64,000 bases of DNA from Thioalkalivibrio sp. AKL19 (GTDB taxonomy: Bacteria; Pseudomonadota; Gammaproteobacteria; Ectothiorhodospirales; Ectothiorhodospiraceae). Positions within the stretch are counted from its first letter, which is position 1. The number at the start of each line of letters is the position of its first letter. The position numbers and the translations under genes are program-made. Location: NCBI RefSeq assembly GCF_000420165.1, contig NZ_ATUK01000012.1, forward strand, positions 62,001-126,000, read 5' to 3'. Below the pieces are notes generated by a model, which searched no databases, was not told where the DNA came from, and worked only from the letters and a program-made list of their open reading frames with translations. This document shows, piece by piece, positions 1-64,000 of this stretch.

Positions 1-316
1 CACCACCACTGATCAGACCCGCCAGCTCGTCGCCGGCATAGGTGGAGAGCATCGCGAGCGCGAGCTTGGCGCCGATGCCGTTCACCCGGATCAGGCGCCG
101 GAACAGGTCGCGATCGCGCTTGTTCAGGAAGCCGAACAGCTGGTGGGCATCCTCGCGCACGACGAGGTGGGTGGCCAGCACGACGGTTTCGCCCGGCTCT
201 GGCAGGGCCGCCAGCGTGGACAGCGGGACATCGACCTCGTAGCCGACCCCGCCGGTGTCGATCACAACACCACCCACCTCGCGGCTGATCAGCCGGCCTT
301 CCAGCCGGGCAATCAT
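1..316 (-). CDS. ruvA: Holliday junction DNA helicase subunit RuvA (partial, C-terminus beyond window)
   Basis: About 105 N-terminal codons are present; the gene runs off the left edge. Translation from the ATG at 314-316 gives MIARLEGRL, the usual RuvA start. Residues 1 to about 63 correspond to the OB fold that contacts the junction. A helix-hairpin-helix with NGIGAKLALAML lies at about 79-90. RuvA tetramers bind four-way junctions, load the RuvB motor and recruit RuvC. The start overlaps the ruvC stop (ATGA), so the two are translationally coupled in the classical ruvC-ruvA(-ruvB) order. RuvB would be expected beyond the left edge but is not visible. Confidence 0.93.
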   Translation of the reverse strand, partial: MIARLEGRLISREVGGVVIDTGGVGYEVDVPLSTLAALPEPGETVVLATHLVVREDAHQLFGFLNKRDRDLFRRLIRVNGIGAKLALAMLSTYAGDELAGLISGG

Positions 317-837
317 GGACGCCCCCCGATCATGGCGGAGGCCGAACCCAGCAGGCGCGCCTCATTCTGCTGGGTGTGGGCATGGCAAAGCGCGACGGCC
401 AGGGCGTCGGCGGCATCGCTGCTGGCCGGTTCGGCCAGGCGTAGCAGTTGCTGCATCATGTGCTGGACCTGTTCCTTGTCCGCCCCGCCGATGCCGACCA
501 CGGCCAGCTTGATCGCGCGCGGGGCGTATTCGTGTACCGCAAGGCCGGCCTGGGTGGCGGCGCAGATGGCCGCGCCCCGGGCATGCCCCAGCTTGATCGC
601 GGACTGGGCATTGCGCGCGACGAACACCGATTCGATGGCCAGCACGTCGGGCTTGAGCTCGTCGATCACCTCGACCACCCCCGCGAAGATCTCGCCCAGG
701 CGCTCGGGAAAGGCCTTCGCCTTCGGCCGGATCACCCCGTGGCCGCAGGAACGGCCGCGGCTTCGGTCATACTCGATCACGGCGAAACCGGTGACCCGGG
801 AACCGGGGTCGATCCCGAGGATGCGCACGCCGCTCAC
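313..837 (-). CDS. ruvC: Crossover junction endodeoxyribonuclease RuvC
   Basis: A 174-residue protein of normal RuvC length. It resolves Holliday junctions by paired nicks with Mg2+ in the RuvABC complex. The four acidic catalytic residues are visible: D10 (ILGIDPG), E69 (AIES), D141 and D144 (SSDAADAL). The RNase H-like fold is followed by a short, family-typical C-terminal tail. The start codon is GTG at 835-837; a second in-frame GTG three codons later is an alternative. It lies 12 bp downstream of yebC and overlaps ruvA by 4 bp, so yebC-ruvC-ruvA form one transcription unit, as in many gammaproteobacteria. Confidence 0.96.
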   Translation of the reverse strand: MSGVRILGIDPGSRVTGFAVIEYDRSRGRSCGHGVIRPKAKAFPERLGEIFAGVVEVIDELKPDVLAIESVFVARNAQSAIKLGHARGAAICAATQAGLAVHEYAPRAIKLAVVGIGGADKEQVQHMMQQLLRLAEPASSDAADALAVALCHAHTQQNEARLLGSASAMIGGRP

Positions 838-849
838 ACCGCGTCCGGA

Positions 850-1590
850 TCAGTCACCGCTGACCTCTTCCGGGAAGTCGGCGTTGGTGTAGACGTTCTG
901 CACGTCGTCCAGGTCATCGAGCATGTCCAGCAGCTTGAGGACCGACTCAGCGGTTTCCGCATCCAGCGGTGCGAGGGTCTCCGGACGCCAGGTGACTTCG
1001 GCGTTTTCCGGCTCCAGGCCGCGCTCCGTCAGCGCGGCGCGCACGTCCTGGTAGGTCTCCGGCTCGGTGATCACCTCGATGGCACCGTCGTCCTCGACCT
1101 GGACGTCCTCGGCCCCGCCCTCCAGCGCGGCCTCCATCACCACCTCGTCATCCAGCCCGGGGGCGAAACGGATCACGCCCTTGTTCTGGAACAGGTAGGC
1201 GACCGAGCCGTCGGTGCCAAGGTTGCCGCCCATCTTGGAGAAGGCATGACGGACCTCGGCGACCGTGCGGTTGCGGTTGTCGGTCATGCAGTCGACCAGG
1301 ACCGCCGCGCCGCCCGGGCCATAGCCCTCGTAGCGGATTTCCTCGACATTGTCGCCATCACTCTCGCCGGCGCCGCGCTTGGCGGCCCGCTCGATGGTGT
1401 CGCGGGTCATGTTGGAACCCAGCGCCTTGTCGATCGCCAGGCGCAGGCGCGGGTTGGTCTCCGGGTCCGAGCCACCCTGGCGCGCGGCGACGGTGATCTC
1501 GCGGATCAGCTTGGTGAAGAGTTTGCCGCGCTTGGCGTCCTGGGCATTCTTGCGATGCTGGATGTTCGCCCACTTGCTGTGGCCTGCCAT
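850..1590 (-). CDS. yebC: YebC/PmpR family protein
   Basis: A 246-residue member of the TACO1/YebC family. The start is placed at the ATG at 1588-1590, giving the nearly invariant N-terminus [14 protein letters not shown]. The open frame continues 41 codons upstream, but that extension is not conserved. Family hallmarks include RAAKRGAGE near residue 75 and the GYGPGGAA segment. Members act either as DNA-binding regulators (PmpR, YebC type 1) or as translation factors that relieve ribosome stalling; the sequence does not decide which. It is first in the yebC-ruvC-ruvA operon. A palindromic repeat pair lies upstream, between it and the next gene. Confidence 0.95.
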
Positions 1591-1733
1591 TCGGTCACGA
1601 CTCCTTGGGTTGGGTTCGGTTATACCGACCCGGCATGCCGCCGGGCACCGGAATGCGCACAGTCTAATCGCTGGGGCCGTGCTAATCACGGATGCGCGTG
1701 GCGGCATGCCCACCCCACCGTCACCGTCGCCCT

Positions 1734-1846
1734 GTCATTGCGAGACACTCAGCGGCGAAGCAATCGCCTGACGAAACCGTAGCGTTCGCATCGTCGCCGG
1801 GGCACCCTGGGAGATCGCCACGGCGCTGCGCGCCTCGCGATAACGG
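1734..1846. repeat. Dispersed inverted repeat of the GTCATTGCGAG...GCGATCTCC type
   Basis: Two diverged, oppositely oriented arms lie between yebC and the hydrolase gene. Left arm (1734-1770) starts GTCATTGCGAG and reaches AAGCAATCGCC. The right arm (1809-1846), read on the minus strand, runs from TTATCGCGAGG to GTGGCGATCTCC. A related single unit occurs at 12606-12641. This type of intergenic repeat is common in many bacterial genomes, where its false translation reads HCEERSDEAI; here the plus strand gives [12 protein letters not shown]. Confidence 0.7.
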
Positions 1847-1878
1847 TTCTTGTTGCCCCTGACCGGGCTAGCCAGGCG

Positions 1879-2508
1879 TCAGGGCAGGAACTCGCCCGCC
1901 TCCAGAAAGTGCAGGGTCTCGTGCGCCACCACGGTGTCGAACAGCATGCCCATGTGCGTGACCGGAAGGGTCAGGTGGCGCGAGACGTCGGGGCCCTGCG
2001 TCTCGTCCACCGCAATCAGGCCGTCATGCGGATGCGGCAGACGCGCGATCAGCGGGCCCGGCCCGAGCGAGCGGCTGCCGGCCAGCATGCCGATGTCGCG
2101 CCCGCGCAGGATCGGGCTGCCCCCGAGCAGGCCGCGATCCAGCGCCGCACCCAGCCACCAGCGCCCGGCCCGGTTCCGCGCCAGGCGTGCCGCCACGCGG
2201 CTTCCAGCCAGGGGGGAGCCGAGCATCACGATGCGACCGGGGCGTTGCACAGGAGCGGCCTCGAACAGGTGGCGCACCACCACGCCGCCCAGGCTGTGTG
2301 CCACCAGGTGCACCAGGTCCCCGGGGACCTGTTCCAGAAAGGCCGCCAGCGCGCGAGCCGCCTGCTCCGGCGTCTGCCGCTGCGAGGCGTAGCGAAACGG
2401 GTACACCGCGTGGCCCCCGGCGCGCAGTCGACGCCGTAACAAGGCCATCTCCAGGCCGGACATATGCCAGCCGTGGACGGTAACAACGCTGGTGCGCATG
2501 CCGGCCAT
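1879..2508 (-). CDS. Alpha/beta-fold hydrolase (lipase/esterase-like)
   Basis: A 209-residue protein. VTVHGWH near residue 9 is the usual oxyanion-hole strand of the fold. AHSLGG around S72 is the nucleophile elbow (G/A-x-S-x-G). A DGLIAVDE segment and a late THMGM motif supply plausible acid and histidine residues. It resembles the small 'alpha/beta hydrolase of unknown specificity' group that includes PGAP1-like and triacylglycerol lipase-like proteins. There is no signal peptide, so it is probably cytosolic. It sits 21 bp downstream of aspS on the same strand and may be co-transcribed. Start is ATG at 2506-2508; a second ATG three codons in is possible. Substrate unknown. Confidence 0.8.
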   Translation of the reverse strand: MAGMRTSVVTVHGWHMSGLEMALLRRRLRAGGHAVYPFRYASQRQTPEQAARALAAFLEQVPGDLVHLVAHSLGGVVVRHLFEAAPVQRPGRIVMLGSPLAGSRVAARLARNRAGRWWLGAALDRGLLGGSPILRGRDIGMLAGSRSLGPGPLIARLPHPHDGLIAVDETQGPDVSRHLTLPVTHMGMLFDTVVAHETLHFLEAGEFLP

Positions 2509-2529
2509 GATGCGCGACCGGCCGGGCCG

Positions 2530-4314
2530 TTACCCGGCCTGTTGCGTAGCGCTGGGGCGCAGGCGGATGCCCAGCTCACGCAGCTGCTTCTCGCCGACCG
2601 GGGCCGGGGCATCGGTCAGCAGGCAGGCGGCGGTCTGGGTCTTGGGGAAGGCCATCACGTCGCGGATCGAGTGGGCGCCGCTCATCAGCATCACCAGGCG
2701 GTCGAGGCCGAAGGCCAGGCCGCCGTGCGGCGGGGCGCCGAAGTTCAGGGCATCCAGCAGAAAGCCGAACTTCTCGCGCGCCTCTTCCTCACCGATGCCC
2801 AGGGCCTCGAACGCGGCCTGCTGCATCTCGGGGTTATGGATACGGATCGAGCCGCCGCCGACCTCGGTGCCGTTCAACACCATGTCGTAGGCGCGGGACA
2901 GCGCCTCGCGCGGGTTGGCGCGCAGCGCCTCCGGACTGTCCACCGCCGGGGCGGTGAACGGGTGATGCAGGGCGTACAGGCGCTTGTCCTGGTCGTCGTA
3001 TTCGAACATCGGGAAGTCGACCACCCACAGCGGCTGCCAGCCTGCCTCGACCAGCTCCAGGTCGTGGCCGATCTTCACGCGCAGCGCACCGATCGCCTCG
3101 TTGACCACCGAGGCCTTGTCCGCGCCGAAGAAGATCAGGTCGCCGGCGGCGGCCGCGGTCTTCTCCAGGATCTGCCGGGTCACGTCCTCCGGCAGGAACT
3201 TGAGGATGGGCGACTGCAACCCGCCCTCGATATCAGCCGGGTCGTTGACCTTGATGTAGGCCAGGCCCTTCGCGCCGTAGCGACCGACATACTCGGTGTA
3301 GACGTCGATCTCCTTGCGCGTGAGCTTGGCACCGCCCGGGACGCGCAGGGCGGCCACACGACCCTCGGGGTCGTTCGCCGGGCCGCTGAAGACCTTGAAT
3401 TCCACCGCCTGCATCACCTCGGTCAGCTCGGTGAACTCCAGCGGGATGCGCAGATCCGGCTTGTCGGAGCCAAAGCGGGCCATCGCCTCGGCATAGGCCA
3501 TGCGCGGGAACGGATCCGGCAGTTCCACGCCCTGCACCTCGCGGAACAGGTGGCGAATCAGGCCCTCGGTCACCTCCATCACGTCCGCCTCGTCGACGAA
3601 CGCCATCTCCATGTCCAGCTGGGTGAACTCCGGCTGGCGGTCGGCGCGCAGGTCCTCGTCACGGAAGCAGCGGGTGATCTGGTAGTAACGATCCATGCCG
3701 GACATCATCAGCAACTGCTTGAACAGCTGCGGCGACTGCGGCAGGGCAAAGAAGCTGCCCGGATGCGTGCGGCTGGGCACCAGGTAGTCACGCGCACCTT
3801 CCGGTGTGGCCTTGGTCAGCATCGGGGTCTCGAGGTCGAGGAACTCGCGGTCCTCGAGGAAGCGGCGCATGGCCGCGGAGACCTGCGCGCGCAGGCGCAG
3901 ACGCTGCTGCATCAACGGGCGGCGCAGGTCCATGTAGCGATAGCGCAGGCGGGTGTCCTCGCCGACGTCCTCGTCGTCCAGCGGGAACGGCGGGGTCTTC
4001 GCGGCGTTCAGGACCTCCAGCTCCAAGCCCAGGATCTCGACCGCGCCGGTGGTCAGGTCCGGATTCTCGGTGCCTTCGGGGCGCCGGCGCACACGGCCGG
4101 TCATGCGGATCACGTACTCGCTGCGCAGCTGCTCGGCGCGCGCGAAGACCTCCTCGCGGTCGGGGTCGAACACCACCTGCACCAGCCCCGCGTGGTCGCG
4201 CAAGTCGACGAAGATCACGCCGCCGTGGTCACGCCGGCGGTTGACCCAGCCGCAGAGGGTCACCTCCGAGTCGAGTTCGTTCTCGGTGACACGTCCACAC
4301 AGATGAGTTCGCAT
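2530..4314 (-). CDS. aspS: Aspartyl-tRNA synthetase, non-discriminating type by key residues
   Basis: A 594-residue class IIb synthetase of normal bacterial length. The start is set at the ATG at 4312-4314 (MRTHLCGRV), which matches family N-termini; an upstream in-frame ATG adds eight unlikely residues. The order is an N-terminal anticodon-binding OB fold (about 1-110), the catalytic core with motif 2 ([16 protein letters not shown]), a bacterial GAD insertion, and motif 3 (GLDRLVML). H30 (RRRDHGG) and G81 (RRPEG) correspond to the residues that mark the non-discriminating AspRS of Pseudomonas aeruginosa, in contrast to Leu and Lys in E. coli. It lies downstream of the DUF502 gene. Confidence 0.97.
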
Positions 4315-4415
4315 TGCGCTGTTCCAGCCGAAGGGCACGCCCGCCAGGGGGCTGCACGGTTAGTCGGGAAAACGGGGCGAACATGCCGCTCGCGCCCGCG
4401 AAAAGGCCGGAAATC

Positions 4416-5066
4416 TTACGATTTGCCCTGCTCCCGCGCAACCGGAGCCGGGGCATCCTCGGGGCTTTTCAGGGGGGTGACGACCCCCATGGACATCACG
4501 AACTTGAGGCCGTCCTCCACCGTCATGTCCAGCTCGATGGCCTCCTCGCGCGGGACCATCAGCACGAAGCCGGAGGTCGGATTGGGGGTGGTCGGGACAA
4601 ACACGGTCACCACGTCGTGCTCGGTACGGTCCTGCACCTCGCCGACCGCGACCCCGGTCATGAAGCCGACCGACCACAGGCCGCGCCGTGGATACTCGAT
4701 CAGCATCACCTTGCGAAACGCCTGTCCACCGTCCGACAGCACGGTCTCGGTGACCTGCTTGACCGCCCCGTAGATCGAACTGACCAGCGGGATGCGGCGG
4801 ACGATCGATTCGCCCACCGACACCAGCTTGCGCCCGACGATATTGGCCACCACCACGCCTGTCACAAACACGACCACGACCGCCAGCACGATGCCGGCAC
4901 CCGGGATGGAGAAACCAAGAATGGCCTCCGGCCGCCAGGCCGGCGGCAGGAGGAGGATGGTGAAATCCAGCAGGTCGACCAGCAGCTTGATAATGAAGCC
5001 GGTGACGATCAGCGGCAGCCAGACCAGCAGCCCTGCAATCAGGTAGCGGCGCAGGGAGACCAGCAT
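4416..5066 (-). CDS. DUF502 family membrane protein
   Basis: A 216-residue protein with two clear hydrophobic segments: about 7-32 (YLIAGLLVWLPLIVTGFIIK) and about 53-76 (GAGIVLAVVVVFVTGVVVAN). The soluble part carries the family pattern: IPLVSSIYGAVKQV, then EYPRRGLWSVGFMTG and VFVPTTPNPTSGFVLMVPREE. DUF502 proteins are inner-membrane proteins of unknown function found next to aspS in many gamma- and betaproteobacteria, and that arrangement is kept here. It starts 3 bp after the FmdB-like gene ends and precedes aspS by about 100 bp, forming a fmdB-DUF502-aspS unit. Confidence 0.9.
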   Translation of the reverse strand: MLVSLRRYLIAGLLVWLPLIVTGFIIKLLVDLLDFTILLLPPAWRPEAILGFSIPGAGIVLAVVVVFVTGVVVANIVGRKLVSVGESIVRRIPLVSSIYGAVKQVTETVLSDGGQAFRKVMLIEYPRRGLWSVGFMTGVAVGEVQDRTEHDVVTVFVPTTPNPTSGFVLMVPREEAIELDMTVEDGLKFVMSMGVVTPLKSPEDAPAPVAREQGKS

Positions 5067-5069
5067 TGA

Positions 5070-5357
5070 TCAGGTGCCGGTCGCGGCGGTACCGGTCTTG
5101 GCGCTACCGGACGACTCGGACTTCGGCGCGCTGCTGGCGCTCGAACCGCTACCCTCCTTAAGGTTGCGCTTGCCGTCCTTCTTGAAATCGGTCTCGTACC
5201 AACCACCACCGGCCAGGCGAAATCCGGCCGCGGAGACCTGCTTGGTCAGGGCCTCGGCCCCACACTCGGGGCAGATGGTGGCCGGCGGATCGGAGATCTT
5301 CTGCAGGATCTCGGAGATCTCGCCGCAGTCCTTGCACTGATATTCGTAAATGGGCAT
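5070..5357 (-). CDS. FmdB family zinc-ribbon protein
   Basis: A 95-residue protein starting MPIYEYQCKDCGE, the family signature. Two CxxC pairs (C8-C11 and CPEC near 34-37) form a small zinc ribbon. The C-terminal third is a low-complexity Ser/Ala/Gly/Thr tail. The ATG at 5355-5357 was chosen because the signature starts there and a GAGGA Shine-Dalgarno lies 8 nt upstream. FmdB/CxxC_CXXC_SSSS proteins are named as putative regulators, but their biochemical role is not established. First gene of the minus-strand unit leading to DUF502 and aspS; divergent from the DsrE-like gene. Confidence 0.9.
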   Translation of the reverse strand: MPIYEYQCKDCGEISEILQKISDPPATICPECGAEALTKQVSAAGFRLAGGGWYETDFKKDGKRNLKEGSGSSASSAPKSESSGSAKTGTAATGT

Positions 5358-5530
5358 GGCAGGAATCCTCGGAATGTATCCGCGAAAACACGGGTTGAGG
5401 CGTATTATGCGGCCGTTTCCCGGGAATAAAAGGCCTTCCCTGCCGACAATCCGTGTTTGCGCCCGGAAGCCGCAGCGCGGATCATTCCCCCGAGTAAAGA
5501 AACGACGAGACGACCGCACAAGGACCCGTC

Positions 5531-5908
5531 ATGGCCGAAAAGATCGTGATCATGCTACTGAACCTGGACCTGGACCGCCCCGGCACCCTGGGGGCCCCGT
5601 TCTTCCAGGCCACTGTCGCCGCCGCGATGGACCTGGAAGTGGAGATCTACTTTGCAGCCGGCACCACGCGCCTGCTGCGCCAGGGCGTGGCGGACAATAT
5701 TTACCCCGGCGAGGCGAAGGAAAAATCCGTCTACAGCTTCATGCAGGATGCTCACGCGGCGGGCTGTCGTTTCTACGCCTGCGCGGGGGCCATGGACGAA
5801 AACGGACTGACCCTGGACAACGCCGTGCCCGAGCTGGACGGGATGCGGGGCGGCGGGGCCTTCATCGGCGAGGTCGTCGAGGACGATGTCGCCACTCTCA
5901 CCTACTAA
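5531..5908 (+). CDS. DsrE family sulfur-relay-like protein
   Basis: A 125-residue protein of the DsrE/DsrF-like superfamily. It begins KIVIMLLNLDLDRPGTLGAPFF, runs through a Rossmann-like strand (LEVEIYFAAGTTRLL) and ends with an ACAGAMDENG-type segment. Two cysteines, C79 and C84, lie in the region where DsrE-like sulfurtransferases keep the persulfide-carrying cysteine; I infer, but cannot show, that C79 is equivalent. Such proteins move sulfur between cytosolic carriers in sulfur oxidisers and in tRNA thiolation. It stands alone here, without dsrFH or tusA. An AAGGA ribosome-binding site lies 8 nt before the ATG. The short-chain dehydrogenase follows directly. Confidence 0.85.
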   Translation: MAEKIVIMLLNLDLDRPGTLGAPFFQATVAAAMDLEVEIYFAAGTTRLLRQGVADNIYPGEAKEKSVYSFMQDAHAAGCRFYACAGAMDENGLTLDNAVPELDGMRGGGAFIGEVVEDDVATLTY

Positions 5909-5918
5909 TCCCGCCGCC

Positions 5919-6773
5919 ATGAGCGAATCTCCCGCGCGCGCGGTCCTGATTACCGGCTGCTCCAGCGGCATCGGGGCCTGTACCGCGCGCGTGCTGCGGG
6001 ATCGCGGCTACCGCGTGTTCGCCACCGCCCGGCGCGGCGAGGATGTCGCCCGATTGAAGAAGGACGGCTTCGAGGCGCTGCAACTGGATCTCGACGACTC
6101 CGCCAGCATCCATAGCGCGGTCACCGAGATCCTGCACCGGACCGACGGCCACCTGTATGCCCTGTTCAACAACGGTGCCTACGGCCAGCCGGGCGCCGTG
6201 GAGGATCTGAACCGCGCCACCCTGCGTGCGCAGCTGGAGACCAACGTCCTCGGCTGGCTGGAACTGACCAACGCCGTCCTGCCCGCCATGCGCCGCGCCG
6301 GCGAGGGCCGCATCATCCAGAACAGCTCGGTCCTGGGCCTGGTCGCCCTGCGCCTGCGTGGCGCCTACGTGACCTCCAAGTTCGCGATCGAGGGCATGAG
6401 CGACACCCTGCGGCAGGAACTGCACGGGACCGGCATCCATGTCGCCCTGATCGAGCCGGGACCGATCCGCAGCGCGTTCCGTGCCAACGCGCTGAAGGCC
6501 TTTCGCTACCACGTCCAGCGCGAACACGGCCCCTGGCAGGAGACCTACCGAGCGGCCGAGGCCCGCATGGCGAACGCCGAGGCCGATGCACCGTTCACGC
6601 TGGGGCCCGAGGCCGTCGCGCGCTGTGTCGTGCACGCCCTGGAGGCCCGCCGCCCGCGGGTGCGCTATCACGTGACCTTCCCCACGCGGCTGTTCGCCTT
6701 CCTCAAGTGGCTGCTGCCGGCCCGCGCGATGGATGCCGTGCTGCGCGGTGTATCACGCGGGGAGAACCGCTGA
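5919..6773 (+). CDS. Short-chain dehydrogenase/reductase (SDR) family oxidoreductase
   Basis: A classical SDR of 284 residues. TGCSSGIG at about 12-19 binds the dinucleotide. NNGAYG near 84-89 replaces the usual NNAG. Catalytic S137 region (QNSSVLG), Y150 and K154 (YVTSK) are all present. R38 after the second beta strand (ATARR) favours NADP(H), by family rule. The C-terminal part (RVRYHVTFPTRLFAFLKWLLP) resembles YbbO/oxidoreductases of the retinol-dehydrogenase type. The substrate cannot be told. The chosen ATG gives a compact start; an in-frame ATG at 5886, overlapping the DsrE-like gene, has a better GGAC-type ribosome-binding site and is a real alternative. Confidence 0.9.
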   Translation: MSESPARAVLITGCSSGIGACTARVLRDRGYRVFATARRGEDVARLKKDGFEALQLDLDDSASIHSAVTEILHRTDGHLYALFNNGAYGQPGAVEDLNRATLRAQLETNVLGWLELTNAVLPAMRRAGEGRIIQNSSVLGLVALRLRGAYVTSKFAIEGMSDTLRQELHGTGIHVALIEPGPIRSAFRANALKAFRYHVQREHGPWQETYRAAEARMANAEADAPFTLGPEAVARCVVHALEARRPRVRYHVTFPTRLFAFLKWLLPARAMDAVLRGVSRGENR

Positions 6774-6792
6774 CCGTGGCACACGGTACCGC

Positions 6793-8169
6793 ATGAACCT
6801 GATCTTTCTCGCGCTGATCGTGATCGCCGTGGCGACCGCCGCGATCCGCGAGATCCGCTCCACCGATCCCGACGAACAACCGATGCAGGCCCTGTCCGAG
6901 GGCGCGATCGACGCCGCCGGCTCCGCGGTGGAACTGGCGCTGGGGCTGGTCGGGGTGATGGCCCTGTTCCTGGGCCTGATGAAGATCGCCGAGGCCGGCG
7001 GCCTGCTGACCGTGCTGGCGCGGCTGCTGCGTCCACTGATGGTGCGCCTGTTCCCGTCGGTGCCGCCCGAACACCCGGCGATGGGCGCGATGATCCTGAA
7101 CTTCTCCGCAAACATCCTGGGCCTGGGCAACGCCGCCACGCCGTTCGGCATCCGCGCGATGCAGGAGCTGGAGAAGCTCAACCCGCACCCGGGCACCGCG
7201 ACCAACGCGATGGCGCTGTTCCTGGCGATCAACACCTCCAGCATCACGCTGCTGCCCACCGGTGTGATCGCCCTGCGTGCATCGCTGGGTTCCGAGGCCC
7301 CGGCCGCGATCCTGCCGACCACCTTGTTCGCGACCCTGTTCGCCACCATCGCCGGGATCGCCAGCGCGCTGATCCTGCAGCGCTACTTTCTGGCACCACC
7401 GGCGACCCGCAGCATTGATCCGGACCAGACGTCCGCGGATGCCGCGAGCGAGCTGGACGACACCATGCGCGAGGCCGGCCGGGACGCGACCGCCGAGTCC
7501 ACCCAGGACGCCGACCCGACAGCGGACACGACCAACCAGCAACCGATGAACATCGAGGTCCCCACCGAGGGCTATCCCGCGTGGGTCTCGCTGACCGTGC
7601 TGGCCGGAGTGCTCGCAATCATCCCGCTGACCATCCTCTACGGTCAGGCCATCGCCCCGTGGATCATCCCCGGGCTGGTGGTCGGCTTCCTGTCCTACGG
7701 CGTCATTCGCGGCGTACCGGTCTACGAGGTGTTCGTGGAGGGGGCGAAGGAGGGCTTCAATGTCGCGCTGCGCATCATCCCCTACCTGGTCGCGATCCTG
7801 GTCGCGGTGGGCATGCTGCGCGAGAGTGGGGCACTGGGGATGTTTGTCGGGCTGGTCGGGCCATTGACCACGCCGTTCGGCCTGCCGGCCGAGGCGCTGC
7901 CGATGGCGCTGCTGCGCCCGCTGTCCGGCTCCGGCGCCTACGGCATCATGGCCGGCATCATGCAGGATCCGGCCACCGGGCCGGACACGCATGTCGGCAT
8001 CCTGGTCTCGACCCTGCAGGGCTCGACCGAGACCACCTTCTACGTGCTCGCCGTGTACTTTGGCGCCATCGGCATCAAGCGCGTGCGCCACACCCTGGCC
8101 GCCGCGCTGACGGCGGATGCCGTCGCGGTGATCGCGGCGGTCGCGATCGTCGGCTTTCTCTTTCTTTAG
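6793..8169 (+). CDS. Fused SpmA-SpmB type nucleoside-recognition (gate) domain membrane protein
   Basis: A 458-residue polytopic membrane protein containing two gate domains. The first half has NFSANILGLGNAATPFGIRAM and AINTSSITLLP, characteristic of SpmA. The second half has IIPGLVVGFLSYGVIRG, VYEVFVEGAKEGF and PLSGSGAYGIMAGIM, characteristic of SpmB. An acidic linker at about 200-250 joins them. In Bacillus the two are separate spore-maturation proteins; in non-sporulating proteobacteria the fused form is a transporter-like protein of unknown substrate. Start is the ATG at 6793, with a hydrophobic N-terminus (MNLIFLALIVIAVA). It follows the SDR gene by about 20 bp and converges on the hybrid kinase. 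Confidence 0.88.
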   Translation: MNLIFLALIVIAVATAAIREIRSTDPDEQPMQALSEGAIDAAGSAVELALGLVGVMALFLGLMKIAEAGGLLTVLARLLRPLMVRLFPSVPPEHPAMGAMILNFSANILGLGNAATPFGIRAMQELEKLNPHPGTATNAMALFLAINTSSITLLPTGVIALRASLGSEAPAAILPTTLFATLFATIAGIASALILQRYFLAPPATRSIDPDQTSADAASELDDTMREAGRDATAESTQDADPTADTTNQQPMNIEVPTEGYPAWVSLTVLAGVLAIIPLTILYGQAIAPWIIPGLVVGFLSYGVIRGVPVYEVFVEGAKEGFNVALRIIPYLVAILVAVGMLRESGALGMFVGLVGPLTTPFGLPAEALPMALLRPLSGSGAYGIMAGIMQDPATGPDTHVGILVSTLQGSTETTFYVLAVYFGAIGIKRVRHTLAAALTADAVAVIAAVAIVGFLFL

Positions 8170-8219
8170 GCCAACGCTGACCCAGAAGGGAGGCGGCACC
8201 GCGCATCCCCTTTGGCGGT

Positions 8220-11200
8220 TCAGTCCGTCGGGCGGCTGGTACGGCAGCCTTCCAGCGCCCGCAGGAGCGAACTCGCTCCGATCGGCTTGGTGAGCAAATC
8301 GTTGAACCCGGCCTGTTCGACCCGCTGGCGCGTGGCATCCGTGGCATCGGCGGTCACCGCAATCACCGGAATCGCGGCCAGCTCCGGCTCGGCCCGCAAC
8401 GCACGCAGCACCTGAAAGCCGTCCATTACCGGCAGGTTCAGATCCAGCAGGATCAGATCGGGTGGATCCCGCAGGGCCATGTCGAGGCCCTCGGCGGCGG
8501 ATTCCGCCATTCGGCAATCGGCCGCGCCCTGCTGTTTCAGCATCTCGCGCATCAGACGCTGGTTGGCATCGTGGTCCTCGATACAGAGCACGCGGCACTC
8601 GCCCTTCGCATGGGCGCCGTCAGGCATCGCCGCATCATCCCCCGCGCCCGGCAGCAACCGGCCTCGAGCCCGGGGCAGACGGAACCAGAAGGTACTGCCC
8701 TCCCCCGGCACACTGTCGACCCCGATCTCGCCTCCCATCAGGTCGACCAGATTGCGGGTAATCGCAAGCCCGACACCGCTGCCCTCGATCCCTTGCTCCT
8801 CCGCCGCCAGCCGCTCGAACGGCTGGAACAGCCGCCGGCACTGTGCCTCGGTCAGGCCCGGCCCGCTGTCACGTACAGCGATCCGCACATCGGCCTCCCT
8901 GACCTCGCCATTCACACGCACGCGACCGCCGGGCCGGTTGTACTTGATCGCATTGGAGAGCAGGTTCAGGAGCACCTGCTTCAGCCGCCGCGGATCGGCC
9001 TGCAGCATCACGGCCGGCAGATGGTCCGGCTCGAGATCCACGCGATACTCGCGTGCCATGGGCTCCAGCAGGGACAGACACTCCTCCAGCACGGGCCCCG
9101 GCGCCACCGGTTCCGGCTCGACCTGCATGCGACCGGCCTCGATTCGGGCAAGATCCAGGATCTCGTTGATCAGGTCCAGCAGGTGCCGGCCCGCGCGCGT
9201 GATCTCCTCCAGGTGGCCACGCTGGTGTTCATCCAGCGCCGAATCACTCTCCAGCAACTGGGCAAACCCGAGAACGGCATTCATCGGCGTGCGCAGTTCG
9301 TGGCTCATGTTGGAAAGGAAGTCGGATTTGGCGCGGTTGGCCGCCTCGGCCGTCTCGCGTGCCCGATGCAGCTCCGAGCGACGGCGCAATTCATCGGTAA
9401 AATCACTGAAGATATTGAAGCCGTATTGCGGCTCGCCACGGGCATCGCGCAACACGCCGATAGTGCTGGCCGTAATAAACACGGCCCCGTTGGCACAGCG
9501 CTGGGGCAGCTTGCCCGTCCAGGCCCCGCCCTCGGCCAGCACCTGGTCGATCTCCTGCTCCTCCTTCTTGTTCTCCGCCGGGATGATCCCCAGCTCGTGG
9601 AAATCCCGGCCCAGCAACTCCTCCGAACGGTAGCCCAGCATCTCCAGAGCAGCCAGATTGACGTAGACGAAGCGGCCCTCGCGATCCACCACCTCGATCC
9701 CCTGTTCCGAGGCTTCGAAGATGCGCTGGAACAACGCCAAGTGCTCCTGCGCCTGGTGCAGCTCGGTGATGTCCTGCAAGCTTCCGCCGACGTGCGTCAA
9801 TCGGCCGTCGCTATCGAAGCGCCCACTCGCGATCATGTGGACAAAGCGGATGCGTCCGCCGGGCAGCTCCACCCGGTGGTTGATCTCGTGGTGCCGACTC
9901 TCGCCAACGCCAGACAGGAAGCTCGCGACCTGATGGCGGTCCTCCGGGTGCACCAGGTTCAGGTAATCATCGCGTTCGAGCGGCGCGTCTTCGGCATCCA
10001 GCTCGAAGATCTCGCGGAGCACCCGAGACCAGGTGATCCGTCCATCAAGCGCATCCATCTCCCAGTTGCCGATACGCGCGAGCCGTTGCGACTCCAGCAG
10101 GCGGGTGGACAGGTCGGACAGCGCCAGCTCGGAATTCTTGCGCTTGGTGATGTCCTGCATCACGCCCAGCATGTACAGGATCTCGCCGTCCTGACCACGC
10201 ACCACGTCGCCGCGTTCCAGCAGCCAGTGTTCCGACCCGTCCGGCCAGATCACCCGGTGTTCCAGCTCGAGGTAGGAACCGCGGCGCAGACTGCTGGCGA
10301 TGGCGGCGCGTACCCGGGCGCGATCATCGGGATGCACGGCGTCCAGGAAATTGGAGACCGTCGGCTCCAGGCCGCCCTCGGGGTAGCCCAGAAGCGGCGG
10401 GATGCGCTCCGACCAGCCCAGCGCCTCGCGGGCCGGCGCCCACTCCCAGGTCCCCATGTTGGCGAATATCTGGCTCGAGCGCAGGCGATGCTCCTGACGC
10501 TTCACATGGGTGATCTCGGTACGGATGGACACGTACTGATAGGGACGACCGTTGCTTCCGAGATACGGGACGATGGTGGTCTCCACCCAGTACAGCGATC
10601 CACTGCGCGCCCGGTTGCACACCTCGCCCCGCCAGATCTGGCCGGCGGCAATGGTCTCCCACAAGTCAGCGTAGAACTCCGGCGGATGTTGCCCGGACTT
10701 CAGGATCCGGTGGTTGCGCCCCATAAGCTCGGACACGGCGTAGCCGCTCACCCGCGCGAACCGCTCGTTGGCGTAGATGATATTGCCGGCGATATCGGCG
10801 ATGCTGACCAGGGAGTGTTCGTTGACCGCCACGTGCTCGCGCTCGCGCTCGTACAGCGCATCCCGATAGGCCTGGCTGACCCCGTCAATCTGGCGCATCT
10901 GGCGCGCCCGCGCGGTGATGGTTGCCGCGACTCGCGCCGGCTCCACCGGCTTCAGGAACACCCCGGAAACCCCTGGATGCAACGTCATCAGGTGATTGAT
11001 CCGACTGGGATCCTCGGTCAACAGAAGCAGCGGGATCGCGCCACCATTGTCCCGGGTGCGCAGCAACGCGACAAACGACTCCACCGGTTCGGCCAGCCCC
11101 TGCAAATCCAGGACGACCACATCCGCGCCGGCCTCGCGCAGGTGACGTCGGACGACCTCCGGATCGGAGGCGCTGGCGACACCCAGACCGGCGCCAGTCA

Positions 11201-12035
11201 GGTACGACTCGAGGCCGCCGTCGGCCGCATCATTCTTGACCAGCAGCACGCGGTAGTCCGAATCGACGATCAGGCCGCCGATCTGCATCAACTGCTCGAT
11301 CAGGGTGTCCGTGGCCAGCGGATGATCGAGACAACGCGCCACGCCTTGGCGAACGCATTCCAGACGCGCCCCGGACCTCCAGCTGCGCGCAACAGCCAGC
11401 ACCGGCAGGCCGCTACCCAACGCGGCCCCCAAACCGGGCAACCCGCCACCGTCGGTGGCCACGGTATCGGCGCACAGCACTACGGCGGATAAAGGGGCGT
11501 CGTCAGGGGCACTATCGGTCCCAGAGCCACCCATTTCACCCCGCGTCACGCGAAAGCCCTGCTCGTCGAGCATGCGAGCGATCTCGTCACCGGCCTCGCC
11601 ACCGTCGTCGATCAGGCACACCCGCGTTTCGGCCGGGCGCCCGCCCAAGGGCTGCATGCGGGCCTGCGCGACCGGACGCGCACGCTGTCGGTAGGCCTCA
11701 ACACTCATCGCGAGGCGCCGAACCCCGGCATGGATCAGGTCGCGATCCGGCCCGATCGGGGCACGACGAACGCCGGCCAGGGCGGCGCACAGCGATTCAG
11801 CCACCCCGCGAATCAACCCGATATCGAAAATCTGGGCGGCCTGCGCCAAGGTCTGTGCCTCGCGGTACAGGGTGGCTAGCCGGTCGCTATCCGCCCCGGT
11901 GCCGTCAAGGGCCTGAGCAAGCATTTCCAGCTCCGCGACGCGCTCCGCGAGGGACTCGAGAAACTCGCTGCGCAAGCGAGCCAGCCCCGGCGATGCCGGG
12001 GCTGGCTTCACGGCCGTCGGATGTGCCGAATGCAC
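8220..12035 (-). CDS. Soluble hybrid sensor histidine kinase with HPt-like, receiver, PAS and histidine kinase modules
   Basis: A 1271-residue multidomain kinase without a convincing membrane segment. Order: helical HPt-like region (about 20-115); a degenerate receiver (about 137-250) lacking the usual Asp/Lys pattern; a second receiver (about 261-378) with D310 and K362; four PAS/PAC units (about 395-515, 520-635, 645-762, 765-885), the second and third of the HPxD type; HisKA with H912 in SHELRTP; HATPase with N-box (LLNLLSNAIKYN), DSGPG and GSGVGL; and a C-terminal receiver with D1198 and TKP. The start is a GTG four bases after the preceding gene. It probably senses cytosolic or redox signals, but the output is unknown. 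Confidence 0.93.
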   Translation of the reverse strand: MHSAHPTAVKPAPASPGLARLRSEFLESLAERVAELEMLAQALDGTGADSDRLATLYREAQTLAQAAQIFDIGLIRGVAESLCAALAGVRRAPIGPDRDLIHAGVRRLAMSVEAYRQRARPVAQARMQPLGGRPAETRVCLIDDGGEAGDEIARMLDEQGFRVTRGEMGGSGTDSAPDDAPLSAVVLCADTVATDGGGLPGLGAALGSGLPVLAVARSWRSGARLECVRQGVARCLDHPLATDTLIEQLMQIGGLIVDSDYRVLLVKNDAADGGLESYLTGAGLGVASASDPEVVRRHLREAGADVVVLDLQGLAEPVESFVALLRTRDNGGAIPLLLLTEDPSRINHLMTLHPGVSGVFLKPVEPARVAATITARARQMRQIDGVSQAYRDALYEREREHVAVNEHSLVSIADIAGNIIYANERFARVSGYAVSELMGRNHRILKSGQHPPEFYADLWETIAAGQIWRGEVCNRARSGSLYWVETTIVPYLGSNGRPYQYVSIRTEITHVKRQEHRLRSSQIFANMGTWEWAPAREALGWSERIPPLLGYPEGGLEPTVSNFLDAVHPDDRARVRAAIASSLRRGSYLELEHRVIWPDGSEHWLLERGDVVRGQDGEILYMLGVMQDITKRKNSELALSDLSTRLLESQRLARIGNWEMDALDGRITWSRVLREIFELDAEDAPLERDDYLNLVHPEDRHQVASFLSGVGESRHHEINHRVELPGGRIRFVHMIASGRFDSDGRLTHVGGSLQDITELHQAQEHLALFQRIFEASEQGIEVVDREGRFVYVNLAALEMLGYRSEELLGRDFHELGIIPAENKKEEQEIDQVLAEGGAWTGKLPQRCANGAVFITASTIGVLRDARGEPQYGFNIFSDFTDELRRRSELHRARETAEAANRAKSDFLSNMSHELRTPMNAVLGFAQLLESDSALDEHQRGHLEEITRAGRHLLDLINEILDLARIEAGRMQVEPEPVAPGPVLEECLSLLEPMAREYRVDLEPDHLPAVMLQADPRRLKQVLLNLLSNAIKYNRPGGRVRVNGEVREADVRIAVRDSGPGLTEAQCRRLFQPFERLAAEEQGIEGSGVGLAITRNLVDLMGGEIGVDSVPGEGSTFWFRLPRARGRLLPGAGDDAAMPDGAHAKGECRVLCIEDHDANQRLMREMLKQQGAADCRMAESAAEGLDMALRDPPDLILLDLNLPVMDGFQVLRALRAEPELAAIPVIAVTADATDATRQRVEQAGFNDLLTKPIGASSLLRALEGCRTSRPTD

Positions 12036-12039
12036 CGGT

Positions 12040-12246
12040 TCAGTTCGGGGGACCGCCCGGATTGATATCCTTGTCCTTGACGATGAAGTAGACCCCGATG
12101 GCGGCCAGCCCCATCCACATGAGCAGCGCGAACACCCCGAGGACCTCCCAGAGCGTCACGAAAAAGAACAGCATGATGGCGGCGGCGCCAAGAAAGATAT
12201 TGCCGATCACGAAATTGGACGGTCGGCGGGAATCATTATCGGGCAT
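12040..12246 (-). CDS. Small membrane protein of unknown function
   Basis: A 68-residue protein with a polar N-terminus and two hydrophobic stretches, about 13-33 (VIGNIFLGAAAIMLFFFVTLW) and 36-55 (LGVFALLMWMGLAAIGVYFI), ending in a short polar tail. This is consistent with a two-helix inner-membrane protein. I do not recognise a family. It starts at an ATG and its TGA ends four bases before the GTG of the hybrid kinase, so it is probably co-transcribed and perhaps translationally linked with it. A membrane partner for the soluble kinase is a possible but untested role. Confidence 0.65.
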   Translation of the reverse strand: MPDNDSRRPSNFVIGNIFLGAAAIMLFFFVTLWEVLGVFALLMWMGLAAIGVYFIVKDKDINPGGPPN

Positions 12247-12288
12247 GAAAGACTCCGGTGCGGGCGCCAGGGAAGGCGCCGGATGGGC

Positions 12289-12507
12289 CTATTGCTTCTT
12301 GTAGGGGGCGAAGTCGAACTGCCCGGCGGTCATGTCATCCCAGAGGTCGCTCTGCAGCACGGCCAGCAGCTTGAACAGCTTGCGCAGTTCGGGGTCCTCC
12401 ATGAAGCGCTGGTCCTCGCTGGCCTTCAGGACCTCCACCAGGGTGGCACACTGTTCGCGGCTGATCCCGAGGACATTCAGGCCCTCTTCTCCCATCTCGA
12501 CATCCAT
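12289..12507 (-). CDS. Small hypothetical protein
   Basis: A 72-residue, acidic, probably helical cytosolic protein. The ATG at 12505-12507 was chosen because a GGAG Shine-Dalgarno lies about 8 nt upstream; the reading frame continues upstream without conserved features. The middle contains LGISREQCATLVEVLKASED and ELRKLFKLLAVLQSDLWDDM. I do not recognise a family. It lies between the RND pump and the membrane-protein/kinase pair, with a 42-bp gap to the latter, and could be the first gene of that unit. Confidence 0.6.
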   Translation of the reverse strand: MDVEMGEEGLNVLGISREQCATLVEVLKASEDQRFMEDPELRKLFKLLAVLQSDLWDDMTAGQFDFAPYKKQ

Positions 12508-12605
12508 CGAGCGTCTCCGGTTCGGTTCGATGGCGTCGATTGTAGCCGGTCGCGCACCGATGGCGAAAACGCCGGACTCCGGCCACGTCATTCGGGGCCG
12601 CCCAT

Positions 12606-12641
12606 GGAGATCGCCACGTCGCTGCGCTCCTCGCGATGGCC
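12606..12641. repeat. Single unit of the GCGAGGAGCGCAGCGACGTGGCGATCTCC-type dispersed repeat
   Basis: Read on the minus strand, the unit passes from CATCGCGAGGAGCG to GACGTGGCGATCTCC, a much closer match to the common consensus than the pair at 1734-1846. It begins nine bases beyond the stop codon of the RND pump gene, where it could affect transcript ends. Its false translation contains REERSDVAIS, the familiar fingerprint of this repeat in over-called ORFs. Confidence 0.75.
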
Positions 12642-12649
12642 GGTATGGC

Positions 12650-15600
12650 TTACGCCGCCTGGGCGCGGATCAGGTCGACCCGGGTGCGCACGTACAGGTA
12701 GTACAGCACCGGGATGATCACCAGCGTCAGCAGCGTGGAGACGAACACCCCGAAGATCAGCGAGATCGCCAGGCCGGAGAAGATCGGGTCGTCCAGGATG
12801 AACCCGGCCCCGACCATCGCCGCCAGGCCGGTCAGCACGATCGGCTTGGCGCGCACCGCGCCGGCGTGCACCACCGCGTCGATCACGTCGACACCGCGGC
12901 GGATCTCCTCGTTGATGAAGTCCACCAGCAGGATGGAGTTGCGCACGATGATCCCGGCGAGCGCGATCATCCCGATCATCGAGGTCGCGGTGAACTTGGC
13001 GTCCATGAAGAAGGCATCCATGAAGGCATGCCCCGGCATCACCCCGATCACGGTCAGCGGGATCGGCGCCATGATGATCAACGGCACCATGTACGAGCGG
13101 AACTGCGCCACCACCAGCAGGTAGATCAGGAGCAGCCCCACCGAGTAGGCGATACCCATGTCGCGGAAGGTCTCGTAGGTCACCTGCCACTCGCCGTCCC
13201 ACTTGAGCGAGAAGTTATAGGGGTTGTCCGGCTGACTGATAAACAGCTGCTCCAGCGGCTCGTCGTAGGCCATCGGCTGGTCGCGCAGGCCGAAGAACAT
13301 GTCGAACATGCCGTACAGCGGGCTGTCGAGCCCGCCGGCCAGGTCGCCCATCACGTAGACCACCGGCAACAGGTTCTTGTGGTGGATCGAGTGCTCGAGA
13401 CTCGAGTCGACGACATTGACGACCTCGGACAGCGGCACCAGCGTGCCGTCGCGCGCGCGCACCTTGAGCCCCAGGACCGGGTCCAGGCTGCCCTTCTCGG
13501 CCTGCTCGAATTCCAGGCGCACGGGCACCGCGTACTTCACGTTGGTGCCGTACAGGTAGGTCACGTCCTCACCCGACAGGGCGGTCTCGATCGCCTGCAC
13601 CACCGCCTGTTGCGACACACCCAGGCGTGCGGCGCGTTCGCGGTCGACCTGCAGGATCTTCTTCTGCCCCGGATATTCGACCGAGTCATCGATATCGGTA
13701 AGGCCATCGGTGTTTTCGAAACGCTCGCGCACCTGCCGGGCGATCTCGATCTGACCGTCGTAGTCCGGCCCGTAGATCTCGGCGACGATCGGCGACATCA
13801 CCGGCGGCCCCGGCGGGACCTCGACCACCTTGACCGCCGCGTCGTGGCGATCGGCGATCGCGTTGATTGCCTCGCGCACGCCAAGGGCCACCGCGTGGCT
13901 CTTGCGATCGCGCTCGGAGGCATCGACCAGGTTCACCTGAATGTCGCCAACATGTGACCCCTCGCGCAGGTAGTACTGGCGCACCAGGCCGTTGAAGTTG
14001 ATCGGCGCCGCGGTGCCCGCGTAGGTCTGCACGTTGTGCACCTCGGGGACCGTCTTCAGGTAGTCCCCCATCTCCGCCAGCACGCGGGAGGTCCGCTCCA
14101 GGCTGGTCCCTTCCGGCATGTCCAGCACCACCTGGAACTCCGACTTGTCGTCGAACGGCAGCATCTTCATGACCACCAGCTGGAAGTACGCCAGCGATAC
14201 CGAGGCCAGAATCAGCACCAGAGTGCCCACCCACAGCGCCAGGCGGTTGACCTTCTTGCGCCCGCCGCTGCCAAGGAAAGGCAGCAGCAGCGTGTTGAAG
14301 ATCTTCATTAGCCCGGCCGAGGCGCTCTCGTTCTCCGCGCTGTGGCCGCCGCCGGCGGGCGCCGCATGCTCGTGCTTCTCGGCCTGGCGCCGCAGGACCT
14401 TGTAGGTCAGCCACGGCGTGACCACGTAGGCCACCGCCAGCGAGATGATCATCCCCATCGAGGCGTTGATCGGGATCGGACTCATGTACGGGCCCATCAG
14501 GCCGGTCACGAAGGCCATCGGCAGCAGCGCCGCGATCACGGCAAAGGTCGCGAGGATCGTCGGCCCGCCGACCTCGTCCACCGCCAGCGGGATGGCCTCG
14601 AGGAATTTCTTGCCACCCTTGGCCATGTGCCGGTGGATGTTCTCCACCACCACGATGGCATCGTCCACCAGGATCCCGATGGAGAAGATCAGCGCGAACA
14701 GCGACACGCGATTGAGCGTGAACCCGTAGGCCCAGGAGGCGAACAGCGTGATCGCCAGGGTGATCACCACCGCCACGCCGACGATAAACGCCTCGCGCCA
14801 GCCAAGCGCGATCCAGACCAGAATCACCACCGAGGCGGTCGCCAGGATCAGCTTCTGGATCAGGGTGTTGGCCTTGTCGTCCGCGGTCTGCCCGTAATTG
14901 CGGGTAATGGTCGTCTCGATCCCGTCCGGGATGTAGGTCCCGCGCAGCTGCTCCAGGCGCTCGACCAGGGCATCGGCGATATCCGGGGCATTGGTCCCCG
15001 GCTGCTTGGCGATCGCCACCGTGACCGCGGGATGGCTGTCGCCCAGGCGCGCGCGGTCACCGGCCGCGGCCCCATGGGCAAAACGGACGTGCTCGGTGGC
15101 ATAGGCCGGGCCCTGCACGACCTCGGCCACATCCTCTAGATAGACCGGACGCCCGTCATGCATCCCCACGACCAGGCTGGCGAAGGCCTCGGGCTCGGTG
15201 ATGAAGTCGCCCGCCTGGACCAGGATCTCCTCGTCGTCGTGGTACAGCCGCCCGGCGTCGCGCGAGAAATTGGAGGCCTGCAGGCTGGTGCGGAGATCTT
15301 CCACCGACAGGTTGTAGGCCGCCAGTGTCTCCGGCTTGAAACGCACATGGACCACGTGATCCGGCCCGCCGACGGTGTAGATGTCGCGGGTACCGGGCAC
15401 GCGCTTGAGTTCGGCCTCGATCCCGTGCGCCACGCGCAGCAGGTCGTGCCCGCCGCGCTCGGGGTCCTCGGTCCACAGGGTCACGTTGACGATGGGCACG
15501 TCATCGATACCCATCGGCTTGATGATCGGCTCGCCGACCCCCAGCCCCGCCGGCAGCCAGTCCTGGTTGGAGAACACCTGGTTATACAGACGCACCAGGG

Positions 15601-15955
15601 CCTCGGTGCGATCCTCGCCGACCTTGAACTGGATGGTGATCTGCGCCATGTTCGGGCGCGAGACGGAATAGATATCGTCGATGCCCTCGATCTCCGAGAG
15701 CACCTGTTCGGCCGGGGTGGCCACCAGCTGGGCCACCTCCTGCGCACCCGCCCCGGGGAACGGGATGAAAACGTCGGCCATGGTCACGTTGATCTGCGGC
15801 TCTTCCTCGCGCGGCGTGACCAGGATCGCGAACAACCCCAGCAGCAGACCGATCAGGGCCAGCAGCGGGGTGATCTGGGTGGTCAGGAAGGCCTTGGCAA
15901 TGCGCCCGGAGATGCCCATGCGGGCGGACGCCCCGTCCGTGGTGGCATCGCTCAT
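12650..15955 (-). CDS. RND family efflux permease (inner-membrane proton antiporter)
   Basis: An 1101-residue AcrB/HAE-superfamily pump. It has an N-terminal membrane helix (about 28-47), a large periplasmic loop, a block of helices (about 365-560), a second helix and loop, and a final helix block. D431 and D432 (SIGILVDDAIVVVEN) are the proton-relay aspartates of the family. The length is slightly above the usual 1020-1050 because of an insertion with a charged AEKHEHAAPAGGGHS linker near 545. It ends with a cytosolic RAQAA tail. Its start overlaps the adaptor stop (ATGA). No TolC-type outer-membrane protein is present here. The substrate (drug, solvent or other) cannot be inferred. Confidence 0.94.
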   Translation of the reverse strand: MSDATTDGASARMGISGRIAKAFLTTQITPLLALIGLLLGLFAILVTPREEEPQINVTMADVFIPFPGAGAQEVAQLVATPAEQVLSEIEGIDDIYSVSRPNMAQITIQFKVGEDRTEALVRLYNQVFSNQDWLPAGLGVGEPIIKPMGIDDVPIVNVTLWTEDPERGGHDLLRVAHGIEAELKRVPGTRDIYTVGGPDHVVHVRFKPETLAAYNLSVEDLRTSLQASNFSRDAGRLYHDDEEILVQAGDFITEPEAFASLVVGMHDGRPVYLEDVAEVVQGPAYATEHVRFAHGAAAGDRARLGDSHPAVTVAIAKQPGTNAPDIADALVERLEQLRGTYIPDGIETTITRNYGQTADDKANTLIQKLILATASVVILVWIALGWREAFIVGVAVVITLAITLFASWAYGFTLNRVSLFALIFSIGILVDDAIVVVENIHRHMAKGGKKFLEAIPLAVDEVGGPTILATFAVIAALLPMAFVTGLMGPYMSPIPINASMGMIISLAVAYVVTPWLTYKVLRRQAEKHEHAAPAGGGHSAENESASAGLMKIFNTLLLPFLGSGGRKKVNRLALWVGTLVLILASVSLAYFQLVVMKMLPFDDKSEFQVVLDMPEGTSLERTSRVLAEMGDYLKTVPEVHNVQTYAGTAAPINFNGLVRQYYLREGSHVGDIQVNLVDASERDRKSHAVALGVREAINAIADRHDAAVKVVEVPPGPPVMSPIVAEIYGPDYDGQIEIARQVRERFENTDGLTDIDDSVEYPGQKKILQVDRERAARLGVSQQAVVQAIETALSGEDVTYLYGTNVKYAVPVRLEFEQAEKGSLDPVLGLKVRARDGTLVPLSEVVNVVDSSLEHSIHHKNLLPVVYVMGDLAGGLDSPLYGMFDMFFGLRDQPMAYDEPLEQLFISQPDNPYNFSLKWDGEWQVTYETFRDMGIAYSVGLLLIYLLVVAQFRSYMVPLIIMAPIPLTVIGVMPGHAFMDAFFMDAKFTATSMIGMIALAGIIVRNSILLVDFINEEIRRGVDVIDAVVHAGAVRAKPIVLTGLAAMVGAGFILDDPIFSGLAISLIFGVFVSTLLTLVIIPVLYYLYVRTRVDLIRAQAA

Positions 15956-16992
15956 CGGTTCACCTGCTGATGTTCCTTCAGATAGATCTGCGCGTGCACC
16001 GGATCCAGCGCCACGCGTTCGCCGTCGTCCAGGCCACCGTGGATCTCGATCATGCCGTCATGCTGACGCCCGACCCGCACCTGGCGAAACGCCACCCGGT
16101 TGTCCTCGTCAACCACATAGACCGCGATCACCTCGCTGCGATACACCACGGCTTCCACCGGCACCAGCAGGCGTTCGACGTCCTCCACCACGAACGCGGT
16201 CTTCACGAACATGCCCGGGAACAGGCCCAGGTCCTGTTGCTCCGGCAGATTCACACGGATGCGGAAGGTGGAACTGGCCGGATCGGCATAGGGGAAGATG
16301 GTCAGACTGTCGGCCGTCACCCGGTCACCGTTCAGCAGGACCTCGGCGCTGCGTCGCTCGCGCACGTTGTGGATCAGGCGCTGCGGGACGTCCACCGCAA
16401 CCCGCAGCTGATTCAGGCTGATCCCGGACAGCAGCGGTGAACCCGGGCTGACCGACTCGCCCACCTCAACATGCCGCTCCGTGACAATACCGGAATACGG
16501 GGCATACACCTCGGTGTAGCCAAGCTGCTCACGGGCCTCCTCGACCCGGCCTTCGGCCGAGCGAAGGCGGGCGCGCGCCGATTCCAGCGCGGCCTCGGCT
16601 CGATCGAACTCCGAACGCGACACCACGCCGCGATCGAACACGTCGCGGATGCGCTCGAACTCCGACCGCGCCTCGTTGAACCGGGCACGGGCCTCGGCCA
16701 GATCGCCTTCGGCCTGGCTCACGCGGGCCTGCTGCTCGGTGTCGCTGACCCGGACCAGAAGTTCATCGGTCTCGACAAAGTCGTCGACGTCCACGTAGAT
16801 CTCGCGGATGCGCCCGGAGGTCTGGGCCGAGATCGTGGAGCGCTGCACCGCCTCCACCCGGCCGTCCAGGATCCGTTCCTGGGCAATGGTCTGGCGTTCC
16901 GCGGTCGCCGTTTCGAACGGCAATTCGGCCTGGGCCGCGAACGGCAACAGCAGCAGGCCCCACAGGGCGTGGCGCATCCGGTTTCGTGTCAT
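15952..16992 (-). CDS. RND efflux periplasmic adaptor (membrane fusion protein)
   Basis: A 346-residue HlyD/AcrA-type adaptor. The signal peptide is about residues 1-22 (ALWGLLLLPFAAQA). A lipoyl-like half motif follows (RVEAVQRSTISAQTSGRI), then a coiled-coil hairpin rich in Glu/Arg/Ala (about 75-150), the second lipoyl half (YTEVYAPYSGIVTER), and a beta-barrel and membrane-proximal part. The ATG at 16990-16992 gives the signal peptide; the open frame upstream has no coding character. It connects the RND pump to an outer-membrane channel in the periplasm. It is translationally coupled to the pump gene and is preceded by a probable promoter and operator. Confidence 0.93.
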   Translation of the reverse strand: MTRNRMRHALWGLLLLPFAAQAELPFETATAERQTIAQERILDGRVEAVQRSTISAQTSGRIREIYVDVDDFVETDELLVRVSDTEQQARVSQAEGDLAEARARFNEARSEFERIRDVFDRGVVSRSEFDRAEAALESARARLRSAEGRVEEAREQLGYTEVYAPYSGIVTERHVEVGESVSPGSPLLSGISLNQLRVAVDVPQRLIHNVRERRSAEVLLNGDRVTADSLTIFPYADPASSTFRIRVNLPEQQDLGLFPGMFVKTAFVVEDVERLLVPVEAVVYRSEVIAVYVVDEDNRVAFRQVRVGRQHDGMIEIHGGLDDGERVALDPVHAQIYLKEHQQVNR

Positions 16993-17055
16993 GAGGCGTC
17001 TGTCCTTGCTTGATGAGGTCACCGGGGCGCGCGGTCTGCTCGCCGGCCGGCTCCA

Positions 17056-17100
17056 TATATTAGCTTTTTCTAATTTATTATTTCCTGATACTGAACGCAA
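17056..17100 (-). promoter_or_regulatory. Probable promoter with overlapping ATTAG-N6-CTAAT dyad upstream of the RND operon
   Basis: An AT-rich island in otherwise GC-rich DNA. On the minus strand, TTGCGT (17095-17100) is followed after 17 bp by TAAATT (17072-17077). A perfect dyad ATTAG-N6-CTAAT (17059-17074) overlaps the -10 box. The layout fits a repressor site controlling the efflux operon, but no regulator gene is adjacent and the protein is unknown. Confidence 0.5.
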
Positions 17101-17243
17101 TCCGTCCTGGACGGTGCGCCTCCCTCGCAGCGAGTATAGCCACCCTGACAAGGGTTTCACCCCGCCCCGGCCAGTTTGCACGCTGCACCGATGACGCGCT
17201 CCCCGTATCATGGCGACCTTTCTGGAACGACCGGGAGGATGCC

Positions 17244-17585
17244 ATGCCACTGCTGCACGTCGAGACCAACACCGCCCTGCCCGACGACACCACCGGCCTG
17301 TGCCAGCGCCTGTCCGCGGAGGTCGCCGACTGGCTGGGCAAGCCCGAGGGCTACGTGATGGTCGCCTGCCGGCACAACCCGGCCATGTGCCTTGGCGGCT
17401 CGACCCAACCGCTCGCCTACTGCGAGCTGAAAAGCATCGGCCTGCCCGAGGGCCTGACCCGCGATCTGTCGCGCAAGCTGTGCGACGCCCTGCAGGCAGA
17501 GCTGGGTATCGAACCCGCCCGCGTGTACATCGAATTCGCCGACGCCCCGCGCCACTTCTGGGGCACCAACGGCACCACGTTCTGA
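17244..17585 (+). CDS. MIF-like tautomerase superfamily protein
   Basis: A 113-residue protein of the macrophage migration inhibitory factor / phenylpyruvate tautomerase family, at the usual length of 112-118. Pro2, the catalytic base after removal of Met1, is present (MPLLHVETN). The internal pattern YVMVACRHNPAMCLGGSTQPLAYCELKSIG and the C-terminal ARVYIEFADAPRHFWGTNGTTF match bacterial and cyanobacterial MIF homologues. The physiological substrate is unknown for most bacterial members. A good GGAGG ribosome-binding site lies nine bases before the ATG. It is followed 33 bp later by proS, so the two may share a transcript. Confidence 0.9.
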   Translation: MPLLHVETNTALPDDTTGLCQRLSAEVADWLGKPEGYVMVACRHNPAMCLGGSTQPLAYCELKSIGLPEGLTRDLSRKLCDALQAELGIEPARVYIEFADAPRHFWGTNGTTF

Positions 17586-17618
17586 ACCCTTTCCAGCCAT
17601 CAACCACGGATGCCCCCG

Positions 17619-19331
<1,713 letters not shown>

Positions 19332-19375
19332 TCCGAGCAATCCGGAAGCCCCTGATGTCAAGAGGAGATTCACAC

Positions 19376-19404
19376 TTGACCCCCAACAACAGCCATGTGC
19401 TAAT
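19376..19404 (+). promoter_or_regulatory. Promoter of the DUF3800 leader
   Basis: TTGACC (19376-19381) is followed by a 17-bp spacer and GCTAAT (19399-19404), a good sigma70-type match in GC-rich surroundings. Transcription would start near 19411, at the base of the first hairpin of the leader. Confidence 0.6.
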
Positions 19405-19409
19405 CTCTA

Positions 19410-19528
19410 GCGAGTGAGTCGGGTACGCTGCCTCTCGCGGTGTGCGAAGTCGTTACTTCCCCGGCTCCCTTCATTTTTCAAAGGCTACCTCCGGGTAGCC
19501 TTTTCTGTATCCAGGGAAGGATCAGGTC
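19410..19528 (+). ncRNA. Candidate structured leader RNA upstream of DUF3800 (DUF3800-motif-like)
   Basis: Three hairpins can be drawn from the sequence. GCGAG (19410-19414) pairs with CTCGC (19434-19438). GAAGT-CGTT-ACTTC occupies 19446-19459. AAGGCTACC with a TCCG loop and GGTAGCCTT, followed by TTTTC, occupies 19480-19505 and looks like an intrinsic terminator. The DUF3800 ATG follows 24 nt later. Comparative genomics has described a series of 'DUF3800' RNA motifs (I to XI) located upstream of DUF3800 genes; whether this is one of them needs a covariance-model search. It could be an attenuator or a separate RNA of about 95 nt. Confidence 0.5.
19480..19505 (+). terminator. Terminator-like hairpin before DUF3800
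   Basis: A perfect stem (AAGGCTACC / GGTAGCCTT, extendable by one A-T pair) with a TCCG tetraloop is followed by TTTTC. It lies inside the leader, upstream of the DUF3800 ribosome-binding site, so it could terminate the leader or attenuate DUF3800 expression. Confidence 0.65.
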
Positions 19529-20227
19529 ATGCATCTTCTTTATCTCGATGAATCCGGGAGCGTTACCAACAAGAACGACAAGTACTTTGTTCTTGCAGGC
19601 ATCAGTGTGTTCGAGCGCCAGGCCCATTACATCGAACAGGATCTCAACTCGATTGCCGCCCGCTTCAATCCCGACTCACCCCACGAGATCGAACTCCACG
19701 GTTCCCCGATGCGCAGCGGGAAGAACAGCTGGCGCCGTTTCCCCAAGGAGATGCGTCACGCCGCCCTGATCGACGCCCTTCGGGTCATACCCGGACGGAC
19801 CTCCCGGGGTGTCCGGCTATTCGGGGGGGTGGTGAAAAAATCCGCCATTCCGGACGAAGACCCGGTAGAACATCTGTTTGAACAGCTTTGCAACCGTTTC
19901 GACCTGTTCCTGCGGCGGTTGTACACAAAGCATGACGACGCACAACGCGGACTCATCCTGCTGGACAAGTCATCCACGGAAACCCGAATTCAGACTCTCG
20001 CGCGTGATTTCAAGCACACAGGGCATACTTGGGGACGCACTCGGAACTATGCAGAGGTACCTGTATTTCTGGACTCTCAGGCCTCGCGCCTGATTCAGCT
20101 TGCCGATCTGGTCGCCCATGCCATTTACCGCCACCATGAACACCAGGACAGCGAGTTATTCCGAGAAATCGCGGGGTGCTTCGACCAGGAAGGGCCCACG
20201 GAACATGGCTACTATTTGCGCTGCTGA
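19529..20227 (+). CDS. DUF3800 domain-containing protein
   Basis: A 232-residue protein of the DUF3800 family. The N-terminal YLDESG (5-10) and the late DSQASRLIQLADLVAHAIY (182-200) are the two signature motifs; LLDKSST near 144-150 is a third conserved acidic patch. The distribution of acidic residues resembles an RNase H-like nuclease fold, but activity is not established. DUF3800 genes are patchily distributed, often in accessory or defence-related regions. Codon use and base composition are less GC-rich than in proS and the SLC13 gene on either side. An AAGGA ribosome-binding site precedes the ATG, and a hairpin-rich leader lies upstream. Confidence 0.9.
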   Translation: MHLLYLDESGSVTNKNDKYFVLAGISVFERQAHYIEQDLNSIAARFNPDSPHEIELHGSPMRSGKNSWRRFPKEMRHAALIDALRVIPGRTSRGVRLFGGVVKKSAIPDEDPVEHLFEQLCNRFDLFLRRLYTKHDDAQRGLILLDKSSTETRIQTLARDFKHTGHTWGRTRNYAEVPVFLDSQASRLIQLADLVAHAIYRHHEHQDSELFREIAGCFDQEGPTEHGYYLRC

Positions 20228-20330
20228 GCCTCGGGTTACCAGCACAACAACACTCACATGGCAGCACTCCACCCATCATCCTACCTAGGTTCTAAGTCTC
20301 GTCATTGACAGCATAAGCTTCACACTTGAG

Positions 20331-22166
20331 ATGGGAATCGTGTTCGGCCTGCTGGGGCTGACGATCCTGCTGTTCGTCACGGAGGTGATCCGGATCGACC
20401 TGGCGGCGCTGAGCGTGCTGTTCCTGCTGGGCATGGTCGCGCTGGTGCCGGGGGTCGCGCCGATCGTCGAGGGCGAAGCGCTGTTTTCCGGCTTCGCCTC
20501 GAACGCGGTGATCGCGATCATCGCGGTGATGATCATCGGCAAGGGGCTGGACCGCTCCGGCGTGATGAACCGCCTGGCGGACCTGATCCTGCGCTTCGGC
20601 GGGCACACCGAGCGCCGGGTAATGGCCACGACCTCGGGTGCGGTGGGCATCATCACCAGCTTCATGCAGAACATCGGCGCGGCCGCCCTTTTCATGCCGG
20701 TGATCAACCGCATCGGCGCGGCGGCAAGCATCCCGCGTTCGCGCCTGCTGATGCCGATGGGCTTCGCCGCGATCGTCGGCGGCACCCTCACGCTGGTCGC
20801 CTCCAGCCCGCTGATCCTGCTGAACGACCTGCTGCCGGAACATGTCGAGGGGTTCGGGCTGTTCGACGTGACGCCGGTCGGGCTGGCCCTGCTGGCCATG
20901 CTGATCCTGTACTTCGCCCTGTTCGGCAAGTGGGTCCTGCCCGCCCGCGATCCGCTGGGCGAAGACCCGGACGAGAGCCGTGTGCAGACCACCTCGGCCT
21001 GGTTCCGCGACGTCTACGGGATGGACTTCGGCGTGCGCGAGGCGCGTCTCGGCGAGGACAGCTCGCTGGCCGGGCGCAGCGTGGGCGACTTCGAGGCGGC
21101 CTTCGGCGTCCACGTGGTCGGCGTCACCACGGGGGACGAGACCCGCATCGAGCCGAACCGGGATGTCGAGCTGGAACGCGGCGCGCACCTGGCGATCCTC
21201 GGTCCGGTCAGCACGATCGACAAGACCTGTGACCAGACCGGGACGGTCCTGAAGGACGAACTGGACGTGTTCGCGCGCGCCCTGTCCGCCCGCCATGGCG
21301 GGATCGCCGAGATCATCATCCCGCCCGGCTCCGACCTGATCGGGCAGACCGTTCGCGACAAGGGCATGCGCCGCACCTACGGCATCTCGGTGCTGCGCAT
21401 CCAGCGCGGCGACGACCTGATCATCGACGAAGTCCCGGATACCGCGCTGAAGGCCGGCGACACCCTGGTCGTGCACACCCCGTGGGAGAACCTCCAGGCA
21501 CTGGAGGACGACCGCGCCTTCGTCGTGGTCACCAGTCGCTACCCGCGGCGCAAGCAAGAGGCCTCGAAGACCCACCGACCGCTGGCCGCGCTCGGCTCCC
21601 TGGCGCTGGGGCTGGGGCTGGTGCTGTTCACCGACCTCCCGCTGGCGCTGGCCCTGCTGGGCGGCGCGCTGGGAATGATCTTCAGCGGTGTCATCAACAT
21701 GGACGAGGCCTACCGCGGCATCAGCTGGAAGACCGTATTCCTGCTCGCCTCGCTGATCCCGCTGGGACTGGCGGTGGAGAACTCCGGCGCCGGCGAGTGG
21801 ATCGCGACCAACGGCATGCAGCAGCTGGAGGGGATGCCCGTGTGGGTGCTACAGGTCGCGGTCTTCCTGCTGACCACCTTCTTCACGCTGGTAATGTCCA
21901 ACGTCGGCGCCACCGTGCTGCTGGTGCCATTGGCAGTCAGCTTTGCGAGCGTCGCCCAGGGCATGGGCATCGACGCCGATCCGCGGGTATTCGCGCTGAT
22001 CGTCGCGATCGCCGCCTCCAACTCCTTCATCCTGCCCACCCACCAGGTCAATGCCCTGATCATGGACCCGGGCGGCTACCGTGTAGCCGACTACCTGCGC
22101 GCCGGGGCCGGCGTGACGGTGCTGTTCATGGTCGTCTCGCTGATCGTCATCAACCTGCTCTTCTGA
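20331..22166 (+). CDS. SLC13/DASS family anion transporter with two RCK_C (TrkA-C) domains
   Basis: A 611-residue membrane transporter. The N-terminal half has about six helices (VFGLLGLTILLFVTEV onward) and a SFMQNIGAAALFMPV hairpin typical of the family. Two RCK_C domains follow at about 225-305 and 310-395; the second contains VRDKGMRRTYGISVLRIQR. The C-terminal half repeats the fold, with VMSNVGATVLLVPLA and SNSFILPTHQVNALIM. This architecture is that of SAC1/SLT-type sodium:sulfate or related anion permeases, but the substrate is not proven. The ATG lies immediately after the right copy of the 11-bp direct repeat and has no good ribosome-binding site of its own. Confidence 0.92.
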   Translation: MGIVFGLLGLTILLFVTEVIRIDLAALSVLFLLGMVALVPGVAPIVEGEALFSGFASNAVIAIIAVMIIGKGLDRSGVMNRLADLILRFGGHTERRVMATTSGAVGIITSFMQNIGAAALFMPVINRIGAAASIPRSRLLMPMGFAAIVGGTLTLVASSPLILLNDLLPEHVEGFGLFDVTPVGLALLAMLILYFALFGKWVLPARDPLGEDPDESRVQTTSAWFRDVYGMDFGVREARLGEDSSLAGRSVGDFEAAFGVHVVGVTTGDETRIEPNRDVELERGAHLAILGPVSTIDKTCDQTGTVLKDELDVFARALSARHGGIAEIIIPPGSDLIGQTVRDKGMRRTYGISVLRIQRGDDLIIDEVPDTALKAGDTLVVHTPWENLQALEDDRAFVVVTSRYPRRKQEASKTHRPLAALGSLALGLGLVLFTDLPLALALLGGALGMIFSGVINMDEAYRGISWKTVFLLASLIPLGLAVENSGAGEWIATNGMQQLEGMPVWVLQVAVFLLTTFFTLVMSNVGATVLLVPLAVSFASVAQGMGIDADPRVFALIVAIAASNSFILPTHQVNALIMDPGGYRVADYLRAGAGVTVLFMVVSLIVINLLF

Positions 22167-22233
22167 ACGCGGTTCAGGTTCGGTACAGCCTCGGTGGAGA
22201 GACTGACGGCATCGCCCTAAACCGGAACCCGAG

Positions 22234-22848
22234 ATGTCTGAAACCCTCCGTGGAATGTTGCCCCTGGCGGTTGTATCCATGGCGTTGCTCCTGGCCGCCT
22301 GCAGCCCGCGGATCTACGGAGTAAGCGAGGAACAGTGGGACGCGATGGGCGAGGCCGAGCGTGTCGAGGCCATCCGCGCCTGGGAATCGGTGCAGAAGGC
22401 GCGCGAGGCCCGCCTGCAGGCCGAAGCCGAGCAGGAGACGGCCCTGGCGGCCGAACGCGCGGCGCAGGTCGCCGCGATCCGCAGCGGCGATGCGGGGCTG
22501 CCGGGGGACCTGATCCGCGTCAGCCTGCGCGACGGGACCCTGCGCATCGGCGGTCGCGAACGGGCGCTGGAGCCGACAAGCTTTACCCTTGCCAATGGCG
22601 AGACCCGCAGCATCGAGGTCCACGCCGAGCGCTATCGCAGCGAGCTCGACGTCGCCTATGAAGACGGCCTCTTGCTGATCGACCTGCCGCGCCATTCCCG
22701 CACCGGGGCAGCACGCGTCACCTGGGACGGCGACTGGATGCACGGAGCCGAGACCCGCATCCAGTCGGACGGGCCGCACCGACTGCGCAACGTGCGGGCC
22801 TTCGTTCAGGTCATTCCGCCACCGGGCCACCCGCTGCGGCGCTACTGA
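22234..22848 (+). CDS. Putative lipoprotein, unknown function
   Basis: A 204-residue protein with a lipoprotein signal: hydrophobic residues 8-22 ending in the lipobox LAAC, so C23 would be lipidated. After the signal, residues about 35-85 are a charged, Ala/Glu/Arg-rich helix likely to form a coiled coil (WDAMGEAERVEAIRAWESVQKAREARLQAEAEQE in part). The C-terminal 110 residues look beta-rich, with repeated polar strands (LRIGGRERALEPTSFTLANG). I do not recognise a family. It lies between the SLC13 gene and the convergent acylphosphatase, and is probably anchored in the outer or inner membrane facing the periplasm. Confidence 0.75.
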   Translation: MSETLRGMLPLAVVSMALLLAACSPRIYGVSEEQWDAMGEAERVEAIRAWESVQKAREARLQAEAEQETALAAERAAQVAAIRSGDAGLPGDLIRVSLRDGTLRIGGRERALEPTSFTLANGETRSIEVHAERYRSELDVAYEDGLLLIDLPRHSRTGAARVTWDGDWMHGAETRIQSDGPHRLRNVRAFVQVIPPPGHPLRRY

Positions 22849-22859
22849 CCCCCATCGGC

Positions 22860-23150
22860 TCAACCCGTGGAGAAGTCGCCCGGCGCCGGGTCGGGCGGTG
22901 GCAACTCCTCGGCCTCCACCGCGTCCACCCGCGCCATGCGCGGGCCGTCCGCCAGCCACTCCTCCAGCGCGTCCAGCGCCTTGCGCGGGCCCACGGCCAG
23001 CACCTCGACGCTGCCGTCCGGTTCGTTGCGGGCATAACCGGTCAGGCCCAGACGTTTCGCTTCGTCGCGAGTGGATGCGCGGAAGAACACGCCCTGTACC
23101 CGGCCGCTGACACGCCAGCGGCGGGCATGGTTATCATTGGCCTCCGTCAT
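22860..23150 (-). CDS. acyP: Acylphosphatase
   Basis: A 96-residue protein of normal acylphosphatase size (90-100). It hydrolyses carboxyl-phosphate anhydrides such as acetyl or carbamoyl phosphate in the cytosol. The signature [12 protein letters not shown] contains the substrate-binding R24, and [12 protein letters not shown] contains the catalytic N42. It is a single gene on the minus strand, convergent with the lipoprotein gene and divergent from the ArsC-like gene; only 23 bp separate the two divergent starts, so their promoters must overlap the neighbouring coding regions. Confidence 0.95.
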
Positions 23151-23173
23151 TTGTTGTCCTCCGGAGTGGATTC

Positions 23174-23530
23174 ATGTCCGATGCCCCTACGCTGTACCAC
23201 AACCCGCGCTGCAGCAAGTCGCGCGCGACCCTGGAGCTGTTGCGCGAGCAGGGCGTGGAGCCGCAGATCGTCGAATACCTGAAGACCCCGCCGGATGCCG
23301 CCACCCTGCGCGCCATCGTCGACCGGCTGGGCATCGCCCCGCGCGATCTCCTGCGCACCGGCGAGGCGGAGTACCGCGAACTGGGCCTGAAGGATGCCGA
23401 GCTGGACGACGAGGCACTGATCCAGACCATGGTCCAGCACCCGAAACTGATCGAGCGGCCGATCCTCGTGTACGGCGACCGGGCCCGCGTCGGGCGCCCG
23501 CCGGAGCAGGTGCTGGAGATCCTGTCGTGA
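23174..23530 (+). CDS. arsC: Arsenate reductase family (ArsC, glutaredoxin-coupled type)
   Basis: A 118-residue thioredoxin-fold protein with YHNPRCSKSR (8-17), containing the catalytic C13. The downstream ERPILVYGDRARVGRPPEQV supplies the arginines that bind arsenate in the R773 ArsC family. Length matches YfgD/ArsC. No arsR or arsenite efflux gene is nearby, so it may be a housekeeping YfgD-like paralogue rather than part of an arsenic-resistance operon. A GGAG lies about 9 bases before the ATG. Its stop overlaps the GTG start of the WrbA gene. Confidence 0.9.
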   Translation: MSDAPTLYHNPRCSKSRATLELLREQGVEPQIVEYLKTPPDAATLRAIVDRLGIAPRDLLRTGEAEYRELGLKDAELDDEALIQTMVQHPKLIERPILVYGDRARVGRPPEQVLEILS

Positions 23531-24138
23531 GCGCGGCCCCCGAGGTCCTGGTGCTGTACTACAGCCGCTACGGGGCGACCGCCGAGCTGGCCCGCCACGT
23601 CGCCAGCGGCGTGGAACGGGGCGGCGCGGTTGCCCGCGTGCGCACCGTCCCGCCGGTCAGCACCCGCATTGCTGGTGACACCCCGGCGGTTCCCGCCGAC
23701 GGTCCGCCCTACGCGGAGACCCGCGACCTCGAAGAATGTGCCGGGCTGGTGATGGGCTCGCCCACCCGCTTCGGCAACATGGCCGCGCCGCTCAAGCACT
23801 TTCTCGACGGCACCAGCGGACTGTGGGCCAGCGGGGGGCTGGTGGACCGACCGTTCGGGCTGTTCACCAGCACCGCCACCCAGCACGGCGGCCAGGAAAC
23901 CACCCTGTTGACCATGGCCCTGCCGCTGATCCACCAGGGAATGCTCTGGGTCGGCGTGCCCTACACCGTGCCGGAACTCAGCACCACGACCTCGGGCGGC
24001 TCGCCGTACGGCGCCAGCCACGTCGCCGGTGGCCAGGGCGAGCACCCGGTCACGCGGGAGGAGCAGCGTATCGCCGCGGCCCTGGGCGAGCGGGTCGGCC
24101 GGATCACGCGACGCCTGCAGGCCGGGGATCCGGCATGA
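23527..24138 (+). CDS. wrbA: NAD(P)H:quinone oxidoreductase WrbA (flavodoxin fold)
   Basis: A 203-residue flavoprotein. It begins at a GTG overlapping the ArsC stop (GTGA). The FMN phosphate loop is YYSRYGATAELAR (about 10-22). GSPTRFGNMAAPLKHFLD and STATQHGGQETT are the other WrbA signatures, and the C-terminal GGQGEHPVTREEQRIA closes the active site. WrbA proteins form tetramers and carry out two-electron reduction of quinones, avoiding semiquinone radicals. The arsC-wrbA-DUF2069 order with 4-bp overlaps is common in gammaproteobacteria and shows a single transcription unit. Confidence 0.94.
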   Translation: MSAAPEVLVLYYSRYGATAELARHVASGVERGGAVARVRTVPPVSTRIAGDTPAVPADGPPYAETRDLEECAGLVMGSPTRFGNMAAPLKHFLDGTSGLWASGGLVDRPFGLFTSTATQHGGQETTLLTMALPLIHQGMLWVGVPYTVPELSTTTSGGSPYGASHVAGGQGEHPVTREEQRIAAALGERVGRITRRLQAGDPA

Positions 24139-24491
24139 TCCTCGCGGCACGCGGGCTGGCGCTGATCGCCTATCTGGTCCTGATCGGACTGATCCTGGTC
24201 TGGACCACCTGGATCGACCCGCCGGAGATCGTGCCGATCTCGGTGGCGCTGGTGATCCTCGTCCTGCCGCTGCTGTTCCCGCTACGCGGAATGCTGCACG
24301 GACGCCGCTACACCCACGCCTGGTCCAGCCTGCTGGCGCTGGCCTACATCACCCTCGGCATCACGCTGGCCGCCGCGGCGGACGCCCGGATCTACGGCGT
24401 GCTGATGACGGCCGCCAGCCTCGCCTGGTTCGCCGGCTGCCTGCTCTACGTCAAGCTGGATGCCCGCCGCGCCCGCCAGGTGACGTCCTGA
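24135..24491 (+). CDS. DUF2069 family membrane protein
   Basis: A 118-residue protein with about four hydrophobic segments (near 5-23, 33-50, 63-83, 88-108). The pattern RGLLHGRRYTHAW-like (here RGMLHGRRYTHAWSSLL) and an acidic AAAADARIYG segment fit DUF2069, a family of small inner-membrane proteins of unknown function encoded next to wrbA. Its ATG overlaps the wrbA stop (ATGA). It closes the arsC-wrbA operon and is followed by a repeat-filled gap of 385 bp. Confidence 0.88.
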   Translation: MILAARGLALIAYLVLIGLILVWTTWIDPPEIVPISVALVILVLPLLFPLRGMLHGRRYTHAWSSLLALAYITLGITLAAAADARIYGVLMTAASLAWFAGCLLYVKLDARRARQVTS

Positions 24492-24503
24492 TCGTTTCAT
24501 TCG

Positions 24504-24873
24504 CCACAAAGCGCACGAAGGCACGAAGAAGGGTCAGGTCAAGGTCAAGGGTGATTCACAGGAAGATAGGAAGGATGGAAGAAAGGCAATTTATTGGTTG
24601 GAACGGATAGCCCGGAACACCATAGCGGTGCGCAGTGCCTCGCCTACACTCGTCATCCCGGACACCGCGCAGCGGTGATCCGGGATCTCCCCACAGTGGT
24701 TATCCTGCGCCGGAGATCCCGGCTCTGCGCTGCGCTCCGGACGGGATGACGAGCGGCCTGGAGGCTACCCCTGCAAGTCCTTACGCGCTCGGCACCCATA
24801 TAGAACCTTCCCGTCTTCCTACCTTCCTGTAGAACGCCCTTGACCTGGCCCTTCTCCGGGCACTTCGTGGTGG
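24504..24873. repeat. Nested inverted repeats filling the DUF2069-hda gap
   Basis: This 385-bp gap holds no gene. An outer imperfect inverted repeat has its left arm at 24504-24581 (starting CCACAAAGCGCACGAAGG) and right arm at 24806-24873. The arms share AAGAAGGG(T/C)CAGGTCAA and ACAGGAAG(A/G)TAGGAAG in opposite orientation. Inside it lies an unrelated inverted repeat at 24651-24751, with arms beginning GTCATCCCGG and ending CGGGATGAC. The inner type is a widespread intergenic palindrome. The structure lies between two converging genes and could act as a bidirectional terminator; the few ORFs here are artefacts. Confidence 0.75.
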
Positions 24874-24876
24874 ACG

Positions 24877-25611
24877 TCAGGACCGCGCGAGCTGATCGCG
24901 GACGAAGGGGATGGTCAGGCGCCGCTGCTCGGCCAGGGCGGCCAGGTCCAGGCGGTCCAGCAGCTCCAGTAGCGCCACCAGATCGCGGCGGTAGTGGCGC
25001 AGCAGGTATTCGGCCACCGCCTCCGGCAGCTCCAGGCCGCGCAGCACCGCGCGCTGGGCGAGGATACGCTTGAGGTCTTCCTCCTCCGGTACCTGCATGC
25101 GGAAGACCGGCCCCCACGCGAGGCGCGAGGTCAGATCCGGGAGACGGCTGCCGAGACCATCCGGCGCATGGGTCGCCGCCAGCAGGACCCGGCAGCCTCC
25201 ATCGCGCAGCCGGTTCAGCAGCCCGAACAGGGCCTCGTCCCAGTCGCCCTGTCCGACCACCGCGTCGAGATCATCCAGCGCCACCAGGCGCGCACGCTCC
25301 AGCCCGTCGAGAACGGCCAGCGGGGAGACATCGGCAACCTCTGCCAGCGGCAGGTAGACCACCGGCTCGCCGCGTTCGTGACCCTGATGACAGGCCGCCT
25401 GCAGCAGGTGGGTCTTACCCACGCCCGGCGGGCCGTGCAGCAGGATCTGCGGCTCGGTCATCCCGACCCCGACGGCCAGGGCCTCCACCGCGTCCCGCGC
25501 CAACGGGTTGCCACCGGGGTAAAAGCCGGCAAAGCGCGACGTATCCCGCAGGCGCAGGTCCAGCGGGAGCTGGCGCTGGGGGGCGGCCTCGCGACCCTGG
25601 CCGGCACTCAT
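24877..25611 (-). CDS. hda: DnaA regulatory inactivator Hda
   Basis: A 244-residue AAA+ protein resembling the DnaA core without its DNA-binding domain. The N-terminal QLPLDL (14-19) is the beta-clamp-binding motif. Walker A is GPPGVGKTH (60-68); the Walker B-like segment is LVALDDLDAV. With the DNA-loaded clamp, Hda stimulates ATP hydrolysis by DnaA and prevents re-initiation of replication. The length is normal. Its ATG overlaps the stop of the PerM-like gene (ATGA), and the order DUF2066, PgsA-like, PerM, Hda divergent from purM is a conserved gammaproteobacterial arrangement. Confidence 0.95.
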   Translation of the reverse strand: MSAGQGREAAPQRQLPLDLRLRDTSRFAGFYPGGNPLARDAVEALAVGVGMTEPQILLHGPPGVGKTHLLQAACHQGHERGEPVVYLPLAEVADVSPLAVLDGLERARLVALDDLDAVVGQGDWDEALFGLLNRLRDGGCRVLLAATHAPDGLGSRLPDLTSRLAWGPVFRMQVPEEEDLKRILAQRAVLRGLELPEAVAEYLLRHYRRDLVALLELLDRLDLAALAEQRRLTIPFVRDQLARS

Positions 25612-26726
25612 TGGGGGGGTGCCTCCGGATTCGAGGGCGCTTCCCCGGCATTCAGGCGCCGGTAATGCACCAGAAGATGCCGCACGCCAACGGCCAGGAT
25701 CGCCGCCACCGGCAGCGCCAGCAATACACCGAAAAATCCGAACAACTGCCCACCGGCCAGCACGGCAAAGATCACGGCGACCGGATGCAGGCCGGTCCGG
25801 TCCCCCACCAGCCAGGGCGTCAGGACCATGGACTCCAGCACCTGGGCGACGGCAAAGATCGCCAGCACGATCAGCAGCAGAGTCCAGCCATCGCCCTGCA
25901 CCAGCGCCGCGGCACTCGCCAGCAGCACACCGACGATGACACCGACATAGGGGATGAAGCTCACCACGCCCGCGATCAGGCCGATCGCCAGCCCCATCTC
26001 GACCCCCGCGACCGTCAGGGTGACCGCATAGAACAGACCGAGCGCCAGCATCACCAGCAACTGCCCGCGCAGGAAGGCCCCCAGTGTCTCGTCCGACTCC
26101 GCGGCAAAGGTCAGGACGGGAGGGCGCCAGGCCTGCGGCAGCAAGTCGCGCAACCCGTCCAGCAGGCGCGGCCAGTCACGCAACAGATAGAAGCTCACCA
26201 CCGGGATGAGCACGACGTTCAGCACCCCCAGCACCAGCGCGCCGGTGGAACTGCCGATCCATTGCAGCACACCGCCGGCCAGCCCGCCGGCCTCGCGCCA
26301 GTGTTCCGCGACCAGCCCCTGCAACGCGCCGGCGTCCAGCGGCGGCAGGGTGTCCCCGGCGAGGTCCTCCAGCCACGGACGCACCTGCTCGTCGAACCAG
26401 CCGAGGATCTGCGGCATCGCCAGCGTGAGCCGCTCGAACTGGGCGATGGCCAGCGGGATCAGGATCAGGATCAGCGCCGCCAGCCCCAGCATCACCAGCA
26501 GGAAGATCACCACGGTGGCCAGGGTGCGGGAGCGCCCAGTGCGCGCGGCCAGCCGCGTCACCAGCGGATTGAACAGATAGCCGATCAGCAGCGCGACGAC
26601 AAAGGGCGTGAGGATGGGCGCGAGAAGATACAGTGCCCCGCCCAGCACCAGCAGCCCGACCAGGGCGGCGAGTGTGGCGGCCGAAACCGGCCCGACTCGC
26701 TCGCGAAGCTCGGCACTCGTCTTCAT
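25608..26726 (-). CDS. AI-2E family transporter / PerM-like permease
   Basis: A 372-residue polytopic membrane protein of the AI-2E transporter superfamily. There are hydrophobic helices near 15-60 and 65-90, a soluble region with GWFDEQVRPWLEDLAG, and then a C-terminal helix cluster containing SFIPYVGVIVGVLLAS and VLESMVLTPWLVGDRTGLHPVAVIFAVLAGG, the strongest family signatures. The start is the ATG at 26724-26726; the frame upstream belongs to the neighbouring gene. The family is named for TqsA, but most members, including PerM, have no proven substrate. It overlaps both the phosphatidyltransferase upstream and hda downstream by 4 bp. Confidence 0.92.
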   Translation of the reverse strand: MKTSAELRERVGPVSAATLAALVGLLVLGGALYLLAPILTPFVVALLIGYLFNPLVTRLAARTGRSRTLATVVIFLLVMLGLAALILILIPLAIAQFERLTLAMPQILGWFDEQVRPWLEDLAGDTLPPLDAGALQGLVAEHWREAGGLAGGVLQWIGSSTGALVLGVLNVVLIPVVSFYLLRDWPRLLDGLRDLLPQAWRPPVLTFAAESDETLGAFLRGQLLVMLALGLFYAVTLTVAGVEMGLAIGLIAGVVSFIPYVGVIVGVLLASAAALVQGDGWTLLLIVLAIFAVAQVLESMVLTPWLVGDRTGLHPVAVIFAVLAGGQLFGFFGVLLALPVAAILAVGVRHLLVHYRRLNAGEAPSNPEAPPQ

Positions 26727-27313
26727 GGTGTCCTCCGGTTCGAGGCGTCCGCTCCATTCGGATCGCGCAGGCGACGCCACGCATCCAGCCCCCATTGCAC
26801 GGTGTAGGCCAGGCCACTGGCGAGGGTCGTGAACGCCACCACGATCATCAGCAACTGCACCCAGATCGGATCCAGCGCCAGCAGGCCGACCTTCACGATG
26901 GCCACCAGCACCAGCGTGATTTGCAGGAAGGTGTTCACCTTGCTGATCAGTAACGGCCGAATGGCCAGGGGACCGACGAACATCCGGTACAGCGCGGAGC
27001 CAACGGTCAGCCAGACATCGCGCCCCACCACCAGCAACAACAGCCATAACGGCAGCAACCCCGACAGGGTCACGGCCACATAGATCCCCAGCATCAACAG
27101 CTTGTCCGCGGCCGGGTCCAGCCAGGCGCCAAGCCGCGTGTGCCATCCATAGCGCCGCACCAGCCAGCCATCCAGGGCATCACTCAAGCCCGCGATCGCC
27201 AGCAGCACCACCGCCACCAGGTAATGCTCCAGCGCCAGCAAGGTGACGATCGGCGGGATCAGGAGGATCCGGCCGATCGTCACCGCGTTGGGAATCTGGT
27301 GGCGGGGCAGCAT
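26723..27313 (-). CDS. CDP-alcohol phosphatidyltransferase family protein
   Basis: A 196-residue integral membrane enzyme. The CDP-alcohol motif is present as DGWLVR-x8-GAWLDPAAD, with all three key Asp residues and Val where Ala is usual. Hydrophobic helices lie at about 15-45, 75-100 and 130-165. Related enzymes make phosphatidylglycerophosphate or cardiolipin from CDP-diacylglycerol. It resembles the PgsA-like proteins next to DUF2066 in gammaproteobacteria, but the acceptor alcohol cannot be read from the sequence. It starts about 20 bp after the DUF2066 gene and overlaps the PerM-like gene. Confidence 0.9.
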   Translation of the reverse strand: MLPRHQIPNAVTIGRILLIPPIVTLLALEHYLVAVVLLAIAGLSDALDGWLVRRYGWHTRLGAWLDPAADKLLMLGIYVAVTLSGLLPLWLLLLVVGRDVWLTVGSALYRMFVGPLAIRPLLISKVNTFLQITLVLVAIVKVGLLALDPIWVQLLMIVVAFTTLASGLAYTVQWGLDAWRRLRDPNGADASNRRTP

Positions 27314-27333
27314 CCGGTACGCCGCGGCGGCGC

Positions 27334-28365
27334 TCAGCGCCGGCCCAGCCAGGCGTCGGCCTCGGTCCCCTCGTCGGGCGCCTCGGCCCGGGCAAAGCCG
27401 GAGCCGCGCAGCAGGTCGACCAGATCATCCCGGCCCAGCCCGGAGCGCACCTGCAGCACCACACTGTCACCAGCCAGGGAGTCCAGGCGCGCCGCCTCCA
27501 CCGCCTGCAGCCGCGTCAGCTCCGCGCGCAAACGTTCGAAGGCCGCGTAGCCCTGAACCCCGGAAAACCCCAGACGCAGCCACTCCGGCTCGTCCGCGAC
27601 CCGCGCGAGGCGCCCGGCTACCTGGTCCAGCCCCTGGGCCACCGCCTCGCGCGCCGCCGCCGCGGGGCCCTCGCCGCTCGCGGAACTGCGGTACTCCCGG
27701 GCATCGTGCACCGCGATCACGCGCGCCTCGGCGCCGCGCGGGGTCTCCCGCACGTGCAGCAGCAGGACCCCGTCGGCATCGTAACGGCGGGCGGCCTCCA
27801 CCAGCGGTTCGGTCACCCCGCCGACGATGTCGGAGGGCTGGGCGGCGCGACGATCCTGCAGGTCGCCCAGCGGAAACAGCAGGGGCATGTCGCGCGCCTC
27901 GGCCAGTTTGCCCAGCGCGGCGAGGATCCCCGGACCATCCACCGCATCCCCGAGCAGCTCGCGCTGTCCGCCCGCATCGTGGACGGCCCAGACCAGTAGC
28001 GCCGGGCGTTCCCCCAGCACGGCCGGCACCCCGGCATCACGCAGCGCGGTACGCAGGCGAAAGCGATCGAATTCCAGGCGATAAACGTCGTCTTCCACCT
28101 GCTGGCGGCGTTCCAGCGCCGCGATCCAGCCCTCGTCGTCCCGCGCCTCCAGCATCTCCCCGGCCAGATCCAGCACCGGCTCCGAGCGCAGCCCGGCCAG
28201 CCGCACCAGTGCCTGCTCCAGGCCCTGTTCCAGCGCCTGCGTCTCGTCTTCGGCCGGGACCGTCACCACCAGCGGGCCATCGGCGGCGGCCGACGGCGCC
28301 AGCATCAGGAAAATGAGGCCCAGCAGCAGGGCCAGGCGCGAACGGGCTCGGGGATGCAAGGACAT
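27334..28365 (-). CDS. DUF2066 family exported protein
   Basis: A 343-residue protein with a signal peptide (about 1-28, RLALLLGLIFLMLAPSAAA). The mature N-terminal part has the DUF2066 pattern VTVPAEDETQALEQGLEQALVRLAG and RLEFDRFRLRTALRDAGVP. The middle includes a DADGVLLLHVRE strand, and the C-terminus is charged and alanine-rich. DUF2066 proteins are exported proteins of unknown function found divergent from purM, as here. It begins the four-gene DUF2066-phosphatidyltransferase-PerM-Hda unit. Its start is an ATG, and it shares a 234-bp intergenic region with purM. Confidence 0.88.
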   Translation of the reverse strand: MSLHPRARSRLALLLGLIFLMLAPSAAADGPLVVTVPAEDETQALEQGLEQALVRLAGLRSEPVLDLAGEMLEARDDEGWIAALERRQQVEDDVYRLEFDRFRLRTALRDAGVPAVLGERPALLVWAVHDAGGQRELLGDAVDGPGILAALGKLAEARDMPLLFPLGDLQDRRAAQPSDIVGGVTEPLVEAARRYDADGVLLLHVRETPRGAEARVIAVHDAREYRSSASGEGPAAAAREAVAQGLDQVAGRLARVADEPEWLRLGFSGVQGYAAFERLRAELTRLQAVEAARLDSLAGDSVVLQVRSGLGRDDLVDLLRGSGFARAEAPDEGTEADAWLGRR

Positions 28366-28504
28366 GTTCTCGTTCCGTCACTCGACAGGCGCCACAAAAT
28401 ACCACAGCCACCCTTGCCAGAAAGGCCGGCCGAAAGGGCCGGGGACACCCCGTTGCATCCGCACGCAAGGCCGGTTGGGGGGTATCCGTGGTGAAAGGCC
28501 AGCT

Positions 28505-28533
28505 TTGCACGGCCGCACCCGGCTCGCTACCAT
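28505..28533 (+). promoter_or_regulatory. Possible purM promoter
   Basis: TTGCAC (28505-28510), a 17-bp spacer and TACCAT (28528-28533) form the best sigma70-like pair in the 234-bp DUF2066-purM gap. The match is only moderate, and no PurR operator was recognised. Confidence 0.3.
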
Positions 28534-28599
28534 GCCGGGTTCTGCGAGACCGCCGCAGGGCGCGGCCTCCACCCGCGCTCATTCAACATCGGGGAACCC

Positions 28600-29658
28600 A
28601 TGTCCGAATCCCGTTCAGGCCTGACCTACCGCGAGGCCGGTGTCGACATCGAGGCCGGTGCCGAACTGGTCGAACGCATCAAGCCGCACGCGGCGCGCAC
28701 CCGGCGTCCCGGCGTCATGGCCGGACTGGGTGGCTTCGGCGCCCTGTTCGAGCTGCCGATGGACCGCTACAAGCAGCCGGTTCTGGTGTCCGGCACCGAC
28801 GGCGTTGGCACCAAGCTGCGCCTGGCCCAGGAGACCGGTCGTCACGACAGCATCGGTATCGATCTGGTCGCGATGTGCGTGAACGACATCGTCGTTCAAG
28901 GCGCCGAGCCGCTGTTCTTCCTCGACTACTACGCCACCGGCCACCTGGACGTGGACATCGCCGCCGACGTGGTCACTGGCATCGCCGAGGGCTGCGAACA
29001 GGCCGGTTGTGCGCTGATCGGCGGCGAGACGGCCGAGATGCCCGGGATGTACCAAGGCGAGGACTACGACGTGGCCGGCTTCGCGGTCGGGATCGCCGAG
29101 AAGGCCGCCCTGATCGACGGCAGCCGGGTCACCGCGGGCGATGTGATCCTGGGCCTGGAGGCCAGCGGGCCCCACTCCAACGGCTATTCCCTGATCCGCC
29201 GCGTCCTGGAACACGCCGGCGCGAGCCTCGACGCGCCCCTGCCCGGTGCCGACGGCATCACCCTCGGCGAGGCCCTGATGGCCCCCACCCGGATCTATGT
29301 GCGTCCGCTGCTGGAGCTGCTGGAAGAGTTCCCGGTGCACGCGATGGCCCACATCACCGGCGGCGGCCTGACCGAGAATCTCCCGCGCGTGCTGCCAGAC
29401 ACCCTCGGCGCCCGTATCGATCCGGACAGCTGGGCCCGCCCGCCGGTGTTCCGCTGGCTGCAGGAGGCCGGCGACATCGCCGACGAGGAGATGCTGCGCA
29501 CCTTCAACTGCGGCATCGGCATGGTCGTCATCCTCCCCGAGGATCGGGTCGAGGCCGCGAGTTCCCAGCTGGCACGGGCTGGCATCCGCAGCTGGCCGAT
29601 CGGCCTGATCCGCGAACGCGACGAGTACCAGCCCGGCGTCACCTACGCCACCGCATGA
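28600..29658 (+). CDS. purM: Phosphoribosylformylglycinamidine cyclo-ligase (AIR synthetase)
   Basis: A 352-residue enzyme of normal length that closes the imidazole ring in purine synthesis (FGAM + ATP to AIR). Signature stretches include [13 protein letters not shown] near the N-terminus, [14 protein letters not shown] and [23 protein letters not shown] in the substrate and ATP region, [11 protein letters not shown], and [15 protein letters not shown]. The C-terminal [15 protein letters not shown] is also conserved. The ATG follows a GGGGAA ribosome-binding site. The stop overlaps the purN start (ATGA), so the two consecutive purine-pathway enzymes are coupled. Confidence 0.98.
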
Positions 29659-30383
29659 GCGAATCCACCGGGCAACCGAACACGGCCCCGCGCCGCCTGG
29701 TGGTGCTGATTTCCGGGCGCGGCAGCAATCTGGGCGCGCTGATCGAGGCCTGCGAGCAGGGCCGCATCCCGGCCCGGGTGGTCGGCGTGATCAGCAACCG
29801 CCCGGATGCCGCGGGGCTGGACTTCGCCGAACGCCACGGCATCCCGCATCGCGTGCTGAACCATCGGGACTACCCCTCGCGCGAGGCCTTCGACGCCGAC
29901 CTGGCCGATGCCATCGAGGACTACAGCCCCGACCTGGTCATCCTGGCCGGGTTCATGCGCATCCTGACCCCCGGTTTTGTGGACCGTTTCACCGGCCGCA
30001 TGCTGAACATTCATCCCTCTCTGCTGCCCAAATACCGCGGTCTGGACACCCATGCCCGCGCCCTGGCCGACGGCGAGTCCTTACACGGCGCCAGCGTCCA
30101 CTTTGTCACCCCGGAGCTGGACGGCGGCCCGGTGATCATGCAGGCCCGCGTGCCGGTGGCACCCGACGACACGCCCGAAACCCTGGCCGCCCGCGTGCAG
30201 CGGGCCGAGCACCGGCTATACCCCGAGGTCGTGCGGCGGGTGTGTTCAGGCGAAATTCAGTGGTCCGGGCGGATCCTGCAGGGCGACGGCACGCCCCTCG
30301 CGGCACCGCTGCAACTCGACGAGGACACCCATGATGTTTCAGGCCCTGACGACCGGAGCCAACCGCCACGCACAGCCGGCTAG
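29655..30383 (+). CDS. purN: Phosphoribosylglycinamide formyltransferase PurN
   Basis: A 242-residue GAR transformylase using 10-formyltetrahydrofolate. The P-loop-like [14 protein letters not shown] binds phosphate. [20 protein letters not shown] carries the catalytic Asn and His, and [15 protein letters not shown] carries the catalytic Asp. Typical PurN is about 210 residues; the extra length is a C-terminal tail (about 215-242) that overlaps the beginning of the DUF3108 reading frame. Start is an ATG overlapping the purM stop. Confidence 0.97.
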
Positions 30384-31164
30384 CGGCGCGATGACCCGGC
30401 GCGCAGCCCCCGTGGCACTGACCCTGCTGCTGGCACTGCTCACGACCCTGCTGGCCACCCCGGCGAGCGCGGAACGCGACCTGCGGCCGATCCCGCCGTA
30501 CACCGCCAGCTACGAGGCCAGCGCCATGGGCAACACGCTCAAGGCCCGCATCACCCTCAACCACGAGGACGTCCAGACCCGCATGGCGATGGACGCCCAT
30601 GTCTCGGGCTTCCTGCGCATCCTCGGACGTTTCGAGCTGAGCCGCGAGTCCCTGATGAACAGCCGCAACGGCGATCTGCAGCTGGTACAGTCGCGCAGCC
30701 AGCAGATCACCCCGCGCCGCGAGCGCAAGGTCGAGACCCGCTTCGACTGGGAGACCAACCGCGCGATCGGCACCATCAACGGCGAACGCTTCGACCTCGA
30801 GGTGCCGGAACAGACCCTGGACTTCCTCGGCTCGCTGTACCTGATGATGCAGCGTCTCGAGACTGGAGAACTCTCCAGCGAAGGCGATCGCGAAACCATC
30901 CAGGCCCTGGAACGCGACCGCCTGCGCGAATACCAGTTCGAGTACGCCGGGCGCGAAACCATGGACTCCCCGATCGGCCGGGTGGAAACCATCCGCATCG
31001 ACCGTCGCACGGACGACAGCGATGTCGCCCTGTCTGCCTGGTTCGCCCGCGAACTCCGCCATGTCCCGGTGCGTTTCGACTACGAGGCCGACGGCCGCGT
31101 GTTCGAGCTGAACCTCACGCAGCTGGAATGGCACGACCCGATCATTGATCTGACCGACGAGTAA
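30331..31164 (+). CDS. DUF3108 family exported protein
   Basis: A 277-residue protein of the DUF3108 family, exported proteins often encoded next to purN in gammaproteobacteria. After the signal peptide (hydrophobic ALTLLLALLTTLLATPASA), the mature part has PPYTASYEASAMGNTLKA, VSGFLRILGRFELSRES and DETRIDRRT-like (here ETIRIDRRTDDSDV) elements. Function is unknown; the fold is probably a beta-barrel or lipocalin-like. The ATG at 30331 has a GAGGA ribosome-binding site but overlaps purN by 53 bp and gives a long signal n-region. An ATG at 30391, after the purN stop, gives a neater signal peptide but no ribosome-binding site. The start is therefore uncertain. Confidence 0.85.
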   Translation: MMFQALTTGANRHAQPASGAMTRRAAPVALTLLLALLTTLLATPASAERDLRPIPPYTASYEASAMGNTLKARITLNHEDVQTRMAMDAHVSGFLRILGRFELSRESLMNSRNGDLQLVQSRSQQITPRRERKVETRFDWETNRAIGTINGERFDLEVPEQTLDFLGSLYLMMQRLETGELSSEGDRETIQALERDRLREYQFEYAGRETMDSPIGRVETIRIDRRTDDSDVALSAWFARELRHVPVRFDYEADGRVFELNLTQLEWHDPIIDLTDE

Positions 31165-31169
31165 CCACC

Positions 31170-32576
31170 ATGAGCGAAACCTTTGACCTGGCCATCATCG
31201 GCAGTGGCCCCGGGGGCTATCGTGCCGCCGTCCTGGGCGCCCTGCGCGGACTGAACGTCGTCATCATCGAGAAGGGCGACTGGGGCGGCTGCTGCCTCAA
31301 CCGCGGCTGCGTGCCCAAGAAGGACTGGTACCACACCGCGCGCACCGTCGCCGCCCAGCGCCACTTCGCCGGCCGCGGCATCAGCGGCAGTCTCAGCGCC
31401 GACATGGGCCAGGCCTGGGACCACCAGAAGGACGTGGTCACCGAGGTGCGCAACTCCTACCTCGGCTACATGAAGCACCTGAAGATCCAGTACCGCCACG
31501 GAGCCGCAAGCTTCCGTGATGCCGAGACCCTGGAGGTCGTGACCGACGATGGCACCGAGACCGTGCAGGCCCGGCACACCATCATCGCCACCGGTGCCAC
31601 CGCCAGCGTCCCGGAGCCGTTCGCGGCCGAACCGGGCCGCGTGCTCACCACCGACATGCTGTTCGACGACAAGCCGCCGGCGGGCCAGCGCGTCGCCCTG
31701 ATCGGCTCCGGCGTGGTCGCCACCGAGTTCGCCTGGATCTTCCACCACCTCGGCAAGGACGTGACCTGGCTGAGCCGCTCGAAGCCGCTGTCCGGCCAGA
31801 AATTCAGCCCCCAGGCGCTGGGCACGCTGAAGGGCCGCCTCGCCGAGGACGGCGTCGAGCCCACCCGCGTCAAGGGCTACGAAAGCGTCGAGACGTCGGA
31901 TGACGGCGTCACCATCACCGACAGCGAGGGCAACACCTTCGAGGTCGACTGGGTCCTGCTGGGCACTGGCCGCACGCCACACACCGAGGGCCTGAACCTG
32001 GACGCGATCGGGGTGAAGACCGATGGCCGCGGCTTCGTGAAGCGCCGCCCCACCCTGCAGACCGACGTCGACAACATCTACGTCATCGGCGACGTCGCCA
32101 GCGAGTGGCAGACCGCCAACCACGCCCTGGCGGACGCCACCATCGCGGTCGAGAACATCCAGAACAGCAACACCCGCGAACAGGACGAACGCTTCGTCCC
32201 GATCGCGATCTACTCCGCCGTCGAGATGGCCCGCCTGGGCATGGACGAGGACGATGCCGAGGACGATGAACTGGAGCCGGCGGTCGGCTTCGCCGCCTTC
32301 GAGACCTCCCCGCGCGCCCTGGGCCAGGATGAGCCAGAAGGCTTCGTGCGCCTGATCGGCGACATGGACAGCGGGGCCCTGCTGGGCGGCGAGGTGATCG
32401 GCGCCGACGCTGGCGAATTGATCCACATCCTGTCGCTGGCACCCGACCGCGACACCGCCCTGGCCTGGATCGCCCAGGGCCAATGGAACCACCCGACCCG
32501 CGCCGAGGAGTTCCTCAACGCCACCGAGACTCTCGCCTCCAAGTGGAACCTCAAGTCCGAGATCTTCGGCCTCTGA
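31170..32576 (+). CDS. Dihydrolipoamide dehydrogenase-like FAD/NAD disulfide oxidoreductase
   Basis: A 468-residue class I pyridine-nucleotide disulfide oxidoreductase. FAD is bound by GSGPGGYRAA (11-20), NAD(P) by GSGVVATEF (near 180) and the second FAD motif is IYVIGDV. The redox pair is C42-x4-C47 in GGCCLNRGCVPKK, with an extra Cys at 41 where Thr or Val is usual. The C-terminal WNHPTRAEEF resembles the catalytic His-Pro-Thr-x-x-Glu of lipoamide dehydrogenases. The acidic stretch DEDDAEDDELE near 350 is unusual. It follows the DUF3108 gene by 5 bp with no dehydrogenase-complex genes nearby, so the disulfide substrate is unknown. Confidence 0.88.
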   Translation: MSETFDLAIIGSGPGGYRAAVLGALRGLNVVIIEKGDWGGCCLNRGCVPKKDWYHTARTVAAQRHFAGRGISGSLSADMGQAWDHQKDVVTEVRNSYLGYMKHLKIQYRHGAASFRDAETLEVVTDDGTETVQARHTIIATGATASVPEPFAAEPGRVLTTDMLFDDKPPAGQRVALIGSGVVATEFAWIFHHLGKDVTWLSRSKPLSGQKFSPQALGTLKGRLAEDGVEPTRVKGYESVETSDDGVTITDSEGNTFEVDWVLLGTGRTPHTEGLNLDAIGVKTDGRGFVKRRPTLQTDVDNIYVIGDVASEWQTANHALADATIAVENIQNSNTREQDERFVPIAIYSAVEMARLGMDEDDAEDDELEPAVGFAAFETSPRALGQDEPEGFVRLIGDMDSGALLGGEVIGADAGELIHILSLAPDRDTALAWIAQGQWNHPTRAEEFLNATETLASKWNLKSEIFGL

Positions 32577-32606
32577 CCCGGCCTGAAGCCGCCCGTTGGT
32601 CCTGAG

Positions 32607-33249
32607 CTAGCGTTCGGCCCGGGCGCGCTTGGCAGCCAGGAGCTCGGTGTCCGCGCGCTGGACCAGGGGGTCGAGATGGGTGTCGTCGGCGTGGAAGCCG
32701 GCGCCCCCGATGCTGATCGAGACCCCTACCTCGTCCTGAAGCCGGGCCTGCAGGCGCTCGCCGGTCCGGCGCGCGTCGGCCAGGGCCGTGTGCGGCAGCA
32801 GGATCACGAATTCGTCGCCTCCGAAACGCCCCAGCAGGTCCGCGTCGCGCGCAGCGTCGCCTGCGTGGTGGCGGTAACCCGCTTGAGGATCGCGTCGCCC
32901 GCCGCATGGCCGGATTCGTCGTTGATCCGCTTGAAACCGTCCAGGTCAAAAATCAGCAGTGAAAGCGGGCTGCCATGGCGACGCGCCCGTTCCATCTCGC
33001 TGTCGGCCCGCGCCTGGAAATGCCGCCGGTTGCCGATGCCGGTGAGGGGGTCGCAGGAGGCGAGCGTCTCCAGCCGCCGGTTCGCCTCCTGGAGCTGCCG
33101 ATTGGCCTGATTCAGGGCCTGTGTGCGCTCCTCGACCACGGCCTCGAGATCGCGGTTGTAACGTTCCAGGCGGGCGCGGCCAGCGCCCCGATCCATAACC
33201 CGGTGATCAGCAGCGCGCGCCATCTCCCCGGTGCAGTGTTCCGTGTCAT
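32607..33249 (-). pseudogene. Diguanylate cyclase (GGDEF), broken by two small frameshifts
   Basis: The reading frame begins with an ATG overlapping the stop of the upstream GGDEF-EAL gene and encodes one membrane helix (RALLITGLWIG). It then shifts frame near 33180, within a GGGG run, to a coiled coil (LERYNRDLEAVVEERTQAL) and the first GGDEF half (CDPLTGIGNRRHFQ, FDLDGFKRINDESGHAAGD). It shifts again near 32845-32852, in an alternating CG tract, to the rest (DLLGRFGGDEF...ILLPHT...VSISIG). Removing CG from the tract restores LRDADLLGRFGGDEF exactly. The GGDEF motif is intact. It is probably an inactivated cyclic-di-GMP synthase or a sequencing error. Confidence 0.75.
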
Positions 33250-35669
33250 CCCCCTTCTCCTGCCGGATCATCCTGCTCGCGAGGGCCCCCACCGCCCCGC
33301 TGCAGGACGAGCGTCTCGAACTCGAACACCGGCATCGCATGGTGATACAGGTAGCCCTGGAAGCGATGGCAGCCGTGACGCACCAGGAAATCGCGCTGCG
33401 CCTCGTTCTCGACACCCTCCGCGATCAGGCTCAACCCCATGTTGTGGGCGATGGCCGCGATCGTCGCGACGATGTTGGCGTCGTCCGCGTCGTGCTCGAT
33501 GTCCTGGACGAAGGAGCGGTCGATCTTGAGCACATCCAGCGGCAGGCGCTTGAGATAGCCCAGCGACGAATACCCGGTACCGAAGTCGTCCAGCGCGAGC
33601 GCGACCCCCCGCCCCCGCAAGGCCTCCAGGTTGGCGATCAGCTGCGGCGAGGCATCCGCCATCACGCTCTCGGTAACCTCGACGTGCAGACACTGTGCTG
33701 CGGCCCCGGTGGCATCCAGGATGGACGTCACCTCCTCCATCAGGCGGGCCTTGCGCAGGTGATGCGGCGACAGGTTCACCGAGATCGGCAGGTCTTCCAG
33801 CCCGGGGCGCCCCTGCCAGCCATGCAGAGTCTCGCAAGCCTGCTGCAGCGCCAGACGGCCAACCTCGAGGATCTGGCCGGTATGTTCCGCCACGGGGATG
33901 AACTCGCCCGGCGAGATCCAGCTCCCGTCCGGCTGCGGCCAGCGCATCAGGGCCTCCGCGCCCAGGATCCGCCCTTCCGGATCGACCTGGGGCTGCAGAT
34001 GGATCACCAGTTCCTCGCGCGCCAGGGCATGGCGCAGTTTGCGCTCCAGTTCCGCCTCCCGCAGCAGGGTCCGCTGCATGGCGGGGTCATAGAAGCGCGC
34101 CGCGTTGCGGCCCTGGTGCTTGGCCTGGTACATCGCGAAGTCCGCCTGCTTGAGCAGTTCCTCCGGGGTATCGTAGCCGCGCGGGAACAGGGTAATCCCG
34201 ATACTGCCGGACATCACGTGTTCGATGTCGTCGATACGCACGGGCTCGCGCATCGCCTTCAGCAGCTCGCCGGCGATGCGCTGGGCATCGGCGCCGGCCT
34301 GCGAGCGATCCGGGCTCAGTTCCTCCAGCAACGCCACGAACTCGTCGCCCCCCAGACGCGCCACGATGTCCTGCTCGCGCAGGCGCGCGGTGAATCGCTG
34401 CGCCAGCGCCTGCAGCAGACGGTCGCCGGCGGAATGGCCACAGGTATCATTGAGCGTCTTGAAGTTGTCCAGATCGATCAGCAGCAGCGCGGCGTGCCGT
34501 CGGGTGCGGTTGACCGTGTGGATGGCATGTTCCAGATGCTCCAGCAACAGCCGCCGGTTGGGTAGATCGGTCAGCGCGTCGCGGAAGGCCAGCCGGGCAT
34601 TCTCCTCCTCGATCTCGAGGATGTGCCCGAGCCGGCCCGCCATGGTCTGCGTCACTTCCTGCAGACGGGCGATCTCGGCCACCCGGGAATCAACGCGCAG
34701 ATCGGTCTGGAACTCGCCGTGCCCGATCCGCTCGAGGGTCTTCATCGCGTGTTGCATGGGCCGCAGGGTCCGACTCAACCACAGGTACAGCCCGCCCGCG
34801 ATCAGAACGAGCATGAGGAAGGCCGCGGCGTAGGTCGTCGCATTGATCAGGTTCTGGGTCGCCACCGATTCGGTCAGATCGCGCGCGAGGACCACCGTGG
34901 CCGTCGCCTGCTCCGAGCCATAGGGCGTGAGCGGCAGGTACACCAGTTGCGAATGCCGGTCGTCCATGTCCACGCGTCCCGCTGTAGCCTGCTGGTGCAG
35001 GCGCTCGTCCGGGGCCAGCGACATCAGGAACGGTGCGGTGAGCGCCAGCGGACCGCGCTTGTCCAGCAGGGCCGCGCGCCCTCCCATCGCCTCGGCCATG
35101 GACTCGAGCGCCGAGGTCGAGAGATCGCGCAGCTGAACCACCGCGCCAATGGGACTGCCCCCGCGGTAGACCGGGATGGCGAGCCCGGCGTAGACCCGCT
35201 CGCCGGGCACATGGTGCAACCCCTCGTGGAAGCGTCCGTCCGCCAGCGCCGCATGTGCCAGCGGGACGGGTTCCCCGCGGTTGCCGTCGGAGTCATAGCG
35301 CACACTGCCCTGGGCATCGAGGACCACGATCCGGTCGGCGACCCCGCCGGCCCGCAGGCGGTTGTACAACGGGTCGGCGTAGGTACTGATGCCCGCATCG
35401 TCGCGCATCGCGCCGATCAGGGCCTCGTTGCGTGTCACGGCCGTCGTCTCGGTCCGCATGCGCTGCCATTCGTTCGCCAGGGTCTGGCGCCAGGCGGCGG
35501 ACTGCCCCTCCACGCCAAGCCGGTCCAGGCGCTGCTCCGCCTGCCCCACCGCAAGGTGGGTACCTGTCGCCAGGGTCCCGGCCAGCACCAGCAGCCCGGC
35601 GAACATGACCACGGTCAGTATCGTCTGGAGCCGGATTCGCCCGCCGAAGCGTGAGCCTGCAGAAACCAC
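33246..35669 (-). CDS. Membrane sensor with HAMP, GGDEF and EAL domains
   Basis: An 807-residue cyclic-di-GMP enzyme. Transmembrane helices lie at about 16-38 and 280-298, enclosing a periplasmic double-CACHE-like sensor (about 45-275). A HAMP linker (about 300-350) leads to GGDEF (about 365-530, intact GGDEF at 440-444) and EAL (about 540-795, EAL at 572-574, [10 protein letters not shown] and EGVEN present). Both catalytic signatures are intact, so it could synthesise or hydrolyse cyclic-di-GMP; in such proteins one activity usually dominates. Start is a GTG shortly after the rhodanese gene. The broken diguanylate cyclase overlaps its stop. Confidence 0.93.
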   Translation of the reverse strand: MVSAGSRFGGRIRLQTILTVVMFAGLLVLAGTLATGTHLAVGQAEQRLDRLGVEGQSAAWRQTLANEWQRMRTETTAVTRNEALIGAMRDDAGISTYADPLYNRLRAGGVADRIVVLDAQGSVRYDSDGNRGEPVPLAHAALADGRFHEGLHHVPGERVYAGLAIPVYRGGSPIGAVVQLRDLSTSALESMAEAMGGRAALLDKRGPLALTAPFLMSLAPDERLHQQATAGRVDMDDRHSQLVYLPLTPYGSEQATATVVLARDLTESVATQNLINATTYAAAFLMLVLIAGGLYLWLSRTLRPMQHAMKTLERIGHGEFQTDLRVDSRVAEIARLQEVTQTMAGRLGHILEIEEENARLAFRDALTDLPNRRLLLEHLEHAIHTVNRTRRHAALLLIDLDNFKTLNDTCGHSAGDRLLQALAQRFTARLREQDIVARLGGDEFVALLEELSPDRSQAGADAQRIAGELLKAMREPVRIDDIEHVMSGSIGITLFPRGYDTPEELLKQADFAMYQAKHQGRNAARFYDPAMQRTLLREAELERKLRHALAREELVIHLQPQVDPEGRILGAEALMRWPQPDGSWISPGEFIPVAEHTGQILEVGRLALQQACETLHGWQGRPGLEDLPISVNLSPHHLRKARLMEEVTSILDATGAAAQCLHVEVTESVMADASPQLIANLEALRGRGVALALDDFGTGYSSLGYLKRLPLDVLKIDRSFVQDIEHDADDANIVATIAAIAHNMGLSLIAEGVENEAQRDFLVRHGCHRFQGYLYHHAMPVFEFETLVLQRGGGGPREQDDPAGEGG

Positions 35670-35673
35670 GCGG

Positions 35674-36159
35674 CTATTCGAAGGGATAGCCCGAACGGAT
35701 CCATTCGGGGAAGCCGCCGGGGAAGTAGTAGAGATGGGTGAAGCCCCATTCCAGGGCCCGGCGGGTGGCCGTCTCGGTGCGCCAGCAATCGCGCTCGTTG
35801 CAGTACACCACCACCGGGGCGTCCAGGTCGCCGACGAACTCCAGCAGATTCTCGCGGGTGAAGCGATTCCGCTCGTCGTCCGGATCCCGCATGATGGTCA
35901 GATTGCGCGCCTCGGGTACGCGTCCAGCCTCGTAATCCGCACGCAGCCGGGTATCCACGAAGGGCACGCCCTCGCGGAACAGCCTCCAGGCCTCGGCAGC
36001 CTCGATGGTCTGGGTTCCCGGGATCGCCTCCGGTGCACGATAGGGCCCCTGGGCCGCCGCCTGCTGCGCGAGCAACAGCGCGCCCAGCACCAGCAACATG
36101 GCCCGGACAAGCCATCCGCACCGCCCCCGCCAAAGCGCCTGGTGAAATGCAGCATTCAT
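35674..36159 (-). CDS. Exported rhodanese-domain protein
   Basis: A 161-residue protein with a signal peptide (hydrophobic residues 17-35, then AQQAAA-QG) and a single rhodanese domain. The active-site loop is C120-NERDC, with C120 the expected persulfide-forming cysteine, and D69-T70-R71 (FVDTRL) the conserved buried motif. The C-terminal YYFPGGFPEWIRSGYPF is the usual rhodanese end. It is predicted periplasmic and may move sulfane sulfur or cyanide-type substrates. The ATG at 36157-36159 was chosen because it gives the signal peptide. It is directly upstream of the GGDEF-EAL gene and is probably co-transcribed. Confidence 0.9.
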   Translation of the reverse strand: MNAAFHQALWRGRCGWLVRAMLLVLGALLLAQQAAAQGPYRAPEAIPGTQTIEAAEAWRLFREGVPFVDTRLRADYEAGRVPEARNLTIMRDPDDERNRFTRENLLEFVGDLDAPVVVYCNERDCWRTETATRRALEWGFTHLYYFPGGFPEWIRSGYPFE

Positions 36160-36274
36160 GCGCGAACCGTAGCACGGTCCGGGCCTTTCGCCACGCGAAG
36201 CGGCCCCGTGCCGGGGCATTTTTTCGGCAGGGGGCAATGCTGCAGCACCCAATCCCAGACAGCGTTCCCCAAAC

Positions 36275-36300
36275 GGAAAAAGCCCCGCACAAGGCGGGGC
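36275..36300 (-). terminator. Intrinsic terminator of the cold-shock gene
   Basis: On the minus strand, GCCCCGC-CTTGT-GCGGGGC (36282-36300) is followed by TTTTTCC. It lies 37 bp after the cold-shock stop codon and is a textbook Rho-independent terminator. Confidence 0.9.
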
Positions 36301-36336
36301 CCTCCGGCAACCTGGCGCTTGCGCGCCGGGGTTGTC

Positions 36337-36540
36337 TTACTGCGCTTCGACGTTCGCGGCGGCCGGACCCTTCTGGCCCTGCTCGACGTCAAACGAGACG
36401 CTCTGACCTTCGGCCAGCGACTTGAAGCCGCTACCCTGAATGGCGCTGTGATGGACGAACACGTCCTTGGAGCCATCGGTCGGGGTAATAAAGCCAAAGC
36501 CTTTTTCGTCGCTAAACCACTTCACTGTACCTGTAGCCAT
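36337..36540 (-). CDS. Cold-shock domain protein (CspA family)
   Basis: A 67-residue single cold-shock domain. RNP1 is KGFGFITP (about 14-21) and RNP2 is DVFVHHSAI (about 28-36), the single-strand nucleic-acid-binding motifs. Start MATGTVKWF is fixed by the family and by an AGAGG ribosome-binding site about 8 nt upstream; the frame upstream is not coding. Members bind RNA as chaperones or antiterminators. It is a single-gene unit: a strong terminator follows, and a 365-bp noncoding leader region precedes it. Confidence 0.97.
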
Positions 36541-36879
36541 TTCGGTTACCTCTGATTGTTCATAGTAGATTGGGTGTTTCGAGGAGGAGAGACTGGAGGG
36601 CAACCGAACGACGGTGAAGATTGATCGTGATTCTCTTCGGCCCCAACCGGGACCGGAACTGCGAATCTGAACGCCCCTTGCGGGGTGTCGCCTGGTGCTG
36701 CATGGAGCCTGTTACCGTTACCTCGCGGCCATTGTCCGCCCAAACCGCCATGCATTGATAGTGTTTTTTTCGGTTTTTCTCGTACGCCGCGTCGAAACCC
36801 CTTTGATATCCATCGCTTGGGAACGAATTTAATTTCGGACCGGCACCCGTCGGAGCGATTTCGAGCCGACAGCGGCGGG
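36541..36879 (-). other. Noncoding region upstream of the cold-shock gene
   Basis: About 340 bp with no supported gene. It is noticeably AT-richer than its surroundings, especially at 36755-36840 on the side nearest the M48 gene. Many cold-shock genes have a long, thermosensing 5' leader, and this position and length fit that. I could not fix a promoter or the conserved 'cold box' by eye. The short open frames here lack coding character. Confidence 0.4.
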
Positions 36880-36902
36880 AAAAACGGCTGCGGCCGCCGT
36901 TC
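36880..36902 (-). terminator. Intrinsic terminator of the M48 protease gene
   Basis: On the minus strand, AACGGC (36896-36901) and GCCGTT (36883-36888) form a stem with a seven-base GC-rich loop, followed by TTTCCC. It begins a few bases after the stop codon of the protease gene. Confidence 0.65.
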
Positions 36903-36905
36903 GCC

Positions 36906-38822
36906 TCAGCCAGCCCCCTCCCCGCCCGGCGGGGTTGCGACGAATTCATCCAGCGCCAGCGGCAGCGGAACATGCAGCGATGCCGCCATCACCCGCAGCA
37001 GCTCGACCTCCGCCGCGACCACCTGCCCGCCATGGCCCGCGGTGGCCACCATGGCCCGGATCAGGCGGTCCTTGTCGCGCATGCGCAGGGCGTCCAGTTG
37101 TTCCAGCACGCGGTCGAGTACGCTGGCCCAGGCGCGCGCGCCCGCCGCGCCGGTCAGCGCCTCCGGGATTTCGGCCGCCAGCGGCAGGGCCCCGGTCAGC
37201 ACACCGATGCCGGCCGTCAGCGCCGCGCTTGCCGCGCGGGGGTCGTCCGGATGACCGTGATGCGCCAGCACCGCGAGCAGGTAGTGCGCGTTTTCCTGAT
37301 GGTCATCCAGCGTGGCACGCCGGGGACGGGACGCGGCCGCCGGGTCCTGAACGTCGCGCAGCTGCCGGTCCAGCAGGCGCCCCAGCGCGTATTCGAACAC
37401 CGCCACCCGACCATCGGCATGAATCAGACGATCGACCAGTGTCCGCAGGCGGGTTCGCTCGTCCGGATCAAGCCGGCGCAGTGCCGGAAACCCGAGTTCC
37501 AGAAGCGGCAGGCGCAGATCCTCGCGCAGCACCGGTTCCGCGGCCCGCAGGCGCCGCACGGCCTCCTGGCGCTCGCCATCCAGCGCCTCGCCAATCATCG
37601 CCAGCTGACGCTCGCGCACCTCCCGGTCCGCGTGCAGTACCAGGTACATCACCACCTCGATCACCCGCGCCTCCGAGCGCGCCGCCCAGGCCAGCGGCCC
37701 CGGGAGGGCGGCGAGCAGCATGCCGGCCCCCAGGATATGGGTAAGCGCCGGGTGCCCGCCGAGGGCATCGCCCACGGCCTCTGCACCCGGCAGGCGCCCC
37801 TCGCGCTCGCGCTGCATGCCGTCCACCGCACGCTCGCGTGCGCCTTTGCGTACCCGGGCATTGAGCCGTTCGCGCAACCCCTTCAGCTCTTCGGGGTCGA
37901 ACTGCGGCTGGAGGATTCGCACGCGGTCCAGCAATGGCGGGTGGGTCTCGAAGATCTGCCCGATCGCGTCGCTGGCGAACAGCATGTGGGTGATCTCCTC
38001 GGTGTTGCCGTTCAGCCCGGCATAGCGCGCCGCGACCTTCTTCAGCGCCCCGGCCAGGCCATCCGGCTCGCGGGTGAACTGCACGGCGTGGGCGTCCGCC
38101 AGGTATTCGCGCTGACGCGAGATGCCCGCCCGGATCCAGCGCGCCAGCGCCAGCCCGGCATAGCCGACCACGATCAGGGTGACGCTCAGCACCCCGGTCC
38201 CGGTTTCCGCGCCGTCGCCCTTGTGCCGGCGCCGGCGCCGCGCCAGCCCGCCCTGCCCCAGCAGCGCCAGGATCTCGATCCCGTAGAGGATGCCGATCAG
38301 GCGCATGTTGAGGCGCATGTCCCCATTGAGGATATGCCCGAACTCGTGCGCGACCACACCCTTCAGCTCGGCGCGCTCCAGGCTGTCCAGCGCACCGCGG
38401 GTCACGGCGATCACCGCATCGTTCGGCGCAAAGCCGGCGGCGAAGGCATTAATGCCCAGATCCTGCTCAAGCACGTAGATCTCGGGCACCGGCACCCCCG
38501 AGGCGATCGCCATCTCCTCGACTACGTTGCGCAGCTGCCGCTGCTGCGGGTCCACCGGATGGCCGCCGACCCGGACGCCGCCCATCTCCAGTGCGATCAG
38601 GGGGCCACCGCCCTCACGCAGCCGCCAGGTGCGGTAGAGGCTCGCAAGGACAATCAGCCCAGCAGTGAGGCCCATGGTCCAGGCGATAGCCTCGACGCCA
38701 CCCCCGATGGCCCAGACAATCAGCCCCAGGGACCCGACGATCACCAGCACCGCCAAGGCGAACAGCATCAGCAACCAGCGGGTCCTGCGCTGCACCTGGT
38801 CCTGCTGCTGGAAGAAGTTCAT
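36906..38822 (-). CDS. M48 family membrane zinc metalloprotease with C-terminal helical extension
   Basis: A 638-residue protein. Two transmembrane helices lie at about 17-40 and 42-65, followed by the M48 domain. HEFGH is at 159-163, and REYLADA later supplies the third zinc ligand. A second hydrophobic pair flanks a short RRRRRHKGDGAETG cytosolic stretch. M48 family proteins such as HtpX are about 290 residues; here a long Ala/Leu/Arg-rich helical region (about 330-638) follows, typical of a less-studied M48 subgroup. The ATG at 38820-38822 (MNFFQQQDQ) was chosen over one 12 codons upstream. Probably an inner-membrane quality-control protease; the role of the extension is unknown. Confidence 0.9.
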   Translation of the reverse strand: MNFFQQQDQVQRRTRWLLMLFALAVLVIVGSLGLIVWAIGGGVEAIAWTMGLTAGLIVLASLYRTWRLREGGGPLIALEMGGVRVGGHPVDPQQRQLRNVVEEMAIASGVPVPEIYVLEQDLGINAFAAGFAPNDAVIAVTRGALDSLERAELKGVVAHEFGHILNGDMRLNMRLIGILYGIEILALLGQGGLARRRRRHKGDGAETGTGVLSVTLIVVGYAGLALARWIRAGISRQREYLADAHAVQFTREPDGLAGALKKVAARYAGLNGNTEEITHMLFASDAIGQIFETHPPLLDRVRILQPQFDPEELKGLRERLNARVRKGARERAVDGMQREREGRLPGAEAVGDALGGHPALTHILGAGMLLAALPGPLAWAARSEARVIEVVMYLVLHADREVRERQLAMIGEALDGERQEAVRRLRAAEPVLREDLRLPLLELGFPALRRLDPDERTRLRTLVDRLIHADGRVAVFEYALGRLLDRQLRDVQDPAAASRPRRATLDDHQENAHYLLAVLAHHGHPDDPRAASAALTAGIGVLTGALPLAAEIPEALTGAAGARAWASVLDRVLEQLDALRMRDKDRLIRAMVATAGHGGQVVAAEVELLRVMAASLHVPLPLALDEFVATPPGGEGAG

Positions 38823-38920
38823 GGCCGGCCCTCGCCACCGGGAAACGGCCACGGGCACAAGCGGCCGCGGAGCCAGGCGGCCCCGAGCCGAGCGTAGCAG
38901 GGCAGTGGGTGCGGGGGAAT

Positions 38921-38955
38921 CGGTCGCCCGCGCCTGAGGCGAAGCCGGGCGACCG
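38921..38955 (-). terminator. GC-rich hairpin after pmbA
   Basis: A perfect 10-bp stem, CGGTCGCCCG (38921-38930) with CGGGCGACCG (38946-38955), lies 8 bp beyond the pmbA stop codon. It lacks a clear U-tract, so termination would be weak or Rho-assisted; mRNA end protection is another possibility. Confidence 0.45.
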
Positions 38956-38963
38956 GAGGCGGC

Positions 38964-40352
38964 TCAGTCGCCGGCGACCGTCATGGACTCGATCAGGATG
39001 GAACCGGTGTGGATGTTGCCACGGCGATCGACGTCGGTGCCCACGGCCGCCATCCGCTGAAACATGTCCTTCAGGTTGCCGGCGATGGTGATCTCCTCCA
39101 CCGGGTACTGCAGCTCGCCGTTCTCCACCCAGAAACCGGCCGCGCCCCGCGAGTAGTCGCCGGTAACCATGTTCACTCCCTGGCCGATCAGCTCCGTGAC
39201 TAGGAATCCGGTCCCCATCTCCGCCCGCAGGGCGGCGAAGTCCTTGTCGCCCGGGGCCACCGTCACGTTGCGCGCACCCCCGGCGTTGCCGGTGGTCTCG
39301 AGCCCCAGACGGCGCGCGGCGTAGCTGTCGAGGGTATAGCTGTGCAGCACGCCGTCGGCGATCAGGGGGCGGTTGCGGGTGCGCACGCCCTCCCCATCAA
39401 AGGGCGCACTGCCCAGCGCGCGCGGGGTCAACGGGCGTTCCTCGATCTGCATCCAGGCGGGAAACACCGCCTCGCCGACGGCGTTCAGCAGGAACGAGCT
39501 CTCGCGGTACTGCGCCGGGCCGGAGATCGCCCGGGTGAAGCTGCCGATCAGGGTTCGGGCCATCTCCGGCGCGAACAGCACCGGGCAGTTGCGGGTGGAG
39601 AGCTTGCGCCCGCCCAGCCGGCGCACGGTTCGCTCGGCGGCCTCGCGCCCGATCTGTTCGGCGGCGGTCAGGTCGTCCGCGTGACGCGCGACGGTGTAGG
39701 CGTAGTCGCGCTGCATGCCGGCGGCGTCGCGCGCCACCAGCGCGCAGGACAGCGAGTGCCGCGTACTGCGATAGCCGCCCATGAACCCCTGGCTGTCGCC
39801 CAGAAAGGCGATGGCCCGCCGGGTACTGACGCTGGCGCCCTCGGAGTTCTCGATGCGGTCGTCGGCCGCGAATCCGGCGGCCTCGATGGCACGCGCCAGC
39901 TCGGTGGCATCGGCGGCGCCGCAATCCCACGGGTGGTCCAGATCGAGGTCGTCCCAGTCGGCCGCCTTGAACGCGGGGTCGGGCATCCCGGCGTACGGGT
40001 CCGGCTCGGTATAGCGGGCAATGCGACAGGCCGCCTCGACCGTGTCGATCAGGGCCTGGTCGCTGAAATCGGTGGTGGAGGCGGCGCCCTTGGATTGCCC
40101 GAAATAGACGATCAGCGACAGGCTCTGGTCGCGCTCGTGCTCGAGCGTCTCGATCTCGCCCTTGCGCACGCCCAGTTCCAGCCCGACGCTGTGGCTGACC
40201 ACGGTCTGGACGTCCGAGGCACCGCGCTCGCGCGCGGCCTCCAGCGTGCGCTGCACCCGCGCCTGGAGGGACTCCGGCGAATGGGACAGGGACTGGACCT
40301 CGCCTTCCTGGGACACGGGTTCCGGGATCGCGCGTTCGGGAGATGTACTCAT
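38964..40352 (-). CDS. pmbA: Metalloprotease PmbA/TldE
   Basis: A 462-residue member of the U62/TldD-PmbA family; E. coli PmbA is about 450. Matches include the N-terminal SHSVGLELGVRKGEIETLEHERDQ and the C-terminal GVNMVTGDYSRGAAGFWVENGELQYPVEEITIAGNLKDMF. PmbA is the non-catalytic partner in a heterodimer with TldD, which unfolds and cleaves peptides such as microcin B17 precursors and CcdA. It lacks the HExxH motif, as expected. The tldD gene is a short distance upstream on the same strand, with one small unknown gene between them. Start is an ATG. Confidence 0.95.
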   Translation of the reverse strand: MSTSPERAIPEPVSQEGEVQSLSHSPESLQARVQRTLEAARERGASDVQTVVSHSVGLELGVRKGEIETLEHERDQSLSLIVYFGQSKGAASTTDFSDQALIDTVEAACRIARYTEPDPYAGMPDPAFKAADWDDLDLDHPWDCGAADATELARAIEAAGFAADDRIENSEGASVSTRRAIAFLGDSQGFMGGYRSTRHSLSCALVARDAAGMQRDYAYTVARHADDLTAAEQIGREAAERTVRRLGGRKLSTRNCPVLFAPEMARTLIGSFTRAISGPAQYRESSFLLNAVGEAVFPAWMQIEERPLTPRALGSAPFDGEGVRTRNRPLIADGVLHSYTLDSYAARRLGLETTGNAGGARNVTVAPGDKDFAALRAEMGTGFLVTELIGQGVNMVTGDYSRGAAGFWVENGELQYPVEEITIAGNLKDMFQRMAAVGTDVDRRGNIHTGSILIESMTVAGD

Positions 40353-40393
40353 TCAGGGTTCCGCTACTCGATGACTGATCGGGGATCTTGAGG

Positions 40394-40425
40394 AAAAGGC
40401 CCCGGGGCGTATGGCCCGGGGCGGG
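40394..40425 (-). terminator. Probable terminator of the small gene between tldD and pmbA
   Basis: On the minus strand a GC-rich imperfect hairpin (GCCCCGGGCC-ATAC-GCCCCGGGGCC) is followed by TTTTCC, about 20 bp beyond the stop of the 87-residue gene. It would separate that gene from pmbA. Confidence 0.55.
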
Positions 40426-40442
40426 GGCCGGTCGAGGGCCTT

Positions 40443-40706
40443 CTAGTCGAACCGGGTGCCGTGCTTGTGGACCGCGCCGGCGTTGCCCCAGCGCGCCAGG
40501 TCGTCGACGTGCACGCCGACCCAGTAGAGCATGCCGACGCTGTCACGCGTCCAGCCACCCACCAGGTCCTGGCCTTCGCCCAGCTCGATGTGGTGGGCGA
40601 ATTGCTCGGCCTTTTCACGCGCACGGAAGACATGCCACTGCACGATCTGGTCGTGGCCGTTCCCTTCCGGCAGGGAACGCTCCTGTTCGAGGAAATCGAG
40701 ATTCAT
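40443..40706 (-). CDS. Small hypothetical protein between tldD and pmbA
   Basis: An 87-residue, soluble, slightly acidic protein starting MNLDFLEQERSLPEGNGHD. It contains HDQIVQWHVFRAREKAEQFAHHI and GGWTRDSVGMLYWVGVHVDDL, in which several aromatic and His residues could form a binding surface. I do not recognise a family. It lies 40 bp after tldD and has its own terminator before pmbA. An AGGAGGC-type purine-rich stretch precedes the ATG. The location may be chance or may indicate a role with the TldD/E protease; neither can be shown. Confidence 0.7.
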   Translation of the reverse strand: MNLDFLEQERSLPEGNGHDQIVQWHVFRAREKAEQFAHHIELGEGQDLVGGWTRDSVGMLYWVGVHVDDLARWGNAGAVHKHGTRFD

Positions 40707-40746
40707 TCTGCTGCCTCCTTGTCGCCGTTTTCCGGTCCCGCGGCCC

Positions 40747-42189
40747 TCAGGCCGCCTGGGTACCGCCCACGGTCATGCCGTCGATGCGAAGCGTGGGCTG
40801 TCCCACGCCGACCGGCACGCCCTGGCCCTCCTTGCCGCAGGTGCCAATGCCGGTATCGAGCTTCATGTCGTTCCCGATCATGGACACCCGGGTCAGGACA
40901 TCCGGGCCATTCCCGATCAGGGTCGCACCCTTGACCGGGTACGTCACCTTGCCATTCTCCACTCGGTAGGCCTCCGAGGCGGAGAACACGAACTTGCCGG
41001 AGGTGATATCCACCTGGCCACCGCCAAAATTAACCGCATAGAGGCCGTCGTCCACCGAGGCCAGGATCTCCTCCGGATCGGCGTCGCCGCCGAGCATGTA
41101 GGTATTGGTCATGCGCGGCATCGGCAGCCGGGCATAGGACTCGCGGCGGCCATTGCCAGTGGACTGCGTGCCCATCAGCCGGGCATTCATCTCGTCCTGC
41201 ATGTAGCCACGCAGCACGCCGTCCTCGATCAGGACGGTCTGCTGGGTCGGGTTGCCCTCGTCGTCCACGTTCAGCGATCCGCGACGGCCCTCCAGGGTGC
41301 CGTCGTCGACGATGGTGATGCCCCGGGCCGCCACCTGTTCGCCGACGCGCCCGGCGAACGCCGAGGTCCCCTTGCGGTTGAAATCCCCCTCCAGCCCGTG
41401 GCCGATGGCCTCGTGCAGCAGCACGCCCGGCCAGCCGGGGCCCAGCACCACCTTCATGGTACCGGCCGGGGCCTCGCGCGCCTCGAGGTTGACCAGGGCC
41501 TGGCGCACCGCCTCGCGGGCATAGCCGGCGGCACGGTCCTCCTCGCGGAAGTACTGGTAGCCGAAGCGACCGCCACCGCCGGACGTACCGGACTCACGCC
41601 GACCGCCCTGCTCGACGATGACCTGCACATTCAGGCGCACCAGCGGGCGCACGTCGGTCGTCAGTTCGCCCCGGGCATTGAGTACCAGCACGACCTCGTG
41701 CACCCCGGCCAGCGAACACATCACCTGGGTCACGCGCGAATCCTCGGCGCGGGCCACGGCGTCCACTTCCTTGAGGAGATCGATCTTGGCCTGCTCGTCG
41801 AGCGAATCCAGCGGGTTGTCGGGGACATAAAGTGCCGGGCGCGAGGGCGAACGCGAGGCCACCGCGATGCGCCCGCTCTGGCCAGCGCTGGCGATGCTGC
41901 GCGCGGTCTTCGCGGCCTCCAGCATGGCCGGCATCGCGATGTCGTCGGAGTAGGCGAACCCGGTCTGCTCACCACGCACCACACGGATGCCAACGCCGCG
42001 CTCGATATTGAAGCTGGCGGATTTTACGATGCCGTCCTCCAGCGACCAGCCTTCCTGGCTGGCGAACTGGAAGTAGCAGTCACCCCCGTCGATACCATGT
42101 CCGAAGGTGGTGCCCAGAAGGGTGCTCAGCTCGCTGTCGCCGAGACCGGCGGGGTCGAGCAGGGTCTGTTGCGCAAGGCGGTCGATCAT
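40747..42189 (-). CDS. tldD: Metalloprotease TldD
   Basis: A 480-residue protein, the size of E. coli TldD (481). The zinc site HEAIGHGLEGD is intact, and the later CGKEGQGVPVGVGQPTLRI near the C-terminus is conserved. N-terminal segment SLEDGIVKSASFNIERGVGIRVVRG is also typical. TldD is the catalytic half of the TldD/PmbA peptidase, which degrades unfolded peptides inside the ring formed with PmbA. It is downstream of a nitrilase gene in the conserved order rng-yhdP-(nit)-tldD. Start is an ATG. Confidence 0.97.
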   Translation of the reverse strand: MIDRLAQQTLLDPAGLGDSELSTLLGTTFGHGIDGGDCYFQFASQEGWSLEDGIVKSASFNIERGVGIRVVRGEQTGFAYSDDIAMPAMLEAAKTARSIASAGQSGRIAVASRSPSRPALYVPDNPLDSLDEQAKIDLLKEVDAVARAEDSRVTQVMCSLAGVHEVVLVLNARGELTTDVRPLVRLNVQVIVEQGGRRESGTSGGGGRFGYQYFREEDRAAGYAREAVRQALVNLEAREAPAGTMKVVLGPGWPGVLLHEAIGHGLEGDFNRKGTSAFAGRVGEQVAARGITIVDDGTLEGRRGSLNVDDEGNPTQQTVLIEDGVLRGYMQDEMNARLMGTQSTGNGRRESYARLPMPRMTNTYMLGGDADPEEILASVDDGLYAVNFGGGQVDITSGKFVFSASEAYRVENGKVTYPVKGATLIGNGPDVLTRVSMIGNDMKLDTGIGTCGKEGQGVPVGVGQPTLRIDGMTVGGTQAA

Positions 42190-42342
42190 GGAGTCCTCTC
42201 GGGTTCCGGAGATCCGCTGCCCCGTCTGAATCGAGGACGGAACAGCGTTCGGGCGTTCAGTATGGAGCTTGGGGCGCCGCGCGCGCTTTCAAGCGCGCGG
42301 GCGTTGCGGGTTTAGCCGGCGCCACGGCCAATCGACAAGCCA

Positions 42343-43173
42343 TCAGGTTGTTCCGGGGCATGGCAGGCGGCGGTGCTCCACCGCCGGGAAGCTGTTGCGG
42401 ATGCGCTCGGCCTGGGTATGGTCCAGATTCGTCACCAGCACCCCGGGGTTGCGCTGCAGCTGCCCCACCACCCGCCCCCACGGGTCCACCAGGGCGCTGT
42501 GTCCGAAGGTCTCGCGGCCGTTCACGTGGAAGCCACCCTGGGCCGCGGAGAGCATGTAGTACTGGTTCTCGATGGCGCGGGCACGCAGCAGGACATCCCA
42601 GTGTGCCTGTCCGGTCTGCGCCGTGAAGGCCGCCGGCAGGGCCACCCATTCCGCGCCCTGGTCCAGCAGCGCCCGGAATAGCTCGGGGAAGCGCAGGTCA
42701 TAGCAGATCGCCAGGCCCATGCGCCCCACCGGGGTATCCACGACCACCACCCGGTCACCGCGCTCGAAGACCTTCGATTCAGTGTAGGCCTCGGTGCTGT
42801 CCGGCAGGCGCACATCGAACAGGTGGATCTTGTCGTAGCGCGCCACCTGCTGCCCCTGATCGTCGAACACCAGACAGGCCGAGCGCGCGCGCTCGCCGTC
42901 CTGTGTCCGCAGCGGGATGGTCCCGCCGACGATCCACAGCCCCAGCCGCCGGGCCTGCTCCGCGAGGAATGCCTGCAGCGGACCGGCACCGTCGGCAACC
43001 TCCGCGATCCCGAGGATGTCGGTCTCCTGCATGCCCATGAAGGCAAAGTTCTCCGGCAGGACGGCCAGGCGCGCGCCCTTGTCGGCGGCCTCCTGCAGCA
43101 GTCGCTTCGCCTCCAGCAGGTTGGCCTGGGGCTGTGGTCCGGAGGCCATCTGGATGGCCGCTACCTGAGTCAT
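42343..43173 (-). CDS. Carbon-nitrogen hydrolase (Nit1/deaminated glutathione amidase-like)
   Basis: A 276-residue nitrilase-superfamily enzyme. The catalytic triad Glu41 (LPENFAFMG), Lys115 (YDKIHLFDV) and Cys157 (AICYDLRFPELFR) is complete. IHLFDV and the length are characteristic of the Nit1 branch, whose E. coli and yeast members repair deaminated glutathione; this assignment is by similarity of motifs only. It lies 56 bp after yhdP and upstream of tldD on the same strand, as in many gammaproteobacteria. Start is an ATG. Confidence 0.93.
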   Translation of the reverse strand: MTQVAAIQMASGPQPQANLLEAKRLLQEAADKGARLAVLPENFAFMGMQETDILGIAEVADGAGPLQAFLAEQARRLGLWIVGGTIPLRTQDGERARSACLVFDDQGQQVARYDKIHLFDVRLPDSTEAYTESKVFERGDRVVVVDTPVGRMGLAICYDLRFPELFRALLDQGAEWVALPAAFTAQTGQAHWDVLLRARAIENQYYMLSAAQGGFHVNGRETFGHSALVDPWGRVVGQLQRNPGVLVTNLDHTQAERIRNSFPAVEHRRLPCPGTT

Positions 43174-43229
43174 GTTGCTCCGCTCGTCCGTTGCGAGACA
43201 GGCCAGGGCTATCGACGCCCTGCCCGGTG

Positions 43230-46200
43230 TCAGTCGTTGTCGGTCCCGTCGGTATCCGCGGCCGGCTGTACCAGCACGCGCACCTGCGGGTCATCCCAGG
43301 GGCCCGTCACCGCGTACTCGACACGGGCCGCCTCTTCTATCTGATCCCCGATCCCCAGCACACGTTCCGCAAGCAGCACCACGACCCCGGTAACGGGCCC
43401 GCCCACCAGCGCCCCGACGATCGGGAGCGCGGTGCGCAGGCTGGGCACGACCACGATCTCGTGATCGTAGTCGCGCGCCACCAGCCCGGTGCGCCCGCTC
43501 AGGCGCACCCGCGCCGACGGCCCCTCCATACGCAGCGCCGGCACGTAGAGATCCCCGTCACGCAGGGTGGCATCCGCGGTCAGCTCGCCGAAGGTCAGGC
43601 CCTCGGTGAACACGTCGCGGAAATCCAGCCGCAGCCGGCGCGGCAGTACATCCAGGCTGACCAGCCCCAGCAGGCGCCCGGCCCCCGGCTCGACATCCGC
43701 CAGACGCCCATCCTCCAGGGCCAGCTCTATGGAGCCCGCCAGTTGCGCGAGCCGCGGGGCATACAGCGGCCCCGGCCAGGTCAACGACAACGAGCCCTCG
43801 CCGGAGCCACCGAACAGTGCCCGCGAGAGCCCCGCCGAGCGCATCGCGGCACCCCAGTCAACACCGGACAGGGTCGCATCCAGGCGCGTCTCCGGCAGGC
43901 CATCGGCGTTCACCCGCCAGACCCCGACGGCATCCACGTGCAGGTCGCCCTCTGGGGCCCGCAACTCCAGGTCCCGGATGACCAGCCCTTCCGTCTGCGG
44001 CTCCAGCCCCAGTTCGATGTCCGCGAAACGGTAATCGCCCAGCGTCAGGCTGTCGAGCGTCAGGTCCACCGCCGGCCATATCCTCGGATCCTCGAATGCC
44101 CCGTCCGCGACGGGTTTCACTTCGGGATCGGACTCCGCGGCTCCATCCCACTCGAGATCTTCCAGAGTCAGGTGGCTCAGATGCGCCCCCCAGCGATCTC
44201 GCCCCCCCACCGCCATCGGGCGCCAGCGCGCCTCGCCCGCCAGCCAGTCGGAGGCCACTTCCAGATCCCAGCCGGCATCCCCGCGCCGGCCCAGGAAGCG
44301 CAGACCGGGGAGCGCCCGCTCGCCCCAGCGGATCCGCTCGCGGATATCCAGCTCCAGGCGGTTCAGCGCCACGGCTCCGACCGCCTCGGCGGCATCCTCG
44401 CCGGCCGCGCCCAGGTCCACCTCACCACCCCAGGGTGCCTCGCGCAGGGCCTCCAGCCACGCTCCCGCATCCAGTTCAGGCAGGTCGGCGCGCACCGAGA
44501 CACCGGCCCCCGGCAGGGCCAGGGCACTGGCCCGGGGGGCCCCGATCTCCAGGGCCATGGCCTGCAGCCCGATCCCGCGCGCCGCCGTACGGGGCTCGGC
44601 ACCGCGCACCGCGGGATCCTCGGGTGCGGCCGTCGGCGACAGGCGCATGTGGGCGCGCAGGACCGACCCCAGCGCCAGGTGGCCAATACCGGCACCGTCA
44701 TGTCCCAGCGGGAGGGTCAGCTCCAGACCGCGAGCCTCCTGCGCCGATTTGCCGATGGGCGCCGGCCAGTCGATCGCAACCCCGACCAGATCCGAGGCGA
44801 GCTCCAGCCGCACACCGTCCACTGCCGGTCCGAGGCGCAGCTGAGCCTCCCAGTGCGCCGAACCATCCAGATAGGGGGCCAGCTCCGGAAAGTCGTCCAG
44901 CCACGGGTCCAGGGGTTGCTCACCGCGCGCCGTCAGCCGCGCGGTCTCGCCATCGAGTGGCCAGTCCGCCCCCAGGGTTACGACCTCGCCATGGACCCGC
45001 GCCGAGACCTCCTCGGCGACGATACGGTCGTGGGTATCGAAGCGCACCCGACCATCCACGGCCTCCAGCACTGCCGGCCAGCCCGGGACCTCGGCGCGGA
45101 TGCCCCGCAGGCCCAGGTCCCCGACAACCCGAGTCTCGTCCAGCCGGCCTTCCTGCAGCGGCAGGGTCAGGGAGAGCCCCAGCCGGGAGGGACCATCCAG
45201 GCGTGCCCGGTCGCGCAGTTCGGCCGCGTCCTCCAGCAGCCCGGCCCGCCGCAGGTAGCTCAGCAAGTCCGCGGTATCGCCCTCGGCCACACCTTCCAGC
45301 TCGAGGACGGCATTCTCCATGTCCTCGATCCCGATCCGGGTATCGCGGATATCGGTGTCGAGGATGCGTCCGCGCGCCCCCTCGGCCTGGAAGCTCGCGT
45401 TGTGGAACAGAAGCCGGCCCGCGAGCTCCTCGGCCCGCGGCCAGTCCTCCTGGTAGTCGAGGATGCCGCCCTCGACATCCGCCCAGAGATCGAACACGCC
45501 CTCGCCACCAGCGAACGGGAAATCCTTCCCGCGCCCGCGGTAGACCATGCCGCCGCCCGTGGAGGCACCGGTCACGATGCTGTCCGCCAGCCACTGATAG
45601 GTGTTTTCCGGCAGGTGGTACAGCGGCAGGTAACGTGCCGTGCGCTCGCCGTCGGCGCGCAGGATGTCCATCGCGACATCCACCCGGGGACCGGCCTCGT
45701 GGCCGTCCAGCCGCATCCGCAACCGGCCGCGCGCCGCGGCATCGGCGTTGGCGGCATGCAGCCCCTCTCCGGCCAGACGCCAGTGACCGGCATCATCGCG
45801 CTCGGCACGCAGCCGGCCGCGCGCCGTATCCAGCATCACCGGATCGGCCAGCACGCGCGGGACATCGATTTGCAGGTCGCGGCTGTCCAGCAATAACTCC
45901 ACGCCCCCGCGGCGCCATTGCAGGTAGCCGGCCGCCCCCTGCACCCCCGGCGCGTAACCGGCCGCGCGCCAGCCGAGATCGTGCACATCCGCCTCGGCCC
46001 AGACCGGCTGCAGACGCCCGTCCTCGCGCTGCGCCTCGAAGCGGGCGAGGTCCAGAGTGCCGCGCGGATGCAACTCGGCGATGCGCTCGGCCACCTCGGG
46101 GGCCGCCTCCCGCAGAAGCGTCAGCAGCGGCGCGTAGGGCTCGACGTCCACGTCCCGCGCCGCCAGTTCCACCGCGTCCACCACCAGCGCACGCGGCTCG

Positions 46201-47159
46201 CCCTCCAGACGATACGCCAGGCGCAGATCACCCGAGCCCGGGTGTGTACCGCGCCAGGAAGACTGGTGCCGGCCGTCGCGCACACGCCAGTCGAAACGAT
46301 GACCGATAGCCGGCCCCACCGGTTCTCCGGCCAGGTTCAGGGTGGTCTCGTGATCCCCTCGCAACCAGGCCATGCGCCCGTCCTCCAGGGCGCCCCACAG
46401 GCGCAGCGAGGCCGAGCCCTCGGGGGCGGGCCAGCCGAGGTAGGCGAGCCACGGCTGCCAGGCCGACAGTTCGGGTGCGTCGGCCCGCAGGAAGAAGCGT
46501 GCATCGCGCAGGTCCGCGGCCGGCGCCTGCACACCCAGCTCGAACGGTCCGCCCGTGCCCGGTCCGCCTGCATCCAGCGCACCGTCCAGATAAAGCCGCA
46601 GCGAGCCGTCATGGGCGGTTCGCAGCGCCGCACGATCCAGCCGCGCGGCGGACTCGAGGCCGGCACCACGGTCTTCCCAGACCAGCCGGATCCCCTCCGC
46701 CTCGACGTCGGGCCACTGCGCCACGGGGAACGTGAGCAGCCGTCCCTCGCCCATGCCGACCTCGCGACCGTGGAGGGAAAACTGGCCGTCGGCGTGGCGC
46801 ACCAGGCGCAGTTCCACGCCCTCGATCCGCACGGCAAAGGCTGGATGGCGGCTGCGCAGGCTGGCCCCGGCGCTCAGGGAGACCCCGAGGCGATCAAGGG
46901 CGACGGGCTCGCCGGCCGGCATTTCGACGCGCACGTCCTGCGCCACGAGCGCCGGCGACCAGCCGGCCCAGCCCAGCTCGATACCCGCCGCCGTGACCTC
47001 GCGCGCCAGCTGTTCGCTGACGGTTTCCTCCACCCACGCGTGCAGGCCGTCCCAGTGGGGGAGCGCCAGGCGCAATGCGAGGACCGCGATCATCAGGGCC
47101 AGCGCCAGGGCCAGGAGGACGCCCAGCGTGACCCGCATATTGCGCGACCGAATACTCAT
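43230..47159 (-). CDS. yhdP: YhdP family AsmA-like outer-membrane phospholipid transport protein
   Basis: A 1309-residue protein. An N-terminal membrane helix (about 8-30, VTLGVLLALALALMIAVLALRL) anchors it in the inner membrane; the rest is periplasmic and mostly beta-strand. The DUF3971-type region at about 90-400 and the AsmA_2-like C-terminal region (PARVRLSGRTGLVARDYDHEIVVVPS) match YhdP/TIGR02099. AsmA-like proteins, with TamB and YdbH, form a hydrophobic groove carrying phospholipids to the outer membrane. It follows rng by 129 bp and precedes the nitrilase. Length agrees with E. coli YhdP (1266). Start is an ATG. Confidence 0.93.
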   Translation of the reverse strand: MSIRSRNMRVTLGVLLALALALMIAVLALRLALPHWDGLHAWVEETVSEQLAREVTAAGIELGWAGWSPALVAQDVRVEMPAGEPVALDRLGVSLSAGASLRSRHPAFAVRIEGVELRLVRHADGQFSLHGREVGMGEGRLLTFPVAQWPDVEAEGIRLVWEDRGAGLESAARLDRAALRTAHDGSLRLYLDGALDAGGPGTGGPFELGVQAPAADLRDARFFLRADAPELSAWQPWLAYLGWPAPEGSASLRLWGALEDGRMAWLRGDHETTLNLAGEPVGPAIGHRFDWRVRDGRHQSSWRGTHPGSGDLRLAYRLEGEPRALVVDAVELAARDVDVEPYAPLLTLLREAAPEVAERIAELHPRGTLDLARFEAQREDGRLQPVWAEADVHDLGWRAAGYAPGVQGAAGYLQWRRGGVELLLDSRDLQIDVPRVLADPVMLDTARGRLRAERDDAGHWRLAGEGLHAANADAAARGRLRMRLDGHEAGPRVDVAMDILRADGERTARYLPLYHLPENTYQWLADSIVTGASTGGGMVYRGRGKDFPFAGGEGVFDLWADVEGGILDYQEDWPRAEELAGRLLFHNASFQAEGARGRILDTDIRDTRIGIEDMENAVLELEGVAEGDTADLLSYLRRAGLLEDAAELRDRARLDGPSRLGLSLTLPLQEGRLDETRVVGDLGLRGIRAEVPGWPAVLEAVDGRVRFDTHDRIVAEEVSARVHGEVVTLGADWPLDGETARLTARGEQPLDPWLDDFPELAPYLDGSAHWEAQLRLGPAVDGVRLELASDLVGVAIDWPAPIGKSAQEARGLELTLPLGHDGAGIGHLALGSVLRAHMRLSPTAAPEDPAVRGAEPRTAARGIGLQAMALEIGAPRASALALPGAGVSVRADLPELDAGAWLEALREAPWGGEVDLGAAGEDAAEAVGAVALNRLELDIRERIRWGERALPGLRFLGRRGDAGWDLEVASDWLAGEARWRPMAVGGRDRWGAHLSHLTLEDLEWDGAAESDPEVKPVADGAFEDPRIWPAVDLTLDSLTLGDYRFADIELGLEPQTEGLVIRDLELRAPEGDLHVDAVGVWRVNADGLPETRLDATLSGVDWGAAMRSAGLSRALFGGSGEGSLSLTWPGPLYAPRLAQLAGSIELALEDGRLADVEPGAGRLLGLVSLDVLPRRLRLDFRDVFTEGLTFGELTADATLRDGDLYVPALRMEGPSARVRLSGRTGLVARDYDHEIVVVPSLRTALPIVGALVGGPVTGVVVLLAERVLGIGDQIEEAARVEYAVTGPWDDPQVRVLVQPAADTDGTDND

Positions 47160-47288
47160 TTTTCCCGCGTCCGGTCACGACGTGGCCCGCCCGGCCAACC
47201 GGGACCCCGATCCTTGCTGGGTCCGCACGTGTGATTCACCTTGGCGTCGCTCCCTCCCGGATGGAGACGGGGGTCCGATCCCCCTGGT

Positions 47289-48821
47289 TCAGACGAAGAC
47301 CACGTCGAACTGTTCCTGAGTGTAGAGCGTCTCCACCTGGAAACGGATCGGGATACCGACGAAGCTCTGCAGCTCCGCCAGCGCGGCGGATTCCTCGTCC
47401 AGCAGCAGGTCGATCACGTTCTGCGACGCGAGCACCCGCAACTCGCGCGCGTCGTACTGACGCACCTCGCGCAGGATCTCGCGGAACAACTCGTAGCACA
47501 CCGTCTCCGCCGACTTCAGGTAGCCGCGCCCGCCGCAAACCTGACACGGCTCGCACATCTGGTGTTCCAGGCTCTCGCGGGTGCGCTTGCGGGTCATCTC
47601 CACCAGCCCCAGCGGCGAGACGTCGCAGATCTGCGTCTTCACGTGATCGCGTTCCAGGGCCTTTTCCAGCGCGCGGATCACCTGGCGCTTGTGCTCGTCG
47701 TCCTGCATGTCGATGAAATCGATGATGATGATTCCGCCGAGATTGCGCAGACGCAGCTGGCGACCGATCGCCTGGGCCGCCTCCAGGTTGGTCTTGAAGA
47801 TGGTCTCTTCGAGCTTGCGATGCCCGACGAAGCCGCCGGTATTGATGTCGACGGTGGTCATCGCCTCGGTCTGGTCGAAGATCAGGTAGCCGCCGGATTT
47901 CAGTTCCACCTTGCGTTCCAGGGCGCGGTGGATCTCCTCCTCGACGTTGAACAGGTCGAAGATCGGGCGCTCGCCCGGATAGTGTTCGATCCGGCCGATC
48001 AGCTCCGGCAGGTAGCGCTCCACGAAGCTGCAGACCTTCTGGTAGGTCTCGCGCGAGTCGATGCGGATGCGCTCGATATCCACACCCACCATGTCACGCA
48101 GGATACGCTCGACCAGCGGCAGGTCGACGTAGACCTCGGTCCCCGGCGGTGCCCCGGCAGCCTGCTCCTGCAGGCCGTCCCAGACCTTCTTCAGGAAGGC
48201 CGTGTCGTTGTACATCGCCTCGTAGTCCGCCAGCTCCGCGGCGGTGCGCACGATAAAGCCGTGCTGGGGCGCCAGTTCGTCGCGCAGCTGTTCGATGGAC
48301 TCGCGCAGCCGGGCACGCACACCCTCGTCCTCAATGCGCGTGCTCACGCCAACGTTGGACTGGTTCGGCATCAGCACCAGGTTGCGCGACGGCAGCGTGA
48401 TGTAGGTCGTCAGGCGTGCGCCCTTGGAGCCGAGCGGGTCCTTGACCGCCTGCACCAGAATTTCCTGCCCGTCGCGCAGCAGTTCGCGGATCCCCTCGCG
48501 GGCCACGGGGGCCGGCGCACCGTTTCCATTGCCATTGCCCGCGGGCGATGCCCCCGTGGAAATGCCCTGACCATTGAGCTCCTCGCGCTCCACCGGGGCC
48601 ACGTCGGAGGCATGCAGGAAGGCCGTGCGCTCCAGCCCGATATCCACGAAGGCCGCGTCCATCCCCGGCAGCACACGCACCACCCGGCCCTTGTAGATAT
48701 TGCCCACGATGCCGCGGCGGCGGGTACGCTCCAGGTGCAGCTCGGTCAGGACGCCGTTTTCCACCAGGGCCACGCGGCTCTCCTGGGGCGTCACGTTCAT
48801 CAGGATCTCGGTTCCAGTCAT
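47289..48821 (-). CDS. rng: Ribonuclease G
   Basis: A 510-residue endoribonuclease of RNase G length, without the long RNase E tail. Order: N-terminal S1 domain, interrupted by a Gly/Asn-rich linker (AGNGNGNGAPAP) near 95, RNase H-like region, 5'-sensor, and DNase I-like catalytic part with VDINTG and IIIIDFIDM supplying the metal-binding Asp residues. The CxxC zinc link is seen in CEPCQVCGGRG. RNase G matures 16S rRNA and decays some mRNAs. It is preceded by a 24-bp palindrome. Start is the ATG at 48819-48821; the purine-rich leader has only a weak Shine-Dalgarno. Confidence 0.97.
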   Translation of the reverse strand: MTGTEILMNVTPQESRVALVENGVLTELHLERTRRRGIVGNIYKGRVVRVLPGMDAAFVDIGLERTAFLHASDVAPVEREELNGQGISTGASPAGNGNGNGAPAPVAREGIRELLRDGQEILVQAVKDPLGSKGARLTTYITLPSRNLVLMPNQSNVGVSTRIEDEGVRARLRESIEQLRDELAPQHGFIVRTAAELADYEAMYNDTAFLKKVWDGLQEQAAGAPPGTEVYVDLPLVERILRDMVGVDIERIRIDSRETYQKVCSFVERYLPELIGRIEHYPGERPIFDLFNVEEEIHRALERKVELKSGGYLIFDQTEAMTTVDINTGGFVGHRKLEETIFKTNLEAAQAIGRQLRLRNLGGIIIIDFIDMQDDEHKRQVIRALEKALERDHVKTQICDVSPLGLVEMTRKRTRESLEHQMCEPCQVCGGRGYLKSAETVCYELFREILREVRQYDARELRVLASQNVIDLLLDEESAALAELQSFVGIPIRFQVETLYTQEQFDVVFV

Positions 48822-48839
48822 GCGTTCTTCTTGTTCTTG

Positions 48840-48863
48840 GGGAAACCCTGATCAGGGTTTCCC
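48840..48863. repeat. 24-bp perfect palindrome in front of rng
   Basis: The half-site GGGAAACCCTGA is followed immediately by its exact complement, with no spacer. It begins 18 bp upstream of the rng ATG and would be an uninterrupted hairpin in the rng leader. It could also be an operator or the terminator of the upstream PerM-like gene, though no U-tract follows. Confidence 0.85.
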
Positions 48864-48924
48864 TGGGTGTCACGGGCAGACCGCCAGACCCGCGCGCGGG
48901 CGGGTCGGCGGCCCGGGATGTCGG

Positions 48925-50022
48925 CTACTTCGAGATGGCTTCCGCCGGGTCGGTCTCCGCCTCCGGCGGAGGCCGCTGGGCACGTGGCCACGACTTGATT
49001 ACCGCGTGTACCAGGGTCGCCAGCGGGATGGCGAAGAACACCCCCCACAGGCCCCAGATACCGCCGAACACGAATACCGCGGCGATGATCGCCACCGGGT
49101 GCAGGTTGACGACCTCCGAAAACAGCAATGGCACCAGCACGTTGCCGTCGAGGAACTGGATCACCCCGTAGGCGATCAGCACCCAGGCAAACTCGGAGCT
49201 CAGGCCGAACTGGAAGTACGCGACCGCAGCAACCGGGATGGTCACCACGGCCGCGCCGATGTACGGGATGATCACCGAGATGCCCACCATGAACGACAGC
49301 AGCACTGCGTATTCCAGCCCGAACCAGTTGAAGGTCAGGAAGGTGACCGCCCAGACGATCACGATCTCGATGAACTTGCCGCGCACGTAGCTGGCGATCT
49401 TCAGGTTCACCTCGCGCCATACCTGGCTGGCCAGGTGGGTGTCCCGGGGCATGAAGCCGCGCACCCAGCCGAGGATCAGGTCGCGGTCCTTGAGCATGAA
49501 GAACACCATCAGCGGGACCACGATCAGGTAGATCACCACGTCCACGATGTGCCGCGCCGAAGACAGCGAGAACGACACCACGCGCTGCCCCAGCAGGGTC
49601 GCCTCGGCGCGGATGGCACCCATCAGCTCGAGCACCTGCTCGTCGGTGATCAGTTGCGGATAGCGCTCGGGAAGCTGCAACAGCAGATTCTGGCCCTCGG
49701 AGATCATGCCCGGCAGTTCGCGCACCAGCTGGGTCACCTGGGCCGACATCAGCGGGACGACGCTGAACAGCGCCGCGACCGTCAGCGCCAGGAAGGCCAG
49801 CAGCACGAAGGTGACCGCAAGGATGCGCGGGATGTGGAAGCGAATGAGCTTTTGCACCGCCCCCTCCAGCAGGTAGGCGATGATCAGCGAGGCCAGCAGC
49901 GGCGCCAGGATCCGCCCGGCAAAGATGATAATCAGGAACCCTGCCAGCAGCAGAAACGCCAGGATCACCACCTGCGGATCGGTGAAATGACGCTGGTACC
50001 ACTGGCGCAGGATGTCGATCAT
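48925..50022 (-). CDS. AI-2E family transporter (second PerM-like protein)
   Basis: A 365-residue polytopic membrane protein. It has hydrophobic helices at about 18-60 and 65-85, a soluble segment with ELPGMISEGQNLLLQLPERYP, and a C-terminal cluster with SVIIPYIGAAVVTIPVA and LDGNVLVPLLFSEVVNLHPVAIIAAVFVFGG. These are AI-2E-family signatures. It is a paralogue of the protein at 25608-26726, but the two diverge clearly outside these motifs. It ends with a Pro/Glu-rich cytosolic tail. Start is an ATG overlapping the stop of the preceding gene by 4 bp. Substrate unknown. Confidence 0.92.
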   Translation of the reverse strand: MIDILRQWYQRHFTDPQVVILAFLLLAGFLIIIFAGRILAPLLASLIIAYLLEGAVQKLIRFHIPRILAVTFVLLAFLALTVAALFSVVPLMSAQVTQLVRELPGMISEGQNLLLQLPERYPQLITDEQVLELMGAIRAEATLLGQRVVSFSLSSARHIVDVVIYLIVVPLMVFFMLKDRDLILGWVRGFMPRDTHLASQVWREVNLKIASYVRGKFIEIVIVWAVTFLTFNWFGLEYAVLLSFMVGISVIIPYIGAAVVTIPVAAVAYFQFGLSSEFAWVLIAYGVIQFLDGNVLVPLLFSEVVNLHPVAIIAAVFVFGGIWGLWGVFFAIPLATLVHAVIKSWPRAQRPPPEAETDPAEAISK

Positions 50023-50507
50023 CGCGAGGGCGCTCCCGATTCCGGGTCGTCACCGGCATCGGCCTGGCGCGCCGGATCCTGCGCGACGGCCTTCTCGTAA
50101 TGGGTACGGAAGACCACCTCGAGCTCGTCGATCACCTCCACCGCGGGGCGCCCCTGCATCACGTGCTGCCCCATCAGGGCCGAGGTCTCGTTCAGCAGCT
50201 TGGAGCGATCCAGCATGTGATAGGTCGCGGACAGCCGGCGCATCGCCTTGATGACGGACTCGCTCTCCGGACGCGGGATCGGCTCCGGTTCCGGCACCGG
50301 CTCGGGCGCGGGAGTCGGCGACTCCTGCTCCAGGAAGCGGGCAAACTTCAGCAGGCTGGCCTGGTCCTCGGGCGACAGCCGCGCGGCGATCTCGGCGATC
50401 GCCCTGGCCGGGTCCTCGCGGCCCTTCTTGCGTGCGCCGCCAAGCACCGACCCGAGATCCCCACCGGGCAGGCCCCCTTCGTTGCCCGTGCCGAGCGGTG
50501 GAATCAT
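50019..50507 (-). CDS. Conserved-looking hypothetical protein
   Basis: A 162-residue soluble protein starting MIPPLGTGNEGGLPGG. The start at 50505-50507 overlaps the preceding stop (ATGA). Residues about 20-60 are charged with LSPEDQASLLKFARFLEQ, a short helical pattern. A Pro/Glu-rich hinge (about 62-82) separates it from a helical C-terminal part (MRRLSATYHMLDRSKLLNETSALMGQHVMQGR and VIDELEVVFRTHYEKA). I do not recognise a family. It is tightly coupled to the amidotransferase-like and PerM-like genes, so it probably works with one of them. Confidence 0.7.
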   Translation of the reverse strand: MIPPLGTGNEGGLPGGDLGSVLGGARKKGREDPARAIAEIAARLSPEDQASLLKFARFLEQESPTPAPEPVPEPEPIPRPESESVIKAMRRLSATYHMLDRSKLLNETSALMGQHVMQGRPAVEVIDELEVVFRTHYEKAVAQDPARQADAGDDPESGAPSR

Positions 50508-51250
50508 CCCTCGTCCTCGATCTTCAGGCTGAACACCGGCATCTTGCGGCGCTCCTGCATCAGGCCCAGCGCCTTCACCAGGGCCACGATCACGTCCTCG
50601 GTCACCTTCTGCATCTCGCCCCATTCCATGCGCGCCTCGCCCAGGAGTTCGCCCATATTCGGGGGCGGATTGTGGCGCGCCTCCATGATGATGTCCTCGA
50701 GCATCCCGGGCTTCATCTCGGGCCGGAACAGCATGCCATAGGTCAGTTCGTCCGGCCGGATCGCCAGCCAGTCGCCGTCGTCGTCCACGAGGACTGGCTG
50801 GACGTCGTCCGGCAGGTCCACCCGGCCGTTGACCAGCTGCAGGACACGGCGGCCGTCCAGGGCCTCCGCCAGTTCGTCGCCTTCCCCGGCCGCGGTCTTG
50901 TGCGCGGTCACAAAGCGGGCGCGGTACATCGGGTCTTCCCGGGCGGTGCCACCGGCCTGTTCGGCCACCAGCAACGCGCCCATGCCGATACCCACCACCG
51001 GACGCTTCGAGCGGCGGAAAATATCGATGAGCGAAAGCTCGTCGGGGACCTGGGGGTTCTCCTCATGATCCGCGGTCGGCCAGGCACCGCCCAGCAGCCA
51101 CAGCCCGTCGAACTGGGCCGCGGACCCCGGCAGATCCTGCCCCACGAAGGGGCGGTAATAGGAGAACCCGATATCGCGCTTTTCCAGCTGCGACTCGATC
51201 AGGCCGAGAAATTCGGAATACGTATGCTGCACCACGCAGTAGTTCTTCAT
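50504..51250 (-). CDS. Class I glutamine amidotransferase-like protein lacking catalytic Cys and His
   Basis: A 248-residue protein with GATase-1 fold features: an FDGLWLLGGAWP strand (47-58) and a GIGMG nucleophile-elbow position (87-91). In active enzymes the elbow is GxCxG; here the Cys is Gly89. The expected FHPE is FRPE (176-179), so the catalytic His is Arg177. The acid remains. A C-terminal extension (180-248, GMLEDIIMEARHN... KIEDEG) is not usual. It is therefore probably a non-enzymatic GATase homologue that binds rather than hydrolyses. It follows the LysR gene by 42 bp and overlaps the next gene. Confidence 0.78.
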   Translation of the reverse strand: MKNYCVVQHTYSEFLGLIESQLEKRDIGFSYYRPFVGQDLPGSAAQFDGLWLLGGAWPTADHEENPQVPDELSLIDIFRRSKRPVVGIGMGALLVAEQAGGTAREDPMYRARFVTAHKTAAGEGDELAEALDGRRVLQLVNGRVDLPDDVQPVLVDDDGDWLAIRPDELTYGMLFRPEMKPGMLEDIIMEARHNPPPNMGELLGEARMEWGEMQKVTEDVIVALVKALGLMQERRKMPVFSLKIEDEG

Positions 51251-51292
51251 GTCGCGTCAATCCTGTTTGAATTCGGGTCGGGGCGGACGGGT

Positions 51293-52186
51293 CTAACCGG
51301 TGCAGTACCCACGCAGGAACTGCATCAGCACCTCCAGCGTGGGCACGCGGAACTTCTGCCGCGCGTGCACCAGCGAGATCGGCCGTTCCAGCGGCGGCGA
51401 CAGTGGCAGCGCCACCAATTCGCCGAGGGCCAGTTCCTTGGCCACCACCGCCTCGGACAACACCGAGATCCCCATGCCGGCCACCACCGCACCCTTGATC
51501 GCCTCCGAGCTGCCCAGTTCCATGCAGCCGCGCAGGCTGTTGCGGTCGTATCCGGCGCGCCCAAGGTACTCCATGATGACCTCGCGGGTCCCGGAACCCT
51601 CCTCGCGGCATATGAATGGGCGTTCGATGAAGTCGGCGACCCGAACGCTGTCGCACCCCGCCAGTTCGTGGTCCGGCGGTACGATCAGGCGCAGCTGGTC
51701 CACCAGGCACGGCTGCACCTGCAGGCTGCGGTGGGTCACCGGGGCCTCGACGATGCCGAGGTCCACGCTGCCCTCCTCCACCATCACCACCACGCTTTCG
51801 GTGTTGCCCACGCGCAGGCGGATGCCGATATCCGGATGCTCGCGGCGGAACGCGCCGAGCAGGGCCGGCAGCATGTATTCCGCCACCGTGGTACTGGCGC
51901 CGATCACCAGGGCCCCGCCGTCCGCACCTTTCATCTCGCGCAGGGCCGCCTCCAGTTCGCCGTAGGTGTCGAAGATGCGTTCGGCATATCGTTGAACCAG
52001 GCGACCAGCGTCGGTCAACGTGACCCGATTGTGATTGCGATCGAACAGCCGGGTATCCAGCTGTTCTTCCAGTTGACGCACCTGGAAGGTCACCGCCGGC
52101 TGCGTCATATGCAGCACCTCGGCGGCCCGGGTGAAGGACAGCAGCCGCGCCACCGTAAGAAAGACCTGCAAACGCCGATCGGCCAT
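51293..52186 (-). CDS. LysR family transcriptional regulator (CbbR/YeiE-like)
   Basis: A 297-residue regulator. The N-terminal winged helix-turn-helix is residues about 1-60 (MADRRLQVFLTVARLLSFTRAAEVLHMTQPAVTFQVRQLEEQL in part). The effector-binding domain follows from about 90, with IGASTTVAEYMLPALLGAFRREHPDI and FICREEGSGTREVIMEY. Composition and length resemble CbbR/YeiE-type LysR proteins. The ATG at 52184-52186 was chosen because it starts the helix-turn-helix; the open frame upstream is not coding. It heads a probable operon with the GATase-like, hypothetical and PerM-like genes, and is divergent from the EAL gene. Target and ligand unknown. Confidence 0.9.
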   Translation of the reverse strand: MADRRLQVFLTVARLLSFTRAAEVLHMTQPAVTFQVRQLEEQLDTRLFDRNHNRVTLTDAGRLVQRYAERIFDTYGELEAALREMKGADGGALVIGASTTVAEYMLPALLGAFRREHPDIGIRLRVGNTESVVVMVEEGSVDLGIVEAPVTHRSLQVQPCLVDQLRLIVPPDHELAGCDSVRVADFIERPFICREEGSGTREVIMEYLGRAGYDRNSLRGCMELGSSEAIKGAVVAGMGISVLSEAVVAKELALGELVALPLSPPLERPISLVHARQKFRVPTLEVLMQFLRGYCTG

Positions 52187-52370
52187 GCTGCCCCGCCCGA
52201 TAAAGTGGAAATCCGTTCGAACGGGGATGCTACCAAGCCCCCGCGACCGGCAACAGCAACCCCGCACCGCCGCGCGAACCATCCGGCACCCTTGCAAGGA
52301 CCATTCGAGCACGGACGCCGCAAGGTCCGTAAGCGTCCTCAAGGCAACGGCACAAACCAAGGAAACCGGT

Positions 52371-54098
52371 ATGCCGCAGTCCCCGTACGATGCCTGGTCG
52401 CATGCACGCTCACGGGGAATCCCCCGACACTGGCGCCTCGCCGGGGGTGCCAGTGCCGTGGTATTGATGGCCCTGGTCGCCCTGCTGGTCTACCAGACCG
52501 GCGGCACGTCCACCGCCTATCTCAACTTCATCCTGATCCCGGTGCTGTTCGGGGCCGCCCTCTTCGGCCTGTGGGGCGGCCTGGCCTTCGGGCTCCTGGC
52601 AGGTCTGGTCCTGGGCCCCCTGATGCCCCTGGACACCGCCGCCGGGCTTGCCCAACCCACCCTGAGCTGGCTCACGCGCGCGGGCATCTATGTGGTCCTC
52701 GGCGGGTTCTCCGGCTGGCTGTTCGACACCCTGCGCCGGCACTCCAGCCGCCTCCTGGAGCAGGCCTACCACAGCCCGGCAACCGGCCTGCCGAACCGCG
52801 AATCGCTGGAACAGTACGTTCGCCAGCTGATGCAGCGTGCGGACCACCCGGAGGCCAGCGCGACCCGCGTGTTCGTGATCAGCCTGCAGATGGACAACTA
52901 CCCGGACACCATCGGCGCGCTGGGCTTCGCCGCCGAACGCCCCCTGCTGCGCGCCATCACCGAGCGTCTGCAGGCGGTGGCCGCACCCGCCGGTGCCACG
53001 CTGTTCCACGTCCATGACGACCACTTCGCACTGATCCTGCCGCACCGCAGCCGCAAGGCCGCCCTGGCGGTCACGCGCAGCGCGATCGACAGCCTGCAGG
53101 ACCCGTTCGAGGTCCTGGACATCCCGGTCTATCTCGGCGCCCACGCGGGCGTGTCGTCCTTTCCCTTCCATGAACAGGACGAACCGACCCGCCTGCTCAC
53201 CAAGGCCTGGATGGCGATGCACGAGGCCAGCCACTCCGGCCGCCGTTATCGTAGCTACAACCGGCACAGCGACGACCACGGCCTGGACACGGTGGAACTG
53301 CTGGGCCAGCTACAGAGCGCGCTCTACGACGGCCAGCTGCACCTGCACTACCAGCCCAAGGTCGAGCTCGAAAACGGGCGCGTGATGGGTCTCGAGGCCC
53401 TGCTGCGCTGGGAGCATCCCAGCCGCGGGCGCGTCGCACCCGGCCAGTTCATCCCGCCCGCCGAACGCACCGGGCTGATCCACGCCCTCACCGACCGGGT
53501 CCTCGACCTGGCCCTGGCCGACATCACCCGGCTTCGCGCGCAGGGCCTGGAAATGCCGGTCAGCGTGAACATATCGGCCCGCAACTTCCTGGATCCGCTC
53601 TTTGCCGAGCACGTACTGGAAAAGGTCCATGCCTCCGGCCTGCCGCCCTGCGCGGTGGAACTCGAATTCACCGAGACCGCCGTGATGGCCGACCCCGACG
53701 AGGTGATCCGCGCACTGAGGCGCCTTACCGGGGCAGGCCTGGAACTCGCCATCGACGACTTTGGCACCGGCTACTCGTCGCTCGCCTATCTCAAGCGCAT
53801 GCCCGTCACCACCCTCAAGATCGACCAGGCCTTCGTGCGTCAGATGCTGGAGCACCCGATCGACGCCCAGATCACCCGCGCCAGCATCAGCCTGGCACGG
53901 GATCTGGGCCTGAACGTCGTCGCGGAAGGCGCGGAGGACACGGCCACCCTGGAGCGCCTCCGCGAATACGGGTGCGACGCGGCCCAGGGTTACGGCATCG
54001 CCCACCCAATGCCGCTCGAGGCCATGCTGGACTGGGCGCATGCTCGGGGGACCGTATCGGGCCGCTGCCGGGACCTTCACCGCGGGACCCACGACTGA
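52371..54098 (+). CDS. Membrane EAL-domain protein with degenerate GGDEF
   Basis: A 575-residue protein. Hydrophobic helices at about 24-42, 48-66, 68-85 and 104-118 form an N-terminal membrane region resembling a MASE-like sensor. The GGDEF position reads HVHDDHF (213-219), so cyclase activity is lost. The EAL domain (about 305-560) is intact, with EAL at 342-344 (GLEALLRW), [20 protein letters not shown] and AEGAED. It is therefore predicted to be a cyclic-di-GMP phosphodiesterase. AAGGA lies about 7 nt before the ATG. It is divergent from the LysR operon and precedes rpmB. Confidence 0.92.
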
Positions 54099-54172
54099 TA
54101 GCGACAGGCCCGGAAGAGCGCATGCCCCGCTTTCTCCGGCCGCCGCCCCCGGGGTTTTCCACCCGGCGTCCC

Positions 54173-54201
54173 TTGCGCCGCCCCCGGTGCTGCGCTATAG
54201 T
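54173..54201 (+). promoter_or_regulatory. rpmB-rpmG promoter
   Basis: TTGCGC (54173-54178), a 17-bp spacer and TATAGT (54196-54201) make a strong sigma70-type promoter. The start would be near 54208, about 34 bp before rpmB; a GGAG ribosome-binding site lies in between. Confidence 0.7.
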
Positions 54202-54241
54202 CCGCCGTCTTTCTGGTAGACCCAAATTCCGGAGTCCCCCG

Positions 54242-54478
54242 ATGGCCCGAGTATGTCAGGTGACCGGCAAGCGCCCGGCGACCGGTAACAACGTTTCGCA
54301 CGCCCACCGCAAGACGCGGCGGCGCTTCCTGCCCAATCTGCACTCCCACCGTTTCTGGGTGGAGAGCGAGAACCGTTTCGTACGCCTGCGCGTCAGCAGC
54401 AAGGGCATGCGCATTATCGACAAGCGCGGCATCGACGCGGTCCTGGCGGACTGCCGTGCCCGCGGTGAAAAGGTCTAA
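54242..54478 (+). CDS. rpmB: 50S ribosomal protein L28
   Basis: A 78-residue basic protein identical in length to E. coli L28. [49 protein letters not shown] and [25 protein letters not shown] are all typical. The start is fixed by homology. The rpmB-rpmG pair is the usual operon, here followed by a strong terminator, whereas mutM, which often follows, is 3 kb away. Confidence 0.98.
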
Positions 54479-54490
54479 GGAGGCTTCACG

Positions 54491-54661
54491 ATGGCTGCCA
54501 AGTCCGCACGCGACAAGATCCGCCTGGTGTCCTCCGCCGGCACCGGCCACTTCTACACCACATCAAAGAACAAGCGGAACATGCCCGAGAAGATGGAGAT
54601 CAAGAAGTTTGATCCCGTCGTCCGCAAGCACGTGATGTACAAGGAAGCCAAGATCAAGTAA
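54491..54661 (+). CDS. rpmG: 50S ribosomal protein L33 (zinc-free form)
   Basis: A 56-residue protein beginning [30 protein letters not shown] and ending [13 protein letters not shown]. It begins 12 bp after rpmB with a GGAGG ribosome-binding site. The CxxC pairs of the zinc-binding L33 form are absent; no Cys occurs at all. The protein lies at the ribosome E-site region. The gene is shorter than usual ORF-calling limits but its identity is clear. Confidence 0.98.
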
Positions 54662-54699
54662 TCGCGCCCGTCGGCACGATTGCCTGACGACAGGCAAAG

Positions 54700-54737
54700 A
54701 AAGGCCCGGCCCGCTGACGCGGTGCCGGGCCTTTTTT
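54700..54737 (+). terminator. Intrinsic terminator of rpmB-rpmG
   Basis: AAGGCCCGGC pairs with GCCGGGCCTT across a 13-base loop and is followed by TTTTTT. It lies about 40 bp after the rpmG stop. Just upstream, TGCCTG-ACGA-CAGGCA (54681-54696) is a second small hairpin. Confidence 0.95.
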
Positions 54738-54801
54738 GTGTCGTTTCCGCGAACGGGCACGGGTGCATCCAGAGAGACACCCGCGCCCGCTATGCCCGTG
54801 C

Positions 54802-55032
54802 TCAAACCGGATCCGGCTGACCGCCCTCCCCGGGGTTCGCGTTGCCCGCGGCCGCCGTTTCCGCCCAGCGCGTCATCACGCGCCCCCAACGATGGGCCGT
54901 CGCCGGGTCCAGTTCAATCTTGGTATAACGCCCGCCATCGCGGATAATAATCCGCAGTAGCGGAACCCCCGAGTCGTGCAGGATCTGGCGCAACTCCACG
55001 ACCTCGCCAAATGGCGCATCAATCGAATCCAT
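54802..55032 (-). CDS. Small conserved-looking hypothetical protein
   Basis: A 76-residue soluble protein starting MDSIDAPFGEVVELRQILHD. The core LLRIIIRDGGRYTKIELDPATAHRWGRVMTRWAET is dense with hydrophobic and charged residues and suggests a compact alpha/beta fold. I cannot assign a function. The ATG at 55030-55032 was chosen because a GGAGGAA ribosome-binding site lies about 12 nt upstream, and the coding character stops there. It is a monocistronic gene convergent with rpmBG and divergent from the EAL-HDOD gene. Confidence 0.7.
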   Translation of the reverse strand: MDSIDAPFGEVVELRQILHDSGVPLLRIIIRDGGRYTKIELDPATAHRWGRVMTRWAETAAAGNANPGEGGQPDPV

Positions 55033-55351
55033 GGTGCGTTTGTTCCTCCCGAGCCGGCCTGCCGCACGCAGTCGTGGCCGCCCATCCGTTTTGACCAAGG
55101 GAAACACTGAATAATGGACACGCTCGCGTTGGTACCCCAGGTTTTCCGAGACCAGGCGCGGCGTGCAGCGGGTGGTGGTTTCACCCGCCCGCTCGTAGTT
55201 GATGCGGGGCGCAACGCCGAATCCGCGACCCCGGGGCACCAACCCCTCAACCCGCTTTACGCAGGCTATGCACGGACCCGACCGCCCGTTGTTGATGGAA
55301 ACGGGCGTGCGCGCGAGCGTGTACATTAATCAGTATTTCCCTGGCGCAAGC
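55033..55351. other. Divergent noncoding region
   Basis: A 319-bp gap between two divergently oriented genes. It has no supported gene; several short frames cross it on both strands without conserved character. It must hold both promoters, but I could not place a convincing -35/-10 pair. An AT-rich patch at 55320-55342 (TACATTAATCAGTATTT) just before the EAL-HDOD gene is the likeliest promoter or leader of that gene. Confidence 0.4.
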
Positions 55352-56566
55352 ATGCAACCAATTTTTGTCGGCCGGCAACCCATCTTCGACGATCAGGACA
55401 ACCTGGTCGGCTTCGAACTCCTCTTTCGTGCCGGCCACCTGGAGACCGCCTCGGTCACCGACGGCGACCGGGCCACCTCCGACCTGCTGCGCAGCGCCTT
55501 CATCGACATCGGACTGGACCACCTGGTCGGCGAACACCTGGCCTTCGTCAACCTGACCCGCGGGTTTCTCGAGCACGAGGTCATTACCAGCCTCCCACCG
55601 GAACGGGTGGTGCTGGAGATTCTCGAGGATGTCGAGATCGATGCCGAGGTCATCGCCGCGGTCCGCCGCCTGAAGCACCGGGGCTTTCGCATTGCACTGG
55701 ATGACTACCAGTTCCAGGAGAGCCACGCCGAACTGGTCGAGCTTGCGGACCTGGTCAAGCTGGACGTGCTCACCCTGGGCCGCGAGCGCCTGGAACAGGA
55801 GGTCCACACGCTGCGCGACTTCGGCGTGGAGCTGCTGGCCGAGAAGGTCGAGTCCCCGGAGGACTACGCCCATTGCCAGCACCTCGGCTTCAGCCTGTTC
55901 CAGGGGTTCCATCTGTCCTTCCCCCACGTGATCGAAGGCCAGCGCCTGGAGAGCCTCGAGCTCGCCCTGTTGCGGCTGCTGAAGGCCCTGCAGGCGCCCG
56001 ACCCCGAACCGGCAGAACTGGAGGAACTGATCGCCGCCGAACCGGGGCTGTCGATCCAGCTGCTACGCATCGCCAACAGTCCGGCCTACCGTGGCCGGGG
56101 CGCGACCGACTCCCTGTACGACGCGATCCTGCACCTGGGACAGGGACGCATCAAGCGCCTCGCGATGCTGATGGTATTGCACGGCTCCAGCGGACCGACC
56201 CAGGGGCTCGAGCAGGTCATGATCCGTGCCCGCATGGGCATGCTGATGGCCCGCGCCCTGGGCCTGCCACCGGAGGAATGCGAACGCTATTTCACCCTTG
56301 GCATGCTCTCCGGGATGGATCGCGTGCTGGGGGTGCCACTCCGGAGGATCCTGGGCGAGCTGCACCTCTCCAGCGATATGGAGCGGGCCCTGCTGGAGGG
56401 TGCCGGCCCACTGGCACCGCTGCTGGCGACCATCGACGCCTTCGAGGGCCCGGTCACTCCGCCGGACCCCGCCCATACCCCCGTGCCCGCGCCGGTCTCC
56501 AGCCGCCTCTATCTGGAGGCCGTGCGCTGGACCGAGGATCTGCTCGCGTCACTGGAAGAGGAATAG
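55352..56566 (+). CDS. EAL-HDOD (YuxH-like) signalling protein
   Basis: A 404-residue protein. Residues 1 to about 190 form an EAL-related domain starting QPIFVGRQPIFDDQDNLVGFELLFR. The EAL motif is ELL (22-24), and other catalytic acids are poorly matched, so it probably does not hydrolyse cyclic-di-GMP. Residues about 200-400 form an HDOD domain (EPGLSIQLLRIANSPAYRGR, AILHLGQGRIKRLAML). YuxH/CdgJ proteins of this kind regulate motility or surface behaviour without enzyme activity. The ATG at 55352 begins the conserved part. The chorismatase gene starts 3 bp after its stop. Confidence 0.9.
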   Translation: MQPIFVGRQPIFDDQDNLVGFELLFRAGHLETASVTDGDRATSDLLRSAFIDIGLDHLVGEHLAFVNLTRGFLEHEVITSLPPERVVLEILEDVEIDAEVIAAVRRLKHRGFRIALDDYQFQESHAELVELADLVKLDVLTLGRERLEQEVHTLRDFGVELLAEKVESPEDYAHCQHLGFSLFQGFHLSFPHVIEGQRLESLELALLRLLKALQAPDPEPAELEELIAAEPGLSIQLLRIANSPAYRGRGATDSLYDAILHLGQGRIKRLAMLMVLHGSSGPTQGLEQVMIRARMGMLMARALGLPPEECERYFTLGMLSGMDRVLGVPLRRILGELHLSSDMERALLEGAGPLAPLLATIDAFEGPVTPPDPAHTPVPAPVSSRLYLEAVRWTEDLLASLEEE

Positions 56567-56569
56567 GCG

Positions 56570-57517
56570 ATGACCCTCACCCTGCGCAGCCAGCTCATGC
56601 CGGAAGCCGCCACGGGCCCCGACTCGGGGTTGCGCATACGCTTGCGCGATCCGGCGGGGGTCGAAGCCGGCCGCGGAGCCCTGGAGGTACATCCCGGCCT
56701 GCGGGCCCTGCCCCCGGACGCCTATGCCGAGTACTGGACGGCCCGCGGAACGCCGCAGGCGAGCCAAGAGGGGCCCCTGCGCCTGCTGGAATACGACGAG
56801 GTCCTGTTCGCGAGCTGGGTCGGGCCGGACCACGATCTTCGGACACAGACGGAAGCGGCCTACCGCGCCCTGCTTGCCGCCTGCCGCACACGCGGCTTCC
56901 AGCACCCGGCCCGCATCTGGAACTTCTTCGGCAACATCCACGCGGAGGAGAACGGCATTGAACGCTACCAGGCATTCTGCATGGGCCGGGCCGACGCCCT
57001 GGAGGCCCTGGAGATCCCGCAGGCAGGCATGCCCGCGGCAACCGCGATCGGCAGCGACCAACGTGCACTGGTCATCTACCTGATCGCCACGCGGACCCCG
57101 GCCGAGCCCATCGAAAACCCCCGGCAGGTCAGCGCCTATCACTACCCGGAACGCTACAGCCCGAAGAGCCCGACCTTCGCCCGAGCCACCCGCCTGGCGA
57201 CGAACGACGGCCCGCTGATCCTGCTCTCCGGAACCGCCAGCATTGTCGGCCACGAGAGCCGGCATCCCGACGATGTCGTCGCCCAGGCGCGCGAGACCCT
57301 CGCCAACCTCCAGGCGCTGCATGACACCGCCGGGCGCGAGCTGCCCCGACCATCGTGGCTGCGGGTCTACCTGCGCCACCCGGAGCATCGACCCCGGGTC
57401 GCCGCCGTGCTGGCCGAACACTACAACGCGGCTCACCCGGGCCCCACGGTGCAATGGGTGCGCGGCGACATCTGTCGCCAGGAGCTGCTGCTGGAGATCG
57501 AGGGCGTGCATGCCTGA
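56570..57517 (+). CDS. Chorismatase / FkbO-XanB2 family protein
   Basis: A 315-residue protein of the chorismate-hydrolysing family (FkbO, Hyg5, XanB2). Conserved stretches are RIWNFFGNIHAEENGIERYQAFCMGRADAL, PAATAIGS, PRQVSAYHYPERYSPKSPTFARA and SIVGHESRHPDD. Members cleave chorismate to pyruvate plus hydroxybenzoate or a cyclohexadiene acid; XanB2 supplies 3- and 4-hydroxybenzoate for pigment and ubiquinone. Which product is made here cannot be read. The protein lacks a signal peptide and is cytosolic. It lies between the EAL-HDOD gene and mutM, overlapping mutM by 8 bp. Confidence 0.88.
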   Translation: MTLTLRSQLMPEAATGPDSGLRIRLRDPAGVEAGRGALEVHPGLRALPPDAYAEYWTARGTPQASQEGPLRLLEYDEVLFASWVGPDHDLRTQTEAAYRALLAACRTRGFQHPARIWNFFGNIHAEENGIERYQAFCMGRADALEALEIPQAGMPAATAIGSDQRALVIYLIATRTPAEPIENPRQVSAYHYPERYSPKSPTFARATRLATNDGPLILLSGTASIVGHESRHPDDVVAQARETLANLQALHDTAGRELPRPSWLRVYLRHPEHRPRVAAVLAEHYNAAHPGPTVQWVRGDICRQELLLEIEGVHA

Positions 57518-58325
57518 ACTGCCAGAGGTCGAGACCACCCGGCGCGGCCTCGCACCCCTTCTGGCGGGACGCCGCATCACGGCCTTCGAGATCCGCGACC
57601 CGCGCCTGCGTTGGCCGGTGCCGGGCGAGCTGGCCCGGCAACTGGCCGGCGCCCGCGTGCGTGGCCTCGTCCGGCGCGCGAAATACCTGCTGCTGGAGAC
57701 CGACCGCGCGGGCCTGCTACTGCACCTGGGGATGTCCGGCAGCCTGCGCCACTGCACGCCGGAGATCCCGCTGCGCCGGCACGACCATCTGATCCTGCAC
57801 CTCGACAACGGCTACCAGATCCGGCTGCATGATCCGCGCCGCTTCGGCTGCTGCCTGCCACTCCCACCCGACGGCACCCCCCATCCGTTGCTCGCGGGAC
57901 TGGGGCCGGAACCGCTGGACTCCGCGTTCGACGGCGACTACCTGTTCCGGCGCAGCCGGGGCCGGCGCAGCCCGGTCAAGGCCTTCGTCATGGACCAGGC
58001 CATCGTGGTTGGGGTCGGCAATATCTACGCCACCGAGGCCCTGTTCCTCGCCGGGATCCGCCCGGGGCGCGCGGCCGGCCGGGTCACCCGCGCCGAGTAC
58101 CAGCGCCTGGCGCTGCACATCAAGGCGGTGCTGGCCGAGGCCATCGAACAGGGCGGGACCACCCTGCGTGACTTTCTGCGCGAGGACGGCACCCACGGCT
58201 ATTTCCGCCAGTCCCTGCGGGTGTACGGCCGCGCCGGAGAGCCCTGCCCTGTATGCGGCGGTGTCCTGCGCACCCGCCGCATCGGCCAGCGCGCCAGCAG
58301 TTACTGCCCCACCTGCCAGAAATAG
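57510..58325 (+). CDS. mutM: Formamidopyrimidine-DNA glycosylase MutM (Fpg)
   Basis: A 271-residue base-excision repair enzyme of normal length. After Met removal, P2 and E3 (MPELPEVET) are the catalytic nucleophile and acid. A Lys near 57 (RRAKYLLLE) is the conserved phosphate contact. The C-terminal zinc finger is CPVCGGVLRTRRIGQRASSYCPTCQ. It removes 8-oxoguanine and formamidopyrimidines opposite C. It starts at an ATG overlapping the chorismatase stop by 8 bp, so it is translationally coupled to it. A large inverted repeat follows. Confidence 0.98.
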   Translation: MPELPEVETTRRGLAPLLAGRRITAFEIRDPRLRWPVPGELARQLAGARVRGLVRRAKYLLLETDRAGLLLHLGMSGSLRHCTPEIPLRRHDHLILHLDNGYQIRLHDPRRFGCCLPLPPDGTPHPLLAGLGPEPLDSAFDGDYLFRRSRGRRSPVKAFVMDQAIVVGVGNIYATEALFLAGIRPGRAAGRVTRAEYQRLALHIKAVLAEAIEQGGTTLRDFLREDGTHGYFRQSLRVYGRAGEPCPVCGGVLRTRRIGQRASSYCPTCQK

Positions 58326-58355
58326 CTCCCGCTCGGGGTGCCGCAAGGCTTTTTG

Positions 58356-58532
58356 TTCACCACAGAGGGCACGGAGGACACAGAGAAATTCGATAGCGGG
58401 ACGGAAGGCTGGCGCGGCTCCGGGCCTACGCAAGTGGCTCACGCCCGCCCCCCGAAAGGGGACGCTGACCAGGATTCATTCCGGATCCGTGACTGATTTT
58501 CTCTGTGCACTCTGTGCCCTCTGTGGTTCATC
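58356..58532. repeat. Inverted repeat of the CCACAGAGGGCAC...CACAGAGAAA type after mutM
   Basis: Left arm 58356-58388 reads TTCACCACAGAGGGCACGGA and on to CACAGAGAAA. The right arm 58497-58532 reads the reverse complement of a nearly identical sequence. The arms match at about 28 of 32 positions and are separated by about 105 bp. It fills the mutM-ABC-transporter gap between convergent genes and gives false ORFs such as NHRGHRVHREN. The repeat type recurs in many bacterial genomes. Confidence 0.8.
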
Positions 58533-58548
58533 CAGAAGGCGGCCTGGT

Positions 58549-60165
<1,617 letters not shown>

Positions 60166-60167
60166 GC

Positions 60168-61436
60168 TCAGCGCACCCCGCCACTGGTGGCACCGGCGGC
60201 GCCGGCGGCCGGACGGGCCCCGGCATCGCGATTGGCGGTGCGCGCCGCCGAGCGGGCGTGCGGGTCCACCGCGTCGCGCAGGGCCTCTCCGATCAGGTTG
60301 TAGGCGAACACGGTGAGGAAGATCGCCCCGCCGGGGAAGGCCGCCATCCACCAGTTGAAGGTGGAGCTTTGCACGGCCTGGTTCAGCATCTGGCCCCAGG
60401 AGGGGTCATCGACCAGGCCGAGGCCGAGGAACGAGAGCGTGGCCTCGGCGAGGATCGCGGAGGCCACCCCGAAACTGGCGGCGACCAGGATCGGCGCAAT
60501 CCCGTTCGGCAGCATATGCCGGAACAGGATCGACGGCAGCGACAGGCCCGATGCGATCGCCCCCTGCACGAAGTCCTGCTGGCGCAGGCGCAGGAACTCC
60601 GCGCGCACGTAGCGCGCATAGCCCGACCATGATGTCAGACCGATGATCAGCATCATCAGATACAGCGAGCGGCCGAAGAAAGCGACGAAGGTCAGCAACA
60701 GGAACAGCGTCGGGATGGCCTCGAAGATCTCCACCAGGCGCATCCCGATGATGTCCACGATGCCCGAGAAATAGCCCATCAACCCGCCCAGGATCACCCC
60801 GATCCCCAGCGCGATTCCGGTCGCGATGAAGCCGATGGACAGCGCAATCCGCGAGGCATGGATCATGCGCGAGAGCACGTCGGCACCGGTATCGTCGGTA
60901 CCGAACCAGTGCACCCGTTCGAGGGACTCGCGCGGGGCCTCCAGGCCCGTATCGGCGTAGTCGCGCAGGTAGTCGCGCGGTGAGTACGGGATCGGCGCGC
61001 GGATCACCGTCTGGTACTCGCCCATCCGCTCGGCCTCGCGGTACTGCTCGTGGACCACCAGTGATGGCGGCGAGACCGTCTGCCAGGCCACCACCGCCAG
61101 TACCGCGCCGAGCACCGCCCACAGGCCGAAGCGTCGCCATGGCCGGCCGGGTAGCCACCAGAAGACCAGCGCGAGCACCAGCATGCCGAACAGGGTCACG
61201 TCGGCCGCCGTCAGGTAGCGCAGAAACGGCATGGACCACGCGCCGTCGGCGGTCTGCAGCAGCAGCGGGTGGGACGTCGCGAGTACCGGCGCGAGGATCG
61301 CCACCAGCGTCAGCAGCGCGATCCACCCGATCCCCAGGCGCGCGCCCCAGCGCAGCAGGACCTCGCCCACCACGCGCCGTACCCAGGAACGACTGCGGCG
61401 CTCCCCGGTTTCCGGATTGGATCGGGCCTCAGTCAT
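60168..61436 (-). CDS. yejE: Peptide ABC transporter permease (OppC/YejE-like)
   Basis: A 422-residue permease. An N-terminal polar region is followed by a membrane helix (about 32-54, LGIGWIALLTLVAILAPVLATS), an extra pair of helices and an insertion (about 75-180), and the OppC core, with FGTDDTGADVLSRMIHASRIALSIGF and EAATLSFLGLG-like AEATLSFLGLGLVDDPSWG. The insertion of about 120 residues before the core is a feature of the YejE type. Start is an ATG overlapping the OppB-like stop by 8 bp. Confidence 0.93.
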   Translation of the reverse strand: MTEARSNPETGERRSRSWVRRVVGEVLLRWGARLGIGWIALLTLVAILAPVLATSHPLLLQTADGAWSMPFLRYLTAADVTLFGMLVLALVFWWLPGRPWRRFGLWAVLGAVLAVVAWQTVSPPSLVVHEQYREAERMGEYQTVIRAPIPYSPRDYLRDYADTGLEAPRESLERVHWFGTDDTGADVLSRMIHASRIALSIGFIATGIALGIGVILGGLMGYFSGIVDIIGMRLVEIFEAIPTLFLLLTFVAFFGRSLYLMMLIIGLTSWSGYARYVRAEFLRLRQQDFVQGAIASGLSLPSILFRHMLPNGIAPILVAASFGVASAILAEATLSFLGLGLVDDPSWGQMLNQAVQSSTFNWWMAAFPGGAIFLTVFAYNLIGEALRDAVDPHARSAARTANRDAGARPAAGAAGATSGGVR

Positions 61437-62808
61437 AGTTCACCCGCGGGTCGACGATGGCATAGGCAAGATCGGCCAGCAGGTAGCCAACCAGGGTCAG
61501 CATGCCGGAGATCAGGGTGATCGACAGCACCAGCTCGCGGTCGCGCGTCTGCACGGCCTCCACCGCCAGCTTGCCCATGCCGTCGATGGAAAAGATCGCC
61601 TCCACGATGACCGAGCCCGCCAGCAGCGAGGGCAGCAAGGTGGCCGACACGGTGATCAGCGGCAGCAGGGAATTGCGGAACACGTGGCGCCACAGCACGT
61701 CGTGCTCGGCCACCCCCTTGGCGCGCGCCGTGCGCGCGTAATCCGAGGTCAGGTTCTCCAGCACCGCCGAGCGCGACAGCTTGGCCAGGAATGCCAGCCC
61801 GCCGTAGGACAGGCACAGCACCGGCAGCACCAGGTGCCAGGCCCGGTCCAGCAGGAAGCCCGGCACCATGCTGCCCGGTGCCAGGCCCAGCGCCAGCGCC
61901 AGCCCGGCACCCAGCCCCAGCGTGCCTAGGTAGAAGCCGCGCAGGACACCCCAGTCGCTGTGCGCCATCAGCCAGCCGACCGCGGCCCCGACGATCACGG
62001 CCACCGCCGTACTGACCGTCCCGGCCACCGCCAGGTCGCGGAACATCAGCCAGCCACAGAGCGCCCCGAGCACGGCGCCCAGCCCGCCGCGAATCCGGGC
62101 CGGCAGGGTACGGGCGAGGTAGATCCCCAGGGCCACCCCCAGAAACGGCAGGATCAGCAGCAACGGCAGCGCCCAGACCACCTCCACCGTGGGCAGGAAG
62201 GTCATGTCCAGCGCCGCGCGCTGGCTGAGCCCCCCGGTGGGGAACCACTGCCAGAACTGGTCGGAGGCAAAAAAGCCGATCAGCAGCACCCCCGCCAGCA
62301 TGGTCGGCACCGACCACAGGGCCAGCAGCACGACGCCCGATTGTGAATCGAAGGCCTGGCCATGCTGGGTGGCCGCGCGCACCCCCACGGCGACGGCCAC
62401 GATATAGATCAGGGGGATGGACAGCACGTTCAGCAACAGCGTGATCGGGAGGCGCTCCGCGATCAGGTCGATCACCGGTCGGCCGTAGCGGAAACTGGTC
62501 CCCAGGTTGGGGGCCTTGAGGTGCGGCCAGCCGGTCAGCGAGCCATCCTCGTCCTGGGCAAAGCCGACCGGCGAGATGTTGTTCAGCCAGCGCCCGAACT
62601 GCACCGGTGCCGGCTGATCCAGGCCATAGAGGCGGTTGTAGTACTCCTCCATCGCCTTCTGCGCCTGTGGCTCCAGGCCCTGCCCCTCCACCAGCGTGAG
62701 GGCGCTGATACCGCCGGGTGCGGCGGCCATCACTGCGAACACCACCACGGTGATGCCGAACAGGGTCGGGACCATCAGGATCATCCGGCGCAGGATGTAG
62801 GTCAGCAT
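61429..62808 (-). CDS. yejB: Peptide ABC transporter permease (OppB/YejB-like), enlarged
   Basis: A 459-residue permease; ordinary OppB is about 310-370. The N-terminal helix (MLTYILRRMILMVPTLFGI) and the C-terminal domain (RTARAKGVAEHDVLWRHVFRNSLLPLI, GMGKLAVEAVQTRDRELVL) are standard. The extra length lies between about 220 and 320, where several hydrophobic segments are added (VLGALCGWLMFRDLAVAGTVSTAVAVIVGAAVGWLMA and LGTLGLGAGLALALGLAP). Start is an ATG, and it overlaps the OppC-like gene by 8 bp. Confidence 0.92.
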   Translation of the reverse strand: MLTYILRRMILMVPTLFGITVVVFAVMAAAPGGISALTLVEGQGLEPQAQKAMEEYYNRLYGLDQPAPVQFGRWLNNISPVGFAQDEDGSLTGWPHLKAPNLGTSFRYGRPVIDLIAERLPITLLLNVLSIPLIYIVAVAVGVRAATQHGQAFDSQSGVVLLALWSVPTMLAGVLLIGFFASDQFWQWFPTGGLSQRAALDMTFLPTVEVVWALPLLLILPFLGVALGIYLARTLPARIRGGLGAVLGALCGWLMFRDLAVAGTVSTAVAVIVGAAVGWLMAHSDWGVLRGFYLGTLGLGAGLALALGLAPGSMVPGFLLDRAWHLVLPVLCLSYGGLAFLAKLSRSAVLENLTSDYARTARAKGVAEHDVLWRHVFRNSLLPLITVSATLLPSLLAGSVIVEAIFSIDGMGKLAVEAVQTRDRELVLSITLISGMLTLVGYLLADLAYAIVDPRVNYD

Positions 62809-62855
62809 CGCGCGCGCCGGGTTCCTGTCGCTTCAGCTGCCATGCGCATCGCCGG

Positions 62856-64000
62856 CTACTGCCCGTAGCGCTGCAGTTCGAACGGGACGAAGATCTCCAG
62901 CGGCACCGCGCCAAGATTGAGCCCCAGCGCCGTCTGCTCCAGGTTCTGGATACGCCGGTCGATGAAGGCCAGGGTCTGGCGGCGCATCAGGAACGTGTAC
63001 GGCTGATCCTCGTGCAGGATGCGCTCGGCCTCGCGCCACAACTCCATGCGCGCGGGCTCGTCGACCTCGCCGCGTGCCGCCTCGATCACGGAGTCCATTT
63101 CTGGGTTCTCGTAATGGATAAAGTTGTCACCACCGGAGACGGTCTGGCTGGAGTGGAACATCTGGTAGATGTCCACCTCCACGCCGCTGGTCCAGCCCAG
63201 CGTGATGGCATCGAAGTCCTGGCGACTGAGCTGCTCCAGCATCACCGACCACTCGGTCGGCTGCGGCTTCATCTCGACCCCGGCACGGGCGTAGAGGTCG
63301 CGCAGGAACAGCGCGATGCGACGGGTGTCCTCGTTGTCCTGGAAGTAGGTCAGTTCGAAGGAAAACGGCTCGCCGTCCTCGTTGACCAGCACGCCATCGC
63401 GGTTGCGCTCGCGGTAACCGGCCTCGGCCAGAAGCTCCAGGGCACGCTCGACGTCGTACGGGATCGGATCGAGATCCGGATTGTGCTGCTCGCTGCGCGG
63501 GGAGAACGGGGAGATCGCGCGCTCGGCATACCCCAGCATGACCTCCTCGATCAGCCGGTCGACGTCGGTCAGGTAGCTCATCGCCTTGCGCACACGCGGG
63601 TCGGCGAAGCGCGTCGGTTCCCCATCGCGGCGCTGGTTCCACGCGATGTAGGAATAACCAGCGGTGGGGCTCATGTACTCGTGGGTGTCCGCGCGCTCGC
63701 GCAGGGCCTCGTCGTCGCGCAGCCGGGCATATTCGCGCGGGCGCGCCCCGTAGACGTCGATATCGCGGTTGCGGAAGGTGGTCAGACGCGCACTGTCGTT
63801 CTGGATCACGCGCCACACCAGGCGGTCCAGCGGCGGCTCCACCGGCCCCCAGTAGCGCGGGTTGCGCTCCAGCTCGATGCGGCCGGCGTCCGGGGTCCAC
63901 CCGGTCGGGTCCTCGAGGCGGTACGGCCCGGAGCCGAGCAGGATGCCGCGCGACTCGTTGAAGGTCTCGGGCTCCTGCAGGTAGCGCTCGTAGAAGTGCT
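62856..64000 (-). CDS. Peptide-binding protein of ABC transporter (partial, N-terminus beyond window)
   Basis: The C-terminal 380 or so residues of an extracytoplasmic solute-binding protein of family 5 (SBP_bac_5, YejA/OppA-like). The open frame continues unbroken to the right edge, with LGSGPYRLEDPTGWTPDAGRIELERN near the edge. Later elements are RFADPRVRKAMSYLTDVDRLI and EEAGYR-like (here LLAEAGYRERNRDGVLVNEDGEPFSFELTYFQDNEDTRRI). It binds peptides in the periplasm. The signal peptide is outside the window. It lies 47 bp upstream of the OppB-like gene, completing a yejA-B-E-F-type operon. Confidence 0.92.
   Translation of the reverse strand, partial: HFYERYLQEPETFNESRGILLGSGPYRLEDPTGWTPDAGRIELERNPRYWGPVEPPLDRLVWRVIQNDSARLTTFRNRDIDVYGARPREYARLRDDEALRERADTHEYMSPTAGYSYIAWNQRRDGEPTRFADPRVRKAMSYLTDVDRLIEEVMLGYAERAISPFSPRSEQHNPDLDPIPYDVERALELLAEAGYRERNRDGVLVNEDGEPFSFELTYFQDNEDTRRIALFLRDLYARAGVEMKPQPTEWSVMLEQLSRQDFDAITLGWTSGVEVDIYQMFHSSQTVSGGDNFIHYENPEMDSVIEAARGEVDEPARMELWREAERILHEDQPYTFLMRRQTLAFIDRRIQNLEQTALGLNLGAVPLEIFVPFELQRYGQ

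Follow-up and report, generated by a model that had tools for sequence, protein, structure and literature searches.

Between the prolyl-tRNA synthetase gene proS and an SLC13-type transporter gene, Thioalkalivibrio sp. AKL19 (genome G000, 2,884,909 bases) carries a one-kilobase unit of promoter, structured RNA and nuclease-like gene that was probably acquired between these two ordinary genes. The unit is a new occurrence of the DUF3800-VI RNA motif, for which Weinberg 2017 is reportedly the source, together with a DUF3800 gene, and it shows no difference in kind from the rest of that family. Coordinates refer to the window, the 64-kb stretch of contig NZ_ATUK01000012.1 that was analyzed, in which the unit and its flanks comprise the following features.

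17610..19331, + strand: proS (prolyl-tRNA synthetase), left neighbor; Pfam tRNA-synt_2b, tRNA_edit and HGTP_anticodon
19369..19379, + strand: left copy of the 11-bp repeat TTCACACTTGA, its final four bases inside the -35 box
19376..19404, + strand: promoter-like pair TTGACC-17-GCTAAT directly 5' of the RNA (own scan, score 9)
19416..19467, + strand: DUF3800-VI RNA, three-way junction (RF02915, 38.5 bits; own model R2, 41.4 bits)
19480..19507, + strand: terminator-like hairpin and T-rich tail between RNA and gene (stem 19480-19503, ten-base arms)
19529..20227, + strand: DUF3800 gene (PF12686), 232 aa (Pfam, 84.1 bits; RNase H2-like predicted fold)
20304..22166, + strand: SLC13/CitMHS-type transporter gene, proposed native start ATT at 20304 (PF03600; N-terminus compared with 12 congener loci)
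20319..20329, + strand: right copy of the 11-bp repeat TTCACACTTGA, inside the native codons TTC ACA CTT GAG (F-T-L-E)

A first-pass annotation of this DNA had described a promoter, a hairpin-rich leader and a DUF3800 gene between housekeeping-like genes, and each part was recovered, as the promoter-like pair, RF02915, the hairpin and PF12686, respectively. The PF12686 profile matched the gene product with 84.1 bits against a gathering threshold of 21 (E 2.1e-23), its sole Pfam match at E 0.001. The RNA lies just upstream of the DUF3800 gene, which is where members of DUF3800-VI have to lie, and a permissive Rfam scan placed RF02915 there (19416-19467) at 38.5 bits, above the gathering score of 35. 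A fast gathering-mode Rfam scan of the whole 64-kb window missed this RNA; our own model R2 gave it 41.4 bits with filters on or off. It is present once in the AKL19 genome. When RNA and hairpin were folded together (19412-19516), the z-score was -4.84, better than 200/200 shuffles. As for the promoter, a -35-like TTGACC (19376-19381), overlapping the left repeat copy, and a -10-like GCTAAT (19399-19404) are separated by a spacer of 17; a strict consensus scan of the window lists neither this promoter nor the terminator of the unit. AKL19 thus has what the RF02915/PF12686 catalogue entry holds, an RNA above gathering, with a three-way junction, directly 5' of a DUF3800 gene. No transposase or integrase was found within the unit, whose longest ORF, DUF3800, was the one scanned; the other listed ORFs of at least 60 aa overlap it.

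Both composition and distribution point to acquisition. The unit had been described as less GC-rich than its flanks, and its GC content is indeed 0.560 (19380-20318) versus 0.695 for proS and 0.679 for SLC13, with a GC3 of 0.67 for the DUF3800 gene versus 0.93. Searching 58 genomes for the DUF3800 protein returned AKL19 itself and none of the 29 congeners (22 of them at least 90% complete), and RF02915 was likewise seen in AKL19 alone among 30 genomes of the genus. With the SLC13 protein as query we obtained 12 orthologous loci (L003-L014; 91 to 96% identity), to which the comparison of the slot is confined, the remaining congeners having only SLC13 homologs of 66% or less. In eight of these loci (L004, L006-L008, L010-L013), proS directly adjoins SLC13 with no gene between, and in the other four (L003, L005, L009, L014) the slot is filled by HigBA genes, called by Pfam for HigB and HigA of L003 and HigB of L014, and from ORFs for L009. 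The proS-SLC13 slot therefore accepts small modules. In L005, HigB appears, by reading, to be truncated and lies beside a transposase-like sequence. With the unit found in none of the 29 congeners and the two flanking genes adjacent in 8/12 loci, the earlier view of RNA plus DUF3800 gene as a self-contained unit without transposase is supported.

The annotation had further reported an exact 11-bp direct repeat flanking the unit. We confirmed it: TTCACACTTGA stands at 19369-19379 and again, as a direct repeat, at 20319-20329, and the 2,884,909-base genome has no further copy; the two lie on the same strand. The accompanying estimate of chance, about 0.2%, agrees with a Markov null, in which the non-coding flanks (84 x 103 nt) shared an 11-mer in 0.2% of 20,000 trials, and is fair for one unit; pairs of real sequence with the same geometry, however, shared an 11-mer more often, in 35/2,433 overlapping pairs elsewhere in the window (1.4%) and 54/8,355 pairs in other fetched loci (0.65%). 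Because of these rates, and because the window offers dozens of units, the repeat is only moderately surprising across 64 kb.

The repeat had been taken for a target-site duplication, made when a mobile element inserted between proS and SLC13. An exact and genome-unique pair with a chance expectation of 0.2 to 1.4% speaks for such an event, as does the left copy ending ~150 nt before the start codon, much like the 46-bp duplication of another family member (L056). Yet a duplication requires that the DNA left of the right copy be insert, and what is found there is native-like SLC13 sequence, for which reason the duplication reading is not supported. Nine codons before the position of the ORF-finder ATG of the window, each of the 12 orthologous loci carries ATG or GTG; behind it come E, D or G, then three residues that vary, then F-T-L-E-M-G. 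In the window, codons 20304-20318 are ATT-GAC-AGC-ATA-AGC (I-D-S-I-S), and together with the repeat they read I-D-S-I-S-F-T-L-E-M versus V-E-N-I-S-F-T-L-E-M in L009; the D, S, I and S before F each occur at their own position in some congener. At the nucleotide level, 11 of these 15 positions match L009 and 5 to 9 match the other 11 loci. As background, 15-mers sampled at every third base of the window attained 11 matches with any congener in 0.18% of cases, and 131 non-coding 15-mers from the unit all stayed below 10. The right flank gave the same picture in local alignment, with a score of 19 against L009 versus a maximum of 16 in 60 shuffles, while of the other 11 loci L012 alone exceeded its shuffles (12 versus 11). 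The SLC13-type gene probably uses a rare ATT start (20304), nine codons 5' of the ORF-finder ATG (20331).

The left side behaved differently. The 15 nt upstream of the left copy matched congeners at no more than 7/15 positions, even with offsets of up to two bases allowed, and over a longer stretch the left flank rose above shuffles against none of the 12 orthologous loci. With its final four bases the left copy also extends into the unit's own -35 box, at the position where most relatives have their promoter, which again argues against a duplication, and the two ends of the unit share no inverted repeat of at least 10 nt. Transposon-like elements with target-site duplications have a repeat that abuts the insert on both sides and is single at the empty site, terminal inverted repeats and a transposase or integrase, none of which was found for the AKL19 unit. 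Despite the exact, genome-unique repeat, we therefore reject target-site duplication as the best reading, on the native-like codons and the overlap of left copy and -35 box, and consider it very improbable. Where the annotation had proposed comparing the proS-SLC13 junction in relatives, unit-free congener junctions were indeed found, but none of the congener loci examined has an exact TTCACACTTGA; in its place they have one homologous copy, TTCACCCTGGA or a sequence close to it. We infer that the right border of the insert lies at or before about 20303, weighing a repeat that arises by chance at 0.2 to 1.4% against the smaller chance of in-frame ortholog-like codons, in a comparison confined to congeners. 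The left border is not fixed by the congener alignment. Most likely, the 11-bp repeat reflects a chance similarity of the promoter end of the unit to the FTLE codons of SLC13. Were it a duplication, a unit-free conspecific site would read GATGTCAAGAGGAGA-TTCACACTTGAG; finding ATTGACAGCATAAGC upstream of a single TTCACACTTGA in a unit-free strain would be the opposite of what duplication predicts.

A related suggestion, to look for other DUF3800 units with flanking direct repeats of similar length, gave a divided answer. Repeats of at least 11 bp flank 12/86 units versus 9.6 expected from 2,492 same-locus pseudo-cassettes, an excess so slight that it, too, counts against a duplication in AKL19, but repeats of at least 15 bp flank 7/86 units versus 0.38 expected. 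In the Gilliamella locus L093, the left copy of a 17-bp flanking repeat sits on a CRISPR-DR4-like repeat (33.5 bits versus a gathering score of 35). Repeats of the CRISPR-DR4 type are found in this locus at 1348-1375 and 3718-3745, the second, just below gathering, being the one that bears the left 17-bp copy. The repeats of L060, L063, L099 and L102 seem to be of a dispersed, intergenic kind, L060 having a second repeated stretch 1.4 kb upstream. With these five set aside, L056 and L036 are left of the seven cases with at least 15 bp. Empty chromosomal sites were sought for L056 and L093, and none was obtained.

That such units are mobile, as had been proposed, is supported elsewhere, by small plasmids, phages and many unrelated chromosomal neighbors. 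An example is given by the E. coli plasmids NZ_CP104685 (3,604 bp) and NZ_CP107286 (2,573 bp), which have three annotated proteins in common and, cassette apart, are 99.8 to 100% identical over the 2.1 kb compared. CAAC[A/G]GATGTTATGGTAAAT stands on both sides of the cassette and once in the plasmid that lacks it, and a Klebsiella plasmid without cassette (L055) matches up to the same borders. This word looks like the center of ColE1 cer together with the XerD arm. Gain and loss of the cassette are indistinguishable in this pair, which nevertheless suggests how a transposase-less unit can move. An exact 46-bp repeat flanks the unit of L056, its right copy being the 3' end of a miaB-like gene (named by reading), and L072 has the 3' part of a gene on either side of its unit (383 bp, 90% identity), the left one at the contig edge. 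The slot of the unit in Pseudomonas phages, next to a BRCT-domain gene, is variable, phage phi1 having other sequence there. According to the portion of PMC3874152 covered here, some restriction-modification systems insert with long, variable target duplications. Like these systems, DUF3800 units are transposase-less modules at unrelated sites, and L056, with its 46-bp flanking duplication, fits the comparison; the AKL19 site does not, its 11-bp repeat probably marking no duplication border.

How far the family extends became visible with an alignment as query, single-protein scans of genome and viral contigs having given no matches. Using A1, an alignment of six DUF3800 proteins, we obtained 80 genomic loci, the best 80 of 190 relatives, from Proteobacteria, Acidobacteria, Cyanobacteria, Bacteroidetes, Verrucomicrobia, Meiothermus and others, as well as 11 loci in viral contigs. 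By tblastn, 51 plasmid records were found, chiefly from Agrobacterium, Escherichia, Klebsiella and Rhizobium, plus two Pseudomonas phages, and one E. coli plasmid cassette was detected by blastn in 12 genomes out of 5,426 from E. coli, each time on a plasmid. A class-wide sample of 369 genomes contained the DUF3800 protein in eight and RF02915 in one, the latter under filters so strict that the copy of AKL19 itself was missed.

Within these loci, RF02915 scored above gathering in L033-L035, L037, L070, L080, L085, L098, L108, L112 and L128, and RF02915 scans gave no report for L036, L056, L057, L064, L075, L087, L091, L093, L094 and L105. Our own model R2 finds the RNA in those ten as well, weakly in L105 (E 0.26) and only with filters off in L036. 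Model R1, made from seven sequences, had 45 matches in 82 sources, near-duplicate and truncated loci being excluded; model R2, built from these 45, had 80 matches, 77 of them adjoining DUF3800 and 71 at E 0.01 or better, and the other three lying elsewhere (E 2.7 to 4.3). With filters off, the four plasmids at first missed by R2 matched as well (E 0.001 to 0.003), and L107 did not. Covariation supported the fold: across 45 sequences, 98.3% of 882 cells were paired versus 79.2% in shuffles, with 182 versus 61.4 double-change cells and a score of 0.679 versus 0.314, differences that collapse when partners are slid and that are favored by the alignment having been fitted to the structure. The number of pairs with any double change, 13 versus 11.4, was not clearly above shuffles (56 of 500).

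The layout of the family was surveyed in 69 loci, namely all with a plus-strand R2 match at E 0.01 or better, the AKL19 window included. Scoring the 60 bases before the RNA with the -10 placed 8 to 19 bases upstream, we observed promoter scores of at least 8 in 58/69 loci, against a rate of 6.3% at control positions of these loci. A terminator before the start codon was detected with our own pattern in 54 of the 69, a count made without shuffled control; 28 of these are separate hairpins, and in 26 the outer stem plus a U run serves. Judging from promoter and terminator positions across the 69 loci, one promoter seems to feed a short RNA, and only read-through seems to reach the gene. In seven loci (L086, L090, L094, L098, L121, L122, L127), the start codon follows 7-8 nt after the outer stem and U run, a gap that leaves no room for a Shine-Dalgarno sequence. 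What the sequence itself shows is a unit not found in congeners, a foreign composition, and the order of promoter, three-way-junction RNA, terminator and DUF3800 recurring family-wide.

A constant partner gene was found neither by Pfam nor by PADLOC among the neighbors. We picked 92 of 167 neighboring ORFs by size and non-duplication, and their 93 Pfam families each occur in at most three members; PADLOC gave single defense-type matches, with none recurrent among the matches listed (25 families). Some copies look broken. In L041 (G391) the DUF3800 homology is split, with a transposase-like ORF between, and in L040 and L046 (G078) it is in two pieces. The copies at L098:4001-4681 and L091:4001-4687 may be broken or frameshifted, since the matched DUF3800 stretch, translated without interruption, has an in-frame stop.

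What might such a module do? In type III toxin-antitoxin systems, the ToxI RNA restrains the ToxN nuclease, and the layout of ToxIN is one promoter, a structured RNA, a terminator and the toxin gene. The DUF3800-VI family shares this succession, ending in a nuclease-like gene, though the AKL19 signals fail a strict consensus, and like ToxIN-type systems it is carried by plasmids and phages. Our leading explanation, which we put forward tentatively, is that the AKL19 unit is a horizontally acquired, stand-alone DUF3800-VI RNA-nuclease module with ToxIN-like control that spreads through host recombination and whose 11-bp repeat is due to chance. There are differences from ToxIN: the antitoxin RNA of that system comes in tandem repeats and the AKL19 RNA is a single unit, and the AKL19 protein is a DUF3800 protein with RNase H2-like predicted fold, not ToxN, and had no Pfam match (E 0.001) to a known type III toxin family. 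Repeated RNAs are also what the covered part of PMC8860590 gives for known type III systems.

Nearly as likely is a cis-acting attenuator, in which the DUF3800 protein would bind the RNA as its own leader and promote termination, thereby regulating itself, and would have another job, e.g., phage defense. Rfam types RF02915 as cis-regulatory, and both the terminator between RNA and gene in 54/69 loci and the 26 cases in which outer stem and U run serve as that terminator fit such a leader. Against a leader, the RNA begins at the promoter and forms its own compact fold, which shows covariation. Since an RNA antitoxin predicts the same anatomy, anatomy does not decide between leader and antitoxin, and we regard the attenuator as a serious possibility.

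A third reading comes from the protein. In 24 sequences, D7, D146 and D193 are invariant and E8 nearly so, acidic residues recognized by sequence alone. For AKL19 an RNase H2-like fold is predicted, with TM-scores of only 0.44 to 0.47 in the best Foldseek rows, and a PDB sequence search matched no chain; thus, the likeness to RNase HII/HIII is one of predicted fold. In the parts of PMC10910872 and PMC12669027 covered, DUF3800 proteins with an RNase H fold belong to CRISPR loci, those of Cas12a2 and of type VI-F, and the RNA could accordingly be a required partner of DUF3800 in a defense ribonucleoprotein, a notion to which the presence of units in phages and plasmids adds. We consider this unlikely. 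By eye, no variable guide-like segment is apparent in the RNA of the loci printed, the PADLOC matches are weak and to candidate families, and the neighbors are mostly of metabolic or unassigned type, though single ones match defense families. The proteins of the Cas12a2 and type VI-F loci have the DUF3800 domain, with RNase H fold (PMC10910872, PMC12669027, as far as covered), in common with that of AKL19, where the fold is predicted; both kinds sit in CRISPR loci, the Cas12a2-linked ones carrying TPR domains, unlike the compact 232-aa AKL19 protein with its own RNA.

Finally, the RNA might act as in type I systems, by antisense pairing with the DUF3800 message. Its 5' stem (19414-19423) could pair without mismatch with 10 nt of the gene (19670-19679), but across 55 loci such matches are not clearly in excess, with 3 of at least 10 nt versus 1.7 expected, 10 of at least 9 nt versus 5.4, and none reaching 11. 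We rejected antisense pairing on these numbers and give it hardly any credence.

Under the ToxIN-like reading, a single promoter would give rise to plentiful RNA, some 60-100 nt long with its 3' end at the terminator; a little DUF3800 protein would come from read-through. By analogy with ToxIN, the protein, as a nuclease of predicted RNase H2 fold, would be held in check by binding its own RNA, and loss of the unit or phage attack would set it free. The transposase-less unit would be carried by plasmids and phages and enter new sites through host recombination, of which the cer-like Xer site in E. coli plasmids and the 46-bp target duplication at the miaB-like gene may be examples. In AKL19, it lies in a slot taken by HigBA in some congeners.

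Rfam and Pfam have entries for DUF3800 RNAs and proteins, with no function established in the part of the literature covered. No toxin-antitoxin role is described in the DUF3800 literature within that coverage, and none of the matches listed from the type III toxin-antitoxin and RNA antitoxin literature has an RNase H fold. The layout survey, the HigBA slot and the empty site on the plasmid are new here. A serious possibility is that DUF3800-VI represents an unrecognized class of toxin-antitoxin or abortive-infection modules, ranging from Proteobacteria to Cyanobacteria and Bacteroidetes, in which an RNase H2-fold nuclease would be kept inactive by a constant three-way-junction RNA from the same promoter, and whose one-kilobase, transposase-less cassettes would spread by host recombination, with XerCD acting on plasmid resolution sites as one route. 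Taken together, an anatomy that recurs, the absence of any constant partner gene, a chromosomal slot shared with HigBA in congeners and carriage by small plasmids and phages turn these catalogue entries into a testable proposal, that of an RNA-controlled nuclease module.
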